The notes under the pieces are model-generated. The model was not told where the DNA came from. It ran no database searches and saw nothing but the letters and a program-made list of their open reading frames with translations. This document shows, piece after piece, positions 1-64,000 of a stretch of DNA of 64,000 nucleotides. This DNA is from Magnetococcales bacterium DCbin4. Lineage in GTDB: Bacteria; Pseudomonadota; Magnetococcia; Magnetococcales; UBA8363. The stretch covers positions 1-64,000 of the forward strand of contig PEAN01000003.1 in the NCBI GenBank assembly GCA_002753735.1, given 5' to 3'. The translations under genes were made by a program, and so were the position numbers. The first letter of the stretch is position 1. Each line of letters starts with the position of its first letter.

Positions 1-130
1 GGGGTGTCCCCCCAGGGTTTTGACTTCAGAAACCAAAGTCAAAAACAGGGCATGGAAACCTTTTTGTTTAGATTCAAAAACAAAATCAACACCCTGGGGG
101 CAATCCCCCAGACCCCTTTTCTTTCTCAAT
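1..130. repeat. Dispersed inverted-repeat element, copy 1 (left end cut by window)
   Basis: The right end reads CTGGGGGCAATCCCCCAG (94-111), a 7-bp stem with a CAAT loop followed by CCCCTTTT. The left end, clipped by the window edge, carries the partly mirrored CCCCCCAGGGTTTTGAC. The middle holds a TTTGTTT/CAAAAAC-rich spacer with GGCATGGAAACCTTTTTG. The same layout recurs at 30590-30740, 48156-48285 and 58555-58710, so this is one family of small elements, not a one-off terminator. Confidence 0.75.
94..120 (+). terminator. Rho-independent terminator-like hairpin
   Basis: A perfect 7-bp stem (CTGGGGG/CCCCCAG) with a four-base loop is followed by GACCCCTTTT. It forms the right end of the dispersed element and would end transcription entering from the left edge, isolating pcm. 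Confidence 0.55.
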
Positions 131-220
131 AATGGATGCCAACATGCCTGAGCCTTGATTTTATACGATTCCGGCATAACCGCAAGCCATTGTCATAAGA
201 CTTTGAAAGGGTCAATCACC

Positions 221-922
221 ATGCAGGAACCTCCACCGTTCAACGCCACACGGTTGATCGATCCCCCCGCCACCCGCCCCTTGCGGCAGGACATGATCCA
301 ACAGCAGTTGCGTCCCCGGGGAATCGACGACCCAAACGTTTTGGCAGCCATGGCAACCATTCCCCGGGAACAGTTCATCCCCTCAATCCACCGGGAAGAT
401 GCCTACGGCGATGGTCCACTCCCCATCGGCGACGGGCAAACCATCTCCCAACCCTTCATGGTCGCGATCATGGCACAGTTGTTGTGCCCCGACGGTCACG
501 GAACCGTTTTGGAAATCGGCACCGGATCGGGATATGGCGCCGCCATTCTTTCCCGGTTGGCGACCCGGGTCATCACCTTGGAGCGAATCCCAAGGCTCCT
601 CGACCAGGCCCGCGCCCGCTGGCGGGAACTGGGACTGGACAACATCGAAGGCATCCTCACCGATGGCACCCTGGGATACCCGCCCCAAGCCCCCTATGAG
701 GGCATTTGCGTCACTGCCGCCGCCCCCTCGACCCCCACGGCATTGATCCAACAACTCCACCCCCTCCGGGGACGGCTGGTCATCCCGACGGGGCCGCGTT
801 TCATGCAAACATTGCACTGCATTCATCGTGACGCCCAGGGCAATACGGTGACCCAATCGCATTTCTCCTGTGTCTTCGTTCCCTTGATCGGACAGCAGGG
901 TTGGGAAGAGAAAGATGCATGA
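221..922 (+). CDS. pcm: Protein-L-isoaspartate O-methyltransferase
   Basis: Repairs aged proteins in the cytoplasm by SAM-dependent methylation of L-isoaspartyl residues. The glycine-rich SAM loop VLEIGTGSGYGAAILSRL lies near residue 100, preceded by GDGQTISQPFMVAIM, the conserved PCMT segment. The protein is about 233 residues, normal for the family. I chose ATG 221, with GAAAGGG about ten bases upstream, over a TTG at 155 that would add residues unlike the family. It stands alone between a terminator-like hairpin and a convergent gene. Family assignment is secure; the biological substrate is not visible from sequence. Confidence 0.93.
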   Translation: MQEPPPFNATRLIDPPATRPLRQDMIQQQLRPRGIDDPNVLAAMATIPREQFIPSIHREDAYGDGPLPIGDGQTISQPFMVAIMAQLLCPDGHGTVLEIGTGSGYGAAILSRLATRVITLERIPRLLDQARARWRELGLDNIEGILTDGTLGYPPQAPYEGICVTAAAPSTPTALIQQLHPLRGRLVIPTGPRFMQTLHCIHRDAQGNTVTQSHFSCVFVPLIGQQGWEEKDA

Positions 923-1000
923 CTTCATGTTCGGTCTGTCACCATGTGGTTTTGGTTGCACGGAAAAACGCCTGACGAAGACCGATGACCAACACCAATT

Positions 1001-1471
1001 TCAGATAAACAACGTTAAATCTGCTTCTCCCGCCGCTTGCATGAAGACCGCCGCCCCGGCAAACTCAACGCCATCGATGAAATCCTTGGCCTGATACTCA
1101 AACAGGTCAACGGTCATCTGGCAGGCGATGATCCTCACCGACATTTCCTGGCATGCCTCCAACAACGACTCCACAGACGCCACCCCCTTGGCGGCCATCT
1201 TGCGCTTCATGGCCCAGCTCGCCAAACGCTCCACCCCCGGCAGCATTTGGATGATTACCGGCATGGGAATGAGCATTGGCATGGCGGGATTCCCCAGTGG
1301 AGAGATCCGCAAGTTTCGTTTTTTTTTCAATACTTCCAAGCCATAAAAACTGTAGAACAGAGTCACATCGTAATCCATGCTGGCCGCCGTGGCGGCAAGA
1401 ATCAAGGGCGGATAAGCCCAATCCAATGTCCCCTTGCTGGCGACAATCACCATTTTTTTGCCATCACTCAT
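1001..1471 (-). CDS. DsrE/DsrF/DrsH-like (DsrE2-type) sulfur-relay protein
   Basis: A 156-residue protein starting MSDGKKMVIVASKGTLDW. The family typically works as a cytoplasmic or membrane-attached sulfur carrier, often with TusA and rhodanese partners. Cys107 and Cys117 are present; the latter, in the segment RIIACQMTVDLF, is where DsrE2-type proteins carry their conserved cysteine. A hydrophobic stretch near residues 60-80 (PAMPMLIPMPVIIQ) also fits DsrE2. The gene is divergent from a LysR regulator with a short shared intergenic region, so that regulator may control it. A tusA gene sits at 40.6 kb but not next to it. Confidence 0.75.
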   Translation of the reverse strand: MSDGKKMVIVASKGTLDWAYPPLILAATAASMDYDVTLFYSFYGLEVLKKKRNLRISPLGNPAMPMLIPMPVIIQMLPGVERLASWAMKRKMAAKGVASVESLLEACQEMSVRIIACQMTVDLFEYQAKDFIDGVEFAGAAVFMQAAGEADLTLFI

Positions 1472-1570
1472 ATGCTTTCTCCATCAATGTTGTTCCCAGA
1501 TACGGGAACGGGTGAAAAAGAACGAATGACAGTGTAGACTGGAAACCATTCACTGATAATCCATCGATAT

Positions 1571-1587
1571 GGAAAGAGACTCTTTCC
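1571..1587. promoter_or_regulatory. Palindromic operator candidate
   Basis: GGAAAGAGACTCTTTCC is a perfect 8-bp inverted repeat around one base. It lies 12 bases upstream of the LysR start codon and about 100 bases upstream of the divergent DsrE2-like gene. The position suits autoregulation and divergent control by the LysR protein, although the usual T-N11-A core is not obvious. It could equally form a hairpin in the leader RNA. Confidence 0.4.
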
Positions 1588-1599
1588 GGATATTTGATA

Positions 1600-2556
1600 A
1601 TGAACCTGGAGCACCTCTCTGATCTGCGCATTTTCGACCATGTGGTCCGCCTGGGGAGCCTGGCCGCCGCCGGGCGGGTGTTGGGGCATTCAGCAGCAGT
1701 GGTTTCCAAACGAATTCAACGCCTGGAAGAACAGTTGCGGACGCGCCTGCTCACCCGTTCCACACGCCAGTTGCGCCTCACCGAAACGGGCATGCGGTTT
1801 CACGCCCATTGCGTGCGGATCCTGGCTGAGATCGCCGAGGCGGAAGATGTGTTGGACGCAGCCGATACCCCTTTGCGCGGCGCTCTGCGAGTTACCGCCC
1901 CTACCGCCTTCGGCCAGCGCCACATCACCCCGTGGCTGCCTACTTTTCTGGCAGCTCATCCGACGTTGAAGGTGGAATTGGAACTCAGCGATGCCCTGAC
2001 GCCGATCATCGCTGAGGGATATGACGTGGCGCTTCGAATCGGAGAGCAGGAAGACTCGGAACTGGTGGGGCAGACATTGTGGCAGGATCGGATGGTCGTG
2101 GTCGCCACCCCGGCCTATTGGGCGCACCACGGAATACCCTCCACGCCCGGGCAGTTGGCGCATCATAACGCCATTCTATTCGGCTCGCGGGAGACGGATC
2201 ACCACTGGCGTTTCATCACGCCCAATGGACAAACGGAGCAAGTGGCAGTCAGCGGCAATCTGTCGTGCAACATGTGCGACGCCGTGCGCACGACCCTCCT
2301 GGCCAACCTGGGCCTGGCCCGCCGCCCACTGTGGGACGTATGGGACCTTCTGGCCGAAAAACGGCTGCAAGCAGTCCTCACTGAGTACTCGATTCCCCCC
2401 CGTCCCATCCGATTGTTCTATCCGAGCAGGGTTTTCGTCCCGCGCAAAGTGCTGGCGTTTCGGGATGGATTGAAAAAGTGGATTGGCAATCCCCCGGTTT
2501 GGGAACAATCGGCCCCTCCGGTTGAGCAGGCCGGTTTCTCAGGGATACGGAAATAG
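1600..2556 (+). CDS. LysR-family transcriptional regulator
   Basis: The N-terminal winged helix-turn-helix reads LRIFDHVVRLGSLAAAGRVL followed by VVSKRIQRLEEQL, typical of LysR proteins, with a LysR substrate-binding domain from about residue 88 to 290. The TALE-like bias of some LysR groups is not seen; the closest impression is the CrgA/AaeR-like branch. I chose ATG 1600 rather than an in-frame TTG two codons earlier. The effector is unknown. The divergent DsrE2-like gene is the most likely target. Confidence 0.92.
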   Translation: MNLEHLSDLRIFDHVVRLGSLAAAGRVLGHSAAVVSKRIQRLEEQLRTRLLTRSTRQLRLTETGMRFHAHCVRILAEIAEAEDVLDAADTPLRGALRVTAPTAFGQRHITPWLPTFLAAHPTLKVELELSDALTPIIAEGYDVALRIGEQEDSELVGQTLWQDRMVVVATPAYWAHHGIPSTPGQLAHHNAILFGSRETDHHWRFITPNGQTEQVAVSGNLSCNMCDAVRTTLLANLGLARRPLWDVWDLLAEKRLQAVLTEYSIPPRPIRLFYPSRVFVPRKVLAFRDGLKKWIGNPPVWEQSAPPVEQAGFSGIRK

Positions 2557-2631
2557 TTCCACTGACTTCATTATTTCCAATGATACCAGTATGTTGTCAG
2601 GACATGATGCCCTGCGGGCAAAAAGTCGGGA

Positions 2632-3471
2632 TCAAATCCGTTCAGCCACAGGGGATAAAAGAAAATCATTGTTTTGCTTTATATAATATTCTATCAGATA
2701 ATTTAATGCCGGCGATAATTCCATGCGATCATAGAACCCCAACATCACTTTATTGAATTCAAGTCTGTCTTTTGCCTTGATGTTTAAAATGGGGTAACCG
2801 CTTGAAATGAACACCCCGTTCATCACAAGTCTTGAGGTTCTTTTATTTCCATCCCAAAAAAACTGGTTAATCGCTCCAAACAAAAAATAACAAACTGCCC
2901 TGATGATGGGGTTTTTTATTTGTGTGATTTCTTTCACACCATTTTCAAAAATTTGGTCCAAATCGTCTGCCTTGGGTGGTTTATACTCTGATCCACCAAT
3001 ATTTACTTGCCCGGTTCTAAACACTCCCCATGTCAATGCTTCTTCATATGAAACCTTATGGTTGAGCGCACAAACCACAGAGCGACTTATTTCAAACTCA
3101 CCACGTTCAATCATTTTGAAAAGCAGGTTCAATGCCTTGTTTTGATTTAAAACTTGTTGTTCATCGCTAATTTTATGTCCTCCAACGGTTATCCCCTCAA
3201 GCAAGGTTTGAACCTCCGGGTATGTCATTGGATTGCCTTCTAAAGCGGTCGTGTTGTATATAAAATCAATTTTATCCTTTTTTGCCAGATAGTAAGCAAG
3301 TCTTTTGTTTGGAGTGAAATTCAAACGTTCATCCTGGAACAGTGTTGATATCAGCTTGCTGCTAAACAGAGAAGCCATGATCTTAACTTGGTCTGTTTGG
3401 CTGTTTTCTGGTGTATCACTGTTCGATGGTTGTATTGAGTTCATTAGAGCTTCCGTCTTATCATCAATCAT
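2632..3471 (-). CDS. Fic-domain protein with altered catalytic motif
   Basis: A Fic-fold protein of about 280 residues; most relatives AMPylate target proteins. The motif that should read HxFx(D/E)GNGRxxR reads QFFWDGNKRTSR (residues 203-214). The catalytic histidine is glutamine, and the second glycine is lysine as in the phosphorylating Doc toxins. The inhibitory-helix signature (S/T)xxxE(G/N) is intact as TTALEGN (residues 74-80), which marks a class II (N-terminally inhibited) Fic. A flap region occurs around residues 155-170. The codons were checked on the reverse strand (CAG at the histidine position). AT-rich relative to its neighbours, so probably acquired. ATG 3471 was chosen over a TTG one codon earlier; ATG 3444 is another option. 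Confidence 0.85.
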   Translation of the reverse strand: MIDDKTEALMNSIQPSNSDTPENSQTDQVKIMASLFSSKLISTLFQDERLNFTPNKRLAYYLAKKDKIDFIYNTTALEGNPMTYPEVQTLLEGITVGGHKISDEQQVLNQNKALNLLFKMIERGEFEISRSVVCALNHKVSYEEALTWGVFRTGQVNIGGSEYKPPKADDLDQIFENGVKEITQIKNPIIRAVCYFLFGAINQFFWDGNKRTSRLVMNGVFISSGYPILNIKAKDRLEFNKVMLGFYDRMELSPALNYLIEYYIKQNNDFLLSPVAERI

Positions 3472-3920
3472 CAAGATGTTGACAGATCATATCAGAGACA
3501 ACCGCCTCTGTGCTGCATCCTGATTTCCCATCTCAATTTCCTGTATGACCAATCCAGAGACAAACAACTCATATTTCTCACGCCGTTCATTCCACTACTC
3601 ATGGGTTATTTGCCGATGCGCAGCCACAATGAGATCTCGACTCGGCATGGCGGCCAACCAGCTGATAACGCTTGTCTCCAGGAAAAGGCAAGGCTTCATG
3701 CATGACGATCATGAATGAATGAATGATCCATGATATGGGCCGTCGATTCAAAGATGCTTCCAACCGAACGCAAAGGCAACATCTCGTTGAGATTCCCTCG
3801 GTGGGGATCCAACTCCGCAGCCGGGTTGGGAGAAGAAACGTCGGGCTCCGATCAAGATTCCTTGACCGCGGAACCCAAAAGGTTCAACCATTCCTGATCT
3901 TGTCCGCCTGACCACCCTTC
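3472..3920. other. Intergenic region before mfd
   Basis: About 450 bases with no convincing gene. A short plus-strand reading frame (3723-3911) has no family likeness. The minus strand reads some protein-like text interrupted by stops, which could be a very old gene remnant. A GAATGAATGAATG microsatellite lies near 3710-3725. Confidence 0.5.
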
Positions 3921-6900
3921 ATGACAACCTTTCATGGTTGCACCCGACCCTCTATGGACGCCACCCTGATTTCATCGTTTGTGACGGAACGCCTGGCCAA
4001 CCTGCCAGCCAAGAAAGGACGACCTCACGGCATTCTCCAACACCTTCCGGGGGCGACCCTCAGCCTGTTGGCGCATGAATGGGCGGCACAACTGTCTCAT
4101 CCCCTGGTGATCGTCACCGGCAAGACCACCCGGGCCGAAGCGATTTACCGTGAATTATTGCTCTTCCAGGGCGACCGACATCACCCCATCGCCATTCTCC
4201 CCTTTCCCGCATGGGAAATACTGCCATTCGAACCTTTGTCACCCTATGGCCCCATCGTCGGCGAACGGATTGCCACCCTCTACCGCCTGACCCAGATGCT
4301 GGGCTTCGGTGTGGTGCGTCCTGAAAATGCAGCAGGACACGCCCAGGCCATCATCATCACCACCCCCATGGCCCTGATGCAAAGACTCATGCCACGAAAC
4401 CTCCTGGCGCAACATGGATTTTCCATCCGGGAGTCGGATCAGATCGACCTGCCCGCCTTTAAAAAATTTTTGATCACCTCCGGCTATCGCGCCGCGGCCC
4501 AAATTGAAGAGCCGGGAGAATTCGCGGCACGCGGCGGAATCATCGACCTGTTCCCCCCCGGTTACGAAGAACCGGTACGGCTGGAATTGTTTGGTGACCA
4601 GGTGGAGACCATCCGCCATTTCGACCTGCAAACCCAACGCTCCACCCAACGTACCCCCGGGGTGGAAACCCTCCCCATGAGCGAAGTCCTGTTGACCGAA
4701 GAGACCATCCGCTGTTTCCGAACCCAATATCGGGAAACGTTTGGTGGCAAGGCGGCCCAGGATGAAATCTACAAGGTGGTCTCCACCGGTGGCAAGTTTC
4801 AGGGAATGGAACGATTTCTCCCCCTGTTCTATGAAAATACCGACCTGTTCGTCGATTACCTCCCCGATGGAACCCGAATCATCCTCGATGAAGATGTCGA
4901 ACCCTCCGCTGTCGCGTTCGCAGACAAACTCCATCATCAAAGGATGCTTCTGGCACAGGAAGAGGAATTGGGCCATACACGGTTGCTACCCATCGAACGT
5001 TTCTACTGTTCCGCGCCGCAATTCCTTGAATCGCTTGACCGCTTCCAGGTCCATGCCATCGGTGATCCACTTGCCACGACGGGAACGTCCCTCGGATTTG
5101 AGGCGATCCCCGAATTCATGGAGGCGGGAAGCGACGATTCCCACCCGGGAAACCCGGTTCTGGAACACGTTATTTCATTTATCGAAACTCAGCGCCAACA
5201 ACGCCATCGCTTGGTGATTTCCACCCGGTCCATGGGACAAAGGGATCGGGTCGCGGAATTGCTGGCCGATCATGGGCAGAAAACTGCCAATGCCTTGAAC
5301 TGGCGCGACGCCCAGACAGCGGCCCCGGGTCGGGTTCAGTTGGTGATCGGAGATCTGGCCAGTGGTTTCACCCATCCCCGCCTGGGTCTGACGGTGCTCA
5401 ACGAAGGGGCAATACTGGGGACCCGCGCCCGCCGCAAACAGACCGATCCCCAATATCTTGACCGTATTCTCGCTTCCTTTCGCAATCTCAAGGAGGGCAG
5501 TTTCGTCGTCCATGCCGATCATGGGATCGGTTGTTTCGGTGGTTTGCATACCCTGGCGGTTGGGGGGATCCAAAATGATTTTCTGCTGCTGACCTATGCC
5601 GGGGCGGACAAACTCTATGTCCCGGTGGAAAACCTTGACCGGGTGAGCAAATACGCCGGTTCCGACGAAGTGATCCTGGACAAGTTGGGGGGGACGAAAT
5701 GGAAAAAAACCCGCCAGAAGGTCAAGAAAAAAATATTGGAGATGGCGGCGGAACTGGTCGGTATCCAGGCACAAAGGGAAACCGCCCAGGGAATCCGTTT
5801 TTCCAGCCCCAATGCCGCCGATCATGAATTCGCCACGTCGTTTCCCTACGATGAAACCCCCGATCAGGCCCAGGCCATCGAAGCCGTATTGTCAGACATG
5901 GCCTCGCCCCGCCCCATGGACCGGCTCATTTGTGGCGATGTGGGGTTTGGCAAGACCGAGGTTGCATTGCGGGCGGCGTTTCGTTGCGTCATGGATGGCA
6001 AACAGGTGGCGATTCTCAGCCCGACCACCATTCTGGCACAACAACATTATGAAACCTTTTCCCGCCGTTTCGCCCCCTACCCGGTCAACGTCGCCATGAT
6101 GTCCCGTTTCCGGACCGCCAAGGAGTTGAGCGAACTGGTCGAAAAAACCCGGGAGGGCAAGGCGGACATTGTCATCGGAACCCACCGCCTGTTGCAGAAT
6201 GATATTGCCTTCAAGGATCTGGGACTGCTGGTCGTCGACGAGGAACAACGGTTCGGGGTCAGCCACAAGGAGCGCATCAAAAAAATGCGCGCCAACGTCG
6301 ATATTCTCACCCTGACCGCAACCCCCATCCCACGAACGATGCACATGGCGATGTCGGGAATCCGCGATATTTCCATTATCGCAACCCCACCCACCAATCG
6401 TCTCGCCATCCGCACCTTCGTCACCGAATATTCCCCCGCCCGCATCCGCGAGGCGATCCTCCGGGAAATCTATCGTGGTGGCCAGATTTTCTACGTCTAC
6501 AATAAAGTCCAGGAAATCGAACGGATGGCGGCCCGGTTAATGGAACTGGTGCCTGAAGCCAAGATCGGAATCGCCCACGGGCAGATGCCCGAAGGACGAC
6601 TCGAACGGATCATGGTCTCCTTCTATCGGCAGGAATTCAACCTGTTGCTCTGCACCACCATCATCGAAAACGGAGTCGATATCCCCAGCGCCAATACCAT
6701 CATCATTCATCGTGCCGATCATTTCGGATTGGCACAATTGCACCAACTGCGCGGCCGGGTTGGACGTTCCCGACACCGGGCCTATGCCTACCTGCTGACA
6801 CCACCGCTTCAGGCCCAGTCCGCCGACGCCCGCAAACGTTTGGAAGCCATCGAGACCCTGGGCGAATTGGGATCAGGCTTCATGCTGGCGAGCCAGGATA

Positions 6901-7598
6901 TGGAAATCCGTGGGGTCGGCAATGTTCTGGGAGAGGAACAGTCGGGTCATATCAAGGAAATCGGCTTTGAGCTGTACAATCAAATGCTCAAGGAAGCGGT
7001 CGATGCCGTCGGGGCAGGAACAACCGTCTCCGATCAAACCGGCATCACCGAGGAAGAGGAACTCGTTCCCCTGATCAATCTGAATCTGTCCACCAACATC
7101 CCCGATACCTACGTCACCGATATGAACCTGCGTCTGACGATGTACAAACGGGTTGCAGAATTGAAATCCGCTGAGGAAACCGCGGAGATGAAGGTGGAAT
7201 TCATCGACCGTTTCGGTCCCCTTCCCGCCTCGGTAGAAAATTTATTGCAGGTTGTCGCCATCAAAAGAAGCTGCATTCAGCTCAAGGTCACCAAGCTGGA
7301 AGCGGGTCCCAAGGGGGCCGTCCTGACCTTCCATCCCCAACCCAACATCCATGCCCCCTCCCTGATCGACCTGATCCGGCACGGTGGCGGTGCGGTACTT
7401 TTCAATCAGGAAAAGAACATGCTCTCATTCCGGGAACGCAACTGGGAGGATCCCCGATTGCGTTTGCAACATTTGGAACACATCTTCCAGACTCTGGCCG
7501 GGAAAAGAGAAGTCCCACCCATGATCGAAAAGAAAAAACCGCCTGCCAACCGCCCTCCCGTCGCTTCCAGGCTCAAACCGGGGAAACTCAGGCGCTGA
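3921..7598 (+). CDS. mfd: Transcription-repair coupling factor Mfd
   Basis: A 1225-residue SF2 translocase that removes RNA polymerase stalled at DNA lesions and recruits UvrA. The order is: UvrB-homology module (residues about 20-340), CarD-like RNA polymerase interaction domain around FVVHADHGIGCFGG (near residue 530), RecG-like motor with Walker A GDVGFGKTE and DEEQ box (near 670-780), TATPIPRT motif, and C-terminal D7 domain. Length matches the family. No strong ribosome site supports ATG 3921; ATG 3954 is also possible. UvrB, its repair partner, is at 60.2 kb. Confidence 0.97.
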   Translation: MTTFHGCTRPSMDATLISSFVTERLANLPAKKGRPHGILQHLPGATLSLLAHEWAAQLSHPLVIVTGKTTRAEAIYRELLLFQGDRHHPIAILPFPAWEILPFEPLSPYGPIVGERIATLYRLTQMLGFGVVRPENAAGHAQAIIITTPMALMQRLMPRNLLAQHGFSIRESDQIDLPAFKKFLITSGYRAAAQIEEPGEFAARGGIIDLFPPGYEEPVRLELFGDQVETIRHFDLQTQRSTQRTPGVETLPMSEVLLTEETIRCFRTQYRETFGGKAAQDEIYKVVSTGGKFQGMERFLPLFYENTDLFVDYLPDGTRIILDEDVEPSAVAFADKLHHQRMLLAQEEELGHTRLLPIERFYCSAPQFLESLDRFQVHAIGDPLATTGTSLGFEAIPEFMEAGSDDSHPGNPVLEHVISFIETQRQQRHRLVISTRSMGQRDRVAELLADHGQKTANALNWRDAQTAAPGRVQLVIGDLASGFTHPRLGLTVLNEGAILGTRARRKQTDPQYLDRILASFRNLKEGSFVVHADHGIGCFGGLHTLAVGGIQNDFLLLTYAGADKLYVPVENLDRVSKYAGSDEVILDKLGGTKWKKTRQKVKKKILEMAAELVGIQAQRETAQGIRFSSPNAADHEFATSFPYDETPDQAQAIEAVLSDMASPRPMDRLICGDVGFGKTEVALRAAFRCVMDGKQVAILSPTTILAQQHYETFSRRFAPYPVNVAMMSRFRTAKELSELVEKTREGKADIVIGTHRLLQNDIAFKDLGLLVVDEEQRFGVSHKERIKKMRANVDILTLTATPIPRTMHMAMSGIRDISIIATPPTNRLAIRTFVTEYSPARIREAILREIYRGGQIFYVYNKVQEIERMAARLMELVPEAKIGIAHGQMPEGRLERIMVSFYRQEFNLLLCTTIIENGVDIPSANTIIIHRADHFGLAQLHQLRGRVGRSRHRAYAYLLTPPLQAQSADARKRLEAIETLGELGSGFMLASQDMEIRGVGNVLGEEQSGHIKEIGFELYNQMLKEAVDAVGAGTTVSDQTGITEEEELVPLINLNLSTNIPDTYVTDMNLRLTMYKRVAELKSAEETAEMKVEFIDRFGPLPASVENLLQVVAIKRSCIQLKVTKLEAGPKGAVLTFHPQPNIHAPSLIDLIRHGGGAVLFNQEKNMLSFRERNWEDPRLRLQHLEHIFQTLAGKREVPPMIEKKKPPANRPPVASRLKPGKLRR

Positions 7599-7619
7599 GG
7601 AGAACGGAACCCATGCAGT

Positions 7620-8438
7620 TCATGGTATGATCGTTATTTGGGATTGATCCTGGACTTGATTCTGGGTTTGATTTTGCTCTTTCGTTTTTTTGGGTTTGCG
7701 AACCTCCCGAATCCGCCAAGCCATCGCATCTCTTTCGTCGAAGGTTTTATTGTGACGTTTGATGTAGTCGAGATAGGTTCCTTCCTCGGGGTTGTCTTCG
7801 AGGGTCGAGAAGTTGAACTCCAGGGATTTGGCGAAATTGAGTTTGGACTCAAGCTCCGGCAGCCAGTTGATATTGTGCAAATGCTTGAAATCGTCTGAAA
7901 TTTTCGGATCATTCAGGGTATAGCGCTTGTGTTTGAGCACCTTGACGATCTCTTCGCGGACATCATCAATCATGGCGACATACTGAAACGCCCCGTAGTA
8001 GAGAAACCCCACCGCGAACACAAACACGAAGAGTTCGATCAATACCCACTTGTCGATGGCATGAGCGGTTCGACGCTGCCGCGGCGCAGCCCGTTGCCAA
8101 TCCTTGTGCTGTTTGGCCTTGAACCCTTTTTCGTACAGGATTCGTTCCGGATGGTTCTTCGGTAATCTTTTGATCCGTTCCGGCAGCCCCGGTTTTTTCT
8201 CCTCGATCACCGTATGGACTTCATCCAGGGAAATTTTCTCAACGACCTTTTTCTTTCCCTTGGCCGCTTCCTCTTCTCGCGCTTGCCGGATTTTTTCCGC
8301 TTCTTCAAGGATACGCGCTTCTTCCTCCTTGCGACGGGCCTCTTCAAGGGCGCGCATTTGGTCGAAGGAAAGTTCCTCAAGAACAACTTTTTCCGTATCC
8401 CGGGACGCGGTGCCGTTTTTTGTAGCTGATTTGGCCAT
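7620..8438 (-). CDS. Membrane-anchored protein with charged coiled-coil N-terminus, function unknown
   Basis: A 272-residue protein I do not recognise. Residues about 15-75 are Glu/Arg/Lys/Ala-rich and look like a coiled coil (repeated EEAR/EEAEK units). One transmembrane segment lies near 131-152 (LIELFVFVFAVGFLYYGAF). The rest, about 120 residues, has no signal for a known family and ends in a Gln/Asn-rich tail. It is convergent with mfd, with 21 bases between the stop codons. Orientation and function are open. Confidence 0.7.
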   Translation of the reverse strand: MAKSATKNGTASRDTEKVVLEELSFDQMRALEEARRKEEEARILEEAEKIRQAREEEAAKGKKKVVEKISLDEVHTVIEEKKPGLPERIKRLPKNHPERILYEKGFKAKQHKDWQRAAPRQRRTAHAIDKWVLIELFVFVFAVGFLYYGAFQYVAMIDDVREEIVKVLKHKRYTLNDPKISDDFKHLHNINWLPELESKLNFAKSLEFNFSTLEDNPEEGTYLDYIKRHNKTFDERDAMAWRIREVRKPKKTKEQNQTQNQVQDQSQITIIP

Positions 8439-8941
8439 GATTCAACTCACTCGACAAGGGAATCGTCCGACAAACATGATCGAGATCGATATTGATATTG
8501 ATATTGATATTCCGATTCCCGAATCCGACCTTTTGCAAAACATAACGATAAGAAGAAATAAAATAAAAATCTACATCCTCCAACAAACCTCACCCCTGGC
8601 CATTAACAGAAACAAAACAGAACCATGAGACAAATTTACTCCCTTGACACCAATTCTACACACTTTTCAAATACCTTTCAAGCACAAAGAGGGCTTTCGG
8701 AAATGTTTCTTATATAATCTTAACATGGTCTTTCCGGCTGAGGCGAAGATATTCCCATTGAGATCATATAATAAATGTTCGTACATATTCGCCATAAGTG
8801 AATTTTTGCAAACCTCATCCCCCACATTCTCGATGGCCATGACAAGATTTGCGCCTCTGGCAATTTTCGGCTACAAGGAGACGGATTGCACAAGGTGAAT
8901 GCTTGAATTCCAGGTTTTTCAACCGAGAGGATCATGGAATA
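8439..8941. other. AT-rich intergenic region with GATATT tandem repeat
   Basis: About 500 bases between divergent genes. GATATT is repeated four times at 8488-8511 directly upstream of the unknown membrane-protein gene. A TATAAT at 8713-8718 has no matching -35 at the right distance. No gene is credible here; promoters for the LPS operon presumably lie in the right half. Confidence 0.5.
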
Positions 8942-9967
8942 TTGAATCCTTCCGCTGCCATTCTCGTCATCGGCCCCTCATGGGTTGGCGACATGGTCAT
9001 GGCCCAACCCTTGTTCAAGATCATCAAAGCCAAAAACCCCGACGCTGCCATTGACTGTCTGGCACCTTCCTGGAGCCAACCCCTGGTCGAACGGATGCCT
9101 GAAATACGCCAAGGAATCGACCTGCCCCTCCAACATGGTCAACTGGGATTATCCCAACGCCGCCACCTGGGGCAAACCCTCAAGGGGCGTTATCGCCAGG
9201 CCATTGTTCTGCCCAACTCATTCAAATCGGCGTTGATTCCCCTGTTTGCCCGCATTCCCCGCCGCACTGGATTTATCGGCGAAGTTCGTTTCGGTCTTTT
9301 GAACGATCCGCGTTGGCTTGACAAAAAAAAACATCCCCAGACCGCCCAACGCTTTGTCGCCCTTGGCCTGGAAAAAAACGAACCGCTCCCCAACCCGTTT
9401 CCTGCGCCGCACTTGACCCATCGTCCCGAACGGGTCTGCGCCACGTTGCGCGGGTGGGGAATTCCGCTCGATGGGCGCCCCAACATCGCTTTTTGTCCCG
9501 GAGCCGAATTCGGCCCCGCCAAACGTTGGCCCATGCATCATTTTCAAACCCTGGCCACCCTTTGCGTCCGGGAAGGATGGCGGGTATTGGTGCTGGGATC
9601 GGCCAAGGAACAACCTTTGGGAGAAGCGATTGCCCAAGCCGCGGGGGAATACGCAATCAACCTGGCAGGATCAACCTCACTCGGAGAAGCGGTCGATCTG
9701 CTCTCCTTTGTCCAGGCAGTTGTCACCAATGATTCGGGCCTCATGCATGTTGCCGCTGCCCTTGACCGACCTGTGATCGCCCTGTTTGGTTCCTCCGATC
9801 CCCATCATACCCCTCCCCTGTCACCTCGCGCCCACATCATCACCCGCAACCTCCCCTGCGCCCCCTGTTTCAAACGCCACTGCCCCCTTCATCCCCGGGC
9901 ACCGTGCCTGGAAGAGATCACTCCGTCCATGGTCCTCCATTCATTAAATCCAATCTTGAACCCATGA
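8942..9967 (+). CDS. waaF: LPS heptosyltransferase II (GT9)
   Basis: Adds the second L-glycero-D-manno-heptose to the LPS inner core on the cytoplasmic face of the inner membrane. The N-terminus AAILVIGPSWVGDMVMAQPL is the WaaF signature. The nucleotide-sugar domain carries FCPGAEFGPAKRWP and VTNDSGLMHVAAALDRPVIALFGSSDP. TTG 8942 fits the family start and has GAGAGG about 11 bases upstream; a frame opening at 8849 would add unrelated residues. The stop overlaps the next start by ATGA, so translation of the two heptosyltransferases is coupled. Confidence 0.92.
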   Translation: MNPSAAILVIGPSWVGDMVMAQPLFKIIKAKNPDAAIDCLAPSWSQPLVERMPEIRQGIDLPLQHGQLGLSQRRHLGQTLKGRYRQAIVLPNSFKSALIPLFARIPRRTGFIGEVRFGLLNDPRWLDKKKHPQTAQRFVALGLEKNEPLPNPFPAPHLTHRPERVCATLRGWGIPLDGRPNIAFCPGAEFGPAKRWPMHHFQTLATLCVREGWRVLVLGSAKEQPLGEAIAQAAGEYAINLAGSTSLGEAVDLLSFVQAVVTNDSGLMHVAAALDRPVIALFGSSDPHHTPPLSPRAHIITRNLPCAPCFKRHCPLHPRAPCLEEITPSMVLHSLNPILNP

Positions 9968-10974
9968 ACCTGCTGATTGTCAAAACTTCCTCCCTGGGTG
10001 ATGTGGTGCATACCCTGCCGGCGGTCACCGATGCCACCGATCAGCATCCGGAATGTGTCGTGCACTGGCTGGTGGAAGAAGGTTTTGCTGAAATTCCCTC
10101 CTGGCACCGGGCAGTGTGCCGGGTCATCGTGTTGCCGTGGCGGCGCTGGCGGCGGCAACCGTTCCGCGCCTGGTCCGAGGGTGAACCGGGACGTTTTTTC
10201 AAACAATTGCGACAAGATCCCTACGATGTCATCATCGATGCCCAGGGATTATTGAAAAGCGCCATTCCGGCACGACTCGCCCGGGGTCCGGTGTGGGGAT
10301 TCGACCCTGCCAGTGCCCGTGAACCCTTGGCATCCCGGTGCTATCATCACTGCGTGCCGGTTCCCGTCAACCTGCACGCCATCCATCGCCTGCGCCTCCT
10401 GTTCGCCCAAACCCTGAACTACCCCCTCCCCACCCATCCCCCCGACCACGGCCTGGATTCCCGGTTGGCCCCGGTCCGGGGAAAAGGGGATCATCTGGTA
10501 TTCATCCATGGCACCACCTGGTCCAGCAAACATTGGCCCGAACACCATTGGCAACAATTGGCTGCCAGCCTCGACAATCGGTACCCCATCTGGCTGCCCT
10601 GGGGCAACGCGACCGAAAAAAAAAGGGCGCAAGCCATCGCCGCCGCCGCCCCCCGATCAGCACGGGTGTTGGAACAAACCACCCTGGCCGAATTGGCGCA
10701 CATCATCGCCTCCGCCCGTGGCGTAGTGACCGTCGATACCGGTCCTTCCCACTTGGCTGCCGCCTTTTCAACCCCCGCCTTATCGCTATATGGTCCCACC
10801 GATCCCTCCCTGGTGGGAACGCAAAGTCATCTCCATCAGCACCAACGGGGAACCTGTCCCCTGGCACCCTGCCGACAACGGATCTGTCCCCTCCTTCGAC
10901 AACCCCTGCCCCCGCCCTGCATGGAGAGCATCACCCCGCTTGATGTCAACCATTGGTTGGAGCGCCTGCCATGA
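9964..10974 (+). CDS. waaC: LPS heptosyltransferase I (GT9)
   Basis: Adds the first heptose to Kdo2-lipid A. The start MNLLIVKTSSLGDVVHTLPAVTDA is the typical WaaC N-terminus, and FIHGTTWSSKHWPEHHW and VTVDTGPSHLAAAFSTPALSLYGPTDP give the ADP-heptose binding half. About 336 residues. Overlaps waaF by four bases upstream and the next glycosyltransferase by four bases downstream (ATGA at both joins). Confidence 0.92.
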   Translation: MNLLIVKTSSLGDVVHTLPAVTDATDQHPECVVHWLVEEGFAEIPSWHRAVCRVIVLPWRRWRRQPFRAWSEGEPGRFFKQLRQDPYDVIIDAQGLLKSAIPARLARGPVWGFDPASAREPLASRCYHHCVPVPVNLHAIHRLRLLFAQTLNYPLPTHPPDHGLDSRLAPVRGKGDHLVFIHGTTWSSKHWPEHHWQQLAASLDNRYPIWLPWGNATEKKRAQAIAAAAPRSARVLEQTTLAELAHIIASARGVVTVDTGPSHLAAAFSTPALSLYGPTDPSLVGTQSHLHQHQRGTCPLAPCRQRICPLLRQPLPPPCMESITPLDVNHWLERLP

Positions 10975-11735
10975 CCCGGATGCCCCTTTCCGTTGTCATC
11001 ATCACCAAAAATGCAGCCTCGGTCCTGGAGCCATGCCTTGAAAGCATTCTGTTCGCCGATGAAATCGTCATCGTCGATTCTGGCAGTCAGGACCAAACCC
11101 TGGAACTCGCCTGGAAATACAACGCCCGAACCTGTTTTCAATCCTGGCTGGGATTCGGTCCGCAAAAACGGTTTGCCGTCACCCGGGCGAAGCATGATTG
11201 GGTTTTATGTCTGGACGCCGATGAACGGGTGACCCCGCGATTACGGACCAGCATTTTGGAAGTCCTGCAACATCCAAACCATTATGCCTACCGTTTTCCC
11301 CGCCGCAACCGGTTTCTCGGTCGCTGGCTGGCCCATGGCGAAGGGTATCCCGACTTCAGTCTGCGGCTCTTCCACCGCCACCATGCCACCTGGTCCCTCG
11401 ATCCCATCCATGAAAAGGTGGAGACCAGCCAACCAGTTGGACAACTTGCAGGTGACCTGCTCCATGAATCGGAACAAACCCTTGCCGATTATCTGACCAA
11501 GCAAAATCTGTATACCTCCCTTCAGGCGGACCGGTTGTACGCCTTGGGCCGCCCCATTCCCCGCTACCGCATCATCCTCAGCCCCCTGGTCCGCTTCATC
11601 CGTTTTTATTTTTTCCGCCTGGGGTTTCTCGATGGCCTCCCCGGTTTGATTCATATCGCCCTGGGAACCTGCAACAGTTTCGTGAAGTATGCCAAAGCTT
11701 ATGCAAAATTCATGGAAGAACAGCAGCATCCATGA
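10971..11735 (+). CDS. Glycosyltransferase family 2, WaaE/KdtX-like LPS core enzyme
   Basis: A GT-A fold inverting transferase: LSVVIITKNAASVLEPCLES, then VDSGSQDQTLEL and the metal-binding LCLDADERV. About 254 residues with a hydrophobic C-terminal region. Best match by eye is the beta-1,4-glucosyltransferase group that modifies the first core heptose. Its ATG overlaps the waaC stop, supporting an LPS core role. An earlier in-frame start at 10953 is less likely because it would lengthen the overlap. Confidence 0.88.
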   Translation: MTRMPLSVVIITKNAASVLEPCLESILFADEIVIVDSGSQDQTLELAWKYNARTCFQSWLGFGPQKRFAVTRAKHDWVLCLDADERVTPRLRTSILEVLQHPNHYAYRFPRRNRFLGRWLAHGEGYPDFSLRLFHRHHATWSLDPIHEKVETSQPVGQLAGDLLHESEQTLADYLTKQNLYTSLQADRLYALGRPIPRYRIILSPLVRFIRFYFFRLGFLDGLPGLIHIALGTCNSFVKYAKAYAKFMEEQQHP

Positions 11736-11931
11736 ATCTTCCCCTGCCCGGGGGTCGGACACTTCCTTGACGATGGCAAACAGGATGGTTTATCTTGGCT
11801 CTGGGAAGGAATATCATCGTCATGCCAAACGGTTGCCAACGCGGTGCCCCTGACTGTCATGCTCCGGAACACCCAAGCTCCAGAGTTTGGCTGATCCGGG
11901 TTTCCCGGATCGCCATCCATCAAGGACAACG

Positions 11932-13248
11932 TTGAACACCAAAATCAAACCCAGGGCATTTGACCGGCGCAAACCAGGTTTCGACCGTAGAAACCCGCTG
12001 GAAAATGACCCTTATCTACTCGATGACCGACGCAAGGCAGGCAGTGATCGACGCCAGATGGTTCTGGAACGACGGCAACAGTTGCTGGGTGATGGTTTGG
12101 GGTCCGACTCCAAGGCCGCTGTCGAGGCTCGGTGTTTTGGTTCCTATCAAAAACATCTCCTGACCACCGGAATCGCCGATCCCGAAGCGTCGTTGAAGGT
12201 CATCCAAAGCTTTTCCGTCTATCTGCATAATATTTCGAAGTATCTTCTGGATGTCACCGAAAAGGATCTGGAAAATTTTCTGCGTCTGATCAATAACCGC
12301 AACCCTTCGGAACAGATCACCCGAAAACATGCGGTTGTGTTGATCGATTTCTATCTGTTGTTGATCCAGGAAGGGGTATTGGTCAACAATCCGCTGATTT
12401 ATCTGTATAAACTATTGGCGGACAATCATTTCGTTGATGAATCCACCGGTTTGGAACTGGATCGTTTCGCCTCCGCCCTGTCGGACAAAAACAAAACCGA
12501 AGAACCCGAAGGGCCAAAGGGGGAACCGCCGCCTCGGCTCAAACCACCCCCTCAAAATACCGATTTCACCTCCCCTCCCACATGGAACCGGTATCCTGAA
12601 GAACGTTCCCATCATCGGAGGCGACCTCGTATTTTCAAGCGATGGTTGGTCATTTCACTGCTCATTCTGCTGGTCATGGGGGGGGTATTTGCCGGCGCGC
12701 CGATCATTGTCAATCAATTTGTCATCTGGTCTTCAACCCTTGCGCAGCCCAAACCACCGGTCACCTCAGCCAGGGTTGAACCTCAGGAGGAAGCAACGGA
12801 CACGGGGGGGACGCGCGAAATCAAGACCAGGGTCCATTCGGTGCAACGCGGTGCCAAGATTGATCGCATCGCCTATTTTTATCAGCATGGATTGGAGAAT
12901 TATTATTGCAAGGTGTTTCTCAATTCATTGTGCAACCAGCAATCCTTGAACCTTAATCCGTTGAAGTCCGACTTCAAAGCCATGGAAGATGGCACCTTTC
13001 TCTATTCCAAACATTGCGCCCGATGTCATGGCGCCAAAGGGAGGGGGGGTGGCGTTGATGCGGGACAGTTGGAAATTCCACCGACCCGCCTTGATTTCAT
13101 TGCGGATCGGGTCTTGGAGCGGGATGCCTATCTGTTCTGGTCGATTGCGGAAGGAGGAACGCCGTTCAAATCGGGCATGCCCGCCTACAAGGAAATTTTG
13201 TCGGCAAAGGAAATATGGTCGATCATCGTCTATCTGGGAATGTTGTAG
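11932..13248 (+). CDS. Membrane-anchored cytochrome c with integrase-like N-terminal domain
   Basis: About 438 residues in an unusual order. Residues 5-50 hold repeated D/E-R-R motifs (FDRRKPGFDRRNP, LDDRRKAGSDRRQ). Residues about 75-170 resemble the SAM-like core-binding domain of tyrosine integrases, without any catalytic domain. A Pro-rich linker leads to one transmembrane segment (about 236-262). A periplasmic class I cytochrome c follows, with CARCH at 362-366 and a distal-Met candidate in SGMPAYKE. TTG 11932 has AAGGA five bases upstream; a TTG at 11887 is the alternative. A decayed copy of the C-terminal part occurs at 23160-23560. The integrase likeness is judged by eye; the haem motif is certain. 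Confidence 0.75.
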   Translation: MNTKIKPRAFDRRKPGFDRRNPLENDPYLLDDRRKAGSDRRQMVLERRQQLLGDGLGSDSKAAVEARCFGSYQKHLLTTGIADPEASLKVIQSFSVYLHNISKYLLDVTEKDLENFLRLINNRNPSEQITRKHAVVLIDFYLLLIQEGVLVNNPLIYLYKLLADNHFVDESTGLELDRFASALSDKNKTEEPEGPKGEPPPRLKPPPQNTDFTSPPTWNRYPEERSHHRRRPRIFKRWLVISLLILLVMGGVFAGAPIIVNQFVIWSSTLAQPKPPVTSARVEPQEEATDTGGTREIKTRVHSVQRGAKIDRIAYFYQHGLENYYCKVFLNSLCNQQSLNLNPLKSDFKAMEDGTFLYSKHCARCHGAKGRGGGVDAGQLEIPPTRLDFIADRVLERDAYLFWSIAEGGTPFKSGMPAYKEILSAKEIWSIIVYLGML

Positions 13249-13394
13249 GGTCACCGGTTTGAACTCCGGAATACCCCATGCCTGAATTGACTCAAGCGCC
13301 ACAAGTTGTATTTTCTTGTACATTTTCATGATATAAATTATTTATTGTACCGTTACCACACTTCCCTTCATCAGGATATGATGGGCATCCAATA

Positions 13395-14930
13395 ATGTGG
13401 ATATGGATTTCTACAATACGCCAGAAGGAATTATTTGGCATCCGTTTTGGCTCTACTCAGGAATCGGTGGAAAAGATTGAGCCGACATGGCTGGCCATGG
13501 TCGAATCGTTGTTGGCGGTGGCGTGTTATGGGTGGTTTGCCTGGTATTTCCAGACGCATGTCCATCTCCTGGTCAGCGTATGTGTTGCACCGCTGCTGTT
13601 GCTCCGTTCCAAGGAATCCACCGCAAAAGGAGTGGAATGGTTTGACCGTTTCTGGAAAAATGAACAACCATTTGGCGCATTCAACAATCCGTTTTTCTTT
13701 TGGGTAATCTTCTCTTTGGTCGTGGCAATTACCGCTGTCTGTATTTATCTCTTGGCGCAATCTTTAACACTGGAATTTTTGACATTATTTATTCGCATCA
13801 TTATTATTATATTCATTTCATCTTTATTTGGATTTTTAGTCACCTTTGCGATTGTAGGAGCAGTCGCGGAATTGGAAAGAGTAGCGATCGCAATCACAGT
13901 AGCGGGAGCAGTCGCGGGCGCGGTCGCAGGGGTGAGCGTGGAAGGGGGCGTGGGCGTTGCAGCGGTTGCGGGAGCAGTGGCAGGAGGAGTAGCGTTGGCA
14001 GTAGCGGGAATGAATGCGATGGTGTTAACGGTCATGTTAACAGTCGTTGGAGCGGGAGTTGCAGTCGTAAAAGGAGCGCGAGTAACAGCAGTAGTAACGG
14101 GAGCATTCGCGGGAGCAGGAGCGGCAGCGACAGCCGTCATGGGATCGGCAGCGTTGGGCGTTTGGCTGCGTTCCATTGGGATCCGATTCATTGCCACCCT
14201 GCGTCACCCGTGGTTCGGAATCCAATCCCTGCCGGACAACTGGCACCGTACCCTTCTGGCCATTGACCTGTACCATGCTCCGGAATTGGTTCCTGGCCTG
14301 GAAGAACGAAATCACGAATCAAGTACCCTGTCATTGATAAAAAAATTAAAGAATACTTTCTTCTTTATTGCATTTTTTTATATTCTATTTTCCATGATCT
14401 TCATTGTGCCTGCCATCCTGTACCGATGGAGCCTGAAATCTACTTGCTGGCTGTACCTGCCCATCATCAATTTCACCCAACGACCGGAGTGGGTTGATGG
14501 AAGCCAACGAGAAGGGCCGGGGACATTGCTCTGTCTTCTGCATCATGGCGCTGTAGAAAAACTTCGCCGATTCATCGCCGTGCTTGTGCTGCTGTCAACT
14601 GCATTTTTCACTTTGGACCTCTCCCAATATTTCGCGCTCAAGGATCATTTTCCAGCTTCGCCGATTCTGGTCCAGATGTGGGGCTTCAATCTTACCCAAC
14701 TCCACCCATGGCAATGGTTGGGCCTCGTCGCCGCCCTGGCAACCCTTTTCATCTTTATCCAGAGTGACAAGGCCATGCTCCGATGGAAACGGATCAAGAA
14801 ACTCAATGGCGAAAAGGCCGATCCATCGCCAACCGATCTGAAATGGCTTTGGCGACTTACGCAACTACGAAATATCAGCTCATTTTTTTGGATTCTACTC
14901 AGCGTCGGATATGTTTTGTTTCATGCATAA
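13395..14930 (+). CDS. Polytopic membrane protein with Ala/Val/Gly-rich core, function unknown
   Basis: A 511-residue protein with several hydrophobic segments (about 35-75, 100-165, 320-345, 395-415, 435-460, 490-505). Residues about 155-255 are an almost pure Ala/Val/Gly tract coded by GCG/GTA/GGA-type codons, and other frames are also open there, which indicates codon-level repeat expansion. I do not recognise a family. A rearranged remnant of the same gene exists at 24283-24411 (start) and 25660-25792 (end). There the C-terminus reads on for about 28 more residues (ending HLPPMP), so this copy may itself have lost its tail. Confidence 0.65.
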   Translation: MWIWISTIRQKELFGIRFGSTQESVEKIEPTWLAMVESLLAVACYGWFAWYFQTHVHLLVSVCVAPLLLLRSKESTAKGVEWFDRFWKNEQPFGAFNNPFFFWVIFSLVVAITAVCIYLLAQSLTLEFLTLFIRIIIIIFISSLFGFLVTFAIVGAVAELERVAIAITVAGAVAGAVAGVSVEGGVGVAAVAGAVAGGVALAVAGMNAMVLTVMLTVVGAGVAVVKGARVTAVVTGAFAGAGAAATAVMGSAALGVWLRSIGIRFIATLRHPWFGIQSLPDNWHRTLLAIDLYHAPELVPGLEERNHESSTLSLIKKLKNTFFFIAFFYILFSMIFIVPAILYRWSLKSTCWLYLPIINFTQRPEWVDGSQREGPGTLLCLLHHGAVEKLRRFIAVLVLLSTAFFTLDLSQYFALKDHFPASPILVQMWGFNLTQLHPWQWLGLVAALATLFIFIQSDKAMLRWKRIKKLNGEKADPSPTDLKWLWRLTQLRNISSFFWILLSVGYVLFHA

Positions 14931-15588
14931 ATTATCAATTCATTAATATTGACTTGAAAAAAACAGAGTAAAAAACTTAAGCATGGAAACCTTATTGTTT
15001 CAATATTCTGGGAGCAATCCCTTTAATCCCCTATTTTCTTTCAATAATTTGTTAAATCCTGGATCCGTGATTTCCCTCGCGAACCACCTCAAATTGCCCG
15101 AACCGTGAGCAGAGGTCAGTCAATCAACTGCCGACAAGACAGCTCAATAATGAACCGTTCCATATTCACCTCCGGGTGAGTTGAGAGAAGGTAGGAGTCA
15201 TACAATATTAACGTTAAATTTCATGGTGTTTATGAAATATTTGTTGAGGGGGGGGTCACGGATCCAGGAATATGGTTTAAATGGGTGAAACAAACAGCCA
15301 CTCTGGAACACTCTCCAGGTTCCAGTATAACCCACTGTTTCATATGCCAAAAACAAATCGTTCACTCCATACGGTTGAGCAATGAAATGCAATTTCATTG
15401 CATGTGTTTCTTGGTATCAATCTTTAAAAAACAGATCTAATATACCGTTATCATTTCATAATGAATAACATCAATAAGATGGACCAGATTGTGCTGTCTG
15501 TTCATTGGTCAATGTGTCTTGCTTTGGTCGCCTCTGGCCCGATTCGCAACACATGGATTAAATTTTCCAATCTTTCTAACTGGGAAGA
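14931..15588. other. AT-rich intergenic region with degenerate element copy
   Basis: About 660 bases without a credible gene. At 14951-15050 there is a worn copy of the dispersed element (GCATGGAAACCTTATTGTTT, then CTGGGAGCAATCCC and CCCCTATTTTC), whose hairpin is no longer perfect. The right part should contain the promoter of the chemosensory operon. I could not pick a convincing -10/-35 or sigma-54 site; one GG/GC pair near 15510 has the wrong spacing. Confidence 0.5.
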
Positions 15589-15996
15589 ATGGTCGTGAGT
15601 ACACGTATTTTTATTGTCGATGATTCAAGAACGGTACGTTTGCGTGTACGACAAATTCTGGAAGGGGCCAAACAAGCCGACTACGAGGTCATGGAGGCCG
15701 CCGATGGGGCTGATGCCCTTAAATTATTAGAAAAAACCAATCCTGAAGATTTGCCATACCTGATCTTGTTGGATCGCAACATGCCCAACGTCAGTGGTGA
15801 TGCCTGCATTTGTATCCTTAAATCAGACCCGGTTTGGAAAACTATTCCGGTCATTTTTCTAACCGCCCAGGCGGATAAGTCAGAAATGGTCAAAGGGCTG
15901 TCCCGGCTGGGAAGCAATGATTACCTACCCAAGCCTTTTGATAGCGGTGAGTTATTGGCACGGGTGAAAACTCAGACTGGCATTAAAAAAAGCTGA
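15589..15996 (+). CDS. CheY-like response regulator receiver
   Basis: A single receiver domain: acidic pair VDDS (residues 10-13), phosphoacceptor Asp62 in LLDRNMP, FLTAQ with the switch residue, and the conserved Lys in NDYLPKPFD. It probably receives phosphate from the CheA two genes downstream. It stops at an A7 run (15985-15991). One base out of frame, the next gene's frame continues as AEDDNRRLTKNLEKAL, so receiver and cyclase were probably one polypeptide. Confidence 0.88.
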   Translation: MVVSTRIFIVDDSRTVRLRVRQILEGAKQADYEVMEAADGADALKLLEKTNPEDLPYLILLDRNMPNVSGDACICILKSDPVWKTIPVIFLTAQADKSEMVKGLSRLGSNDYLPKPFDSGELLARVKTQTGIKKS

Positions 15997-16012
15997 AGAT
16001 GATAATCGTCGC

Positions 16013-16993
16013 TTGACTAAAAACCTTGAGAAAGCTTTGCAGGCCCAGCGTAAAGCTTATGCCGAATTGAAGGAGACCAAAATCCAGCTTGCCGAGACGC
16101 ATGCCGTTGCGGTAATGACGAAGGTGTTTGAAAAATTTGTCCCCAAACAATTTTTGGCTCGCATCGCCCCTCACGGCTTGGAACACATTGTATCCGGTAC
16201 TGTATCCTCTCGTCCCATCGCCATTTTGTTCAGTGACCTGCGATCATTTACGACTTTTTCTGAAAAAATGACTCCGGGGGAAATTTTTTCTTTCCTTAAC
16301 GAATATCTGGCGCAAATGCTGGATCCCATTGAGTTGAACGACGGGTTTGTCGACAAATTCATCGGTGATGCCATCATGGCGTTGTTTGACCAGGATGGCG
16401 TCGCACAGGCCGAAGCTGCGGTCAAAGCGGCGATTGGCATGCAAAAACAGCTCGTGGCCTGGAATGCGACACGAACATGTCTACCGCATATGGATGTGGC
16501 ATCGGGTGTCGGTATCCACATCGGTGAGGTAATGCTGGGCACCTTGGGGAGTAGCACCCGGATGAACTCGACGGTGATCGGCGATGCTGTGAACCTGGCA
16601 TCACGTCTGGAAGGATTAACCAAGTATTATGGCGTTCGTATCATTGTCTCGGGCGAGTTTTTGGCGTGCTTGGACAAAGACAGCTATGGGTGTAGGGAAC
16701 TGGATTTGGTGTCGGTTAAAGGTCGAACTGCCCCGGTGACCGTTTACGAGGTTTATCATGATTTGGAGGGGAATGCCTGGGATCGCCATCGAAACATGGC
16801 GGAAGTTTTTGGAGAAGCCCTGGCTCTCTATCGTAAACGCCTATGGAATGAGGCCCGAGAGCAGTTCCAGGCATGCATCAAACTTGCGGGCAGCGATACC
16901 GCTTCCTCTTTGTTCATTAATCGCTGCAACCACTATGGCAATACCCCACCCCCGGATGATTGGGACGGGACGCACGTTATGGAGAGCAAATGA
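16013..16993 (+). CDS. Class III adenylate/guanylate cyclase, probably frameshifted from the receiver upstream
   Basis: An N-terminal coiled coil (residues 1-40) precedes a class III cyclase domain. Metal-binding Asp residues lie in AILFSDLRSFT and DKFIGDAIMALF, with VIGDAVNLASRLEGLTKYYG further on. A C-terminal helical tail of about 70 residues follows. As a free gene it must start at a poorly placed TTG (16013). More likely it is the output half of a receiver-cyclase fusion split by one extra A in AAAAAAA at 15985-15991. The stop overlaps the cheA start (ATGA), so it belongs to the chemosensory operon and makes cyclic nucleotide production its likely output. Confidence 0.82.
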   Translation: MTKNLEKALQAQRKAYAELKETKIQLAETHAVAVMTKVFEKFVPKQFLARIAPHGLEHIVSGTVSSRPIAILFSDLRSFTTFSEKMTPGEIFSFLNEYLAQMLDPIELNDGFVDKFIGDAIMALFDQDGVAQAEAAVKAAIGMQKQLVAWNATRTCLPHMDVASGVGIHIGEVMLGTLGSSTRMNSTVIGDAVNLASRLEGLTKYYGVRIIVSGEFLACLDKDSYGCRELDLVSVKGRTAPVTVYEVYHDLEGNAWDRHRNMAEVFGEALALYRKRLWNEAREQFQACIKLAGSDTASSLFINRCNHYGNTPPPDDWDGTHVMESK

Positions 16994-19224
16994 TGCCAAC
17001 GGGTCAGGCCGATACCGGAAAAATGGAGGCAGTGTTTCTTGAAGAGATGGGCGAGCTGCTTCAAGATTCAGAAAAAGCACTGCTTTGCCTGGCGGATTCC
17101 CTCGACGATTACGCCTTGGTGGGTCAGCTATTCCGCAACTTTCACACCATCAAGGGTGGTGCTGGCATGGTTGGGATGGAGCCTCTGGCCCATTATACCC
17201 ACGTTGTTGAAAACATGCTGGACAATGTTCGTAGAAAAACTCTGTCTCTTACGCCGGATCTTGTGACATTATTGCTGGATGCACTTGATTGTTTAAAAAA
17301 CTTCGTCTCCTCAGCTCAGGGGATCGAGCCTTTGGATGTTGCTAGACTGGAAAAAAACCACGACAGTATTGTTGCAACAACCGAAAAAAGTATTGCCAAG
17401 GTTATATTTTCACCGCCAACTTTGGCACCGATTCCCGCCCCCGTTCAGCGTGACCGAAGCACCTGCATTATCCAGATCCACGCCCGGCCAGATTTTTTTC
17501 CTCCTTCGTCTGAACTTGCAACCGTGACCGAAGCCTTGGGGCAGTTGGGCAATGTCCTGGTAATCTCCCACGAACACAGCCTGCCGCCCCTTGACCAACT
17601 CCAGTCCGGCGAATTCTATCTGTGGCGTAGCGTCCATTTGGTAACTTCAGCCAACACCGACCATATTTTGGCCGCAATGGGCCATTGGCCGACGGAACAT
17701 CGGGTGGAAATCCTGGCCCTCGACAGGCTGCCGGATGTGCCGGAAAACCAGGGGCAGATTGATGCCGCAGTAGACGATTTGCCCCGGGTGGCATCTGGGA
17801 CTACTTTGGAAAAGAGATCCCCTGACAGGGGATTTGCGCCATCTCAACCCATTGTCGCAGCTTCGGTGCCGCCGGCATCACCCGGAAATTCCGGCGTTGT
17901 CACGGCTGACCCAGACCACCAGAAACCGCCCCAGACGGTGACGCCTGCTCCGATGCAGCGACTCCTGCAGCTACCCAATAATCCCGGTTCCGATACGGTT
18001 GACATTCAGTCGGTCCTGAAGTTGGGTTCCATACGCGTCGATACCAGCAAACTCGACAAATTGGTCAACCTGGTGGGAGAGTTGATCACTGTTTCGGCCC
18101 GTCTTGACAGTTTTCAATCCTTCATGGAGACCCGGAATCCTGAGTTGGCGGAAGATCTTTTGGAAATTCTTGACGACAGTTCCAGAATTGTGGACGAACT
18201 TCAGGATCAGGCACTCACCATCCGCATGGTTCCCGTTGGCAGTGCCTTTGATCCGGCCAAACGCTTGGTCCATGATTATTGCAAAAATACCGGAAAAAAG
18301 GCGCATCTGACCATTGTTGGTTATGACACCGAAGTAGACAAAAAGGTGGCGGAGCAACTCAACGGACCATTGCGCCATTTAATCCGCAATGCCCTGGATC
18401 ATGGTATCGAGCCGTCGGCTGAACGGGAAATGGCGGGCAAAGTAGCTGAGGGCCAGATCCTACTGATGGCCAGCCATCAGTATGGCCTTATTGTCATCGA
18501 GGTGAAAGATGATGGTCGGGGTATTGACGTACAACGGGTGATTTGTTCGGCACGGGAAAAGGGGATTATCGACGACAACCGGGATCTGACAGAAAGAGAG
18601 GGGATGGAGTTGATTTTCGCCCCGGCGGTTTCCACGGCGACGGAAGTGACCGAAATTTCCGGTCGTGGTGTTGGCATGGATGTCGTTAAACGCGACATTG
18701 AAGCGTTGCGGGGGACCATCGAAATTGGATCCTCCCTGGGCAAGGGGACAACGTTCACCCTGCGAATTCCTACGACTCTTTCCATTGTGGATGGCCTGTT
18801 GGTCTGTGTGGGTGACAACCGCTACATCATCCCCTTGTCCATGGTAGAGGAATGCGTGGAATTGGCAAGTGACCTGGGAATGGATAATGGCAGCAGTTTT
18901 CTCGACATGCGGGGAGTTTTGGTTCCCTTTTTGCGGTTGCGGGATTTGTTCAAGGTGCCTGGAGAGATGCCATTATTTGAAAAGATTGTGATTGTATCCT
19001 CAGGCATCCGTCGTATTGGGATGGTTGTGGATCGTCTGTTGGGTAACCACCAGACGGTGATCAAATCGTTGAGTCCGCTGCACCGTGGTGTGCAATGTTT
19101 CATGGGGGCAACGATCATGGGTGATGGCAATGTGGTGCTGATCTTGGATGTGTTACACCTTATCGATCTGGGGCAGAAGATGGAAGAAAAACGCCGGGCC
19201 AAGAAAAGGCGGGGAAACCTATGA
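16990..19224 (+). CDS. cheA: Chemotaxis histidine kinase CheA
   Basis: A 744-residue CheA. The HPt domain has phosphoacceptor His52 in FHTIKGGAGM. A P2-like middle domain (about 155-240) and a Pro-rich linker follow. The P3 dimerisation domain begins at VDTSKLDKLVNLVGELITV. The ATPase carries N-box HLIRNALDHGIEP and G-boxes DDGRGID and GRGVGMDVVKRD. The C-terminal CheW-like P5 domain starts near 600. ATG 16990 overlaps the cyclase stop and has GGAGAG upstream. It phosphorylates the receiver and takes input from the adjacent MCP through the two CheW proteins. Confidence 0.95.
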   Translation: MMPTGQADTGKMEAVFLEEMGELLQDSEKALLCLADSLDDYALVGQLFRNFHTIKGGAGMVGMEPLAHYTHVVENMLDNVRRKTLSLTPDLVTLLLDALDCLKNFVSSAQGIEPLDVARLEKNHDSIVATTEKSIAKVIFSPPTLAPIPAPVQRDRSTCIIQIHARPDFFPPSSELATVTEALGQLGNVLVISHEHSLPPLDQLQSGEFYLWRSVHLVTSANTDHILAAMGHWPTEHRVEILALDRLPDVPENQGQIDAAVDDLPRVASGTTLEKRSPDRGFAPSQPIVAASVPPASPGNSGVVTADPDHQKPPQTVTPAPMQRLLQLPNNPGSDTVDIQSVLKLGSIRVDTSKLDKLVNLVGELITVSARLDSFQSFMETRNPELAEDLLEILDDSSRIVDELQDQALTIRMVPVGSAFDPAKRLVHDYCKNTGKKAHLTIVGYDTEVDKKVAEQLNGPLRHLIRNALDHGIEPSAEREMAGKVAEGQILLMASHQYGLIVIEVKDDGRGIDVQRVICSAREKGIIDDNRDLTEREGMELIFAPAVSTATEVTEISGRGVGMDVVKRDIEALRGTIEIGSSLGKGTTFTLRIPTTLSIVDGLLVCVGDNRYIIPLSMVEECVELASDLGMDNGSSFLDMRGVLVPFLRLRDLFKVPGEMPLFEKIVIVSSGIRRIGMVVDRLLGNHQTVIKSLSPLHRGVQCFMGATIMGDGNVVLILDVLHLIDLGQKMEEKRRAKKRRGNL

Positions 19225-19682
19225 CCAACACTTCAAATACGGCAGAAATTCTTACCATTGTCATGAGTAATGAAACATTTGCTGTTCCCGCCAGCATGGT
19301 TTTAGAAATTCTTGATCCTGGACCGACCACCCCCGTCCCAACGGCAACGGCCTTTATCAATAAATTGATCAATTTTCGAGGACGGGTGGTGCCGCTGGCT
19401 GATTTGCGTCTGCGTTGCGGTTTGCCGATTGGCGAACCATCTGGAGATGCCCGTGTGGTCGTATTGGAAATCAGGTTTGAGGGCGAACCAATACTGGTCG
19501 CCATTCTGGCTGACAAAGTTTACGAGGTCGGCACCCTGGAGGGGGTGGTTGCCGACAAGGTTCCCCGTATTGGCACACGCTGGCACCCTGAATTTATCAA
19601 AGCCATAGGTAGGCATAAAGACAAATTTGTGATGATTTTGGATATTGATCGTATTTTTGCCTCTTCCGATTCCGTCACATAA
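19221..19682 (+). CDS. cheW: Chemotaxis coupling protein CheW (first copy)
   Basis: A 153-residue CheW domain linking receptor to CheA, with LINFRGRVVPLADLRLRCGLP as the conserved core and LDIDRIF near the end. The start overlaps the cheA stop by four bases. The second CheW at 22167 is similar in length but clearly diverged, so the two are not a recent duplication. Confidence 0.92.
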   Translation: MTNTSNTAEILTIVMSNETFAVPASMVLEILDPGPTTPVPTATAFINKLINFRGRVVPLADLRLRCGLPIGEPSGDARVVVLEIRFEGEPILVAILADKVYEVGTLEGVVADKVPRIGTRWHPEFIKAIGRHKDKFVMILDIDRIFASSDSVT

Positions 19683-19712
19683 CCCAAGTTCATGCGAATA
19701 TCGGAGGATTCT

Positions 19713-22037
19713 GTGCGTATATCGATCAAAAGCAAGCTGATAATGACTTTTTCCATCGTTATGGTAGTCATGGGTGCCATTACTACCCTCTCCTATCGTA
19801 GCATGACTGAAATGAACCGATCACTCCAGGATCTGAACTATATTGATACCCAGAAGGTTAAAACTGCGATTACCATGGAACGAACCGTGCAGCGTATTCA
19901 GCGCGAAGAGAAAAATTTCCTTTTGTCCACCTCCATGGCTGACATTGATCTGTTCGATAAATCCGTGCTTTCGCAACGGGACGAATATTTACAGCTAGCG
20001 GCCCAATTGCGCAAATTGTCTGACGACTCTCTCGCAAAAGATTTGCTTAATATCGAAGGAATATTCAGGGCGTTTGTTGAATCCCAGGACAAGGTTCTGG
20101 AACAAGGGCGTATACAATCCAACGCCATGGCAACAAACATTATCAACGAAGCCAAGGGTGTCGGCGATGCTGCCGTCAGTGCACTCAATCCGCTGCTGGA
20201 GCGGGCGACCAAAGGAGATGCCCCACTGCACCAGGTACGCATTGCCGAACGGATACGGGCCCTTCTTTTATTTTGGGTAAACGGGAGGATTGCCCTGCGT
20301 GACAGCGTCCTTGCCAACGACGATGCCGCTATTGGGATCAATTTGCAGCTTGTTGTCGATAACATTGAAAAAGTCAAGCAGACGGCCAGGGAAATTCGGG
20401 AACTCGGGACCACGGACAATGACAAGCACTCGGTTGATTTGTTCCTGGAAAAATTTGGCGTCTGGGAAAAAATGACGGAACGGGTTTTTGACCTGGCACG
20501 AAAAAATTCTGAAGCCAAGGCATTTGCTCTGTCACGCGGTGTGGTTTGGGAAAACGCCTCCCGCTTGAACATTGCCATCTCAGAACTGGTCAAGCAACTT
20601 GACAAAGACCTGCTGGAAAGGAAACAACGCTCCGATGACACCCTTGAATCCATGAAATTTGTCCAGGTTGTCGCTTTCGTCAGCATCTTTTTTGTAGCTT
20701 TGGTTGTGATATTTTTTATAGCTTCCCACGTAAGCCGCAGCATTGGCAATTCGGTTAAACTGGCCAATGCGGTTGCCGAGGGAGATCTATCCATGGAGAT
20801 CATAGCGACCAGCAATGATGAAGTCGCCGATTTGATTGGTGCGTTGAACCAGATGAGCGTCACCCTGAGAGCCACATCCCAGGTAGCCGATGAAATTGCC
20901 AATGGTCGCCTTTTCATCGAGTTTCACCGTAAATCCGACAAAGATGTTTTGGGAATCGCCCTGGAAACCATGCTGGATCGTTTGCGCTATGTGGTGGAAG
21001 ACGCCAACAGGGCCGCAGCGGCAGTTTCCATAGGAAGCCAGCAGCTTTCTGCAAATGCCCTACAATTGAGTCAAGGTGCCACCAAACAAGCGGCAGCCGC
21101 CGAAGAGGCCTCTTCGGCCATGGAACAGATGGCCGCCAACATCAATCAGACCGCCGAAAATGCCGAACAGACTGAACGCATTGCCAAGCAATCGGCCAAA
21201 CATGCCGAGGAGAGTGGTTTGGCGGTCAGCAAAACGGTTCAGGCCATGCAGACCATCGCCGCCAAAATTTCCATTATCCAGGAAATTGCCAGACAGACTG
21301 ACCTTTTGGCATTGAATGCCGCCGTTGAAGCGGCCCGGGCGGGGGAGCATGGCAAAGGTTTTGCGGTGGTCGCCTCAGAGGTACGCAAGCTGTCCGAACG
21401 CAGTCAAAGGGCAGCCACTGAAATATCGGCGGTATCCACCGAAACAGTCCAGGTGGCCAACCATGCCGGTGAAATGCTGGAGCGGCTTGTTCCCGACATT
21501 ATCAAAACTTCGAATCTGGTCGGGGAAATCAGCGTTGCCTGTCGGGAGCAGGATATTGGTGCCAGCCAGGTCAACATGGCCATTCGGGAACTGGACCAGG
21601 TCATTCAACAGAATGCCGCTGGCTCCGAGGAAATGTCAGCCACTTCGGAAGAACTATCGACCCAGGCCAATCAGCTTCAGGAAATGATCGGCTTTTTTGA
21701 CCTGGGTGGTGGTCATGGGGGTAACCGGGGGTATCACCAGCCCCCCCAGTTGGGTTTTTCGCACGGTGGTCACCAGAGGCCCGATCCCAGAACCGGGCAA
21801 CATGCCCCTCACCAACGTTTGCCCGGCAAGGCCCAGCTTGGCAGCCCCAGTGCCTCCAGGCAGCCCTTGCCTGGAGGTGGCAATGCCGCCCCTCGCCAAA
21901 CCATGGCGGGCAATCCCAATGCCACCCAAGGGGGATTTGGCAGCCAGGGTGATACGCGACCGAGGAAAGAAAATAAAGGATTCAATGTGGATATGAATGG
22001 ACATGAACATAATGATGAAAGTTTTGAAAGTTATTAA
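19713..22037 (+). CDS. Methyl-accepting chemotaxis protein
   Basis: Transmembrane 1 lies near the N-terminus ([18 protein letters not shown]). A periplasmic helical domain of about 285 residues is followed by transmembrane 2 ([19 protein letters not shown]), HAMP, and a signalling hairpin with the near-invariant tip [20 protein letters not shown]. The last ~100 residues are a Gly/Pro/His/Gln-rich disordered tail without a CheR-docking pentapeptide. GTG 19713 with GGAGG six bases upstream is preferred over ATG 19692, which has no ribosome site. The large helical sensor resembles the HBM/four-helix class; its ligand is unknown. Confidence 0.93.
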
Positions 22038-22166
22038 GCATTCCTGAAAAATAATGTTTAGCAAGGTTGGAAAGATGTCAGGGGTGAAGGTTTGGAGGCT
22101 TGAGTTTCCAAGGTTTTGATTCTTCGCCCGACGGGCGTCTTGTTTACAGCTATTATAGGGAAGACC

Positions 22167-22649
22167 ATGACCGCCAATCCGGTTACCCCCCCTTCAAGTT
22201 ATGTTACGTTGGGTGTCGGGGAAGACAGGTTTGCCGTAGGGGTGCAAACCGTTCGTGAAATTCTCGACAACAGCCGACCGATGGCACACCTTCCCAATGC
22301 GCCTGCATTCCTCCAGGGAGTCATCGATGTACGTGGTTGTATGGTCCCCGTTGTGGATCTGTGTCTGAAATTGGGGCTGCCTGCTTCAACCCCTACCGAT
22401 GATACCCGGATTCTTGTTCTGGATTTTACCCTTGTTGGTCGCGTGTTGGTGGTTGGATTGTTGGTTGATCGGGTTTTTGAAGTGGCGGAGATGCAAACGG
22501 ATGACCTTAATGTGGTCCCGGATATCGGTATCCACTGGAAGTCAGAATTTATTCAGGCGATTGGCCGCCTTGATGGCAGGTTTATCGTCATCCTGGATTT
22601 AGAGCACCTGTTCAACAGCTCTGAAATCGCTTCACTAAAGTTGCAATGA
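22167..22649 (+). CDS. cheW: Chemotaxis coupling protein CheW (second copy)
   Basis: About 160 residues with the core LQGVIDVRGCMVPVVDLCLKLGLP and the end VILDLEHLFNSSE. ATG 22167 has AGGGAAGA upstream; a longer frame from 22116 adds residues unlike CheW. Its stop overlaps the ATG of a broken cheR (ATGA at 22646-22649), showing that the original operon continued into cheR. Confidence 0.92.
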   Translation: MTANPVTPPSSYVTLGVGEDRFAVGVQTVREILDNSRPMAHLPNAPAFLQGVIDVRGCMVPVVDLCLKLGLPASTPTDDTRILVLDFTLVGRVLVVGLLVDRVFEVAEMQTDDLNVVPDIGIHWKSEFIQAIGRLDGRFIVILDLEHLFNSSEIASLKLQ

Positions 22650-22865
22650 CCATGCTCCAGGAGCAAAAAGGTAGTACACCGAAGGACAAAAGGGCTTTTG
22701 AGCTGTTGATGATGTTTGTCAAGGATCGCACCGGTATAACGGTAGCACCAGCAAAATGGCTATATCTTGAAGGCTCTTCCAGCGTTGGATGTGGTTGAAT
22801 TGTGGAACCATTGCAAAACAGTCCCTTTTTCTACTTTATCACATTCATTGATCAGGGATTATTGA
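22646..22865 (+). pseudogene. Truncated and frameshifted cheR (receptor methyltransferase) remnant
   Basis: The ATG at 22646 overlaps the cheW stop. It reads about 50 residues including KDKRAFELLMMFVKDRTGI and APAKWLYLEG, which match the N-terminal helical domain of CheR (pattern FELL..lv.ertGi...K.ylle). A stop follows at 22796. A +1 shifted frame from 22767 continues in CheR style as LKALPALDVVELWNHCKT and stops at 22863. The methyltransferase domain is missing. The MCP next door may therefore lack its cognate methylation enzyme. Identification rests on this short match. Confidence 0.6.
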
Positions 22866-22869
22866 CACT

Positions 22870-22933
22870 CAAAAAATTATTGAAAGAAAAAAGGGGGCTT
22901 AAGGGATTGCCCCCAGGACTTTGATTTTGTTTT
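22870..22933 (-). repeat. Half copy of dispersed element
   Basis: On the minus strand this reads CCTGGGGGCAATCCCTTAAG followed by CCCCCTTTTTTC, the terminator-like end of the element, preceded by the CAAAATCAAAG spacer. The second end is absent. It lies just after the cheR remnant, at the start of the rearranged region. Confidence 0.6.
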
Positions 22934-23009
22934 TTACGCGCCATTTCACCCGAAGCAAGAGTTTCGCGTGGTTTTTGCGGGAATCTTGCTTGAGGCGCGA
23001 GCCCTGGTC

Positions 23010-23042
23010 CCGGCTTTTTCGCGGTTGTTGCGAAAAAGCCGG
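23010..23042. other. Strong hairpin, 13-bp stem
   Basis: CCGGCTTTTTCGC and GCGAAAAAGCCGG form a perfect 13-bp stem around a seven-base loop (GGTTGTT). A weaker inverted repeat (AGCAAGA/TCTTGCT) lies just upstream near 22951-22990. No T-run follows, so it is not a standard terminator. It sits at the left edge of the rearranged locus. Confidence 0.55.
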
Positions 23043-23159
23043 AATAGGAGCGTGGCCATCATAACCCATGTAAGCACCTGACAATCCTGCGTTTTTCGTT
23101 CAAGAGTCATCCATCGAATAAACATCCATATCAATGGCAACATGACCTGTCGCCAAAGG

Positions 23160-23560
23160 GGTAATTCGGTGCAACGTGGCGGGATTGATCGCATCGCCTA
23201 TATTTATTGGCATGAATTGGAGCATTATTTTTGCAGGGTGTTTTTCAATTCATTGTGCAACCAGCAATCCTTGAATCATAATCCGTTGAAGGCCGACTTC
23301 AAAGCCATGGAGGATGGAACGTTTTTCTATTCCAAACATTGCGCCCGATGTCATGGTGCCAAAGAAGGGGGGGTGGCGTTGATGCGGGACAATTGGAAAT
23401 TCCATCGACCCGCGCCTTGATGATATCGCGGATCGGGTCTTGGAGCGGGATGTCTGTCTGTTCTGGTCGATTGCGAAAGGAGGGACGCCGTTCAAACATG
23501 GTCGATCATCGTCTGTCTGGGAATGTTGTAGGGTTACCGGTGTGTACGCCGGGATGTTCC
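23160..23560 (+). pseudogene. Decayed copy of the cytochrome c domain of the 11.9-kb gene
   Basis: Near-identical to 12835-13280: the protein text DRIAYIYWHELEHYFCRVF, FNSLCNQQSLNHNPLKADFK and HCARCHGAK is recognisable in frame, including the CxxCH haem motif. A frameshift follows in the G-run near 23370, and about 45 bases are deleted around 23497 relative to the first copy. The part encoding the N-terminal domain and membrane anchor is missing. Similarity continues a few tens of bases past the old stop codon. Confidence 0.85.
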
Positions 23561-23603
23561 ATACCTGAAACACCGTCATTGGCACCATCAAGAGGAAAAA
23601 TCC

Positions 23604-23846
23604 ATGTTGCGCGCCATAGAAGAAGAAGTCGTCCTCCCCGCCGATGGTAAACTGCCGGAAACGTTCCATGAGGCATTCGGACGCAGGGCCAGGATTATCG
23701 TGCTGTTGTCAGAACCCCTGGAAAAGACAGAGCCTGACCAGGATGACGCGCAACGATTGATGACGTTCGCTGGAACCATCGACTGGCCCATGGACGATCC
23801 CGTGGCGTGGCAACGGCAACAGCGTAATGAATGGGATAAGCCATGA
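23604..23846 (+). CDS. Antitoxin-like partner of the PIN toxin
   Basis: An 80-residue protein starting MLRAIEEEVVLPADGKLPE, with AGAGGA about 12 bases upstream. It overlaps the PIN-domain gene by ATGA, the usual VapBC arrangement. The C-terminal half (AGTIDWPMDDPVAWQRQQRNEWD) is acidic and Trp-rich, like the toxin-binding tail of several VapC partners. I see no clear AbrB or ribbon-helix-helix signature, so the antitoxin family is not named. Confidence 0.72.
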   Translation: MLRAIEEEVVLPADGKLPETFHEAFGRRARIIVLLSEPLEKTEPDQDDAQRLMTFAGTIDWPMDDPVAWQRQQRNEWDKP

Positions 23847-24277
23847 GATCGCTGAACTTCCTGCTCGATACCAACGCGATCATCTATCTGCACAAGGGAT
23901 TATTGAAGGATCCATTGCCCCCGGGCCGCATGGCGATCTCGTTCATCACCGAAATCGAATTGCGCAGCTTCCCCGGCTTGCCGAGCGAACAGGAAGCCGG
24001 GTTGGCGCGATTCCTCACCAACGTTCAACACATTGGTTTATCCCATGAAATCAAGGAAACCGCCATCAGGTTCCGTCGCCGCTATCGACTCAAGATTCCA
24101 GATGCCCTCATTGCCGCCAGCGCCACCGTTCACGGCGCTGTCTTGCTGACCAATGATGATCAACTGCATCAAATATCCGAGTTGATCTGCCGCAGATTGG
24201 AATTGACCTCACTGGCAAACGGACCGGGAAAAAATATCGCTGCCCATGTGGGTGAGGATATCATCAATAGAAGATAA
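23843..24277 (+). CDS. PIN-domain ribonuclease toxin (VapC-like)
   Basis: About 144 residues. PIN active-site acids: Asp9 in LLDTNAIIYLHKG, Glu37/Glu39 in FITEIELRS, Asp87 in IPDALIAAS, and Asp105/106 in LLTNDDQL. These enzymes cleave tRNA or rRNA when released from the antitoxin. The pair is inserted between two segments that are continuous at the first copy of this locus (13.3 kb), so it arrived after the duplication. The last ~20 residues look atypical and may come from flanking DNA. Confidence 0.88.
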   Translation: MRSLNFLLDTNAIIYLHKGLLKDPLPPGRMAISFITEIELRSFPGLPSEQEAGLARFLTNVQHIGLSHEIKETAIRFRRRYRLKIPDALIAASATVHGAVLLTNDDQLHQISELICRRLELTSLANGPGKNIAAHVGEDIINRR

Positions 24278-24282
24278 TCAAT

Positions 24283-24411
24283 CTGCACCGCTGCCGCACT
24301 TCCCCTACAACCTGTCATTACGGACACCCTCAGGATGTGGACGTGGATTTCTACAATACGCCAGAAAGAATTATTGGGCATACGTTTTGGTTCCACTCGG
24401 GAATCGGGGGA
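24283..24411 (+). pseudogene. Remnant of the start of the 13.4-kb membrane protein gene
   Basis: Closely matches 13350-13475: GTGGATTTCTACAATACGCC, then AGAATTATTGGGCATACG and TTCCACTCGGGAATCGG correspond to the first ~25 codons of the intact gene and its leader. The match ends exactly where the palindromic repeat array begins. No usable reading frame remains. Confidence 0.8.
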
Positions 24412-24546
24412 CATCAACTCGGAAATCGGGGGACATCAACTCGGAAATCGGGGGACATCATACCTATTTCCCTTATAAATCGGGGGACATCATACCTATT
24501 TCCCTTATGGCTATAAATTAAATCGGTATGGTGTCCCCAGATTTCC
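24409..24546. repeat. Palindromic (REPIN-like) repeat array, left copy
   Basis: Several tandem units of AAATCGGGGGACATCA lead into a 70-bp sequence (24477-24546). Its arms AAATCGGGGGACATCATACC and GGTATGGTGTCCCCAGATTT are inverted repeats with three mismatches around a 28-base loop. The same 70 bp recurs exactly at 25590-25659 in direct orientation. Repeats with GGGGACA/TGTCCCC arms are often tied to REP-associated (IS200-like) transposases; none is present here. Confidence 0.82.
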
Positions 24547-25498
24547 GCGTATTTCGGATTTCCCTTATTGAGGAGTTACCATCCTCAACACTAATTTCAA
24601 TCCAATAGTCGAGGTCCACTGGCAATATTCCTCGATTAATCGGTGAAAGAGCATTTGGATTCATTACGTAAATGTACTCTCCAACTATCGGGCCGCTACC
24701 ACAGGTATTGCTGAAAAATGGGTGTGAATGACACGCCAGTATTCCACTGATTCCTTTATATTCCTTGTCAAGAAAACTATCTGTAGGAACACATGCATTG
24801 TTCGCATTGGGGATATTTGGCAGATAATCAACACTCCGGTGAACAATATCGCCCGTTTCACGTGATATTGTGAATTGCTGACATCCAAGAGCGAATACCA
24901 CCTCCAAAGCTCGTGGATATTGAGAAATACCATAAAATCCATCAGTCAAATTTCCTAAATTTCCTGAATTCACAGCGATAACATAACGATCATTTTCATC
25001 GATTTTTTTGTTATCGATATATTTTTTCCTTTTATCAATCTTCTCTTTAATTGCCGCAGTCCATCGTAAATTTATTTGCTCATTAGGCACTTGCCTGACA
25101 ACCGGCCTTCCATGTTTATCCTTGCTCCAGTTGTCATCGCCATATCCTGGGATACGATTTTTCCCATCACCTGCTGTCGGGCATACTGCCTCAATCCAGA
25201 TCGGCCCTCTATCATCAGTTCTCAACATGAAATCTGGTCCTTCATTTTTAGACTCTGGTTTTAGACCAGCCTCCAATAGGCGTACTCCCAGAAGCATTTC
25301 CCAATAACGCTCGACCAACTTTTGCTTGTTTCCGCTTGTGAACTCGGCAATGAAATGAGAGTCCGCAAGTTTCGCAGCGGAAAACTTCCCCCACAGCTGG
25401 GTAATAAAAGAGATTAACTTATTACGGGCTTCTTCCTTCCATTCCCGACCATATCGATGGAGAAAATCTGAAATTAATTTCATCTGATCTTCTGACAT
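24518..25498 (-). CDS. Repeat-flanked protein of unknown function, possibly nuclease-like
   Basis: About 326 residues, AT-rich compared with neighbours. I recognise no named family. The segment EGPDFMLRTDDRGPIWIEAV (residues 86-105) has the PD...(E)x(A) spacing of PD-(D/E)xK nucleases with the lysine replaced, so the nuclease idea is weak. The start MSEDQMKLISDF has AAGGA 13 bases upstream. The C-terminus (TRKSGDTIPI and stop) is encoded inside the left palindromic repeat, so the gene and the repeat moved or evolved together. It lies between 70-bp direct repeats, as a cargo gene would. Confidence 0.6.
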   Translation of the reverse strand: MSEDQMKLISDFLHRYGREWKEEARNKLISFITQLWGKFSAAKLADSHFIAEFTSGNKQKLVERYWEMLLGVRLLEAGLKPESKNEGPDFMLRTDDRGPIWIEAVCPTAGDGKNRIPGYGDDNWSKDKHGRPVVRQVPNEQINLRWTAAIKEKIDKRKKYIDNKKIDENDRYVIAVNSGNLGNLTDGFYGISQYPRALEVVFALGCQQFTISRETGDIVHRSVDYLPNIPNANNACVPTDSFLDKEYKGISGILACHSHPFFSNTCGSGPIVGEYIYVMNPNALSPINRGILPVDLDYWIEISVEDGNSSIREIRNTRKSGDTIPI

Positions 25499-25548
25499 GC
25501 AGATAATTCCTTAGATGAGGGCCGAATTGCCCAGGAAAGCGCGCATGA

Positions 25549-25659
25549 AATCGGGGGACATCACATGAAATCGGGGAACATCATACCTGAAATCGGGGGA
25601 CATCATACCTATTTCCCTTATGGCTATAAATTAAATCGGTATGGTGTCCCCAGATTTCC
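25549..25659. repeat. Palindromic (REPIN-like) repeat array, right copy
   Basis: Units GAAATCGGGGGACATCACAT and GAAATCGGGGAACATCATACC precede the exact 70-bp repeat (25590-25659) shared with 24477-24546. The base after the repeat starts the tail of the interrupted membrane protein gene, marking a clean junction. Confidence 0.82.
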
Positions 25660-25792
25660 ATTTTTTTGGATTCTACTCAGCGTCGGATATGTCTTATTGA
25701 TTTTGGGAACCATCCCACCGGAAACGTTGCACGGGGGATGGATGGGGTTTCTTGGATGGATTTATGACAACCATCTGCCGCCGATGCCGTAG
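25660..25792 (+). pseudogene. Remnant of the end of the membrane protein gene
   Basis: TTTTTTTGGATTCTACTCAG and CGTCGGATATG match 14883-14917 of the intact gene. The reading frame then goes on for about 28 codons (GTIPPETLHGGWMGFLGWIY and further) to a TAG. The intact copy instead ends at once in LFHA. So this fragment may keep the original C-terminus. Confidence 0.75.
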
Positions 25793-25817
25793 GGAACGAA
25801 AACAGTTTACTATACGA

Positions 25818-27770
25818 TTACCTTAACATCGAGCTTTGATGACCGGTTCCCATCGAATTGAGCCGATCCCGGGAAGAACGGATTTCATCCAACCAAAAAT
25901 TGTTCTGATCGGTAATGGTGGCCCGCATCAAAATCACCAGTTCACTCTTTTGTTCCGTCTCCAAACGGTGCCCAAACAATTCACCCACCATCGGCAGATC
26001 GCCCAGATAGGGGATGAACTGCCGCCCCTTTTTCTTCACCGTCTTCATCAACCCGCCAATGACAATCACCTCACCACTGTTGGAAAAAACCATGCTGTCC
26101 GACTCGCGCATGTTATTGGAAGCCAGATCATAACTTTCGTTTCGTACCACCTTGCGTTTATCGGTGGTTTCGGTCACCGAAGGGTGAATATGCAAAATCA
26201 ACCGCTGACCGCCAACAATCTGCGGCAGCACATCCAGGGCAACCCCGGAAAAATAGGTGGCAAACTTGACCAGAGTTTCCCTAGTGTCGCCGTTCACCTT
26301 AGTTTCGATATTGGTGACGAACTGGTCATCCACCCCCACCTTGATCATCGCCTTTTGATTGTTCAACGTGGCGATGCGGGGGCTGGAAAGGACCGACACG
26401 TTTCCCTGTCCTTTAAGCATCTCAAGAAAGGAGGTGAAATCATTCAGTGCCAACCCCACGGCAAAGATTCCTCCCATGGAACTGTACGGCACCGTATCCA
26501 GGGCACCATTCATCTTCTGGGTCATGCTGTCCATGTCGGACGGGTTGGTCAATACCGGGGCCTCGAAGGCGGTCCCCCCACCCGTCTGACTCCCCCCGAT
26601 CTGCTTGGTCCCCTTCAACTGGGAGACAAAAGACCAGTTGATCCCCGATTGATGATGGTCCGAAAGCGTCACCTCCAAAATTTTGGCTTCCAGGACGACC
26701 TGCTGCAACAGATTGGCCTGCATCTCGTCGATCAAGGTTTTCATCTGCCGGATTTCCGAAGGATAGGCCCGAATCATGATCACCCCCGTCTGGGGACTGA
26801 TGCTGATGGCCTTGGTCACATCCGCAGTGCCCGTCGAATTCGCCACCGCCCCCCCCTCCGGCATCTCACCGGCAGGGGTGGATGGAGATGGTGTGACCAG
26901 GGCCGCGTTCTTGTTCCCCGAATTCTGGGCATTTTTCTTGTCGGTTTGGCAGGAGAGATTCCGATCCTCCGATTCCGTCGAAACCTCCTTGGCCTCCAAC
27001 CCCACCAGGGCACACAAGGTATTGGTCAACTCGGCCCAAAAATCGGCCTTGTATCCGGTCTTGACCCCAAACCCGGAAACACTTTCCGATTGCTTTTCCG
27101 TGCTCCCCTTGTCCGAACTGGAGGTTGTAGTGGAGGTGCTTCCTTGTCCCGAGGAGACCTGCGTCGAAGAGGTCCCCTGACGGTAAATATTGGGATAATA
27201 CAAGCGGAATTGACGCAGTTGAACTTCCTGGGGAAAAACCTGGAATCCGATTTCGTTCCTGCTGCAACTGAAATCATACAGATTACAGGCGACTTCAACC
27301 ACCTCGGGGACGGTCACGTTTTTCAAATCCAGGGTGATGACCCCCGAAATACCCGGATGCACCAGGACGTTATACGGGGTATCCTTGACCAGTCCCGAAA
27401 AAAATTCCCGTACCGGTGCCGCCTCCACCTGAATATTGAACCGGGGTTCATGTGCAGGTTCCACCACCGCCGACTTTGCCGTAGCGTGCAGGGGAATAAA
27501 AGCGAGCGGTTGTTCGGTCGCCACGGGATGAACGTTCAAAGGTTGCTCGGTCACCATCCCCCCCGGAGACACCCCCCCTGCCCGCGGCAACCCCTTGTTT
27601 TCCACCGCCGAAGAGGACATGGCAAAGCCGATGAGTTCCTGCTGCGCCCCCTCCAGCGCATCCTGCTGGCTCGCATCCATGTTCTTGTACACACAACCGG
27701 AACCGAGCAATAACATGCTCGCCAGATATCCGATGATTCGTCCATAGGACTTTGCACGGCGAAGGTTCAT
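25818..27770 (-). CDS. mshL: MSHA pilus secretin MshL
   Basis: A 650-residue outer-membrane secretin for type IV pilus extrusion. The N-terminal lipoprotein-type signal runs up to Cys26 (SMLLLGSGC). A Ser/Gly-rich loop near residue 190-230, the secretin N1-type domain (ISPQTGVIMIRAYPSEIRQM) and the C-terminal secretin core with VIVIGGLMKTVKKKGRQFIPYLGDLP follow. The start overlaps the mshJ-K stop by ATGA. It is last in the operon as seen here; the decayed duplicate locus abuts its 3' end. Confidence 0.92.
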   Translation of the reverse strand: MNLRRAKSYGRIIGYLASMLLLGSGCVYKNMDASQQDALEGAQQELIGFAMSSSAVENKGLPRAGGVSPGGMVTEQPLNVHPVATEQPLAFIPLHATAKSAVVEPAHEPRFNIQVEAAPVREFFSGLVKDTPYNVLVHPGISGVITLDLKNVTVPEVVEVACNLYDFSCSRNEIGFQVFPQEVQLRQFRLYYPNIYRQGTSSTQVSSGQGSTSTTTSSSDKGSTEKQSESVSGFGVKTGYKADFWAELTNTLCALVGLEAKEVSTESEDRNLSCQTDKKNAQNSGNKNAALVTPSPSTPAGEMPEGGAVANSTGTADVTKAISISPQTGVIMIRAYPSEIRQMKTLIDEMQANLLQQVVLEAKILEVTLSDHHQSGINWSFVSQLKGTKQIGGSQTGGGTAFEAPVLTNPSDMDSMTQKMNGALDTVPYSSMGGIFAVGLALNDFTSFLEMLKGQGNVSVLSSPRIATLNNQKAMIKVGVDDQFVTNIETKVNGDTRETLVKFATYFSGVALDVLPQIVGGQRLILHIHPSVTETTDKRKVVRNESYDLASNNMRESDSMVFSNSGEVIVIGGLMKTVKKKGRQFIPYLGDLPMVGELFGHRLETEQKSELVILMRATITDQNNFWLDEIRSSRDRLNSMGTGHQSSMLR

Positions 27771-28909
27771 CGTTTTTTTTCAAGAACCAAATGTTTATTC
27801 ACCAGGGAATGGGCACCTTTCAAGAAAATTTCCTGCTGGCGCTTCCCGTGCAGGATATGTACCGACATGGGATGGATGGCCAGAACCGTAATCCCCCCGA
27901 ACGATTCTTTTTCGCCCAGGGGGCGACCGTTGATGATGGCCACCTTGCGCGCCTTGGAATTGAGAATGGAGGTCAAACGAAACGTATTCCATTTCCGATC
28001 CGCCTCGTCCCCCGTCAGACCCGCCTCTCCTTGCAGCGCTTGCTGTTCAGCATCGGGTACGGTGGGATCGTACACCGGCTCCCGCGCCTCACCCTCCCGA
28101 TTCATCATGGCCAACTGTTCCCCCGTCAGGGTCAAATCGGGATCGATGCCGATGTAGCCGTCGGTAAAGCTCATCGTACTTAAAAACACCTTGGCCCTTG
28201 AAGTTGTCTTCCCCTCCGCCCCGGAGACCGAATAATCGAGACCACCCCAATAGAAAGTCCAAGGCAACGATTCAATATTTTTAAGATAGCGCATGATCTC
28301 CAAAAAATTGCCCTCAAGGGTGACGTTCAAACCGTGGCGATACAAGGTCACCGCCTCACCCGGGGCGGGTTCATGTTCCGCAGCGGCCGGGGCCTCCTTC
28401 TTTTTCTCCTTACCCTTGGAGTTTTCCTGTTTCTGAGGCTTTGCCGTCGCCTGCATGATCCGTTGCTGAATATCCTGCAACCGGACCCCCTCCCCCGGTA
28501 AACTTTCCATTCCCACCAGGGTCACATCGTTCATCTGACCCAACATTCTTCTCAATGCCTGCGTCATCTCCCCAGGGGACAAGAAATTACGCGCCGAATT
28601 TTCCAACGCCCGTTCCAACTGCCCCAATTCTTCCTGTTTCTGCCGCATTTTTTCTTTCAATGGCCGATTGACATCCTGGTCCTTGTTGGCCAAAATTTGA
28701 CGCTCCAGAGTCATTAATTGGTCTATTTTGCCCCGGACCGTCTTTAATTCCTGTTCAACCGCCCCCTGCTTTTTGACCAAAGGCTGACGCACCAAGGCAT
28801 TCCATCCCGATCCAAAAACAATAAGAATAGCAGCCAGGATATAAATCCGCTCATTCTTGGATCGGGCATCAATTTTTGCCAATAATTCCTGAAAGGGCCT
28901 TTTCAACAA
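27767..28909 (-). CDS. Fused MshJ-MshK pilus assembly protein
   Basis: A 380-residue inner-membrane protein. Residues 20-45 form a membrane segment, 45-110 a coiled coil and 110-270 a PilO/MshJ-like domain (GLNVTLEGNFLEIMRYLKNIE). The last ~70 residues resemble MshK (KVAIINGRPLGEKESFGGITVLAI), normally a separate small protein. TTG is the start codon; the frame overlaps the end of the MshI/N gene by 41 bases. It links the PilM/N-like cytoplasmic complex with the secretin. Confidence 0.82.
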   Translation of the reverse strand: MLKRPFQELLAKIDARSKNERIYILAAILIVFGSGWNALVRQPLVKKQGAVEQELKTVRGKIDQLMTLERQILANKDQDVNRPLKEKMRQKQEELGQLERALENSARNFLSPGEMTQALRRMLGQMNDVTLVGMESLPGEGVRLQDIQQRIMQATAKPQKQENSKGKEKKKEAPAAAEHEPAPGEAVTLYRHGLNVTLEGNFLEIMRYLKNIESLPWTFYWGGLDYSVSGAEGKTTSRAKVFLSTMSFTDGYIGIDPDLTLTGEQLAMMNREGEAREPVYDPTVPDAEQQALQGEAGLTGDEADRKWNTFRLTSILNSKARKVAIINGRPLGEKESFGGITVLAIHPMSVHILHGKRQQEIFLKGAHSLVNKHLVLEKKR

Positions 28910-30566
28910 AATTCTCCATCAGGAATGAAAACGGAGAGACCGATTGCAGCAAACCGCTGTTTTTTTCCGTTTCCGACCCTTCTGTTTTTTCATCCATGGA
29001 ATGCGTCAGCAAAGAAAATTCAATCAACCCATTTTTTTCCATTTTAATCAGACTGAAGGGATGACCCGACAGGTGCGTGCCGTTCTGGAACAGGCTGACC
29101 ATCGCCGGAATGTTTTTGGGATCGGTCGCCTGGCCATAGAGTCCAAACTGTTCACCCCCATTCAAAATGCGCATGCGGGAAATCCACACCCCTTCCAGCT
29201 TGTTCTGGGCCAATTCCCGGAAATAGCCGGAAAATCCGGTGGTATTGCCAAAATCATAACTGCCCTCAAGAATCTGAACGATCAACTTTTTCATCAGGAT
29301 CGTCCCTTCAATCTGGGCGAGATGCTGTTCCAGGGCTGCGTCAACCTTCTGGACAGGATATTGTTTCCCCAGCGCACCGACCTTGGCCTCCATTTGGGCA
29401 AGCCTGGCCTTCTCCGTGGCCAGTAGTTCCCCGGAACGCACGTATTGCCAATACAACCCCCCGGCCGACACCCCTGCCAGGACAAGCAAACCCGCCGCCA
29501 CCATGACAATCTGTTCAGCACTGGCGATGGCCATTTTGGGAAGCAGCTCAGGGTCGAACAGATTGACTTCCTGTTGGAAGACAGCGTCACCTTGATTGCC
29601 CGCAAGCGCAACGCCAATGGCGGGAAACAGTTTGCCCAGGGTGGATTCATCGGGAAGATCCCCGGAAAAATCGATCATCTCTGCCAGATTGACCGATTTG
29701 ACCCGAACGGCCAGCCGGTCGGAAATCGCGGCACGCAGTTCCGGCAATGGCCGTTCCATCGGGGCCAGATAGAGCCGCTCAATGGTATGGGGCATGAACC
29801 GGCTGAGATAATAATCCAGCGTACTTTGGACCTGGGTGCAGAGTTCATCCAGGAGGGAACATTGTGCAAGCGTTTGTTCCACGCTGCCATCCCCCCTGTT
29901 TTCATCGAGGAACGAAAAGATTGCATCCAAACCAATATCCATCTTGCGAGCCAGATAGAGGGTATGATCACGAGTGACGGTCAATAATCCGTCCCGGGAT
30001 CGCAGATGGAGCATGGCGACCCCCTCTTTTTCTTCTGGAAGAAGGGCTGCCAAGTTGCGCAACGCCAATTCATGGATATCGATGGCGACCAACCGCGTCC
30101 GACCGCGCTGATGGAACGCATTGATGTTGGCCTGAACCTGTTCCTTGCGGGTGGCGATCACATAGGCCATCTGCCGCGAACCGGAACGAGGGGGCGAGGG
30201 TTGTTCAAAGCTGGCAATCATCGCTTCGGCGGAGGTGTATTCCAGCCGTTCAACAATGTTCCAGCGCAGCGCATCCGCCTGTTCTTCCCTGGGAATGTTG
30301 GCAACCATCTCCTCGACGAACACTTCGTACCGATCCATCGGCAGAACGGCCCTGCATTCCGCTTTTTTAATTTTCCTTTGTTTGAGCAGGGATTGGAAAA
30401 CCTCTCTTTCCTCCCCGGGCAAACAGGGGCGAAATTCACACCATTGAATGTTTGGATGATTCTCGTTCCATCCCATCTCCACCACGCCCAGACCATGGCC
30501 TTGAATGATCAGACCCAGATGATGCGATCGGGATGGTCGTGGTTTGAATCGGGAAAAGAAACGCAT
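28869..30566 (-). CDS. mshI: Fused MshI/PilM-PilN-type pilus assembly protein
   Basis: A 565-residue protein combining a PilM-like actin-fold domain (residues about 1-320) with a PilN-like part. One membrane segment occurs near 350-372 (QIVMVAAGLLVLAGVSAGGLYW), followed by a periplasmic coiled coil and an alpha/beta domain. In Vibrio these functions are split between mshI and mshI2. The start codon is ATG 30566. The dispersed terminator element sits directly upstream, between this gene and the mshP-like gene. Confidence 0.85.
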   Translation of the reverse strand: MRFFSRFKPRPSRSHHLGLIIQGHGLGVVEMGWNENHPNIQWCEFRPCLPGEEREVFQSLLKQRKIKKAECRAVLPMDRYEVFVEEMVANIPREEQADALRWNIVERLEYTSAEAMIASFEQPSPPRSGSRQMAYVIATRKEQVQANINAFHQRGRTRLVAIDIHELALRNLAALLPEEKEGVAMLHLRSRDGLLTVTRDHTLYLARKMDIGLDAIFSFLDENRGDGSVEQTLAQCSLLDELCTQVQSTLDYYLSRFMPHTIERLYLAPMERPLPELRAAISDRLAVRVKSVNLAEMIDFSGDLPDESTLGKLFPAIGVALAGNQGDAVFQQEVNLFDPELLPKMAIASAEQIVMVAAGLLVLAGVSAGGLYWQYVRSGELLATEKARLAQMEAKVGALGKQYPVQKVDAALEQHLAQIEGTILMKKLIVQILEGSYDFGNTTGFSGYFRELAQNKLEGVWISRMRILNGGEQFGLYGQATDPKNIPAMVSLFQNGTHLSGHPFSLIKMEKNGLIEFSLLTHSMDEKTEGSETEKNSGLLQSVSPFSFLMENFVEKALSGIIGKN

Positions 30567-30589
30567 TGATTAAAACAGGTTGACATTGA

Positions 30590-30740
30590 TTGAGAAAAAA
30601 AAGGGGTCGGGGGGGGTGCCCCCAGGGTGTTGACTTTGTTTTTGAATTTAAACAAAAAGGTTTCCATGCTTCAGCTTTTGACTTTGTTTTTAAAGTCAAA
30701 ACCCTGGGGGCAATCCCTTGAGCCCCCTTTTTTTCTTAAT
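30590..30740. repeat. Dispersed inverted-repeat element, complete copy inside the msh operon
   Basis: Both ends are present. The left end on the minus strand reads CACCCTGGGGGCACCCCCCC then CCCCTTTTTTT; the right end reads ACCCTGGGGGCAATCCCTTG then CCCCCTTTTTTTT. The centre has TTTGTTTTTGAATTTAAAC and GGTTTCCATGC. It separates mshI from the mshP-like gene and could reduce read-through in either direction. Confidence 0.78.
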
Positions 30741-30763
30741 CATGATCAATGCAAAATCTGCGC

Positions 30764-32230
30764 CTATGGGATGAAATTTTCCGACCAGTCGGTCATTTCC
30801 ACCAGAATGTCATGACGGTCCTCCGCATCGATTTCCCCCAGATGACGGTCATACATGACATCACCCGAACCGGTGATATCGAAGGTTTTTGAATGACTGG
30901 CACCGTAGAGATCCCCACTGCCCGAAATACGCACCGCCGCAGTGGGTGCATAAATGGCCGCAGCCAGATCATTGGAACCGGAGACACTGATCGTACCCGT
31001 CGTGTTTGAATAGATTTTGGTTTGACCAAACTGGCTGGTGGGATTGATGGAACCGGAACCACTGATGGAAAAGTTTTGGGTATGACCACTGCCACCGGTA
31101 TGATAGATGTTCAACGTCACCCCGTTTGCCAAGATCAACTGACCCGACCCCGACATTTGAAACGGACCATCGACGAACAAATTGAACGTCTCCTGGTCGC
31201 CAACCTTGGTCAAAATCAGGTCCCCCGACCCCGACATACTGAAACTGTTATAAAAATAGGTTCCAGGAGTCCAGGTGGTATCGGACGATCCCGTTTTGCG
31301 AAAATCGCCCCGGTTGCTCGCCGCCGCAGGACGGGCCGATTCAATCATGGTTGTCACATCGTACGGATCACACGCCCCGGCTGAAGTCGGCGTTGAACTC
31401 CCCGTATGGGTTGTCCCAAAAATACGCGCACTGCCACGCAGTGACACCGTACCGCCGACATGAACATCACCATAGACCTTGCTGCTCCCCTCCAGGATGA
31501 CATTTCCCGGAACGCGAATCGCCCCATGAACATCACCACTGCCGGTATGCTTGAAATATCCCTTGTCACCCCGTGCCCCGGTCAGCTTGATCTCCCCATT
31601 GACGTTGGCAGAACTGGTGAATTCCACATAGGCGCCACTTCCCGGAAGAATAATGTCCCCATTGATGTTGCCACTCCCGGTTTTGGTGACATAGCCGCCA
31701 TCATTGAGCACCATGATATTGGCCTGACGGGCCACCGTCCCTTCACGAGTGGCCGAGTTGAAACTCAAGGTCGAACTGCCGGAAGCCCTGATCCATTCAC
31801 AGGCCGTAATCCCCGCAAGCCAAACCGGAGGCGGCGGATTGGCATATCGGCATTCCACCCCGTTGGTGACAATGGTCCGGCTGACCCGATGCTCCTGTTG
31901 ATCACCGCTCACAGCAGCGAATACCTTGGTTGTCACCGTATAGATCCCCGACCCCTCGGGGGTTTCAGTAAAACGAACCTCGAACTGATCGTTAACGATA
32001 TCCACGGGTGGCACGGGCGGCGTGGAACAAATATGCTGAATGGCCCACCGTGCCGTCTCCAACGCCGATTCCGCCGCGAACAGTTTACTGGACGACACGG
32101 ACAGATCGGTATAAATATCGCTATCGCGCTCGGTTGTTTGCACCATGAGGGCACTCAAGCCGGCGGCTGCAACCATCACCGCCAACACCCCCACCAAGGA
32201 ACTGCCATTTTGGTTGTCATTGCGGTTCAT
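30764..32230 (-). CDS. MshP/PilX-like pilus protein with SGSGD-repeat adhesin-type domain
   Basis: A 488-residue protein. Residues 8-30 form a hydrophobic prepilin-like segment (SSLVGVLAVMVAAAGLSALM) as in MshP/PilX, without a strict Gly-Phe-type cleavage site. From about residue 140 to 460 there are repeated SGSGD/TGSGN units about 15-20 residues apart (for example GSGNINGDIILPGSG, VSLRGSARIFG, FSMSGSGDLIL, VRISGSGDLYG). These suggest a right-handed beta-helix like bactofilin or PilX C-terminal domains. It likely acts as a pilus tip or minor component. ATG 32230 was chosen over an in-frame TTG. Confidence 0.75.
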   Translation of the reverse strand: MNRNDNQNGSSLVGVLAVMVAAAGLSALMVQTTERDSDIYTDLSVSSSKLFAAESALETARWAIQHICSTPPVPPVDIVNDQFEVRFTETPEGSGIYTVTTKVFAAVSGDQQEHRVSRTIVTNGVECRYANPPPPVWLAGITACEWIRASGSSTLSFNSATREGTVARQANIMVLNDGGYVTKTGSGNINGDIILPGSGAYVEFTSSANVNGEIKLTGARGDKGYFKHTGSGDVHGAIRVPGNVILEGSSKVYGDVHVGGTVSLRGSARIFGTTHTGSSTPTSAGACDPYDVTTMIESARPAAASNRGDFRKTGSSDTTWTPGTYFYNSFSMSGSGDLILTKVGDQETFNLFVDGPFQMSGSGQLILANGVTLNIYHTGGSGHTQNFSISGSGSINPTSQFGQTKIYSNTTGTISVSGSNDLAAAIYAPTAAVRISGSGDLYGASHSKTFDITGSGDVMYDRHLGEIDAEDRHDILVEMTDWSENFIP

Positions 32231-32232
32231 GA

Positions 32233-32754
32233 TCAAAAATTCCTCGGATAGATCCGGCTGCGCAACGGGTAACGAACCAGTTCATTGCCAGGAACCCAAC
32301 TGTTCACATGAAACTGGACCTGAATATGGTTGAAGGTAGCGGAATCGTTGGTATCATAAGAGAATGTGAGATCGGAAATCCCTTTGGCCAAAAGGTTATC
32401 CTCTCCATTGCTCAAAATGGTACGACGCAGGTTGGTGCCGTCCAGATAATACCGGACCAAACCATCGCCGGTGGCAGTCGAAAGAAATGTGATCTCTGTA
32501 TTGGGAGAAAGGACGAAACCATCACGACGGGCCTCCCGCAACTCCCGGGTCAGACGTACCATGGCCAACCGTCCCTGATCCGACACCGCACTCAATTGTG
32601 CCCGTAAAATGGTGCTTTCGGTGGCGGTGATGAAGGATTGCCACCCCAACCCCGCACAAATCCCTGCGATCACAAGGGTGATGACGAGTTCAAGCAGGGT
32701 GAAACCACTGCTTCCCCGACCGCATGCGTCAGATGGAACAGGATCGTAGTTCAT
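32233..32754 (-). CDS. mshO: Minor prepilin MshO
   Basis: A 173-residue type IV prepilin. The cleavage motif GFTLLELVITLVIAG lies at residues 17-31, so about 17 leader residues are removed. The C-terminal part is beta-rich. It is two bases from the next gene start and follows mshD by 54 bases, all on the minus strand. MshO is the family order match. Confidence 0.85.
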   Translation of the reverse strand: MNYDPVPSDACGRGSSGFTLLELVITLVIAGICAGLGWQSFITATESTILRAQLSAVSDQGRLAMVRLTRELREARRDGFVLSPNTEITFLSTATGDGLVRYYLDGTNLRRTILSNGEDNLLAKGISDLTFSYDTNDSATFNHIQVQFHVNSWVPGNELVRYPLRSRIYPRNF

Positions 32755-32808
32755 GGGGTCTTCCTCTCAGGAAGGTCGTAGTATCGATCAAAACCAGAAG
32801 CAAACGCA

Positions 32809-33267
32809 TCAAAGCGCAACCCAGGGACCCCCCTTCAAGAACACAACCTTGGTCCCCGACATGAATTCACCACCCGCCTTGACCGTGACCCCGACCTCCA
32901 GACAATCGGTTGCCGTGCCGGTCGGACAGGTACCGGTCGTATCATCCCTGAAGGTGAAATAACGGGAATATTCACCGAATTCACCCGCAATCGGCGTTTC
33001 ATCGGGGAAGGTCGTGGCATTGATGCCGTCGGTCCCCGCCGTGTCACGCAGGTGAAGGATTTCTTCCATTTTTTCTTCCACCAAAAACAGCGCCTGATGC
33101 TGTTGGCGGGTCAATTGCGAATATTTGACCGTATTGGCCACCTGCGCCGCAATGCTCCCCGCCACGATGGCGGCAACGACAATGCTGATCAGGATTTCGA
33201 TCATCGTCATGCCGCTCTGGCAGCCGGGTATCGGCGTGCTCAAGGAAAGGGATGTTGGCTTGTTCAT
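32809..33267 (-). CDS. Minor prepilin MshD-like
   Basis: A 152-residue prepilin with the cleavage motif GMTMIEILISIVVAA near residue 19. A C-terminal Cys pair (TCPTGTATDCLEVG) could form the pilin disulfide. ATG 33267 overlaps the mshC stop (ATGA); a longer frame from 33282 is less likely. Position between mshC and mshO fits mshD. Confidence 0.82.
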   Translation of the reverse strand: MNKPTSLSLSTPIPGCQSGMTMIEILISIVVAAIVAGSIAAQVANTVKYSQLTRQQHQALFLVEEKMEEILHLRDTAGTDGINATTFPDETPIAGEFGEYSRYFTFRDDTTGTCPTGTATDCLEVGVTVKAGGEFMSGTKVVFLKGGPWVAL

Positions 33268-33764
33268 TGTTGGACCACCCATACCGCGCCGGTATTTTTC
33301 TCAATATGCAGAATACCGATGGTTTGAACGGCGGGATCGCCCCCCGTCTGTTGGGTCAGGGTCAGATCCCCCCACCACGAAGGACGCCCCAGGCCATCGA
33401 AAACGATGCTGAACGGCGTCATGGTCACCTTATCGGAAAAGGTACGCGCCTGGCCGACCCGGGTCCCATGTTCGTCAATGATTTTATATTGATGTTGCGG
33501 TGCCGCCTCCTGGACGATGGAATAGCCCGGGGCACGCAACATGGCATGGGACTGGGCGGTACGGACATCCGCCTCCAGACACCCCACCAAGGTTTGCGCC
33601 AACCCGTCGCAATAGTTTTCCGCCTCGGATTGATCGCCCATGAATTTGGCCATGGCCGTAACCGATACGGCCCCGATGACGGCAATGACCATCACCAGTT
33701 CCATCAAGCTCATTCCCGCCTCATGTGCATGCCACGACGGCGGAAGATCGACTGCATTGCCCAT
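33264..33764 (-). CDS. Minor prepilin MshC-like
   Basis: A 166-residue prepilin with GMSLMELVMVIAVIGAV after a leader of about 17 residues. Cys53 and Cys63 (in NYCDGLAQTLVGCLEADV) may pair. It follows mshA by 111 bases and is translationally coupled to mshD by an ATGA overlap. Confidence 0.82.
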   Translation of the reverse strand: MGNAVDLPPSWHAHEAGMSLMELVMVIAVIGAVSVTAMAKFMGDQSEAENYCDGLAQTLVGCLEADVRTAQSHAMLRAPGYSIVQEAAPQHQYKIIDEHGTRVGQARTFSDKVTMTPFSIVFDGLGRPSWWGDLTLTQQTGGDPAVQTIGILHIEKNTGAVWVVQQ

Positions 33765-33805
33765 GTGTTGGTTCCTTCAACGGGTTGAATGAATGTCCCG
33801 CTTTT

Positions 33806-33843
33806 CCCGGCGGCCAAGCGGAAAAACCGTCCAAACCGCCGGG
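33806..33843. other. Stem-loop between mshA and mshC
   Basis: CCCGGCGG and CCGCCGGG form a perfect 8-bp stem with a 22-base loop in the 111-base gap. No T-run follows on the minus strand, so it may act as an mRNA 3'-end stabiliser or partial attenuator that keeps major pilin more abundant than the minor pilins. Inference from position only. Confidence 0.45.
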
Positions 33844-33875
33844 AATCCATGCCTCAAACCAGAGTGCCGTGATGT

Positions 33876-34292
33876 TTATTGCAACGCTCCAAGAGCAGGC
33901 GCAGTGGCAGGTGTTGTCGTCATATCCTCGGCGACCAAAGCCGCTGTACGACCGTCGGGAAACGTAAGGGTACCAGTGGCACAGGTCACACCGCCCGCAT
34001 CAGCCAACAAAGCCATGACCGTGGTACAATCCGTAACCAAAGCCGGATTGTAGACCGGATTTGTAGGATTTGCTGCCAATTGCGCCAGATGAATTCCATG
34101 GGATTGATGCAAGGTCGAGTTGATATCCCCATGCATTTTCGTAGTGACAGCGGCCCTGGCTTCGCCACTGACATCCATGTAATTGGGCAGCAAGGTTGCG
34201 GCCAGGACACCCAGGATGATGATCACGACGATCAATTCCACCATGGTAAAACCCGCCTCACCCCGACGTTGTTCCTGAATCTTGTTCTTCAT
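33876..34292 (-). CDS. mshA: Major pilin MshA
   Basis: A 138-residue type IVa prepilin. A 13-residue charged leader ends in EAG, then FTMVELIVVIIILGVLAATLLPNYMDVSGEA is the pilin spine with Glu5 of the mature protein. A Cys pair occurs in the C-terminal region (VTDCTTV and GVTCATG). ATG 34292 with AAGGAG upstream is clear; a frame from 34394 reads non-family residues. It is first in the operon, with a possible sigma-54 promoter 70 bases upstream. Confidence 0.9.
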   Translation of the reverse strand: MKNKIQEQRRGEAGFTMVELIVVIIILGVLAATLLPNYMDVSGEARAAVTTKMHGDINSTLHQSHGIHLAQLAANPTNPVYNPALVTDCTTVMALLADAGGVTCATGTLTFPDGRTAALVAEDMTTTPATAPALGALQ

Positions 34293-34361
34293 CGACCAAA
34301 ACTCCTTCAAAACTTTGGGCACATGCCCTTGTGAACAAACGGGTCCGTGTTGCACGAACCT

Positions 34362-34377
34362 TGCGTTACAGGTGCCA
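34362..34377 (-). promoter_or_regulatory. Candidate sigma-54 promoter for mshA
   Basis: The minus strand reads TGGCACCTGTAACGCA, matching the -24 box TGGCAC exactly and giving GC at the -12 position with the required ten-base spacing. The -12 TT is replaced by AC. It lies 70 bases before the mshA ATG. Many type IV pilin genes use RpoN. Confidence 0.5.
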
Positions 34378-34599
34378 GGGACAATCCAATCCACCCAATC
34401 AACACCCGATGCAATACGGAAGTAATGTCAAACGCACCTTTAAGAAAATGACGATCTACAATTCGAAGCTGTTTATCAGGATTCATTCTAACACGGAAAC
34501 CTGAAAAGGGAATATTTATTATGACATACACGATCATTCATTCAGGTTATTGGATCCGGCAGCGGAACGACTGCGGCAACATCCCTCCAGAACACGAAT

Positions 34600-34769
34600 T
34601 CAATCACCCGACTTCACCCTGAGAAGCGGAAGGACTTCACGGTCCAACCATTGTGCCAACGCCGCCTCCCCACTGACCACAGGGACTCCATGAAACACAG
34701 GCACCGCCGCGGCAATGGAACCCACCGCATCATAGTAGACCGTCGGCTTTCCCAATGCCTTGCCGATCA
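34600..34769 (-). pseudogene. C-terminal remnant of a surface-polysaccharide biosynthesis protein
   Basis: The minus strand reads an uninterrupted ~56 codons ending in TGA at 34600: VIGKALGKPTVYYDAVG, VPVFHGVPVVSG, then AALAQWLDREVLPLL. The pattern IGKALGKP.V.YD..G...H.GVPV is that of glycosyltransferase/surface carbohydrate proteins. The upstream end coincides with the tip of the ISAs1 fragment, so insertion or deletion cut the gene. It probably belonged to the surface-sugar cluster at 36-39 kb. Confidence 0.6.
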
Positions 34770-35408
34770 CAGGGACTCGTCAAAATCGGTTGGCTCATGC
34801 GTCACACCCCCAAGAGACGCAGTGCCTGCCATGGTTTGGCGGCGAGTTCCCTGTTGGCAGAGGCGATATCCTGGCATCCTGCCAACCTGAGCAGACTTAT
34901 GGCGAGATTGCGCAGGCACGCCATCATTTGAGGACCATGGCCGGTACGGATTTGGGAACGATCCTCGTCGAAAGTGACATCACGGACATCGTATAACTTG
35001 TTTTCGATGGACCAGTGGCCTCTGTTGCATGTGAGGAGATGTTCAGGTGTGCCTCTTTCCTGGTCAAGGCTGGTGATACCGTAAGCGATTTCCGTAGTGG
35101 TCTTGCCGGTCTTGAGGTGTTGGACTTCTCGCTTGATGGTGAAGAACAGTTTGACATGTGGCAGAGGAATGTATTCAACGAAACGGGTAGAGGGCCAGAT
35201 GGATCGGATTTCGAGCCGTCCACGGCCTTTCTCGACGTTTTGGAACCGGATTGGTCCTTCCTCAAGCCGCAGGCTGGCGATGGTGTGCATGACCGTAGGT
35301 TGGTTCTCCTTGACCGTGAAGAGGAAGTCAGCCTTCTTCTCTTCCACGAGGAATTCCAGGTTTTTTTTGGGCGTGGATGGCATCTGCGGTGACCAGGCGT
35401 CCTGCCAG
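34770..35408 (-). mobile_element. ISAs1-family insertion sequence remnant
   Basis: The C-terminal half of an ISAs1 transposase runs from GRLVTADAIHAQ through LFTVKENQPT to HWSIENKLYDVRDVTFDEDR and the end LRLLGV at 34802. The first dozen codons are out of frame with the rest because of one extra A in an A8 run (35362-35369), so the gene is broken. The tip CAGGGACTCGTCAAAATC at 34770 looks like the terminal inverted repeat. The N-terminal half and the other end are missing. Confidence 0.8.
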
Positions 35409-35615
35409 TTAGAGGTTGGTCAGCAACGGACGGACGGCGGTGATCTCATTGGAAATGGTCTTGCACCACGCAGCTTGTTGCGTGTCGTTGATTTCACCGA
35501 GATACAAAACCTGCCGCTGAACATGCCGGTTTCCTTGGATGCGCCGATTTTCCACGATGCTCCAGTAGCGGTGAATCTTGCCGTCCTTGCGGCGAATTTC
35601 TGATCGAAGAAACAT
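35409..35615 (-). mobile_element. N-terminal fragment of an IS1634-like transposase
   Basis: MFLRSEIRRKDGKIHRYWSI, then RRIQGNRHVQRQVLYLGEIN and DTQQAAWCKTI are the conserved start of IS1634/IS4-type transposases. The reading stops at 35409 right at the join with the ISAs1 fragment. About 65 residues remain of an expected 500 or more. Upstream (35616-35864) the frame stays open but has no family likeness. Confidence 0.75.
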
Positions 35616-35948
35616 ACCCCGATTTTTCCGGATAACCTCATCCAGGTCAAACGGGTAGGTCGGCACCACAAAGGAATTGAAGACTTTTTGGAAAGATGAA
35701 CCGTTGATACGCTTGGCTTTTTTGGTCCGGTTATCCAGAAATTTTTCTATGTCGGGGGTCGAATCGCGACAGATGGGTTGGATTGGTCCAGATTCATCGG
35801 CAGACACTCCATGATAGATGGATGGGAACCTGTTCATACCCGGTTCCGAATCATCAGGATTCAAAAAAACATCGATTGACCATGCAACCCATGCAACACA
35901 ACATCACCTATCCGCTATCGACCACCCCCATGATGCAACGCAACCCCA

Positions 35949-36734
35949 TCACGGACAGGCCCGGCTCATATCGCGCACCATGCGACATTCCGCTTCAAAA
36001 CAGCTCAAATCTTCCATACTCCGTTTCGGAGTCTCCAGGCTGAGCATCGCATGCTCCGGCAGCAGACGAATCAGGGCCGGAAGGTCATAATTCCCTTCTC
36101 CCAGATGGAGATGCCGGTCCCTGACATCTCCAACAAAACCATCACACAAATGATACATGTCCGGATTCATGGAGGAAAACGCCTGAAGCACCCCATGCGG
36201 TTCCAATCTCATGTGTGCGGCGTAGCACAAGGCATGCCCCAAATCGAAACAAAAACCTGAGTTCCGATGTAATTTCACGTCACGAATCTCTTGCGGGGAA
36301 ACACCGACACATTCAGAACCATCCTGCGTGAAAGGGGGCTTATTTTCGACCCACATGGGACACGGAGGAAGATCGAAGCTGCTCAACTGACGCATGCTTT
36401 CCATCAATGTACCGCAGGTCCCCATGTGGACAATCAATCCAAGGGGGTTCAATCGTTGGGCAAATTGCATCACCTCATGCCACATGGCCTTGTTGGCCGT
36501 CTCCTTGTCCTTGAGCGACAAATTGAACCCCGCCCCGAAGTGGGGTGCATGCAGCACCATGGGAAGGCCGTCAATCCGCCACAGATCGCCTTGGTCCCTG
36601 AAAGTTCCCGGGACCACATACAGTTCCAAATATTGAATCACCCCGTTTTCAAACAAACGGCACACCTCCGGAACCGACGACTGATTACTGGACCATAATT
36701 TCAGCCCCAGGCGAAGTGGTTTTCCTTCGGACAT
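35949..36734 (-). CDS. Xylose isomerase-like TIM-barrel protein (sugar-phosphate isomerase/epimerase type)
   Basis: A 261-residue AP endonuclease 2-type TIM barrel: HAPHFGAGFNLS, VHMGTCGT, WVENKPPF, GFCFDLGHALCYA and YHLCDG carry the expected metal-binding His/Glu/Asp positions. Such proteins occur in nonulosonic-acid and surface-sugar clusters, which fits the neighbouring pseB. Exact substrate unknown. The gene seems intact, with its start at 36734, downstream of a frameshifted aldo/keto reductase. Confidence 0.78.
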   Translation of the reverse strand: MSEGKPLRLGLKLWSSNQSSVPEVCRLFENGVIQYLELYVVPGTFRDQGDLWRIDGLPMVLHAPHFGAGFNLSLKDKETANKAMWHEVMQFAQRLNPLGLIVHMGTCGTLMESMRQLSSFDLPPCPMWVENKPPFTQDGSECVGVSPQEIRDVKLHRNSGFCFDLGHALCYAAHMRLEPHGVLQAFSSMNPDMYHLCDGFVGDVRDRHLHLGEGNYDLPALIRLLPEHAMLSLETPKRSMEDLSCFEAECRMVRDMSRACP

Positions 36735-36826
36735 CCCTAATCCCCGGTTTGACGCACATCATGAAATCGACCATCCAGTACTCAATGGAAGCCTTACCTA
36801 TTGGGCAATCTTCCATTGCGCCGGAT

Positions 36827-37715
36827 TTAGATACGGTTCATCCCCATCGGCCAGAGATGGAAAAAAACTTCACCCTGTCCCTCCTCGATGCATTGGACGA
36901 TCCCAAGGATCTCCTCCAGTTCATCGACACCCGTCACCCCCGCCAAAACCACATCCAACTCCGGACATCCCATGGCAAAACGGATGCACCCCTCCAATGC
37001 AGTCCATTGTTGCTCCACGAACGCCGCCCGGATTTTGGCAAAATGGCATCGAACGGGAGAAAAATAGTCGGGCAGGGCTTCCGGCGGCATGAGCAGAAGC
37101 CCCTGCAGAAAAATGGAACGAGCATGAATTCAACACCATGACGTTTCAGCAGGTCCAAATGACCGGAACGGATCAAACGCTGATCGGCAACATTGATGGG
37201 AAGCCGAACAATGTCAGGAATGAACAACTCCAAAATTTTGTCGATTCCCGCCCCGGAATAGACCGATACCCCGATTTCTTCCGTCTGTCCCAGAGACTTG
37301 CATTCCATCATGGCATCAATCAGATATTGACCCCCGGGTTGCAGCAGGTCGGCAACACGATGCGCCAACAGGCCATACACCGAAGGCAATCCAAGCCGGT
37401 TCAATGATTGCGCCAGGACCGCCCGCACCTTTTGACCCACCTCCCTGGTCGCCGGCGTCGCCGCAGTCGCAGACATTTTCGTGACAACCTTGAACCTTCC
37501 GGGATGGTTCATCATCATGCGACCGAGAACGCGTTCGCCATCCCCATAACCGGCGGCGGTGTCAAGCATGGCGACCCCCCTGCGTTGGGCAGTGGACAAA
37601 ATTTGTGCCGCCTGTTCTTCCGATACCCGACCACGCTGGTTGGAAATGCCATAGTCCAACCCGAATTGCACGGTTCCCAATCCAAGTCTCGCAATATTGA
37701 TGATCTGTTCTTCAT
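36827..37715 (-). pseudogene. Aldo/keto reductase, broken by single-base frameshifts
   Basis: LGLGTVQFGLDYGISNQRG, MLDTAAGYGDGERVLG and LGLPSVYGLLAHRV are typical of AKRs found in sugar-nucleotide clusters. The main frame runs to about 37130. Correct AKR text then resumes one frame over as HARSIFLQGLLLMPPEALPD and continues to GVTGVDELEEI, ending near 36827. A second missing base near 37709 separates the ATG (37715) from its frame. Both lesions are single bases, so decay or assembly error are both possible. Confidence 0.75.
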
Positions 37716-38192
37716 GATGTCCGCCAATGCATGCACCTCGCGAATCACCGTTTCGACATCGACATCACTCATCCCGGGAAAAAGGGGCAGTGACAGGCAG
37801 GACTCGTAAAATTGTCCGGTATGCGGAAACCATGCTTCATCCACTGGAAAATGTTCACTGTAGAATGGATGCGAAAACACTGGGATATAATGAACCTGCG
37901 TCTGGATGCCACGCCCCTTGAGCAACCCCATCACATCGGTCCGGCTCTTGCCGATCCTGGCAAAGTCGAATCGGAACACATAAAGATAAAAATTGCTGTC
38001 ACTCCAGGATTCCTCAAAAGGCGTCACGCCCCAGGTGACACCGGAAAACGCCTCATTGTAACGCTGAACGATTTCCCTGCGCCGACGCCGAAACCAGTCC
38101 AATTTTTTCAATTGGGAAAGACCCAAAGCACATTGAAGATCCGTGATTCGATAATAGAAACGGATCCAAAGTTCCGTCCAATGTCGAATCAA
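37715..38192 (-). pseudogene. C-terminal stub of PseC-like aminotransferase
   Basis: The frame reads FYYRITDLQCALGLSQLKKL, then GRGIQTQVHYIPVFSHPFYS and FYESCLSLPLFPGMSDVDVE, the last ~160 residues of the PLP-dependent UDP-4-amino-4,6-dideoxy sugar aminotransferases. The N-terminal two thirds, including the Schiff-base lysine, are missing. The frame begins directly at the pseB stop, so an internal deletion has joined pseB to the pseC tail. Confidence 0.78.
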
Positions 38193-39235
38193 CGAGGATT
38201 GATGGCCATGGACCAGCGGCTCTCTTCGATCCGGAAATCGTCAGCGATCTGAACCAACAGATCCTTCAATTCCGGAACACTCATGAACTCGGGATTGGAA
38301 TCGGAAACATAGCGGAAATGTTCGTCACAAGGGGTGCCCTTCCCTTCCTGATCTTCGTATTGCAAAAGATTGGCGCGCTGAACGGGATCAGCCTGGACGA
38401 CATAATGATTCTTGAACTCGATGGCATGTCGGGCTTCATCCTCGCTGATCAACACCTCATGGAGTTTTTCCCCGGGACGAATGCCGACGGTTTTCTGTTC
38501 ACATTCAGGCCCAATGGCGGTCGCCAGGTCGGTGATTTTCATCGAGGGAATTTTGGGAACATACAGTTCCCCCCCCTGACAATGGGCAAGGGCGAACAAG
38601 ACAAAGTGGACCCCCTGGGAAAGGGTGATCCAAAAACGGGTCATCCTGGGATCCGTGATCGGCAGTACGCCGATCTGCCGTCGTTCCTGAAAAAATGGGA
38701 TGACTGAACCACGGCTGCCGACCACATTGCCATAGCGGACGACGGAGAAGACGGTCTTGTGAACTCCGGTATAGACTTTAGCCGCAGAGAACAATTTATC
38801 GGAACACAGTTTGGTGGCACCATACAGGTTGATGGGATTGCACGCCTTGTCGGTTGACAGGGCGACCACCTTCTTGACGTTGTTGTACAGCGCGGCGTCA
38901 ATGACATTCATGGCACCAATGACATTGGTCTTGATGCATTCGCCCGGATTGTATTCCGCAGCCGGAACCTGTTTGAGCGCCGCAGCATGAATGACGTAAT
39001 CGACCCCGGAAAAGGCCCTTTTCAAACGATCGCCGTCGCGGACACATCCCAGCATGTAACGGATGCAGGGATATTCCACTTCACTGAATTTTTGCGCCAT
39101 TTCGAACTGTTTGAGTTCATCGCGACTGAAGACGATCAGTTTGTTGGGTTTGTATTTGTGCAAAACGGTCTGCACAAATTTTTTTCCAAAGGATCCTGTC
39201 CCCCCGGTCACCAGGACTGTTTTTCCATTGAGCAT
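38189..39235 (-). CDS. pseB: UDP-N-acetylglucosamine 4,6-dehydratase (PseB-like)
   Basis: First enzyme of CMP-pseudaminic acid synthesis. Short-chain dehydrogenase fold: VLVTGGTGSFGKKF binds NADP, STDKACNPINLYGATKLCSDK contains the YxxxK pair, and EKLHEVLISEDEA is the usual C-terminal block. ATG 39235 gives 348 residues; a frame from 39475 adds unrelated sequence. With pseC reduced to a stub next door, the pathway cannot run from this locus alone. Confidence 0.9.
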   Translation of the reverse strand: MLNGKTVLVTGGTGSFGKKFVQTVLHKYKPNKLIVFSRDELKQFEMAQKFSEVEYPCIRYMLGCVRDGDRLKRAFSGVDYVIHAAALKQVPAAEYNPGECIKTNVIGAMNVIDAALYNNVKKVVALSTDKACNPINLYGATKLCSDKLFSAAKVYTGVHKTVFSVVRYGNVVGSRGSVIPFFQERRQIGVLPITDPRMTRFWITLSQGVHFVLFALAHCQGGELYVPKIPSMKITDLATAIGPECEQKTVGIRPGEKLHEVLISEDEARHAIEFKNHYVVQADPVQRANLLQYEDQEGKGTPCDEHFRYVSDSNPEFMSVPELKDLLVQIADDFRIEESRWSMAINPR

Positions 39236-39533
39236 GCCTTGAAAACTCCATCGCTTTCCCGGGCCAGTACGCTCCGGTTTTGATTTTTGGGTTTCATATC
39301 CACCCAGATTGATCCAGTTTCCGAATGCCTGCCAAACCGGAGAAAATACATGACTTCCATGAAAAGATCCATTTTTTTCGATTTTTTCTTCCGCCCCCAC
39401 TGAGATTTCCATACAAAATATTGAACAATAAAGAAATTCAAACAAAGAGAGCAAAGCTGGCCCACGGATTGGCAAATCCCCCCGAAGGCCATCTCTGTCA
39501 TACCCGCAAGGGTGGGCTCCAAATTTCCAAGTA

Positions 39534-40628
39534 TCAGCGCCCCATCAGCGTGACAATGCGTTCAGCGGCGACCACAGCACCATCGCATCGGGGAGGTGCT
39601 GGAGGGGTGAGGTGAAACAGGGATTGCATGGCTTCATGCCATCGGCCCGAGGCAAAGGTTTCGGTATCGATTTCCCTGGCCCTGGCGTTCCGGGACAACC
39701 AATTGCAAATTGGATCCTCGTCGGGAAACCGTCCACGACGAACGTAGAGCAGCGCAACCCCCCGGGCGGCAGCCCCGATCGCCGTTCCGTATCCCGGCTT
39801 GCTCACGACCGCATCAACCGACGCCAGGACATCTTCAAACGGCCATTGATGTACCTTTGCCGTGGAATGGACGTGGTTCAATGAAGGTAGTTCGGTCTCC
39901 TTGAACAACCAGTGATAACGAAGTTCCTGAATGATCTGCTCCAATGGGACGGCGTGGGATGGCATGCCACCCAGGTTGATCATGACCAGGGGACGCCGAT
40001 CATCCGATGCGATACCCAACGCCCCACGCAACGATTCCTTACGCACCTGCGCCCGGGATACCAGGGGGGGAATCACCTCGAATCGGGGAAACGTATCGCC
40101 GACGATGGCAGGTTCCGGATGCAAGGCCAGCGTCACCTTGGCATAATGTTCCCTCATCCTGCGCCACCAGCCCATGACCGCTGGATCCTCCAGTGAAAAA
40201 TAGGCTTTGATGACATGGTCCCAACTCAAGGAGGCGACCGCGACGCTGGGGATCCCGAGTCTGTGGGCGGCAGCAATGGTCACACAGGGAATATCCACCA
40301 ACACCAGACTGGTTGACCAAGCCGAAATCCTGGACATTTCCGCTTCAACCCGTTCTTCCCAATTTTGCTGCATCGCCTCATAACGAAAGCGGGTTGCCTC
40401 AAGATCGACGACCATCGGATCCGACTGCACCAAGCCGATGTCCCGGAACCCATGATCAAATTCATGCCTGACGTGGACAAACCGTTCCACCACCCCCCGA
40501 TCCAGGTTTCCCGCCACCATGATCCGGAGATCGGGATTCATGGTTCCCAGTTGATCAAGAATGGGTGCAATCTGGGACAGATGGCCATAGCCATGCCCTG
40601 AAACCGCACAAAAAATGCCCCCCTTCAT
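39534..40628 (-). CDS. MurG/GT1-like glycosyltransferase of unknown substrate
   Basis: A 364-residue GT-B type protein. The N-terminal FCAVSGHGYGHLSQIAPILDQL is a glycine-rich loop, and the C-terminal VVSKPGYGTAIGAAARGVALLYVRRGRFPDE resembles the donor-binding region of UDP-sugar transferases and the N-terminal part of sugar kinase-linked proteins. The start overlaps the tusA stop (ATGA). Its presence in a sulfur/haem operon is odd; it may relate to the surface-sugar genes that follow. Confidence 0.75.
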   Translation of the reverse strand: MKGGIFCAVSGHGYGHLSQIAPILDQLGTMNPDLRIMVAGNLDRGVVERFVHVRHEFDHGFRDIGLVQSDPMVVDLEATRFRYEAMQQNWEERVEAEMSRISAWSTSLVLVDIPCVTIAAAHRLGIPSVAVASLSWDHVIKAYFSLEDPAVMGWWRRMREHYAKVTLALHPEPAIVGDTFPRFEVIPPLVSRAQVRKESLRGALGIASDDRRPLVMINLGGMPSHAVPLEQIIQELRYHWLFKETELPSLNHVHSTAKVHQWPFEDVLASVDAVVSKPGYGTAIGAAARGVALLYVRRGRFPDEDPICNWLSRNARAREIDTETFASGRWHEAMQSLFHLTPPAPPRCDGAVVAAERIVTLMGR

Positions 40629-40858
40629 GACCCTTTTTCCACGATGGCGGTCCAGATACGCCCTTTTCTGGCCAAATCGATCAAAACATGACCATTAATG
40701 GCGCACCACGCGGGAAGATCACGTTCGATGCCGGGATCGGTGGCCACCAGCTTCACCCGCCCCTGCAACGGCACACCCATGATTGCCTGATCAATCTTGA
40801 AAATTGGCATGGGACAAAGCAGATCACGGGCATCAATTTCCAAGATGGAATCAGACAT
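40625..40858 (-). CDS. tusA: TusA-family sulfur carrier
   Basis: A 77-residue protein with the signature ARDLLCPMPIFKI (persulfide-carrying Cys15 in CPMP). TusA proteins relay sulfur from cysteine desulfurase to acceptors. It overlaps the PP-loop enzyme upstream by eight bases and the glycosyltransferase downstream by four. It probably feeds sulfur to the PP-loop enzyme. Confidence 0.9.
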   Translation of the reverse strand: MSDSILEIDARDLLCPMPIFKIDQAIMGVPLQGRVKLVATDPGIERDLPAWCAINGHVLIDLARKGRIWTAIVEKGS

Positions 40859-41924
40859 GCCATTGATCCGGCAGTTCGTGGGCGGGCAGCGGAAACACCT
40901 CCATCACCTCGGTCACCCCCTCGTATTCCACACTCATCGCGACCTTTGAGGATTCCTTTCCCTTACTGTAACGGGCGGCGATGCGGCAGGCCAGTAAACG
41001 ATCCTCCCGGGAGGAGACCTCCCCCTCCATCAAAGTCAGGGGACCTGCGATGTTTCTGGTCTGAATCACCACCCGCCCCTTGCGAAACCCGGAAAGAAAT
41101 CTGTTTTCCGTCTGGTCGCGTCCGACGATCAACTTGAAATGCGGGGCGGGCCGGATATGACGTCCCGCCTTCAACAGCAGGATATCCTCCATGGAATATT
41201 CCCGCTGCTGGCGGAACGCCCACAGATCCCGCAATTTGCGGGCATAGTTTTCATCCGTCAGGAAACAGCACCCCCCGGCGGGACTGGGATAATCATTGAT
41301 CGCAAATTTTTTCGCCAATGCCATCTGTGGTTTACGGCCACGCCCGGAAAACCCTTCGAGTCGTGTGCGATCGACCCAACCCCGTTTTTCCGGTTCGGTT
41401 TCGGGCATGCGCAAAGCGGTCAAAGGACGCAACAACCATCCCGCCACCCCCGCCTCCCGATCAATCACCGGAAACGTATCACGCCGTTGACTCATCGGCC
41501 GCTGCCCCAAGACCTCACCCGAAAAAATGAAATCGTAACCCAATTCCTTTGCCATCGCCCAGGCTTTGGCAACCATGAAGATTTTGCAGTCGAGACAGGG
41601 ATTGAGATTTTTGCCATACCCATGTTTGGGATGCGTGACAATACGCACATAATCGCTGGCGATGTCGATCAGATGCAGTTTGACCCCGAGGGTTTGCGCA
41701 GCATGCAGGGCATCATGACGGGGTGGAGGTGCCCCTTCCCGGGGATTGCGCATGGCACCGGTATGCGATTGAATGCAAAACCCGGTGTGAAAATTAACGC
41801 AGCCAACCTCGATCCCCTGCTCTTGCAATAAACGAACCGCCAAAGTGCTGTCCAACCCACCCGAAAGCAACCCCAACGCACGGATCGGCCGGTTGCCTGC
41901 TGGAACGAACGGGGTCGTCGTCAT
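40851..41924 (-). CDS. MnmA/ThiI-like PP-loop enzyme with DUF814-type C-terminus
   Basis: About 357 residues. The PP-loop LLSGGLDSTLAVRLLQEQG activates a substrate with ATP. CLDCKIFM and AGGCCFLTD supply cysteines that could hold a persulfide or Fe-S cluster. The C-terminal region from about 225 (DILLLKAGRHIRP, FKLIVGRDQTENRFL) resembles NFACT-R/DUF814. Such proteins are annotated as tRNA thiolases by similarity, but the true target is unproven. ATG 41924 overlaps the hemB stop by one base; tusA follows directly. Confidence 0.8.
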   Translation of the reverse strand: MTTTPFVPAGNRPIRALGLLSGGLDSTLAVRLLQEQGIEVGCVNFHTGFCIQSHTGAMRNPREGAPPPRHDALHAAQTLGVKLHLIDIASDYVRIVTHPKHGYGKNLNPCLDCKIFMVAKAWAMAKELGYDFIFSGEVLGQRPMSQRRDTFPVIDREAGVAGWLLRPLTALRMPETEPEKRGWVDRTRLEGFSGRGRKPQMALAKKFAINDYPSPAGGCCFLTDENYARKLRDLWAFRQQREYSMEDILLLKAGRHIRPAPHFKLIVGRDQTENRFLSGFRKGRVVIQTRNIAGPLTLMEGEVSSREDRLLACRIAARYSKGKESSKVAMSVEYEGVTEVMEVFPLPAHELPDQWHV

Positions 41925-42910
41925 TATTTCGCTGTCGTCAACCATGCCGCCGCCTGTGTCGCGTGATAGGTGAGAATGAGATCCGCTCCAGCCCTTTTGA
42001 ATCCGGTCAACGTTTCCATCACGACCCGTTGCTCATCAATCCAACCCCGTTCGGCAGCCGCCTTGATCATCGCATATTCACCGCTGACACTGTAGATGGC
42101 CAAGGGAAGGTCGGTGGTCTGCCGCAAGGCACCCAGGATATCCATATAAGCCAATCCCGGTTTGACCATGAGCATGTCGGCCCCTTCATCAATGTCCAAC
42201 TGAGCCTCGGTCATCGCCTCACGCCGATTGGCCGGATCCATCTGATAACTGCGACGATCACCGAACGATGGGGTATTTTCCGCTGCATCCCGAAAGGGAC
42301 CATAATAGGCCGAAGCATATTTGACCGCATACGACAGGATGGAAACCCGCTCGAATCCTTCCGAATCCAAGGCTTCCCGAATCGCGGCCACCATCCCGTC
42401 CATCATTCCCGAAGGTGCCACGATATCGGCACCCGCACGGGCCTGGGCAATGGCGGTGCGTCCCAACAGTTCCAGCGTTTCATCATTGGCAATGCCACCG
42501 CCCCGGACCGGACCACAATGGCCATGGTCGGTGTACTCGCACAGACAGGTATCCGCAAGGATCGCCATGTCGGGAAGGGCATTTCTCATGGCCCGGATCG
42601 CCTGCTGCACAATGCCAACTTCACTCCATGCATCCGATCCCAACGCATCCTTGCTGGCGGGAATTCCAAAAAGAATGACGCCTCCGACCCCCAGTGCCAT
42701 CGCCTTCCGGGCATCCTCGACCGCCTGATCCACCGAGACCTGACATACCCCGGGCATGGAAGCAACCGGTTTTCGTATCCCGCTTCCAGGAACGATGAAC
42801 ATGGGTTGAATCAAATCATCGGCATCCAGACGGGTTTCCCGAACCAGGTTGCGGATGGCGTTGTTGATCCGCAACCGGCGCGGACGGCGGATGGGTATGG
42901 GGGTCGACAT
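41924..42910 (-). CDS. hemB: Porphobilinogen synthase (delta-aminolevulinate dehydratase)
   Basis: Condenses two 5-aminolevulinate molecules in tetrapyrrole synthesis. The zinc-type cysteine cluster [14 protein letters not shown] is present, as are the active-site lysines in [14 protein letters not shown] and [12 protein letters not shown]. About 328 residues. ATG 42910 ([13 protein letters not shown]) has AGGA upstream; a frame from 42955 is too long. First gene of the operon that continues into the PP-loop enzyme, tusA and glycosyltransferase. Confidence 0.96.
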
Positions 42911-43126
42911 GGGGATCCTGTCTTCTATGGAGTCGGTTGGGGAGCGCAACGGCAAACCTTTGGCAAGAAAAAAAGGCGATGGACTCCGTTACGCGTTTTC
43001 TTTTGAACCCTTATAGACTAACATTGGCACTCGACTTGAAGTCAATGGAACTTCAAATCGTTTGCTGCGCCAATTTAACCCCTGCCTTGCAGGCTGGAAC
43101 GGAATCAGGCCCGGAAAGAATGGTCC

Positions 43127-43951
43127 ATGACACAGTTAATCGGCGGTCGTCTGGCAGTGATGGGGCAGACGGATGTCGGGTGTGTGCGCACACTCAATGA
43201 AGATTGTTTTTCCATCGATCATCGGGTTGGGCTGCTCCTGGTTGCCGACGGTATGGGAGGACATGAAGCAGGCGAGGTCGCCAGTGCCAGGGTCATCGAA
43301 CTGGTCCGCGAAAGCCTCGCCCTGACCTTGGCTTCGCCCCCCCAGCCCCGAACCGGGACGATCCCCCAGGAACCCCCGGATCACGATGCCGATGAACCAA
43401 CCCTGGATGAGCTCCCCAACCCGGTCTACCACATGGTGCGCAACGCCATCAACACCGCCAATACCGAAGTCAACCTGGTCAATCAGGACAAGGGGTTTGA
43501 AAACGGAACGGGGATGGGAACCACCGTCGTCGGCCTTTGGTTGCCGCAGTTCAGCGACATTCCCGTTGTATTTCATGTCGGGGACAGCCGCCTTTACCTG
43601 TATCGCAATCATAAACTCCTTCAGATCACCCGTGACCATTCCATGTACCAACAATGGTTGTCCATGGGAAAAAAAGGACCCCGGCCATCCCAAAACATTC
43701 TGCTCCAGGCCATCGGACCCGCCCGAAACCTCACCCCCGACATCCGATTCCAGGAAATGGTCCAGGGAGACATCATCCTGTTGTGTTCCGATGGACTCTA
43801 CGGCATGGTCAGCCAGGAAAAGATCGCCGCAACCCTCGCCAAGGTGAACGTCTCCAACCTGGAAACCATCGCCTCGGAATTGATCCGGATGGCCAAAGAA
43901 GCCGGGGGGAAGGATAATATTACCCTGATCGTAGGTATATTTACCCGATAG
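43127..43951 (+). CDS. PP2C-type serine/threonine protein phosphatase
   Basis: A 274-residue soluble PPM phosphatase: TDVGCVRTLNEDCFSI, LLVADGMGGHEAGEVAS, MGTTVVGLWL, FHVGDSRLYLYR, LLCSDGLYGMV and GGKDNITLIVG give all metal-binding aspartates. A Pro/Asp-rich insert lies at about 75-100. It is followed by a cyclase-FHA gene; FHA domains bind phosphothreonine, so the two may act in one signalling route. No kinase gene is nearby. Confidence 0.94.
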   Translation: MTQLIGGRLAVMGQTDVGCVRTLNEDCFSIDHRVGLLLVADGMGGHEAGEVASARVIELVRESLALTLASPPQPRTGTIPQEPPDHDADEPTLDELPNPVYHMVRNAINTANTEVNLVNQDKGFENGTGMGTTVVGLWLPQFSDIPVVFHVGDSRLYLYRNHKLLQITRDHSMYQQWLSMGKKGPRPSQNILLQAIGPARNLTPDIRFQEMVQGDIILLCSDGLYGMVSQEKIAATLAKVNVSNLETIASELIRMAKEAGGKDNITLIVGIFTR

Positions 43952-44047
43952 AACCATGAAGCAACCGAACTTGCATGACGGACGGCGCTCTACGCCCGGT
44001 AGCACGCATGTTTGCAACACATCAGGAATCAGGAGAGGAAGGTCGTC

Positions 44048-44938
44048 ATGAGCGTGTCGAAACGACTGGCCATCATGTTTGCCGATATTGCTGGAAGCAC
44101 CAAACTGTATGAAACCGTAGGTGATGCCAAAGCCAGGGAACTGACCTCCCAGTGCATTGACCTCATGGCAAAGATCACTGCGGATTACCAGGGAGTTGTC
44201 ATCAAAACCATCGGCGATGAAGTCATGTGTACCTTTCCCTCCGCTGATCTTGCCGCTCAGGCCGCCGTCAGGATGCAGGAGAACGTCGAGGAAAACGAAC
44301 ACGAATGGAACACCAAACTTCGTATTCGTGTCGGGTTTCATTTTGGTGATGTCATCGAAGAACATGGCGATGTCTTTGGCGATGCCGTCAACCTTGCCGC
44401 CAGAATGGCGGCCCAGGCCAAAGCGGATCAGATCATCACCACGGGGGAGACCCTTGACATCATGAGTCCCCATCTGAGCGCCGATGGCAGGGAATTGATC
44501 CGTACCCATGTCAAGGGCAAGTCGGACCCGATCCGCATCTGCGAACTGACCTGGGGTGAAGAAGAAGAATTGACCATCATGGGTGGGCATACAGAAGCCT
44601 CCGCGATGACCACCGAATCGATCAAGGCGGTCTTCCAGCGCAAGGAAGTTGTGGTCAGCGCCTCTTCGGGTGCGGTCAGCATGGGGCGTGGCAAGGACAA
44701 CACCTTCATCGTTCCCGATACCATGTCATCGAGGAATCACGCCAAGATTGAATTACGCCGCGGACGCACCTATCTTGTGGATCAAAGCACCAATGGCACC
44801 TTCGTATTGACCACCACCGGCGAACGATTTCTGGTCCACCGGGATGAACACATCCTTTCGGGCCGGGGGGTCATCGGTCTGGGCCGGGAAGTGACGGCCA
44901 CCGATCCGTTGGCAGTACATTTCATGCCGGCAGAATGA
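44048..44938 (+). CDS. Class III cyclase with C-terminal FHA domain
   Basis: About 296 residues. The cyclase domain (1-170) carries AIMFADIAGSTKLYE and KTIGDEVMCTFPS as metal sites and GDAVNLAARMAAQA later. The C-terminal FHA domain (about 205-290) has SMGRGKDN, MSSRNHAKIEL and DQSTNGTFV. ATG 44048 has a strong AGGAGAGGAAGG upstream. Cyclic nucleotide synthesis may be tuned by phosphothreonine binding, with the PP2C gene upstream removing the phosphate. Confidence 0.92.
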   Translation: MSVSKRLAIMFADIAGSTKLYETVGDAKARELTSQCIDLMAKITADYQGVVIKTIGDEVMCTFPSADLAAQAAVRMQENVEENEHEWNTKLRIRVGFHFGDVIEEHGDVFGDAVNLAARMAAQAKADQIITTGETLDIMSPHLSADGRELIRTHVKGKSDPIRICELTWGEEEELTIMGGHTEASAMTTESIKAVFQRKEVVVSASSGAVSMGRGKDNTFIVPDTMSSRNHAKIELRRGRTYLVDQSTNGTFVLTTTGERFLVHRDEHILSGRGVIGLGREVTATDPLAVHFMPAE

Positions 44939-44957
44939 ATATTATCAAGATCACATG

Positions 44958-45154
44958 ATTCCCGCGTTCGCAGGAATGACGAAGGACCGGCCCAAAGTTT
45001 TCATTTTGGCTTCAGTTTTGCATACCCCTCCCCCATGATGTTTGGGAGATCACATCCCACATGGTTTCTTTTCTGCTTTCAGTCTTTATTGACTCCGCAA
45101 GGGCGGGGATCTGAAACTCGAAGCAACCCTCAGTGTTTTTGATCCCCGCCTGCG
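44958..45154. repeat. Paired intergenic hairpins upstream of the phosphoesterase gene
   Basis: ATTCCCGCGTTCGCAGGAAT (44958-44977) is a short hairpin of the widespread ATTCCCGC...GGGAAT type. CGCAAGGGCGGGGATC (45096-45111) and GATCCCCGCCTGCG (45141-45154) form a second, longer inverted repeat. The remaining 44939-45252 holds no gene. Confidence 0.55.
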
Positions 45155-45252
45155 AAGAAATGACGCCTGTATCTTTGTAACAAGACACTTCTTACAAATA
45201 TTAATACACCTTCCCAGACCCCATCTAACAACTTAAATATTATGGAGGCGAC

Positions 45253-47625
45253 ATGATCCCTGTTAAAATCGCTCATCTTTCCGACCTTCATTGTGATGGG
45301 AAACCAGACTGGGTCGAAAACTATTTTGCACCGGTCATTTCCTTGCTGGAACGGGAGGCTCCGGAAATCATCGTCATCACAGGTGATAGTGTTAATTCTC
45401 CAAGAAAAAAACAATTTCGGACACTTGTTGAATCCATTAAATATCTTGAAGAAAGAGTAAGAACTGCATTACAAAAACGTAATAATAATAAATTATTTAT
45501 TGTAGTCGTACCGGGAAACCATGATAAATTCCACTACGGGGTTAGATTTTCTTTATTGGGAATAAAATTATTTGGCAAGGAAAAACTATTCCACGAGTCT
45601 CTTTGCGCAATTTACGGAAAAGGTTGCTTGAAGGAGACGATAAGAAATATACGCAGTGAATATGGAGTGTCATTATTCCCCCTGGATTCGTGCCAAGGAC
45701 GGATAGACTTTGCACGTGGATATATTAAAAACCCTTTAGGTGACTTTAGGGAATACAATGAAATTCTTAAAGCTGGAAATAAAGAAGGAAATCCATCACT
45801 CCGGATTGCACTACTTCACCACCACCCACTGCCAGTAATTTCTGCCCCGATCACGGAAACCAAGTTAAAGAATAAAATAAGGTCAAGGTACCTATCTTTG
45901 GATCGAGCGATGGCATTTCTCAAGGCAGCTCATGAAACAAAGATTGATATCGTACTTCATGGACATAAACATATCAATGGAGAATATAAACTTGAGCAGT
46001 ATGTTCCAGATACCGAGATATGGAACAACCTGATTGTCTCTGCCTGTGGTTCCTCGGCAAAAAGGAATGAGGATAACCGTAACATAAAAATAATGGAATT
46101 ATCTACAAGCGAAGGTTTGATATTAAGAAATTATATTTTTCATGGTGATGGCAATTTATTTCAACTCAGAGGCGACCGAGTAGTACTTCTCAGCCTGAGC
46201 GAAATTCGCAGGCGACTTTTCCATAGAGATGTTGATTCATGGAGAGTAAACGAATCTCCGGTTCAGGAAGCCATCAGAAAGAAAAAGACAGTAACTCTAC
46301 AAGACGGTGGTGATGGTGATGGTGAAATAACCATCGACGTCGACGGAATCAAGTGGAAGAAAGGGATTGAGAGCTGGAATAAAAATCTTAAGGAAACAAT
46401 CTGCGCCTATACTGGCAGGGTAAAAGTATTTAAGCTTAAGGCTTACCATAAAAAATCTTCTCTCGCAAATTGGCAAGCGAGTATTGACCGTGCTCAGTTA
46501 TCCGATGATTTTCCAATGCACCCAGACGGTGAGGAAAATATTGAGATAAAATTACCAGAACAAAAATATGACCTGAACAGAGATATCGTCTCTGGATGTG
46601 TGATCAAGTATCTCCTCCACAATGGATACGCCTTGACAGAAAAAGAGCATCGTCTGACCAATGATGACTGGCCTGCACAAATCAACCGTTCCGAGCTGGT
46701 CAGCATCCGTGCCGATTATCCCGTACAAACACTTGAAATAGATATATTCTTCCCTGAAAGATCGTTTCCTGATCCTAATAGGATTGCGTTTGAAGTTTAC
46801 GACAGATCATCAATAAAACCAGGACAGAAAATGATTTTACATAAAAGAGCTGAACTTATTGAAAACGAAATAAATTCTAACAATTGGACCATTAGATCCT
46901 GGAAAAAAGAAAAGAAAATAAATCTTAGGATCGACTGGCCACGCCTTGATATGATATATATACTTAGATGGGACGTCCCCAACCCTCATTCGGGAGAGGA
47001 TTATACAGAATTAGATAAGCTTGAAACAGAACTCCAATCAGTATTTTCAAGAAGGGATTCTGAACTTACCGATTTTTACAATCAAATTTGCACAGAGATA
47101 AAAGATTTCTTTTGTGTGACATCCGGTACAGATCTGCTGATATTTCTCTTCGGAAGGAAGGATAATAGCGACAAATTATCTGTTATACTTAAGCCAGAAG
47201 GGATCAAAGAATGCAGCCAGCTCCTCATCGGTCGTGGGGTAGAGGGTACAGCTTTTCGGACAAATCAAGCTCAAACTTTTGACCACGAACGATATCGAAA
47301 ATATCCCTTGGAGCATGTCATTCCTGATGTAAACCCAGTTGCCATGTTGGGACTACCACTTTCACTGAAAATTTTCCCGAAAAATGAAGAAAGAAAAACC
47401 CTACGATTCACCCCTTTTTCGATCATCAGCATCATGACAGAATCAAGCTCCAGCGGTCTTCGAGATTTTAAATTTAAAGATCAAAAGGAAAAATCAGATA
47501 AAGCGGACCCGGAAGATATTGAAAAAATAACAAGAATAAATAGTAAGATAAGCGGCACGATAAAAACCTTTATTTACAGAAAGGGACTTTGGGGCAAAGT
47601 TAACGCTTTCCTTAACGGCACGTAG
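45253..47625 (+). CDS. Large calcineurin-like phosphoesterase with GAF-like C-terminal domain
   Basis: A 790-residue, AT-rich gene unlike its neighbours in base composition. Residues 1-300 form a metallophosphoesterase: HLSDLH (8-13), ITGDS (42-46), PGNHD (87-91), LLHHHP (187-192) and GHKH (237-240) supply the two-metal site. Residues about 350-590 are a beta-rich region I cannot assign. Residues about 605-725 look like a GAF domain (LLIGRGVEGTAFRTNQAQTF, then a short loop and AMLGLPLSL). No signal peptide or membrane segment. It stands alone. The combination suggests a sensor-coupled nucleotide or nucleic acid phosphoesterase, perhaps in defence; no function is shown. Confidence 0.8.
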   Translation: MIPVKIAHLSDLHCDGKPDWVENYFAPVISLLEREAPEIIVITGDSVNSPRKKQFRTLVESIKYLEERVRTALQKRNNNKLFIVVVPGNHDKFHYGVRFSLLGIKLFGKEKLFHESLCAIYGKGCLKETIRNIRSEYGVSLFPLDSCQGRIDFARGYIKNPLGDFREYNEILKAGNKEGNPSLRIALLHHHPLPVISAPITETKLKNKIRSRYLSLDRAMAFLKAAHETKIDIVLHGHKHINGEYKLEQYVPDTEIWNNLIVSACGSSAKRNEDNRNIKIMELSTSEGLILRNYIFHGDGNLFQLRGDRVVLLSLSEIRRRLFHRDVDSWRVNESPVQEAIRKKKTVTLQDGGDGDGEITIDVDGIKWKKGIESWNKNLKETICAYTGRVKVFKLKAYHKKSSLANWQASIDRAQLSDDFPMHPDGEENIEIKLPEQKYDLNRDIVSGCVIKYLLHNGYALTEKEHRLTNDDWPAQINRSELVSIRADYPVQTLEIDIFFPERSFPDPNRIAFEVYDRSSIKPGQKMILHKRAELIENEINSNNWTIRSWKKEKKINLRIDWPRLDMIYILRWDVPNPHSGEDYTELDKLETELQSVFSRRDSELTDFYNQICTEIKDFFCVTSGTDLLIFLFGRKDNSDKLSVILKPEGIKECSQLLIGRGVEGTAFRTNQAQTFDHERYRKYPLEHVIPDVNPVAMLGLPLSLKIFPKNEERKTLRFTPFSIISIMTESSSSGLRDFKFKDQKEKSDKADPEDIEKITRINSKISGTIKTFIYRKGLWGKVNAFLNGT

Positions 47626-47687
47626 TTTGCATCGATACTTTCGTTAAGCATCCAGGTGTCAACTTCCTAACGTTTGAGCAGGGTATC

Positions 47688-47912
47688 ATGAAGACCTATC
47701 ACGATGTTCCATTACAACATAACCGAGCCACGGATCCGACCAATTATGGCTTTTTCATCGATGGCCAAGATGGAATCGCTCCAGGAAAGGGCAACTACAG
47801 TGGCCTTTACAGCATTGAGATTGTTCAGATACCTGTCGAAGCCTTCAGTGCCAAACCCGATCCGGACACCACAAAAAAAATCAATCCGGATTCCATGTCC
47901 TTGTCCCAGTAG
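47688..47912 (+). CDS. Small hypothetical protein (doubtful)
   Basis: A possible 74-residue protein (MKTYHDVPLQHNRATDPTNY) with AGCAGGGT about seven bases upstream of its ATG. No family likeness; a second frame overlaps it fully. It lies 63 bases after the phosphoesterase gene and before the repeat elements. Kept only because of the ribosome site. Confidence 0.25.
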   Translation: MKTYHDVPLQHNRATDPTNYGFFIDGQDGIAPGKGNYSGLYSIEIVQIPVEAFSAKPDPDTTKKINPDSMSLSQ

Positions 47913-48023
47913 ACCGATGTAGTACCTACCATTTCTCAAAATCCGCTCACTTGTCGCAATCTCTTCTGACGATGCGTTATTGTGCGAAGATCCGTCTTGC
48001 CAGCCTGATTGGATCCAGCATCG

Positions 48024-48285
48024 AAGTCCAAATCCCTGTGGGGGACGAAGTCCCCCGGGTTTTGGTTCTTTCTCTTCCTGAAGGGACTGATCCTGAAATC
48101 GGAATCAAAACCAACACCATGGGGGCAACTTCCCGGATTCATGGGGAAAGGATGAAACCAAAATCAAAACCTGGGGGGGCTCGTCCCCCCACACCCCCTG
48201 TGGGGGCTGTAAAATCAAAAACAAAGTCAAAATCAACACCCTGGGGGCAATCCCCCAGACCCCTTTTTTTTCTCAATAATTCATT
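48024..48285. repeat. Two dispersed elements in tandem
   Basis: The first copy (about 48024-48142) is degenerate: CCTGTGGGGGACGAAGTCCC at one end, CATGGGGGCAACTTCCCGG at the other. The second (48156-48285) is well preserved, ending in CTGGGGGCAATCCCCCAG (48241-48258) and CCCCTTTTTTTT, with an extra hairpin CCCCCTGTGGGGG inside. The second copy reaches the stop codon of the M20 peptidase gene. Confidence 0.75.
48241..48271 (+). terminator. Rho-independent terminator-like hairpin
   Basis: A perfect 7-bp stem with CAAT loop, followed by ACCCC and eight T. On the plus strand it would end transcripts coming from the 45-48 kb genes before they run antisense into the peptidase. Confidence 0.65.
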
Positions 48286-49651
48286 ACAGATAGTGCAACA
48301 ATCGCACAAGCCCTTCCGTTCCGGTATGAAAGGTCGGCAGGTGCTGGTTTTCATTGGGGGAATGGGGCCGGGAATCGGCCAGGCCAAATCCCAAGAGCAA
48401 TGTATCGATCCCAAACAAATCCTTGATCTTGGCCACGATGGGGATGGTTCCCCCCTCGCCGACCCGGTAGGTCTGGTGCTGAAAACTTTCACTCAATGCC
48501 CGCTTGGCCGCCTGGAACGAGGGCAGATCGTCGGCAAAACGAATGGCAGGACTACCCCCCTTGGGATGATGAATGTCCACCTGAACCCAGGGAGGCGCAA
48601 TGGATTGAAAAAAGGCTACGGTTTTGGCAACAATATCGTCGGGTGACTGGTCAGGGACCAAACGCATGGAAATTTTGGCATAGGCTTTGGATGGCAAAAC
48701 CGTCTTGGATCCCGGTCCGATGAACCCACCCCACATCCCATTGATTTCAAACGTTGGACGATGCCATAAACATTCCAGGATGGAATAACCCTCCTCACAC
48801 CAGGAATGGGCCACACCCACATCCTTGAGAAATCGATCCGGAACAAACGGAAGCGCCAGCAATTCATTGCGCAAGGACTCAGGACATGGGGTCACCTGAT
48901 CGTAAAACCCGGGAATCTGAATCCGCCCCCCCTGATCCTTGACGGCGGCCAACATCCGGGCCATGACCTCCAACGGATTGGCAATGGCCCCACCGAAACT
49001 GCCGGAATGCAAATCACATTGCGGCCCCGTCACCGTCATCTCCAAACGGGTCAAACCACGCAGAGAGGTGGTAATCGCCGGCATCCCCTCACCCCACATG
49101 GATGAGTCGGAAATGATGGCCAGATCGGCACGCAATAAATCCCGATGCGTCGTCAGGAAAGCATCCAAATGCGGACTGCCGATCTCCTCTTCCCCCTCGA
49201 TCAAAAACACAACGTTGATCGGCAAGGAACCGGTTGCCTTGAGGATGGCCCCCACCGCATGGATGTGCATGAGGATCTGCCCCTTGTCATCCGTGGCACC
49301 CCGGGCGAACACCCGATCATTGGCCACATGAGGCGCAAAGGGGGGATGGTGCCACAATGCCAAAGGATCGACGGGTTGTACGTCATAATGTCCATAAATC
49401 AATACCGTCGGTCGATCCGGCCACTTTTTCCATGAACCGGTCACCACGGGCGGACCCTCGAGGTCATGGACCTTGACATCGTCCAACCCCGCCTCCACAA
49501 GCAGTCGCGCCGTGTGCCGGGCACAATCCATCAGATCGGAAGCATGCTCGGGCAGACTCGATATGGATGGAAATTCCAGATAACGGCAAAAATCACCCAG
49601 ATGGCGTTCCCGTGAAGAACGCAAATAATTCAATGATTGATCCATTCCCAT
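48284..49651 (-). CDS. M20-family dipeptidase/metallopeptidase
   Basis: About 455 residues. The dizinc site: YGHYDVQP, ATDDKGQ, EGEEEIGSP, and SDSSMWG later; the lid dimerisation domain carries CDLHSGSFGG; HSPNE near the end is the last metal ligand. It resembles PepV/CNDP-type dipeptidases. ATG 49651 lies two bases after the SixA-like stop, so the pair is likely co-transcribed. Confidence 0.92.
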   Translation of the reverse strand: MGMDQSLNYLRSSRERHLGDFCRYLEFPSISSLPEHASDLMDCARHTARLLVEAGLDDVKVHDLEGPPVVTGSWKKWPDRPTVLIYGHYDVQPVDPLALWHHPPFAPHVANDRVFARGATDDKGQILMHIHAVGAILKATGSLPINVVFLIEGEEEIGSPHLDAFLTTHRDLLRADLAIISDSSMWGEGMPAITTSLRGLTRLEMTVTGPQCDLHSGSFGGAIANPLEVMARMLAAVKDQGGRIQIPGFYDQVTPCPESLRNELLALPFVPDRFLKDVGVAHSWCEEGYSILECLWHRPTFEINGMWGGFIGPGSKTVLPSKAYAKISMRLVPDQSPDDIVAKTVAFFQSIAPPWVQVDIHHPKGGSPAIRFADDLPSFQAAKRALSESFQHQTYRVGEGGTIPIVAKIKDLFGIDTLLLGFGLADSRPHSPNENQHLPTFHTGTEGLVRLLHYL

Positions 49652-49653
49652 GA

Positions 49654-50199
49654 TTATTCCTGGCCCTCGTTCATCACTTCCTTTGGATGCTTGATCCACA
49701 ATACCGAACCACACCCGGGCGTCAGTCGGGACCAATCTTCCGGCAGGTTCAATAACACCATCGTCGCCGTTTTGATCAGTTCCGCATCCCCCGAACCTTC
49801 GATTTTCCAGCCGGTATCATGCGACCTTCCCCACAAGAAAGTGAACAAAAATTCAAGCCCGGGGTTGTGCCCCACCAACATAGTCAGATTTGATTGTGCA
49901 GGGACCGATGCCAACACCGCAAGCAAATCGTCCAGATCCGCATTATAGATGGCAGGATTCCAGGTGATTTTTGTTTCCTCCACCCCCAGGGATTCACACA
50001 CCATGAGCGTTGTCTGCCGTGCCCGTTGGGCCGGACTGCTGACAATATGGTCGGGAATCTGTTGTTGTGCGAACAACCAACTCCCCATGCGTGGCGCATC
50101 ACGCAATCCCTTGTTGGCCAGTGGTCGCTGGAAGTCGGAAAGTGTGGGCTGATCCCATGAGGATTTGGCGTGACGCATGATCAAGAGTCGTCGGGACAT
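49654..50199 (-). CDS. sixA: SixA-type phosphohistidine phosphatase
   Basis: A 181-residue histidine phosphatase: the catalytic RHA motif LLIMRHAKSSWD at the start, SSPAQRARQTTL, and LVGHNPGLEFL with the second histidine. SixA removes phosphate from HPt domains. A CheA with an HPt domain exists at 17 kb, but no link is shown. It is translationally close to the M20 peptidase. Confidence 0.9.
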   Translation of the reverse strand: MSRRLLIMRHAKSSWDQPTLSDFQRPLANKGLRDAPRMGSWLFAQQQIPDHIVSSPAQRARQTTLMVCESLGVEETKITWNPAIYNADLDDLLAVLASVPAQSNLTMLVGHNPGLEFLFTFLWGRSHDTGWKIEGSGDAELIKTATMVLLNLPEDWSRLTPGCGSVLWIKHPKEVMNEGQE

Positions 50200-50413
50200 G
50201 GCAATGACCTAAAATCGCTGAAGAACAAAAGAATCAACCATTCCAACTTACGATAATGAGGTTATCGACATTGATTGCCCTCATCTGGATTACGATAACA
50301 ATATTAACGCAAGCTCAAATTTCCCCATCCATGGCCCCGCACACGGTTATCAACCATGTCATGTGTGCCTCCTCGCCGACGAACGGACCCTCTACGATCC
50401 CATTCTATATAAT

Positions 50414-51157
50414 TTACACAAATAGTTCATGGTTTATTTTTGACTTTCCTGCCTCCATTTCCGCCCCGTTGGCACACGCCCCCCCTTTTCGCTTCAACAA
50501 TTCCAGGTTCAAAATTTGTATCTGCCTGTTATGCATTGAAATAATTTTCTTTTTCTCAAATTCGCCTAAAATTCGCGACAAGGTTTCCGGAGTAATGGAC
50601 AAAAGCGAGGCGAGAATCTGTTTGGGAAATTCCAGATGAATCAAATGATGCCCATACGGATCATGGGGCACTTGCTCCAGGAGGTAACGGGCGACACGGC
50701 TTTGAGCATTCCGCTGGCAGCTATGGCTGAGGCTGCTCAAGTGGCCGTTCAACCGTTGGCTCATCTCTCCCAACAGCGACATGCACACCTCAGGCGACTC
50801 CATCAAAACTTTTCTGAACAGTGCGGCATCGATGGCAACCACCTGCGTGAGCTGCAACGCCTGGGCAGTGACAGGATAGACCTTTCTGTCCAAAAACATG
50901 AGCGCGGTAGCGAACGTTTCCCCGGAGCGAATGATGTGCACGATCTTTTCATCGCCAGCCATCGTGATCAAAGCGAGTTTAATCAACCCATCATGTAAAA
51001 AATAAAAGTGGGTAAAAGGTTGCCCCTGATGGAACAGCGTATGGTTCTTCTCGACATCCCGACACAGAATTCCCGTTTTCAGCAGATCCCACTGCGTGGG
51101 CGACAGGGAGGCGAACAACAAGGTCTCTTGTAAAATTTTATTGATTTGAATTGACAT
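50414..51157 (-). CDS. Crp/Fnr-family transcriptional regulator (DNR/NnrR-like)
   Basis: A 247-residue regulator. The N-terminal cyclic-nucleotide-binding-type fold lacks the four-cysteine cluster of FNR. The helix-turn-helix FPKQILASLLSITPETLSRIL carries the E--SR recognition residues that read TTGA(T/C)-N4-ATCAA. Exactly such a site lies upstream of the divergent nitrite/nitrate enzyme operon (51407-51420), so this protein is the likely local regulator. Sensing of NO through haem is known for DNR proteins but not visible here. Confidence 0.9.
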   Translation of the reverse strand: MSIQINKILQETLLFASLSPTQWDLLKTGILCRDVEKNHTLFHQGQPFTHFYFLHDGLIKLALITMAGDEKIVHIIRSGETFATALMFLDRKVYPVTAQALQLTQVVAIDAALFRKVLMESPEVCMSLLGEMSQRLNGHLSSLSHSCQRNAQSRVARYLLEQVPHDPYGHHLIHLEFPKQILASLLSITPETLSRILGEFEKKKIISMHNRQIQILNLELLKRKGGACANGAEMEAGKSKINHELFV

Positions 51158-51692
51158 GGATCACGTTTCCCAATCATCCAAAAGGTTACTTCTCAATGAT
51201 TTCCCACCCGGTGAGAAACCATAAGGATCCAACACGGCAAAGACTGATCACCAACAGACAAAAATCCATGCACCCCAGATTCCCTACCCAACTGACATCG
51301 GAACCCGGATTTTCTTATCGATCAAGTATGTTATTTATCATTCCCCTTTTCAATCGTCGACAATTAATCCATGAATTACCATCATGGAAAAGAAAATGAA
51401 CAGAACTTGACACACATCAAGTCATTTGCCTCCAAAATAGGCAAATCTGCATCGTCATCATGTGATTTCCATGTTAGAGTGGCATTGTTTCGGTCATCAA
51501 GTAATAAATAGATTATTGACTGATTTTTTCGAACACGAAAATTTCCCTGCTTAACGAACAATCTAGGTTTTGTCACATAGTATTTTATTTTGCCGATAAT
51601 GTTTTTATAACTATATTCATAGATAATTCCATTGGCGGGTCGTTGGAACACCGCCAATCGTGGCATCATTCCTGGACGAAAAAGGAGCAGTC
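51158..51692. other. Divergent control region between Crp/Fnr gene and molybdoenzyme operon
   Basis: 535 AT-rich bases with no gene. It contains the FNR/DNR-type box at 51407-51420 and a long leader of about 270 bases before the alpha-subunit ATG. An AAAGGAGCAGTC ribosome site precedes ATG 51693. I see no second box. Confidence 0.6.
51407..51420. promoter_or_regulatory. FNR/DNR-type operator
   Basis: TTGACACACATCAA matches the dyad TTGAT-N4-ATCAA with one substitution. It lies between the Crp/Fnr gene (divergent) and the molybdoenzyme operon, suggesting control by low oxygen or nitrogen oxides. Confidence 0.75.
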
Positions 51693-54600
51693 ATGTCCAA
51701 TATTGTATCGCGACGCAATTTTTTGAAGGTAGCTGCCACCACGGGGCTGGGCGTCTTGATGGATCCGGTCGATCTGTTTGCGCAATACCGGTCCCTCACC
51801 CCGGTGGTGGTGGAAAATCCGTTGAAAGCCTATCCCAACCGGGACTGGGAACGCCTCTATCGAGATATTTTCAAACATGACAGCACATTTGTTTTCATGT
51901 GCTGCCCCAATGATACCCACAACTGCCTGTTGAATGCCTACGTCAAAAATGATGTCGTCGTTCGCATCGAACCCACGTACGGCTATGGCAAGGCTACCGA
52001 CCTGAATGGCAACCAGGCGAGCCACCGCTGGGATCCGCGTTGTTGTCAGAAAGGATTGGTTTTGGCCCGGCGGTTTTATGGCGATCGCAGGGTCAATGGT
52101 GCGTACCTGCGCAAGGGATTCAAGGAATGGGTGGACAAGGGATTCCCCCGTGATCCGAAAACGGGGGCTGCACCCAAGGAGCTGATGCGCCGTGGATGGG
52201 ACACCTGGGTCAAGGTTCCCCATGACGTGGCCCATGATTATCATGCCCGAACCCTGGTCAACGTCGCCACGACCTACTCGGGTACCGAAGGGGCGCAACG
52301 CCTGCTGGCCCAGGGTTATGACCCCGACATGGTGGAACAGGTGGGCGGCGCCGGGACCCGGGTCATGAAACATCGCGGCGGGATGGCCAAACAGGGGGTG
52401 TTGCGCATCTTCGGTGCCTTCCGTTTCGGCAACAGCATGGCATTGCTGGACGCCAAGGTCCGTGGGGTTTCACCCGAGGATGCCAAGGGATCGGGTTCCT
52501 GGGACTCCTACACCTTCCACACCGACCTGCCGCCGGGTCATCCCATGGTCACCGGCGACCAGACCAATGATTTCGATCTGTTCGATACGGAAAACGCCAA
52601 TGTGATCGTGGTCTGGGGGATGAACTGGATCGCCACCAAGATGCCCGACAGCCATTGGCTGACCGAAGCCCGGCTCAAGGGGGCCAAGACGGTTGCGGTC
52701 ACGGTCGAATATTCCGCGACCGCCTCCAAGTGTGACGATGTGGTGGTCATCCGCCCCGGGACCGATCCGGCGTTTGCCCTCGGTGTCGCCCAGGTGATGA
52801 TGGCCAACAAGATGTACAACACGGAGTTTGTCAAAAACTTCACCGACCTGCCCACCCTGGTGCGGATGGACACCCTGGATCGCCTCTCCGCCAAGGATGT
52901 CTTCCCCAATCATGTCGATCAAGCCCTGGGCAACTGGACCGCGATCATCGCCAAGGACCAGAAAGCCCCTCCGACGCCCAAACAGAACGGCATCCAGATT
53001 CCCGAAAAGTTGCAAGGGGATTTTGCCGAATTCGTCATGTGGGATGCGGCGCAGAAAAAACCGGTCGCAGTCTCCCACAACGATCTGGGGACACATTTTG
53101 CCAAACTGGGCATCGATCCCGCCCTGGAGGGGACGTTCGACATCACCCTTGCCGATGGCAAAACGGTGAAGGCACGTACCGTCTTCGACCTGACCCGGGA
53201 ATATCTCGACGCCAACCTCACCCCCGCCCAATGTTCCAAGATCACCTGGGCACCCGAATCGGCCATTACCAGCCTGGCCGAAACCATTGCCGAAAGTCAG
53301 GGACGCACCCTCATCGCCTGCGGCATGGGACCCAACCAATTCTGGAACAATGACAACAAGGACCGGGCGATTTTCCTGATCCTGGCCTTGGCGGGGAGCC
53401 TGGGCCATCATGGCGGCAACATCGGCAGCTATGCCGGAAATTACAAGAATACCCTGTTTTCCGGTGTTCCCAAGTGGACCCTCGAAGATCCGTTCAATCC
53501 CCAAACCGACCCGGCGGGTGAGGTCAAGGTCAAGCCGTATCTACGCCCTGAATCAATGCACTACTGGGCCAACGGCGAACGGATCATGAAGGCGGGCAAT
53601 AAAAAGATCACCACCGGCGCCCATACCCCGACCCCGACGAAGGTGATCTGGCAGGTCAACTCCAACTCCTCCCTGGGCAACCAGAAAGGCTTTTACGACG
53701 TGGTGTTCAACACGTTACCGAAGGTCGAGTTGGTCGTATACAATGAATGGTGGTGGACCGGTTCCTGCGAATTCAGCGATATCGTCTACGGCGTGGATTC
53801 GTGGATGGAGTTCAAATATCCCGACCTGACCGGTTCCAACTCCAATCCCTTCCTGCAACCCTATCCCGTCACCCCGATGCGGCGGACCTACCAGACGGTT
53901 TCCGACAACGAAACCTATCTGGGTGTCGCCCGTGCCCTGACAAAATTGACCGGGGAAAAGCGTTTTGAACAACTGTGGCAATTCATCGCCGACAAGCAGC
54001 CGAACATCTACCTGCAACGGATACTTGACTTCTCCGCCCCCCTCAAGGGGTACAAAATGGAGGAGATCTCGCGTCTGGGCGATCAGGGAATCCCCTGTTT
54101 GATGAATACCCGCACCTATCCACGCATCAACAGTTACGAGCAGGTCAACGAATCCAAACCCTGGCACACCCGGACCGGGCGGTTGGAATTTTATCGTCCC
54201 GAGATCGAATTCATCGAAGCGGGTGAGAACATGATCGTTCACCGGGAACCTTCGGATGCCACGTTCCATGAGCCATGCGCCATTCTTGCGACCGCGCATC
54301 CGGCACTTCGACCCAAGACACCTGCCGATTGGGGCATTCCCGCCAATCAAAAGGATCACATCACCCGGCAGATGCGCAACACCGCCATGGATGGCAAAAC
54401 CCTGCTCGACAGCAAACACCCCCTCCGGGACAAAGGGTGGGATCATGTGTTCCATACCCCGAAGTATCGCCATGGTGCCCATACCACCCCCACCGATCTC
54501 GACTACATGGCAGTTTTGTTCGGCCCGTTCGGCGACATGACGCGGCGGGACAAACGGATGCCCGGTGTGGGTGAAATGTATGTGGACATTCATCCCGATG

Positions 54601-55172
54601 ATGCCCGTGCCATGGGAATCGCCGATGGTGATTATGTCTGGATCGATGGTGACCCCAACGATCTCCCCTTCCGTGGCTGGCAGGACGCCAAGCGCAAGGA
54701 GGAATACAAGGTGGCACGTCTCATGGCCCGTGCCCGCTATTATCCCGGAACCCCCAAGGGGGTCACACGCATGTGGTTCAATGCGTACATGGCGGTTCCG
54801 AGTACGGTCAAAGCGCATGAAACCCGTGTCGATGGCCTGGCCAAGAGTGCCGAAACCAATTACCAGGCCTACTTCCGTTACGGCGGACATCAAAGTCTGA
54901 CCCGGAGCTGGCTGAAACCGACCCATCAAACGCAAACCCTCATCAGCCGTAAATCGTGGACCAACGAGGTGACCAAGGGGATGAACGTCGATGTCCATTG
55001 CGTCACCAGCGCCCCCCGCGAATCCATCGCCAAATTTTCCAAGGCGGAGGATGGTGGCATGAACGGCAAGGGGCTGTGGCGTCCGGTATCATTGGGTTTG
55101 CGCCCCGGTTCGGAAAGTGAAACGCTGAAACAATACCTCAAGGGTGGATTCGTCAAGGTCACCAAGGCCTAA
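51693..55172 (+). CDS. Tat-exported molybdoenzyme alpha subunit, nitrite oxidoreductase/nitrate reductase type (NxrA-like)
   Basis: A 1159-residue type II DMSO-reductase-family catalytic subunit. The Tat signal [18 protein letters not shown] is at residues 6-23. The FS0 cluster motif, HxxxCxxxC in NarG, reads CxxxDxxxC here (C70, D74, C78 in CCPNDTHNC), with C117/C118 later. The Asp in [10 protein letters not shown] corresponds to the likely Mo ligand. [27 protein letters not shown] is typical of the Nitrospira/anammox NXR branch. Direction (nitrite oxidation or nitrate reduction, or another substrate such as (per)chlorate) cannot be told from sequence. ATG 51693 has a strong AAAGGAG. Confidence 0.88.
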   Translation: [1159 protein letters not shown]

Positions 55173-55184
55173 TGGGAGAGAACA

Positions 55185-56312
55185 ATGGCTAAAGTTTATA
55201 ACTGGCATCTTGGCCGGGAGATGGAATATCCCCATGAGGGAGTCCGACCGGTCAAACAGTTTGGAATGATTCTGGATACCAACAAGTGCATCGCCTGCCA
55301 GACCTGCACCGTCGCTTGCAAGACCACCTGGACGCCCGGACGCGGTCAGGAGACCATGTTCTGGAACAATGTGGAATCCAAACCCTATGGCTACTATCCC
55401 CTGGGATGGGATGTGAAGATTCTGGACAAGCTGGGCGTACAGGATGCGGGTGGCGCGGTGTACCAGGGCAAAACCCTGTTCGACGCCGCCCCGGATGGTG
55501 AACGCATCCTGGGCTATCTGCCGGAAGACGCCGATTATGCCCATCCCAACATTGGCGAGGATGATTCGACCGGATTGATGTCACAGGGGATCCACCTGAC
55601 GATGCCCCACATGCAATGGATGTATTACCTGCCGCGCATCTGCAATCATTGCACCTATCCGGCATGTCTGGCCGCATGTTCACGCAATTCCATTTACAAG
55701 CGGCCCGAGGACGGTATCGTTTTGATCGACCAGACCCGTTGTCGCGGCTATCGTGAATGCGTCAAGGGATGTCCGTACAAAAAACCGTTTTTCAATAGCA
55801 ACACCCGTACCTCGGAAAAATGCGTGGGATGTTATCCCGCCATCGAATCGGGGCGGCAAACCCAATGCACGATCACCTGCATCGGCAAGATTCGCCTGCA
55901 AGGGTTCATCAGCGCACCCGATCAGGTTCGTGAGGACAATCCTCTGGACTATATCGTCCACATTGCCAAGCTGGGTCGGCCCCTGTATCCCCAGTTCGGG
56001 TTGGAACCCAACACCTACTATATCCCACCGGTCCATGTTCCACCGGCCTATCTGTATCAAATGTTCGGCACCGGAGTGGAACAGGCCATCGCCGGTTACC
56101 GCAAGGCCAAGGACGATCCGAAACTGTTGGGTGCCCTGCTCCTTTTTGGAGCGTGCAAGGAGATCATCCACCATTACAAGGTGGATGGCAGTTCGGCGAT
56201 GGGATTCAACGAACAAGGGGAAGAACTGGTCCGTGTACCGTTGGTGGAGCCGATTCATGTCCGGGCGGCCCACGACGAAAAGTTCCAGGCTTACCGCACC
56301 AATATCACGTAA
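55185..56312 (+). CDS. Iron-sulfur beta subunit of the molybdoenzyme (NxrB/NarH-like)
   Basis: A 375-residue electron-transfer subunit with four cysteine groups: CIACQTCTVACK, CNHCTYPACLAACS, CRGYRECVKGCPYKK and CVGCYPAIESG...CTITC. In the third group the tyrosine in place of one Cys gives a [3Fe-4S] cluster as in NarH, so the usual set is three [4Fe-4S] and one [3Fe-4S]. No signal peptide; it would be exported with the alpha subunit by Tat. It starts 12 bases after the alpha stop. Confidence 0.93.
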   Translation: MAKVYNWHLGREMEYPHEGVRPVKQFGMILDTNKCIACQTCTVACKTTWTPGRGQETMFWNNVESKPYGYYPLGWDVKILDKLGVQDAGGAVYQGKTLFDAAPDGERILGYLPEDADYAHPNIGEDDSTGLMSQGIHLTMPHMQWMYYLPRICNHCTYPACLAACSRNSIYKRPEDGIVLIDQTRCRGYRECVKGCPYKKPFFNSNTRTSEKCVGCYPAIESGRQTQCTITCIGKIRLQGFISAPDQVREDNPLDYIVHIAKLGRPLYPQFGLEPNTYYIPPVHVPPAYLYQMFGTGVEQAIAGYRKAKDDPKLLGALLLFGACKEIIHHYKVDGSSAMGFNEQGEELVRVPLVEPIHVRAAHDEKFQAYRTNIT

Positions 56313-56325
56313 GCGAGGCGAGACG

Positions 56326-57180
56326 ATGAAAGTCAACATGCATATTCAAACTGTTTTGGCCACAGCGACCTTGATGGCTGTCGCAGCCCCCTTGTGGGCC
56401 GCCGATCCGGTGCTTGTCGCCGCCAAGGTCGATGGGGCGAATCCCCTGGGCGATCCCGCTGCGGGTTATTGGAACGCTGCCAAACCGGTGGAAGTCGCCA
56501 TGGAGGCACAAACCACCGTGGCTCCGACCCAGCCGGTGGTCACGGTCACCAAAATGAACGTCCGTGCAGTTCAGAACGGCAAATTCCTGGGATTATTGTT
56601 GGAATGGCGGGATGGATCAGCCGACAATCTCCTGGTCACCGATGGCTTTGGTGATCAGGTTGCGGTAGAATTCCCACTTGCCTTCAACAAGGATGATCTG
56701 CCCAACATCATGATGGGGGAGACCGGGAAACCGGTGTCGATCTGGCAATGGCGCGCCCCGTTGCAGTATGACAAGGACAAGGGGAAACCGACAACCAAAC
56801 AACTTTATCCCAATTCCCACTATGACATCTATCCTGACAAGGTGCTTCCTGCCGAAACCGCCGTTCTTTATACGGGCGCTCATGGTTTAGGCAATCCGGT
56901 CAGCGAGGGGAAGAAATCGGCGGTCATGGAACTGGTAGCGGAAGGGTTCGGCACGCTGACGCATGTTGGGGATCAACAATTGGTGGATGGCAGTGGTACG
57001 CATCAAAGCGGTGTCTGGCGTGTTGCCATGACCTATCCCCTGGGTGCCGAATCGGGGGTGCAATTGGCCCCGGGTGGCCAGACTGCGTTAGGATTGGCGG
57101 TTTGGGATGGTGGCAACAAGGATGTGGGATCACGCAAGGCGTGGGCAGCAACCTGGTTGCCCTTACAATTGACCCAATAA
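56326..57180 (+). CDS. Periplasmic haem b gamma subunit of the molybdoenzyme (NxrC/EbdC-like)
   Basis: About 284 residues. A Sec signal peptide (TVLATATLMAVAAPLWAADP) is followed by an ethylbenzene-dehydrogenase-type domain with WRDGSADN, GFGDQVAVEFPL and the C-terminal WRVAMTYPLG. Members of this family bind one haem b through Met and Lys. ATG 56326, just after the beta subunit, is the real start; a longer open frame before it is antisense-like noise. Places the complex in the periplasm. Confidence 0.88.
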   Translation: MKVNMHIQTVLATATLMAVAAPLWAADPVLVAAKVDGANPLGDPAAGYWNAAKPVEVAMEAQTTVAPTQPVVTVTKMNVRAVQNGKFLGLLLEWRDGSADNLLVTDGFGDQVAVEFPLAFNKDDLPNIMMGETGKPVSIWQWRAPLQYDKDKGKPTTKQLYPNSHYDIYPDKVLPAETAVLYTGAHGLGNPVSEGKKSAVMELVAEGFGTLTHVGDQQLVDGSGTHQSGVWRVAMTYPLGAESGVQLAPGGQTALGLAVWDGGNKDVGSRKAWAATWLPLQLTQ

Positions 57181-57193
57181 ATCAAGGACCGAC

Positions 57194-57955
57194 ATGAACG
57201 ATCACCTGGACGTTTCACAACCATTGGTAATGTCGCTTCGACGTGCAGCGGTCTATCGTGCGTTGGCGCGGGGATTTTTTTATCCCTCGGGTGAGGTTCG
57301 TGTCGAAATCGAGCAGCAGTTGACCGACCTGATGGCCGCCGATTCCGGCTGGCCATCAGGTCTCGCCTCCCTGATGCAGGTTTGCTTGACGGCATTCAAA
57401 AACGCCAATCCGGAAGATTTGGAGGCGGAGTATATCCGTCTGTTTGGCCCGGCGGCAAAAGCGCCCCTCATTGAAACCGCCTATGGCAATGCCTATCGTC
57501 TGTTGGGCAAGGCGGCCAATCTATCCGATATTTCCGGCTTTTACCTCGCATTCGGGGTCAAGCCGGGTCAGGGTGGCAACCATCGGGAAAGTCTGCCCGA
57601 GGATCATTTGGCCATGGAATTGGAATTCATGAGCCTGTTGAACGCCAAGGAGGCGATGGCGTTGCATGAGGGGTGGAATGAGGAAGCGGAAGTCACCCGG
57701 GATGCGGCAACCAAGTTTTTGCGGGAACATTTGGGTGCATGGCTGGACATCTGGAACCAACAGTTGACCGAGGCCAATCCACCTGAATTCTATGCCCATC
57801 TGGCCCGGGCCATGACTTCGTTGGTTCAGAGTGACATGGAGCGGTTACAGATCCAACCTTTGATCATTACAGACCGCATCGTTGACAAGGAGGTCGGTGG
57901 CGATGAAATGATCTGTCCCATGGCCGTCCCGTCAGACCCGCCCCCGCCCAATTGA
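57194..57955 (+). CDS. TorD/NarJ-family assembly chaperone
   Basis: A 253-residue all-helical chaperone that loads the molybdenum cofactor and guards Tat export of the alpha subunit. AEYIRLFGPAAKAPLIETAYG and LPEDHLAMELEFMSLL are the conserved core (E-Y-x-R-L-F and E-D-H). Last gene of the operon; its 3' end overlaps a convergent hydrolase gene by 24 bases. No membrane cytochrome subunit follows. Confidence 0.9.
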   Translation: MNDHLDVSQPLVMSLRRAAVYRALARGFFYPSGEVRVEIEQQLTDLMAADSGWPSGLASLMQVCLTAFKNANPEDLEAEYIRLFGPAAKAPLIETAYGNAYRLLGKAANLSDISGFYLAFGVKPGQGGNHRESLPEDHLAMELEFMSLLNAKEAMALHEGWNEEAEVTRDAATKFLREHLGAWLDIWNQQLTEANPPEFYAHLARAMTSLVQSDMERLQIQPLIITDRIVDKEVGGDEMICPMAVPSDPPPPN

Positions 57956-58471
57956 CAAGGTTTCCAGAAACCGGGAAAACAGAAACGCAATTTCATCGAT
58001 CACCTCAAGCAGACGATGACCATCGGGTAACAAGGTCAAAGGGATACGATGGAGGCGGGCGAAGGTGATGACCTTTTCTGGGGCGACCACATCATCCTCC
58101 CAACCATGAACGATGGCCATTTTTGAAGCATGGGGGACAGGGCTTGAATGGGCATATTCGCCCGTTTCAAGACCGATGGCGGGCGCCATGAGGAACAACC
58201 CCCTGGGTCGCAACACCGCCGAGGCGACAATCGATTGATATCCTCCCATGCTTGACCCCACCAATACCAACGCAGGATGGTCATGGGGAATACGGTGGAT
58301 CAACCGTTCCACCCGCAACTCCGCACCGGTCAAATCACGATAGTCGATTGATTCAACCTCAAAACCTTGCTTTTGCGCCACTTCGGTCAAACGTTGAATC
58401 TTGCCCCCCCAGGGGGTTCCTTCCTTGCCGTGGGAAAAGACGACGAGTGGCAGATGATTGGACAGAGACAT
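57932..58471 (-). CDS. Alpha/beta hydrolase
   Basis: A 179-residue small hydrolase. Nucleophile elbow GSSMGG with Ser in LVLVGSSMGGYQSI, Asp in HGWEDDVVAP and His in LLPDGHRLLE complete the triad. Resembles the YcfP/UPF-type esterase group. Physiological role unknown. Convergent with torD, with overlapping ends. Confidence 0.85.
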   Translation of the reverse strand: MSLSNHLPLVVFSHGKEGTPWGGKIQRLTEVAQKQGFEVESIDYRDLTGAELRVERLIHRIPHDHPALVLVGSSMGGYQSIVASAVLRPRGLFLMAPAIGLETGEYAHSSPVPHASKMAIVHGWEDDVVAPEKVITFARLHRIPLTLLPDGHRLLEVIDEIAFLFSRFLETLSIGRGRV

Positions 58472-58930
58472 GGGACGGAACTTCCTTCAGGCAATAGTCA
58501 AATTCCAAGGGGCAATCCCCGTCATTCCCGCTATAGATGCAGGGCAATCACAATTGAAAATTATAAGGAAAAAGGGGGCTTAGGGGATTGCCCCCAGTGT
58601 TTCGACTATATTTTTCAAAGATCGAATTGTTGCTTTTTATTTTGGTTCAAAATCAACACCCTGGGGGCAATCCCCCAGACCTCTTTTTTCTTTCAATAAT
58701 TTCATTTATAGATGCCAATTATTCTATGCGATTGCCCTGCGCAAAGATGGGACCTTTGAATATTTCTTGAACGTTGATGGAGCAGCATATGAACTTTTTT
58801 CCCGCCCGCATGTCAATCTAATCAAGTGAACCCGGAAAACAGCCTTTGGCTGACGAACTCCGGGCTTCATCGGGTCCTCGCCCTTCCCCCTTCCCCCCCA
58901 ACAGGGCGAGGGCCCTTTCACCCCGCCCCA
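58472..58930. other. Intergenic region with complete dispersed element
   Basis: About 460 bases without a gene. It contains the element at 58555-58710 and a C-rich stretch near 58880-58930 (CCCTTCCCCCTTCCCCCC, then a GGGCGAGGGCCC palindrome). Confidence 0.5.
58555..58710. repeat. Dispersed inverted-repeat element, complete copy
   Basis: The left end is AAAAAGGGGGCTTAGGGGAT then TGCCCCCAGTGTT; the right end is CTGGGGGCAATCCCCCAG (58661-58678) followed by ACCTCTTTTTT. Both ends can form terminators pointing outward, with a TTTTTATTTTGG-type spacer inside. Confidence 0.78.
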
Positions 58931-60127
58931 TCAACTTGCTTGCAGGGGCGGGGGGTCCCCCCGAAAAATGCCCAGAAGCCGTACCCCTTCGCGCACGTTT
59001 TCCATGGATGTGGCAAATGAAAAACGAAGATGCTGTTGGGCCTTGTATTGGCCGAAATCAAGTCCTGGCGTCACCGCGACACCATTTGATTCGAGCAGAT
59101 CGGCACAAAAGGAACGGGTATCGGCATGTCCGGTCCGCGCCAACACCCGACTGGCATCGGCATAGACATAAAACGCCCCCGTAGGCATGACCGGTATTTC
59201 GAACCCGAATCGACGTAAAGCCTCAACCAGAAACAGGCGGTTGTGATCAAACGTCAAAATTTGTTGCCGCAGAAAATCCTCACACTGGAAGGCGGCCATG
59301 GCGGCGTACTGCGACAAGGTGGGAGCACTGATGAACAAATTTTGTTGCAAAGATTCGACATGGCGCATGGCGGAGGGAGGGACGATCATCCAGCCCAACC
59401 GCCAACCGGTCATGGCAAAAAATTTGGAAAAACCATTGATGACAATCGCCTCCTGAGAAAATTCCAATGCGGTACGAGCAGGACGTTCGTAGGTGACGCC
59501 GTGATAGATTTCATCGGAGATCACCCGACCCCCATGGCGTTCCACCATGGCGATCACCTCAGCCATGGCAGCGTCGGGAATCAGGGTGCCGGTCGGATTG
59601 GAAGGACTGGTTACAAGGGCGGCCTTCAATCCTTGATCCATGACGGGTTGCAACAATTCCGGCGATAATTGATAGGCGTGTTCCGGACCCACGGCAATGG
59701 AGACCGGTTCGCCCCCCAATAGACGGATCATATTGGGATAACAGGGATACCCAGGATCGGAAATCGCCACGCGGTCACCCCGGTCGAGCAGAATCCCGAA
59801 GGCAAGAAGAAAGGCACCCGAAGTCCCGGGTGTGATCACAACCCGGGTTGGATCGATGGTCACTCGGTATTGACGTTGATACCATTGGGCCACTGCCTGG
59901 CGCAGTTCGATGATGCCCATGGCGGCGGTATAACGGGTCTGATCCAGATCCAGGGAATGATGGGCCGCCGCCAATACGGCCGGTGGCGTGGGAAAGTCAG
60001 GTTCGCCCACCTCAAGACGAATAATGTGACGTCCCTGAGCTTCGAGACGCTTGACGGCGTTGATCACCTCCATCACATGAAACGGCTGGATCTCCAAAAG
60101 CCGCCGCGACCATCCATCCCGAATCAT
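58931..60127 (-). CDS. Class I/II pyridoxal phosphate aminotransferase
   Basis: A 398-residue fold-type I aminotransferase of the aspartate/alanine group. VTSPSNPTGTL, ISDEIYHGVTYE and the PLP lysine in NGFSKFFAMTGWRLGW are clear, as is the C-terminal arginine in LRFSFATS. The amino donor cannot be read from sequence. Stands alone between two dispersed elements. Confidence 0.93.
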   Translation of the reverse strand: MIRDGWSRRLLEIQPFHVMEVINAVKRLEAQGRHIIRLEVGEPDFPTPPAVLAAAHHSLDLDQTRYTAAMGIIELRQAVAQWYQRQYRVTIDPTRVVITPGTSGAFLLAFGILLDRGDRVAISDPGYPCYPNMIRLLGGEPVSIAVGPEHAYQLSPELLQPVMDQGLKAALVTSPSNPTGTLIPDAAMAEVIAMVERHGGRVISDEIYHGVTYERPARTALEFSQEAIVINGFSKFFAMTGWRLGWMIVPPSAMRHVESLQQNLFISAPTLSQYAAMAAFQCEDFLRQQILTFDHNRLFLVEALRRFGFEIPVMPTGAFYVYADASRVLARTGHADTRSFCADLLESNGVAVTPGLDFGQYKAQQHLRFSFATSMENVREGVRLLGIFRGDPPPLQAS

Positions 60128-60142
60128 GATTTTCCTCGTTTA

Positions 60143-60205
60143 ACAGGAATCAACACCCAGGGAGCAATGCCCCAGCCCCCTTTTGTCTTTCAATAATCAA
60201 ATTGA
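60143..60205. repeat. Half copy of dispersed element
   Basis: CAACACCCAGGGAGCAATGC then CCCAGCCCCCTTTTG is a worn version of the right end. It sits in the 100-base gap between uvrB and the aminotransferase gene. Confidence 0.6.
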
Positions 60206-60229
60206 AATCATCATACCCTGATAGGCAAC

Positions 60230-62281
60230 TTACGAATCAGGGCGATCCAGGAGCAGGAGTTCCTGTTGTTCCAGCGCCTTGAGGCGGTCACGATAACGGG
60301 CTGCAAGCTCGAATTCCATTGCTTTGGCGGCGGCGACCATTTTTTTGCGGGTTTCCTGGATCAATGCGTTAAGATTGCCCGAGACGGGACGATACTCGAC
60401 CTGATTTTCCGCCACCATCAACGGTTCGTCAACCTCCCGGTCCACCCCACCTTTGGAACGGAACCCGGATCCAGTCATGTCCTGACCCGGTAACAGCATG
60501 ATCCCTTTGGAAATTGAGCGGGGAGTAATCCCGTGTTTTTCATTGTAGGCTACCTGCAACCGCCGTCGGCGGTCCGTTTCATCCAAGGCCCGCTGCATGG
60601 AACCGGTGATTCGATCAGCATAGAGTAATACCCGACCATGAACATTGCGCGCCGCCCGTCCGATGGTTTGTATCAACGAGGTTTCGGAACGCAAGAACCC
60701 CTCCTTGTCGGCATCGAGAATTGCCACCAACCCCACCTCCGGGATGTCCAAACCTTCGCGCAACAGGTTGATCCCGACCAGGACATCGAATTCCCCCTGC
60801 CTGAGATCACGAATGGTTTCAAGCCGTTCCAGGGTATCGATGTCGGAATGGAGATAACGGACCCGGACCCCCAGATCCTGAAGATAATCGGTCAGGTCTT
60901 CCGCCATGCGCTTGGTAAGGGTTGTCGCCAAGACCCGATGCCCTGCCGCCACCGTCAGCCGAATTTCTTCCAACAAACCATCCACCTGCCCTTCAACCGG
61001 GCGAATGGTACACACCGGTTCCAACAGTCCTGTTGGCCGGACGATTTGTTCGACGATTGCCCCACCCGCCTTTTTGGTTTCCAATTCCGCCGGAGTCGCC
61101 GACACATGGATCGTGATCGGACGCATGCGATCAAATTCCTCAAAGGTCAACGGTCTGTTGTCCAAGGCCGAAGGGAGACGGAACCCATGTTCCACCAACG
61201 TTTCCTTGCGCGAACGATCACCACGGAACATGCCCCGTACCTGGGGCAGGGTGACGTGACTTTCATCGACGAACAACAAGGCATCATCGGGAAGATATTC
61301 CAACAGAGTCGGAGGTGGTTCCCCGGGGGCGCGCCCACTCAAATAACGGCTATAATTTTCAATGCCACTGCAATACCCGATCTCCTGGATCATCTCCAGG
61401 TCATGCAGGGTACGACTCTCCAGTCGTTGTGCCTCCAACAGTTTATTGTTCTCCTGGAACCATGCGAGACGCGCGACCAGATCGAGTTTAATCTCTTCGA
61501 TGGCCCGGAGGACCGTTGCCCGTTGGGTCGCATAGTGACTGGCGGGAAACAGGATCAGATGACGGATTTCACCCAGGATGCGTCCGGTCAGGGGGTCGAT
61601 GGCGCTGATGCGATCAATCAGGTCGCCGAACATTTCAATCCGAACCGCCCGTTCCTCCTCATGCGGGGGAAACACCTCGATGGTGTCGCCCCGCACCCGG
61701 AACCGACCTCGGGCAAAGTCGACATCATTGCGATGGAATTGAATTTCCACCAATTTCTTCAACAAGTCGCGCTGATTGATTTCCTCCCCGACAATCAAAT
61801 GCAACGACATTTCCTGATAGGCTTCAGGCGATCCGATCCCATAGATGCAGGAGACCGAAGCGACAATCACCACATCGCGCCGGGTCAGAATGGCCTGGGT
61901 GGCGGAATGGCGCATGCGGTCGATCTGTTCGTTGATGGCCGAATCTTTCTCGATAAAGGTATCGGTGCGCGGGACATAGGCTTCAGGCTGATAATAATCA
62001 TAATAGGAGACGAAATATTCAACCGCATTGTTGGGGAAAAATGAGCGCATCTCGCTGTACAACTGGCCCGCCAGGGTTTTGTTGTGCGCCAGGATCAACG
62101 CCGGACGCCCCAATCGTTCAATCACCTTGGCCATGGTATAGGTTTTACCCGAACCCGTGACCCCCAGGAGCACCTGGTCCCGCTTTCCCTGGCGTATCCC
62201 CTCCACCAAGGCATGGATCGCCCGTGGTTGATCACCACGGGGTTCAAAATCACCAACGATCTGGAAAGGAATCGAAGTCAT
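60230..62281 (-). CDS. uvrB: UvrABC excinuclease subunit B
   Basis: A 683-residue nucleotide excision repair helicase-like protein. Walker [17 protein letters not shown], the DNA-clamping beta-hairpin [30 protein letters not shown], the helicase motifs [11 protein letters not shown], and the UVR domain near the C-terminus ([21 protein letters not shown]) are all present. Length is normal. Works with UvrA/UvrC and downstream of Mfd. Confidence 0.97.
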
Positions 62282-62910
62282 TGTTTTACTTTTATATATT
62301 TATGTTATTACGATTTCATGCCAAATATTTCAGTATAGGACGGTATGCCAATGAAGGACTGTTGATGTTTTGAAACCGGCTGGTGCAATCCAATGTTAAG
62401 TGTTGATCCATTCAGTATCAGGTGATGTCCTGGGCGGAAGACAGGGAGTCAAGTCCGTGTCTGGTTGGACAACTGGCGCTTGCCCTCTCGAGCAATTCCT
62501 TTGCCAAGGATTGCTACTCTGTTTTGAGAATCTATCCTATCAACAAAACAATTTCAGCACAGTTGTTGTCTTCCGGGAAAAGGATCGAGAAGATCCCCAG
62601 CCCCTGCCTTTCAAGCGTTGTCCTCCCTATTATGAATCTCCTTGCGTTTCCTCCAACTAACGAAGACTGAGGAATCTTGCGGGCCGCACATCCTGTCCCT
62701 CACCTTCGTTGGCTGAATTCCCACTGATCCAGAATTTCATTCAGTCTGCTCCTTCAAATGTCATTGAGTTTGTATCTCGCTATTTTGAGATCATATGCCA
62801 TCGGATGTCAAATCAACCATCGCCAAAATTCGCACGCATCCCTCAGCAACCGTTCAGAGTCTGTGTTGGAAATAATTAGCCAATCAAGGCTAGATAACTA
62901 GGAATTATCA
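62282..62910. other. Intergenic region before the class III aminotransferase
   Basis: About 630 bases. Short overlapping frames (62400-62670) have no family likeness or good ribosome site. I see no RNA gene. Composition is lower in GC than uvrB, so a new gene block may begin here. Confidence 0.45.
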
Positions 62911-64000
62911 ATGTCTCATATCTTTGGTGACTTGGCTGCGATGGAAGCACGTTACTGTTCCTGGGGTGACACCGTTCATTACAATGATCCCATCCGTATG
63001 TTCGAAGAATGCCAGGATGCCTTTCTCTTCGACAGTCATGGTAATCGTTATCTTGACTTCCAGATGGCATACTCAGCCGTCAACTTCGGATATAGAAATG
63101 GATTTTTTCTGGATGCTATATTAGATCAACTTGATAGACTGCCGCAGATTGCTTCTGAATATGTCACCCGAGAAAAGATACTTCTCTGTGCACGGATCTG
63201 CAGGTCCGTGGAAGAGCGATGGGGAATACCTGGCCGGGTACATTTTAATGTAGGCGGGTCCCAGGCTATTGAGGATTCACTCAAGCTCATAGCAGCAAAC
63301 TGTGGTCGGAGGAAAGTATTTGCGTTCGAGGGATCGTATCATGGACGAACACTTGGGGCCTCTTCCATTTCTTCGAGCTTCCGTTATAGGAGCCGATATG
63401 GCGATTTCGGCGACCGCGCTTGTTTCATTCCATTTCCCTACTGCTTCAGGTGTCCATATGGTAAGGACATTCAAGATTGTGACTTGTACTGTGCCAACCA
63501 GTTTGCCCGGTTGTTCGAAAGCGAATTTCAGGGACTCAAAGACATGCGAGATGGACGGACGGAGTTTGTAGCGTTCTACGCTGAAGCCATCCAGGGAACA
63601 GGCGGCTACGTTATTCCCCCCAAAGGATATTTCCCGAAATTGAAAAGAATCCTGGACGAGCACGGCATCCTATTCGTTCTGGACGATATCCAAATGGGAT
63701 TTTTCCGGACAGGAACTCTTTGGTCAATCGAGCATTTCGGTATTGAACCCGATGTATTGATCTTCGGAAAGTCATTGACAAACGGGCTAAACCCTCTATC
63801 TGGCATATGGGCGCGGGAAAAATTAATTTCCCCGGACCGTTTTCCACCTGGGTCCACCCATTCAAGCTTTGCCTCCAATCCGATTGGTGTACGTCTTGGA
63901 TTAGCAACCTTCGATTGGATTGACAAACAGGATTATGCTCGAACCGTTCCAGATCTCGGAACCTATCTTCTCAAGGGGCTCCGCAATCTTCAGCAGGTTC
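62911..64000 (+). CDS. Class III aminotransferase, cut by the window end
   Basis: Starts MSHIFGDLAAMEARYCSWGD with AGGA about ten bases upstream and stays open for 363 codons to the window edge. FNVGGSQAIEDSLKL, FEGSYHGRTLGASS and the LDDIQMGFFRTGTLW segment (PLP-binding Asp) identify the fold. The Schiff-base lysine is in LIFGKSLTNGLNPLSG. The Cys-rich insert YCFRCPYGKDIQDCDLYC is typical of one omega-aminotransferase subgroup. Substrate unknown; the neighbouring gene outside the window would help. Confidence 0.88.
   Translation, partial: MSHIFGDLAAMEARYCSWGDTVHYNDPIRMFEECQDAFLFDSHGNRYLDFQMAYSAVNFGYRNGFFLDAILDQLDRLPQIASEYVTREKILLCARICRSVEERWGIPGRVHFNVGGSQAIEDSLKLIAANCGRRKVFAFEGSYHGRTLGASSISSSFRYRSRYGDFGDRACFIPFPYCFRCPYGKDIQDCDLYCANQFARLFESEFQGLKDMRDGRTEFVAFYAEAIQGTGGYVIPPKGYFPKLKRILDEHGILFVLDDIQMGFFRTGTLWSIEHFGIEPDVLIFGKSLTNGLNPLSGIWAREKLISPDRFPPGSTHSSFASNPIGVRLGLATFDWIDKQDYARTVPDLGTYLLKGLRNLQQV

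Follow-up and report, generated by a model that had tools for sequence, protein, structure and literature searches.

A putative defence gene between two identical RAYT/TIRYT-type hairpins inside a broken membrane-protein gene of a Magnetococcales bacterium

How does a gene of foreign composition come to lie between two identical palindromic repeats inside a host gene, and do repeats and gene travel together? The locus that raises this question lies in a stretch of 64,000 nucleotides of the Magnetococcales bacterium DCbin4, the whole of which was analysed and is referred to here as the window. Repeats of the RAYT type are known as miniature elements, and gene carriage is absent from those parts of their published descriptions that were available. 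We describe the repeat family, the transposase genes that belong with it in relatives, the remnants of the host gene and the anatomy of the arrays that adjoin the repeats. The new observation is that a membrane-protein gene is broken by the hairpin-bordered segment, which fits into it flush, and the locus suggests that such hairpins may help to place accessory genes in this bacterial group.

The hairpin pair and the broken host gene

Sequence comparison showed that the 70-bp repeats located at 24477-24546 and at 25590-25659 on the plus strand are exactly identical, as originally noted, and that their identity ends exactly at the repeat borders on both sides. Folded as single-stranded DNA, the 70 bp form a hairpin of -17.9 kcal/mol against -6.1 +/- 1.8 kcal/mol for shuffled sequences (z -6.5; 0 of 200 as good). 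The predicted hairpin thus stands, while its arms, given as 20 bp, proved somewhat larger, with about 27 bp paired (5+14+4+4). Because the two inverted arms fold as one hairpin, the repeat is a REPIN in the inverted-pair sense. A 17-nt core of the repeat occurs nine times in the window, allowing up to 3 mismatches, where 0.52 occurrences are expected. The best match of each hairpin at the locus is the other one, the next best match being 92%, and an Rfam search of the hairpin returned no family above threshold.

When the outer flanks of the pair are joined an open frame results, and a protein search identified an intact paralogue of the broken membrane-protein gene in the same window (13395-14930, plus strand, 511 aa). 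The 5' remnant comprises 21 codons at 24335-24397 on the plus strand, with 89% identity over 63 nt to 13395-13457, and the similarity of this left flank to the paralogue continues into the first unit of the adjoining array. The 3' remnant of the same gene, at 25660-25792 on the plus strand, supplies native C-terminal codons; its first part (25660-25698) has 95% identity over 39 nt to 14882-14920, and it matches homologues in four genomes of other genera (G008, G015, G019 and G025). Since both flanks match the paralogue, the segment 24397-25659, of 1.26 kb, replaces about 1.42 kb of the gene. A clean junction with the host gene had been predicted. On the right this was borne out to the base, whereas on the left the border lies where the host gene and the end of the repeat agree at 11/12 nt, GGAATCGGTGGA of the paralogue corresponding to GGAATCGGGGGA of the window's left repeat; the partners at the two junctions are the two remnants of one membrane-protein gene. 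The paralogue is thus of value as an internal reference, which fixes the right border of the segment to the base and the left border to within about a dozen bases.

An orthologous empty site was not available among relatives, since the gene directly after mshL in G007 is ATPase-like and vapBC is found in a different place there; the proposed comparison with empty sites was therefore made with the paralogue. No tRNA gene lies beside the segment in the window. Each copy of the membrane-protein gene has upstream of it a duplicated block of about 0.4 kb (23164-23569 and 12836-13286, 80% identity), and vapBC, with a PIN toxin, is located between the block at 23164-23569 and the gene remnant, where the gap is 765 nt as compared to 108 nt at the paralogue.

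The repeat family, its transposases and arrays of truncated arms

The repeat recurs in its own genome, where a search gave 21 matches on five contigs, and in relatives, so that a sequence confined to this one place can be set aside. Matches were present in 22 of the 61 genomes of the group, its own included, and the fetched loci contained 46-47 full hairpins. The right arm of the window hairpin carries the motif GGGGWSAS as GGGGACAC, a sequence found in many hairpin copies of relatives, and the left arm, GGGGACAT, is one base off. GGGGWSAS is given as the motif of TIRYT elements in the accessible part of PMC3733652, and according to excerpts of PMC6006769 most TIRYT belong to TnpA-REP subclass 2.1, as do nearly all RAYT group 1 sequences. 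Neither GTAG nor CTAC occurs in the 70 bp. With a motif of GGGGACA(C), not GTAG, the family is accordingly of the TIRYT/RAYT hairpin type and not a classical GTAG REPIN.

Genes with the PF01797 (Y1_Tnp) domain are present in 33 of 48 genomes of the class. In a subset of these transposases in relatives, roughly 217-255 aa long and most with an HVH motif, a GGGGACA-type arm lies shortly upstream of the start codon, and the leader of the transposase in G023, GAAATCCGGTGACACCATACCTATTTCCCTTATTGCCATAA, is a close match to the left arm of the window hairpin. Pfam returned Y1_Tnp as the sole domain in three of these proteins. The predicted REP-associated, IS200-like transposase was hence recovered in relatives, while the window's own genome yielded no intact cognate gene and one degraded relic (C26) with a different arm; this assembly is 95.9% complete and in 148 contigs, so copies may fall in gaps and the absence is uncertain. 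The 70-bp hairpin is best explained as a RAYT/TIRYT-type mobile element, non-autonomous and built of two inverted arms, for which a Y1/HUH transposase provides the copying activity in trans. Of the REPIN-type unit mobilised in trans that was first proposed, the hairpin family stands, with IS200-like transposase genes in relatives that could act in trans; the repeat is not a GTAG REP. G007 contains hairpins of a second subfamily, the arm of which is GGGGACACCCGACTAAATTG (L097 1320-2230 and L096 6685).

As far as the accessible text of PMC3733652 and PMC6006769 describes them, the TIRtron/TIRYT elements and RAYT group 1, corresponding to TnpA-REP subclass 2.1, share with the present family the GGGGWSAS motif, the position of the arm a short distance before a Y1/HUH transposase gene (here in relatives) and the dispersal of copies as single, paired and clustered elements. 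The present family differs from these descriptions in its long one-sided arrays of truncated arms with common flank sequence and in the pair of hairpins around an unrelated gene; the C-terminal HTH domain of subclass 2.1 was not among the Pfam matches of three transposases of relatives. Pseudomonas REPINs, in the portion of PMC3116915 available, are likewise two inverted palindromic units forming one hairpin, with mobilisation in trans by a RAYT presumed, and the same paper describes tandem clusters in which flanking sequence is included. In contrast to these, the present hairpins lack the GTAG tag and the units repeated are truncated arms, not whole REPINs.

Such arrays of truncated arms precede both hairpins at the locus. 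Three truncated left-arm units of 22, 22 and 32 nt, each preceded by CTCGG, occupy 24397-24476 on the plus strand, and two of 20 and 22 nt, each preceded by CATG, occupy 25544-25589 on the same strand; the partial tandem units that had been noted before each copy were thereby confirmed, at 24401-24476 and 25548-25589, and the start of the array was refined to about 24397. Partial units in arrays share a common start point and vary in their end points. Among 78 arrays with 303 units, the 5 nt before the unit start matched at 2.13 of 5 positions within arrays as compared to 1.43 +/- 0.04 after shuffling (p<0.0005), in a shuffle that ignores kinship among genomes, which have some loci in common. 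Among 92 partial arms, 81 were positioned on the outer side with respect to their own orientation.

This anatomy, with a common start, a short common flank and varied ends, accords with growth in place that starts from a nick next to the hairpin, and such serial growth is the simplest reading of the arrays. An HUH enzyme would nick just outside an arm, synthesis from the 3' end at the nick would run into the hairpin and stall there, after which the strand would be re-joined. We infer this course of events in line with a remark on the 3'-OH in PMC8266576, the available part of which proposes both priming of replication by the HUH 3'-OH and strand transfer as routes of REP spread. The common start and flank of the array units render such a model of HUH activity by nicking, extension and re-joining directly testable.

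The gene between the hairpins

A single AT-rich gene, as predicted, lies between the repeats and encodes a 326-aa protein on the minus strand (24518-25498). Its TAA stop codon (24518-24520) and about ten preceding codons fall in the left hairpin, and a transposase gene is absent between the repeats, again in agreement with the prediction. The G+C content of the gene is 41.8%, against 52.3% for the window, and 13 of 252 1-kb windows were as low.

PADLOC matched the protein to PD-T7-5 (3.5e-8, residues 64-254 of 326, 30.9 bits) and to PD-T7-1 (1.1e-7, residues 45-176, 29 bits), both of which are listed as PD-(D/E)xK proteins (PMC10952713). The likeness consists of partial profile matches of about 130-190 residues; set against these families, the scores are low (29-31 bits) and no lysine is apparent at the position expected behind the conserved glutamate (E103-A-V). 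In an alignment of the protein with five homologues, GPD and W-x-E are invariant. Homologues on plasmids have 22-35% identity, and those examined adjoin toxin-antitoxin, transposase, conjugation or phage-like genes; the core of the repeat was found in none of the seven plasmid stretches that hold them. A single-sequence AlphaFold model reached a pLDDT of 34.6, too low for the fold to be read, and a PDB sequence search gave nothing significant. No relative was detected in a scan of genome contigs, two scans of viral contigs gave no match and phage records contained none. On the basis of these comparisons the insert is most likely an acquired AT-rich gene with a predicted PD-(D/E)xK-type phage-defence effector as its product, and the remote homology to PD-T7-5 and PD-T7-1 lends support to the nuclease-like or defence-like function proposed for it. 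Residence of the gene at a fixed place in relatives that lack the repeats does not apply, as the other 47 genomes of the class contained one weak match of 27%.

Movement as one unit or by separate events

In a one-step replacement, which in our judgement has an even chance of being correct, a hairpin-ended segment took the place of the inside of the membrane-protein gene. The two hairpin copies would be the ends of a 1.26-kb segment carrying the acquired AT-rich gene, and this segment would have replaced about 1.42 kb inside a redundant gene. On the right, the end of the hairpin would mark its exact junction with the host gene, and the match of 11 out of 12 nt between GGAATCGGTGGA and GGAATCGGGGGA would have yielded the left junction and the deletion. 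The identical ends support this, as does the fact that both outer edges are flush with parts of one gene, whose paralogue is found 10 kb away. Composite transposons similarly hold a gene between two identical element copies, here inside a host gene, but the present arrangement has no transposase inside, and no second copy of hairpin, cargo and hairpin was found among the 48 genomes of the class, apart from the weak 27% match to the cargo. This single instance counts against the replacement, as does the search of the own assembly, which turned up no intact cognate transposase. The three may plausibly have moved as a whole unit.

The defence-like gene may instead have been acquired in some ordinary way, with two mobile hairpins inserting independently beside it at a later time; repeats of this kind are prone to lie at the ends of genes, and their bracketing of this one would then be incidental. 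The identity of the copies, ending exactly at the element, fits two independent insertions as well, the cargo takes its stop codon from the hairpin that overlaps its 3' end, cargo-free single hairpins are common, and AT-rich genes at an accessory-gene hot spot beside rpoD and tRNA-Met in relatives are bracketed in some cases and unbracketed in others. We nevertheless regard this course as somewhat unlikely, since with both outer edges flush against the remnants of one gene the two insertions must each have hit the exact border of the foreign segment. Those flush borders, the lost middle of the gene and the identical copies would all be explained if hairpins had already been present at two places in the membrane-protein gene and a hairpin-cargo-hairpin fragment from another place had replaced the middle by homologous recombination between the repeats, and neighbouring hairpins are indeed often mutual best matches. 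However, 70 bp and short arrays offer little homology, and an intermediate with hairpins but without cargo was not found, which makes such recombination rather improbable. A single gene between imperfect palindromes also recalls an integron-like cassette with attC-type sites. This reading is contradicted by the hairpin, which lacks both GTT and AAC of the attC core (GTTRRRY/RYYYAAC), no Rfam family reaches threshold, and arms of the same kind are carried by Y1 transposases, not by integrases; an integron origin is extremely improbable.

In a more far-reaching reading, RAYT/TIRYT hairpins would form the termini of units that carry genes and are moved in trans, and the HUH transposase would build truncated-arm arrays by repeated nicking, extension and re-joining; taken together, this is a tentative proposal that we consider unlikely. 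AT-richness was rejected as a general signature of bracketed intervals: seven exactly filled AT-rich cases were seen, and overall the intervals were no more AT-rich than the sequence that flanks them (15 of 28 lower, mean -0.018), which counts against the unit. The pattern of AT-rich brackets came to notice after the scan and, compared with all flanks, lacks significance.

The hot spot itself, on the 3' side of rpoD and the tRNA-Met gene, is variable in the class (L101, L098, L115, L185, L187, L188 and L194) and contains AT-rich accessory genes and repeat arrays, with transposase genes in G003, G023 and G027. Its AT-rich genes comprise a kinase gene with PD-T4-6 matches, a gene for a 757-aa protein remotely similar to a SEFIR-domain protein, and others without family. 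At another locus (L109 2573-3781) an AT-rich gene of 402 aa lies between arrays, and its product has 40% identity to a hypothetical protein; the plasmid-collection records that contain the latter are 48.5 kb long and appear to be phage lambda sequence. In the bacterium's own genome, near a contig end, a gene with a HEPN/Toprim N-terminal domain is located between repeat clusters (L025 5084-6382).
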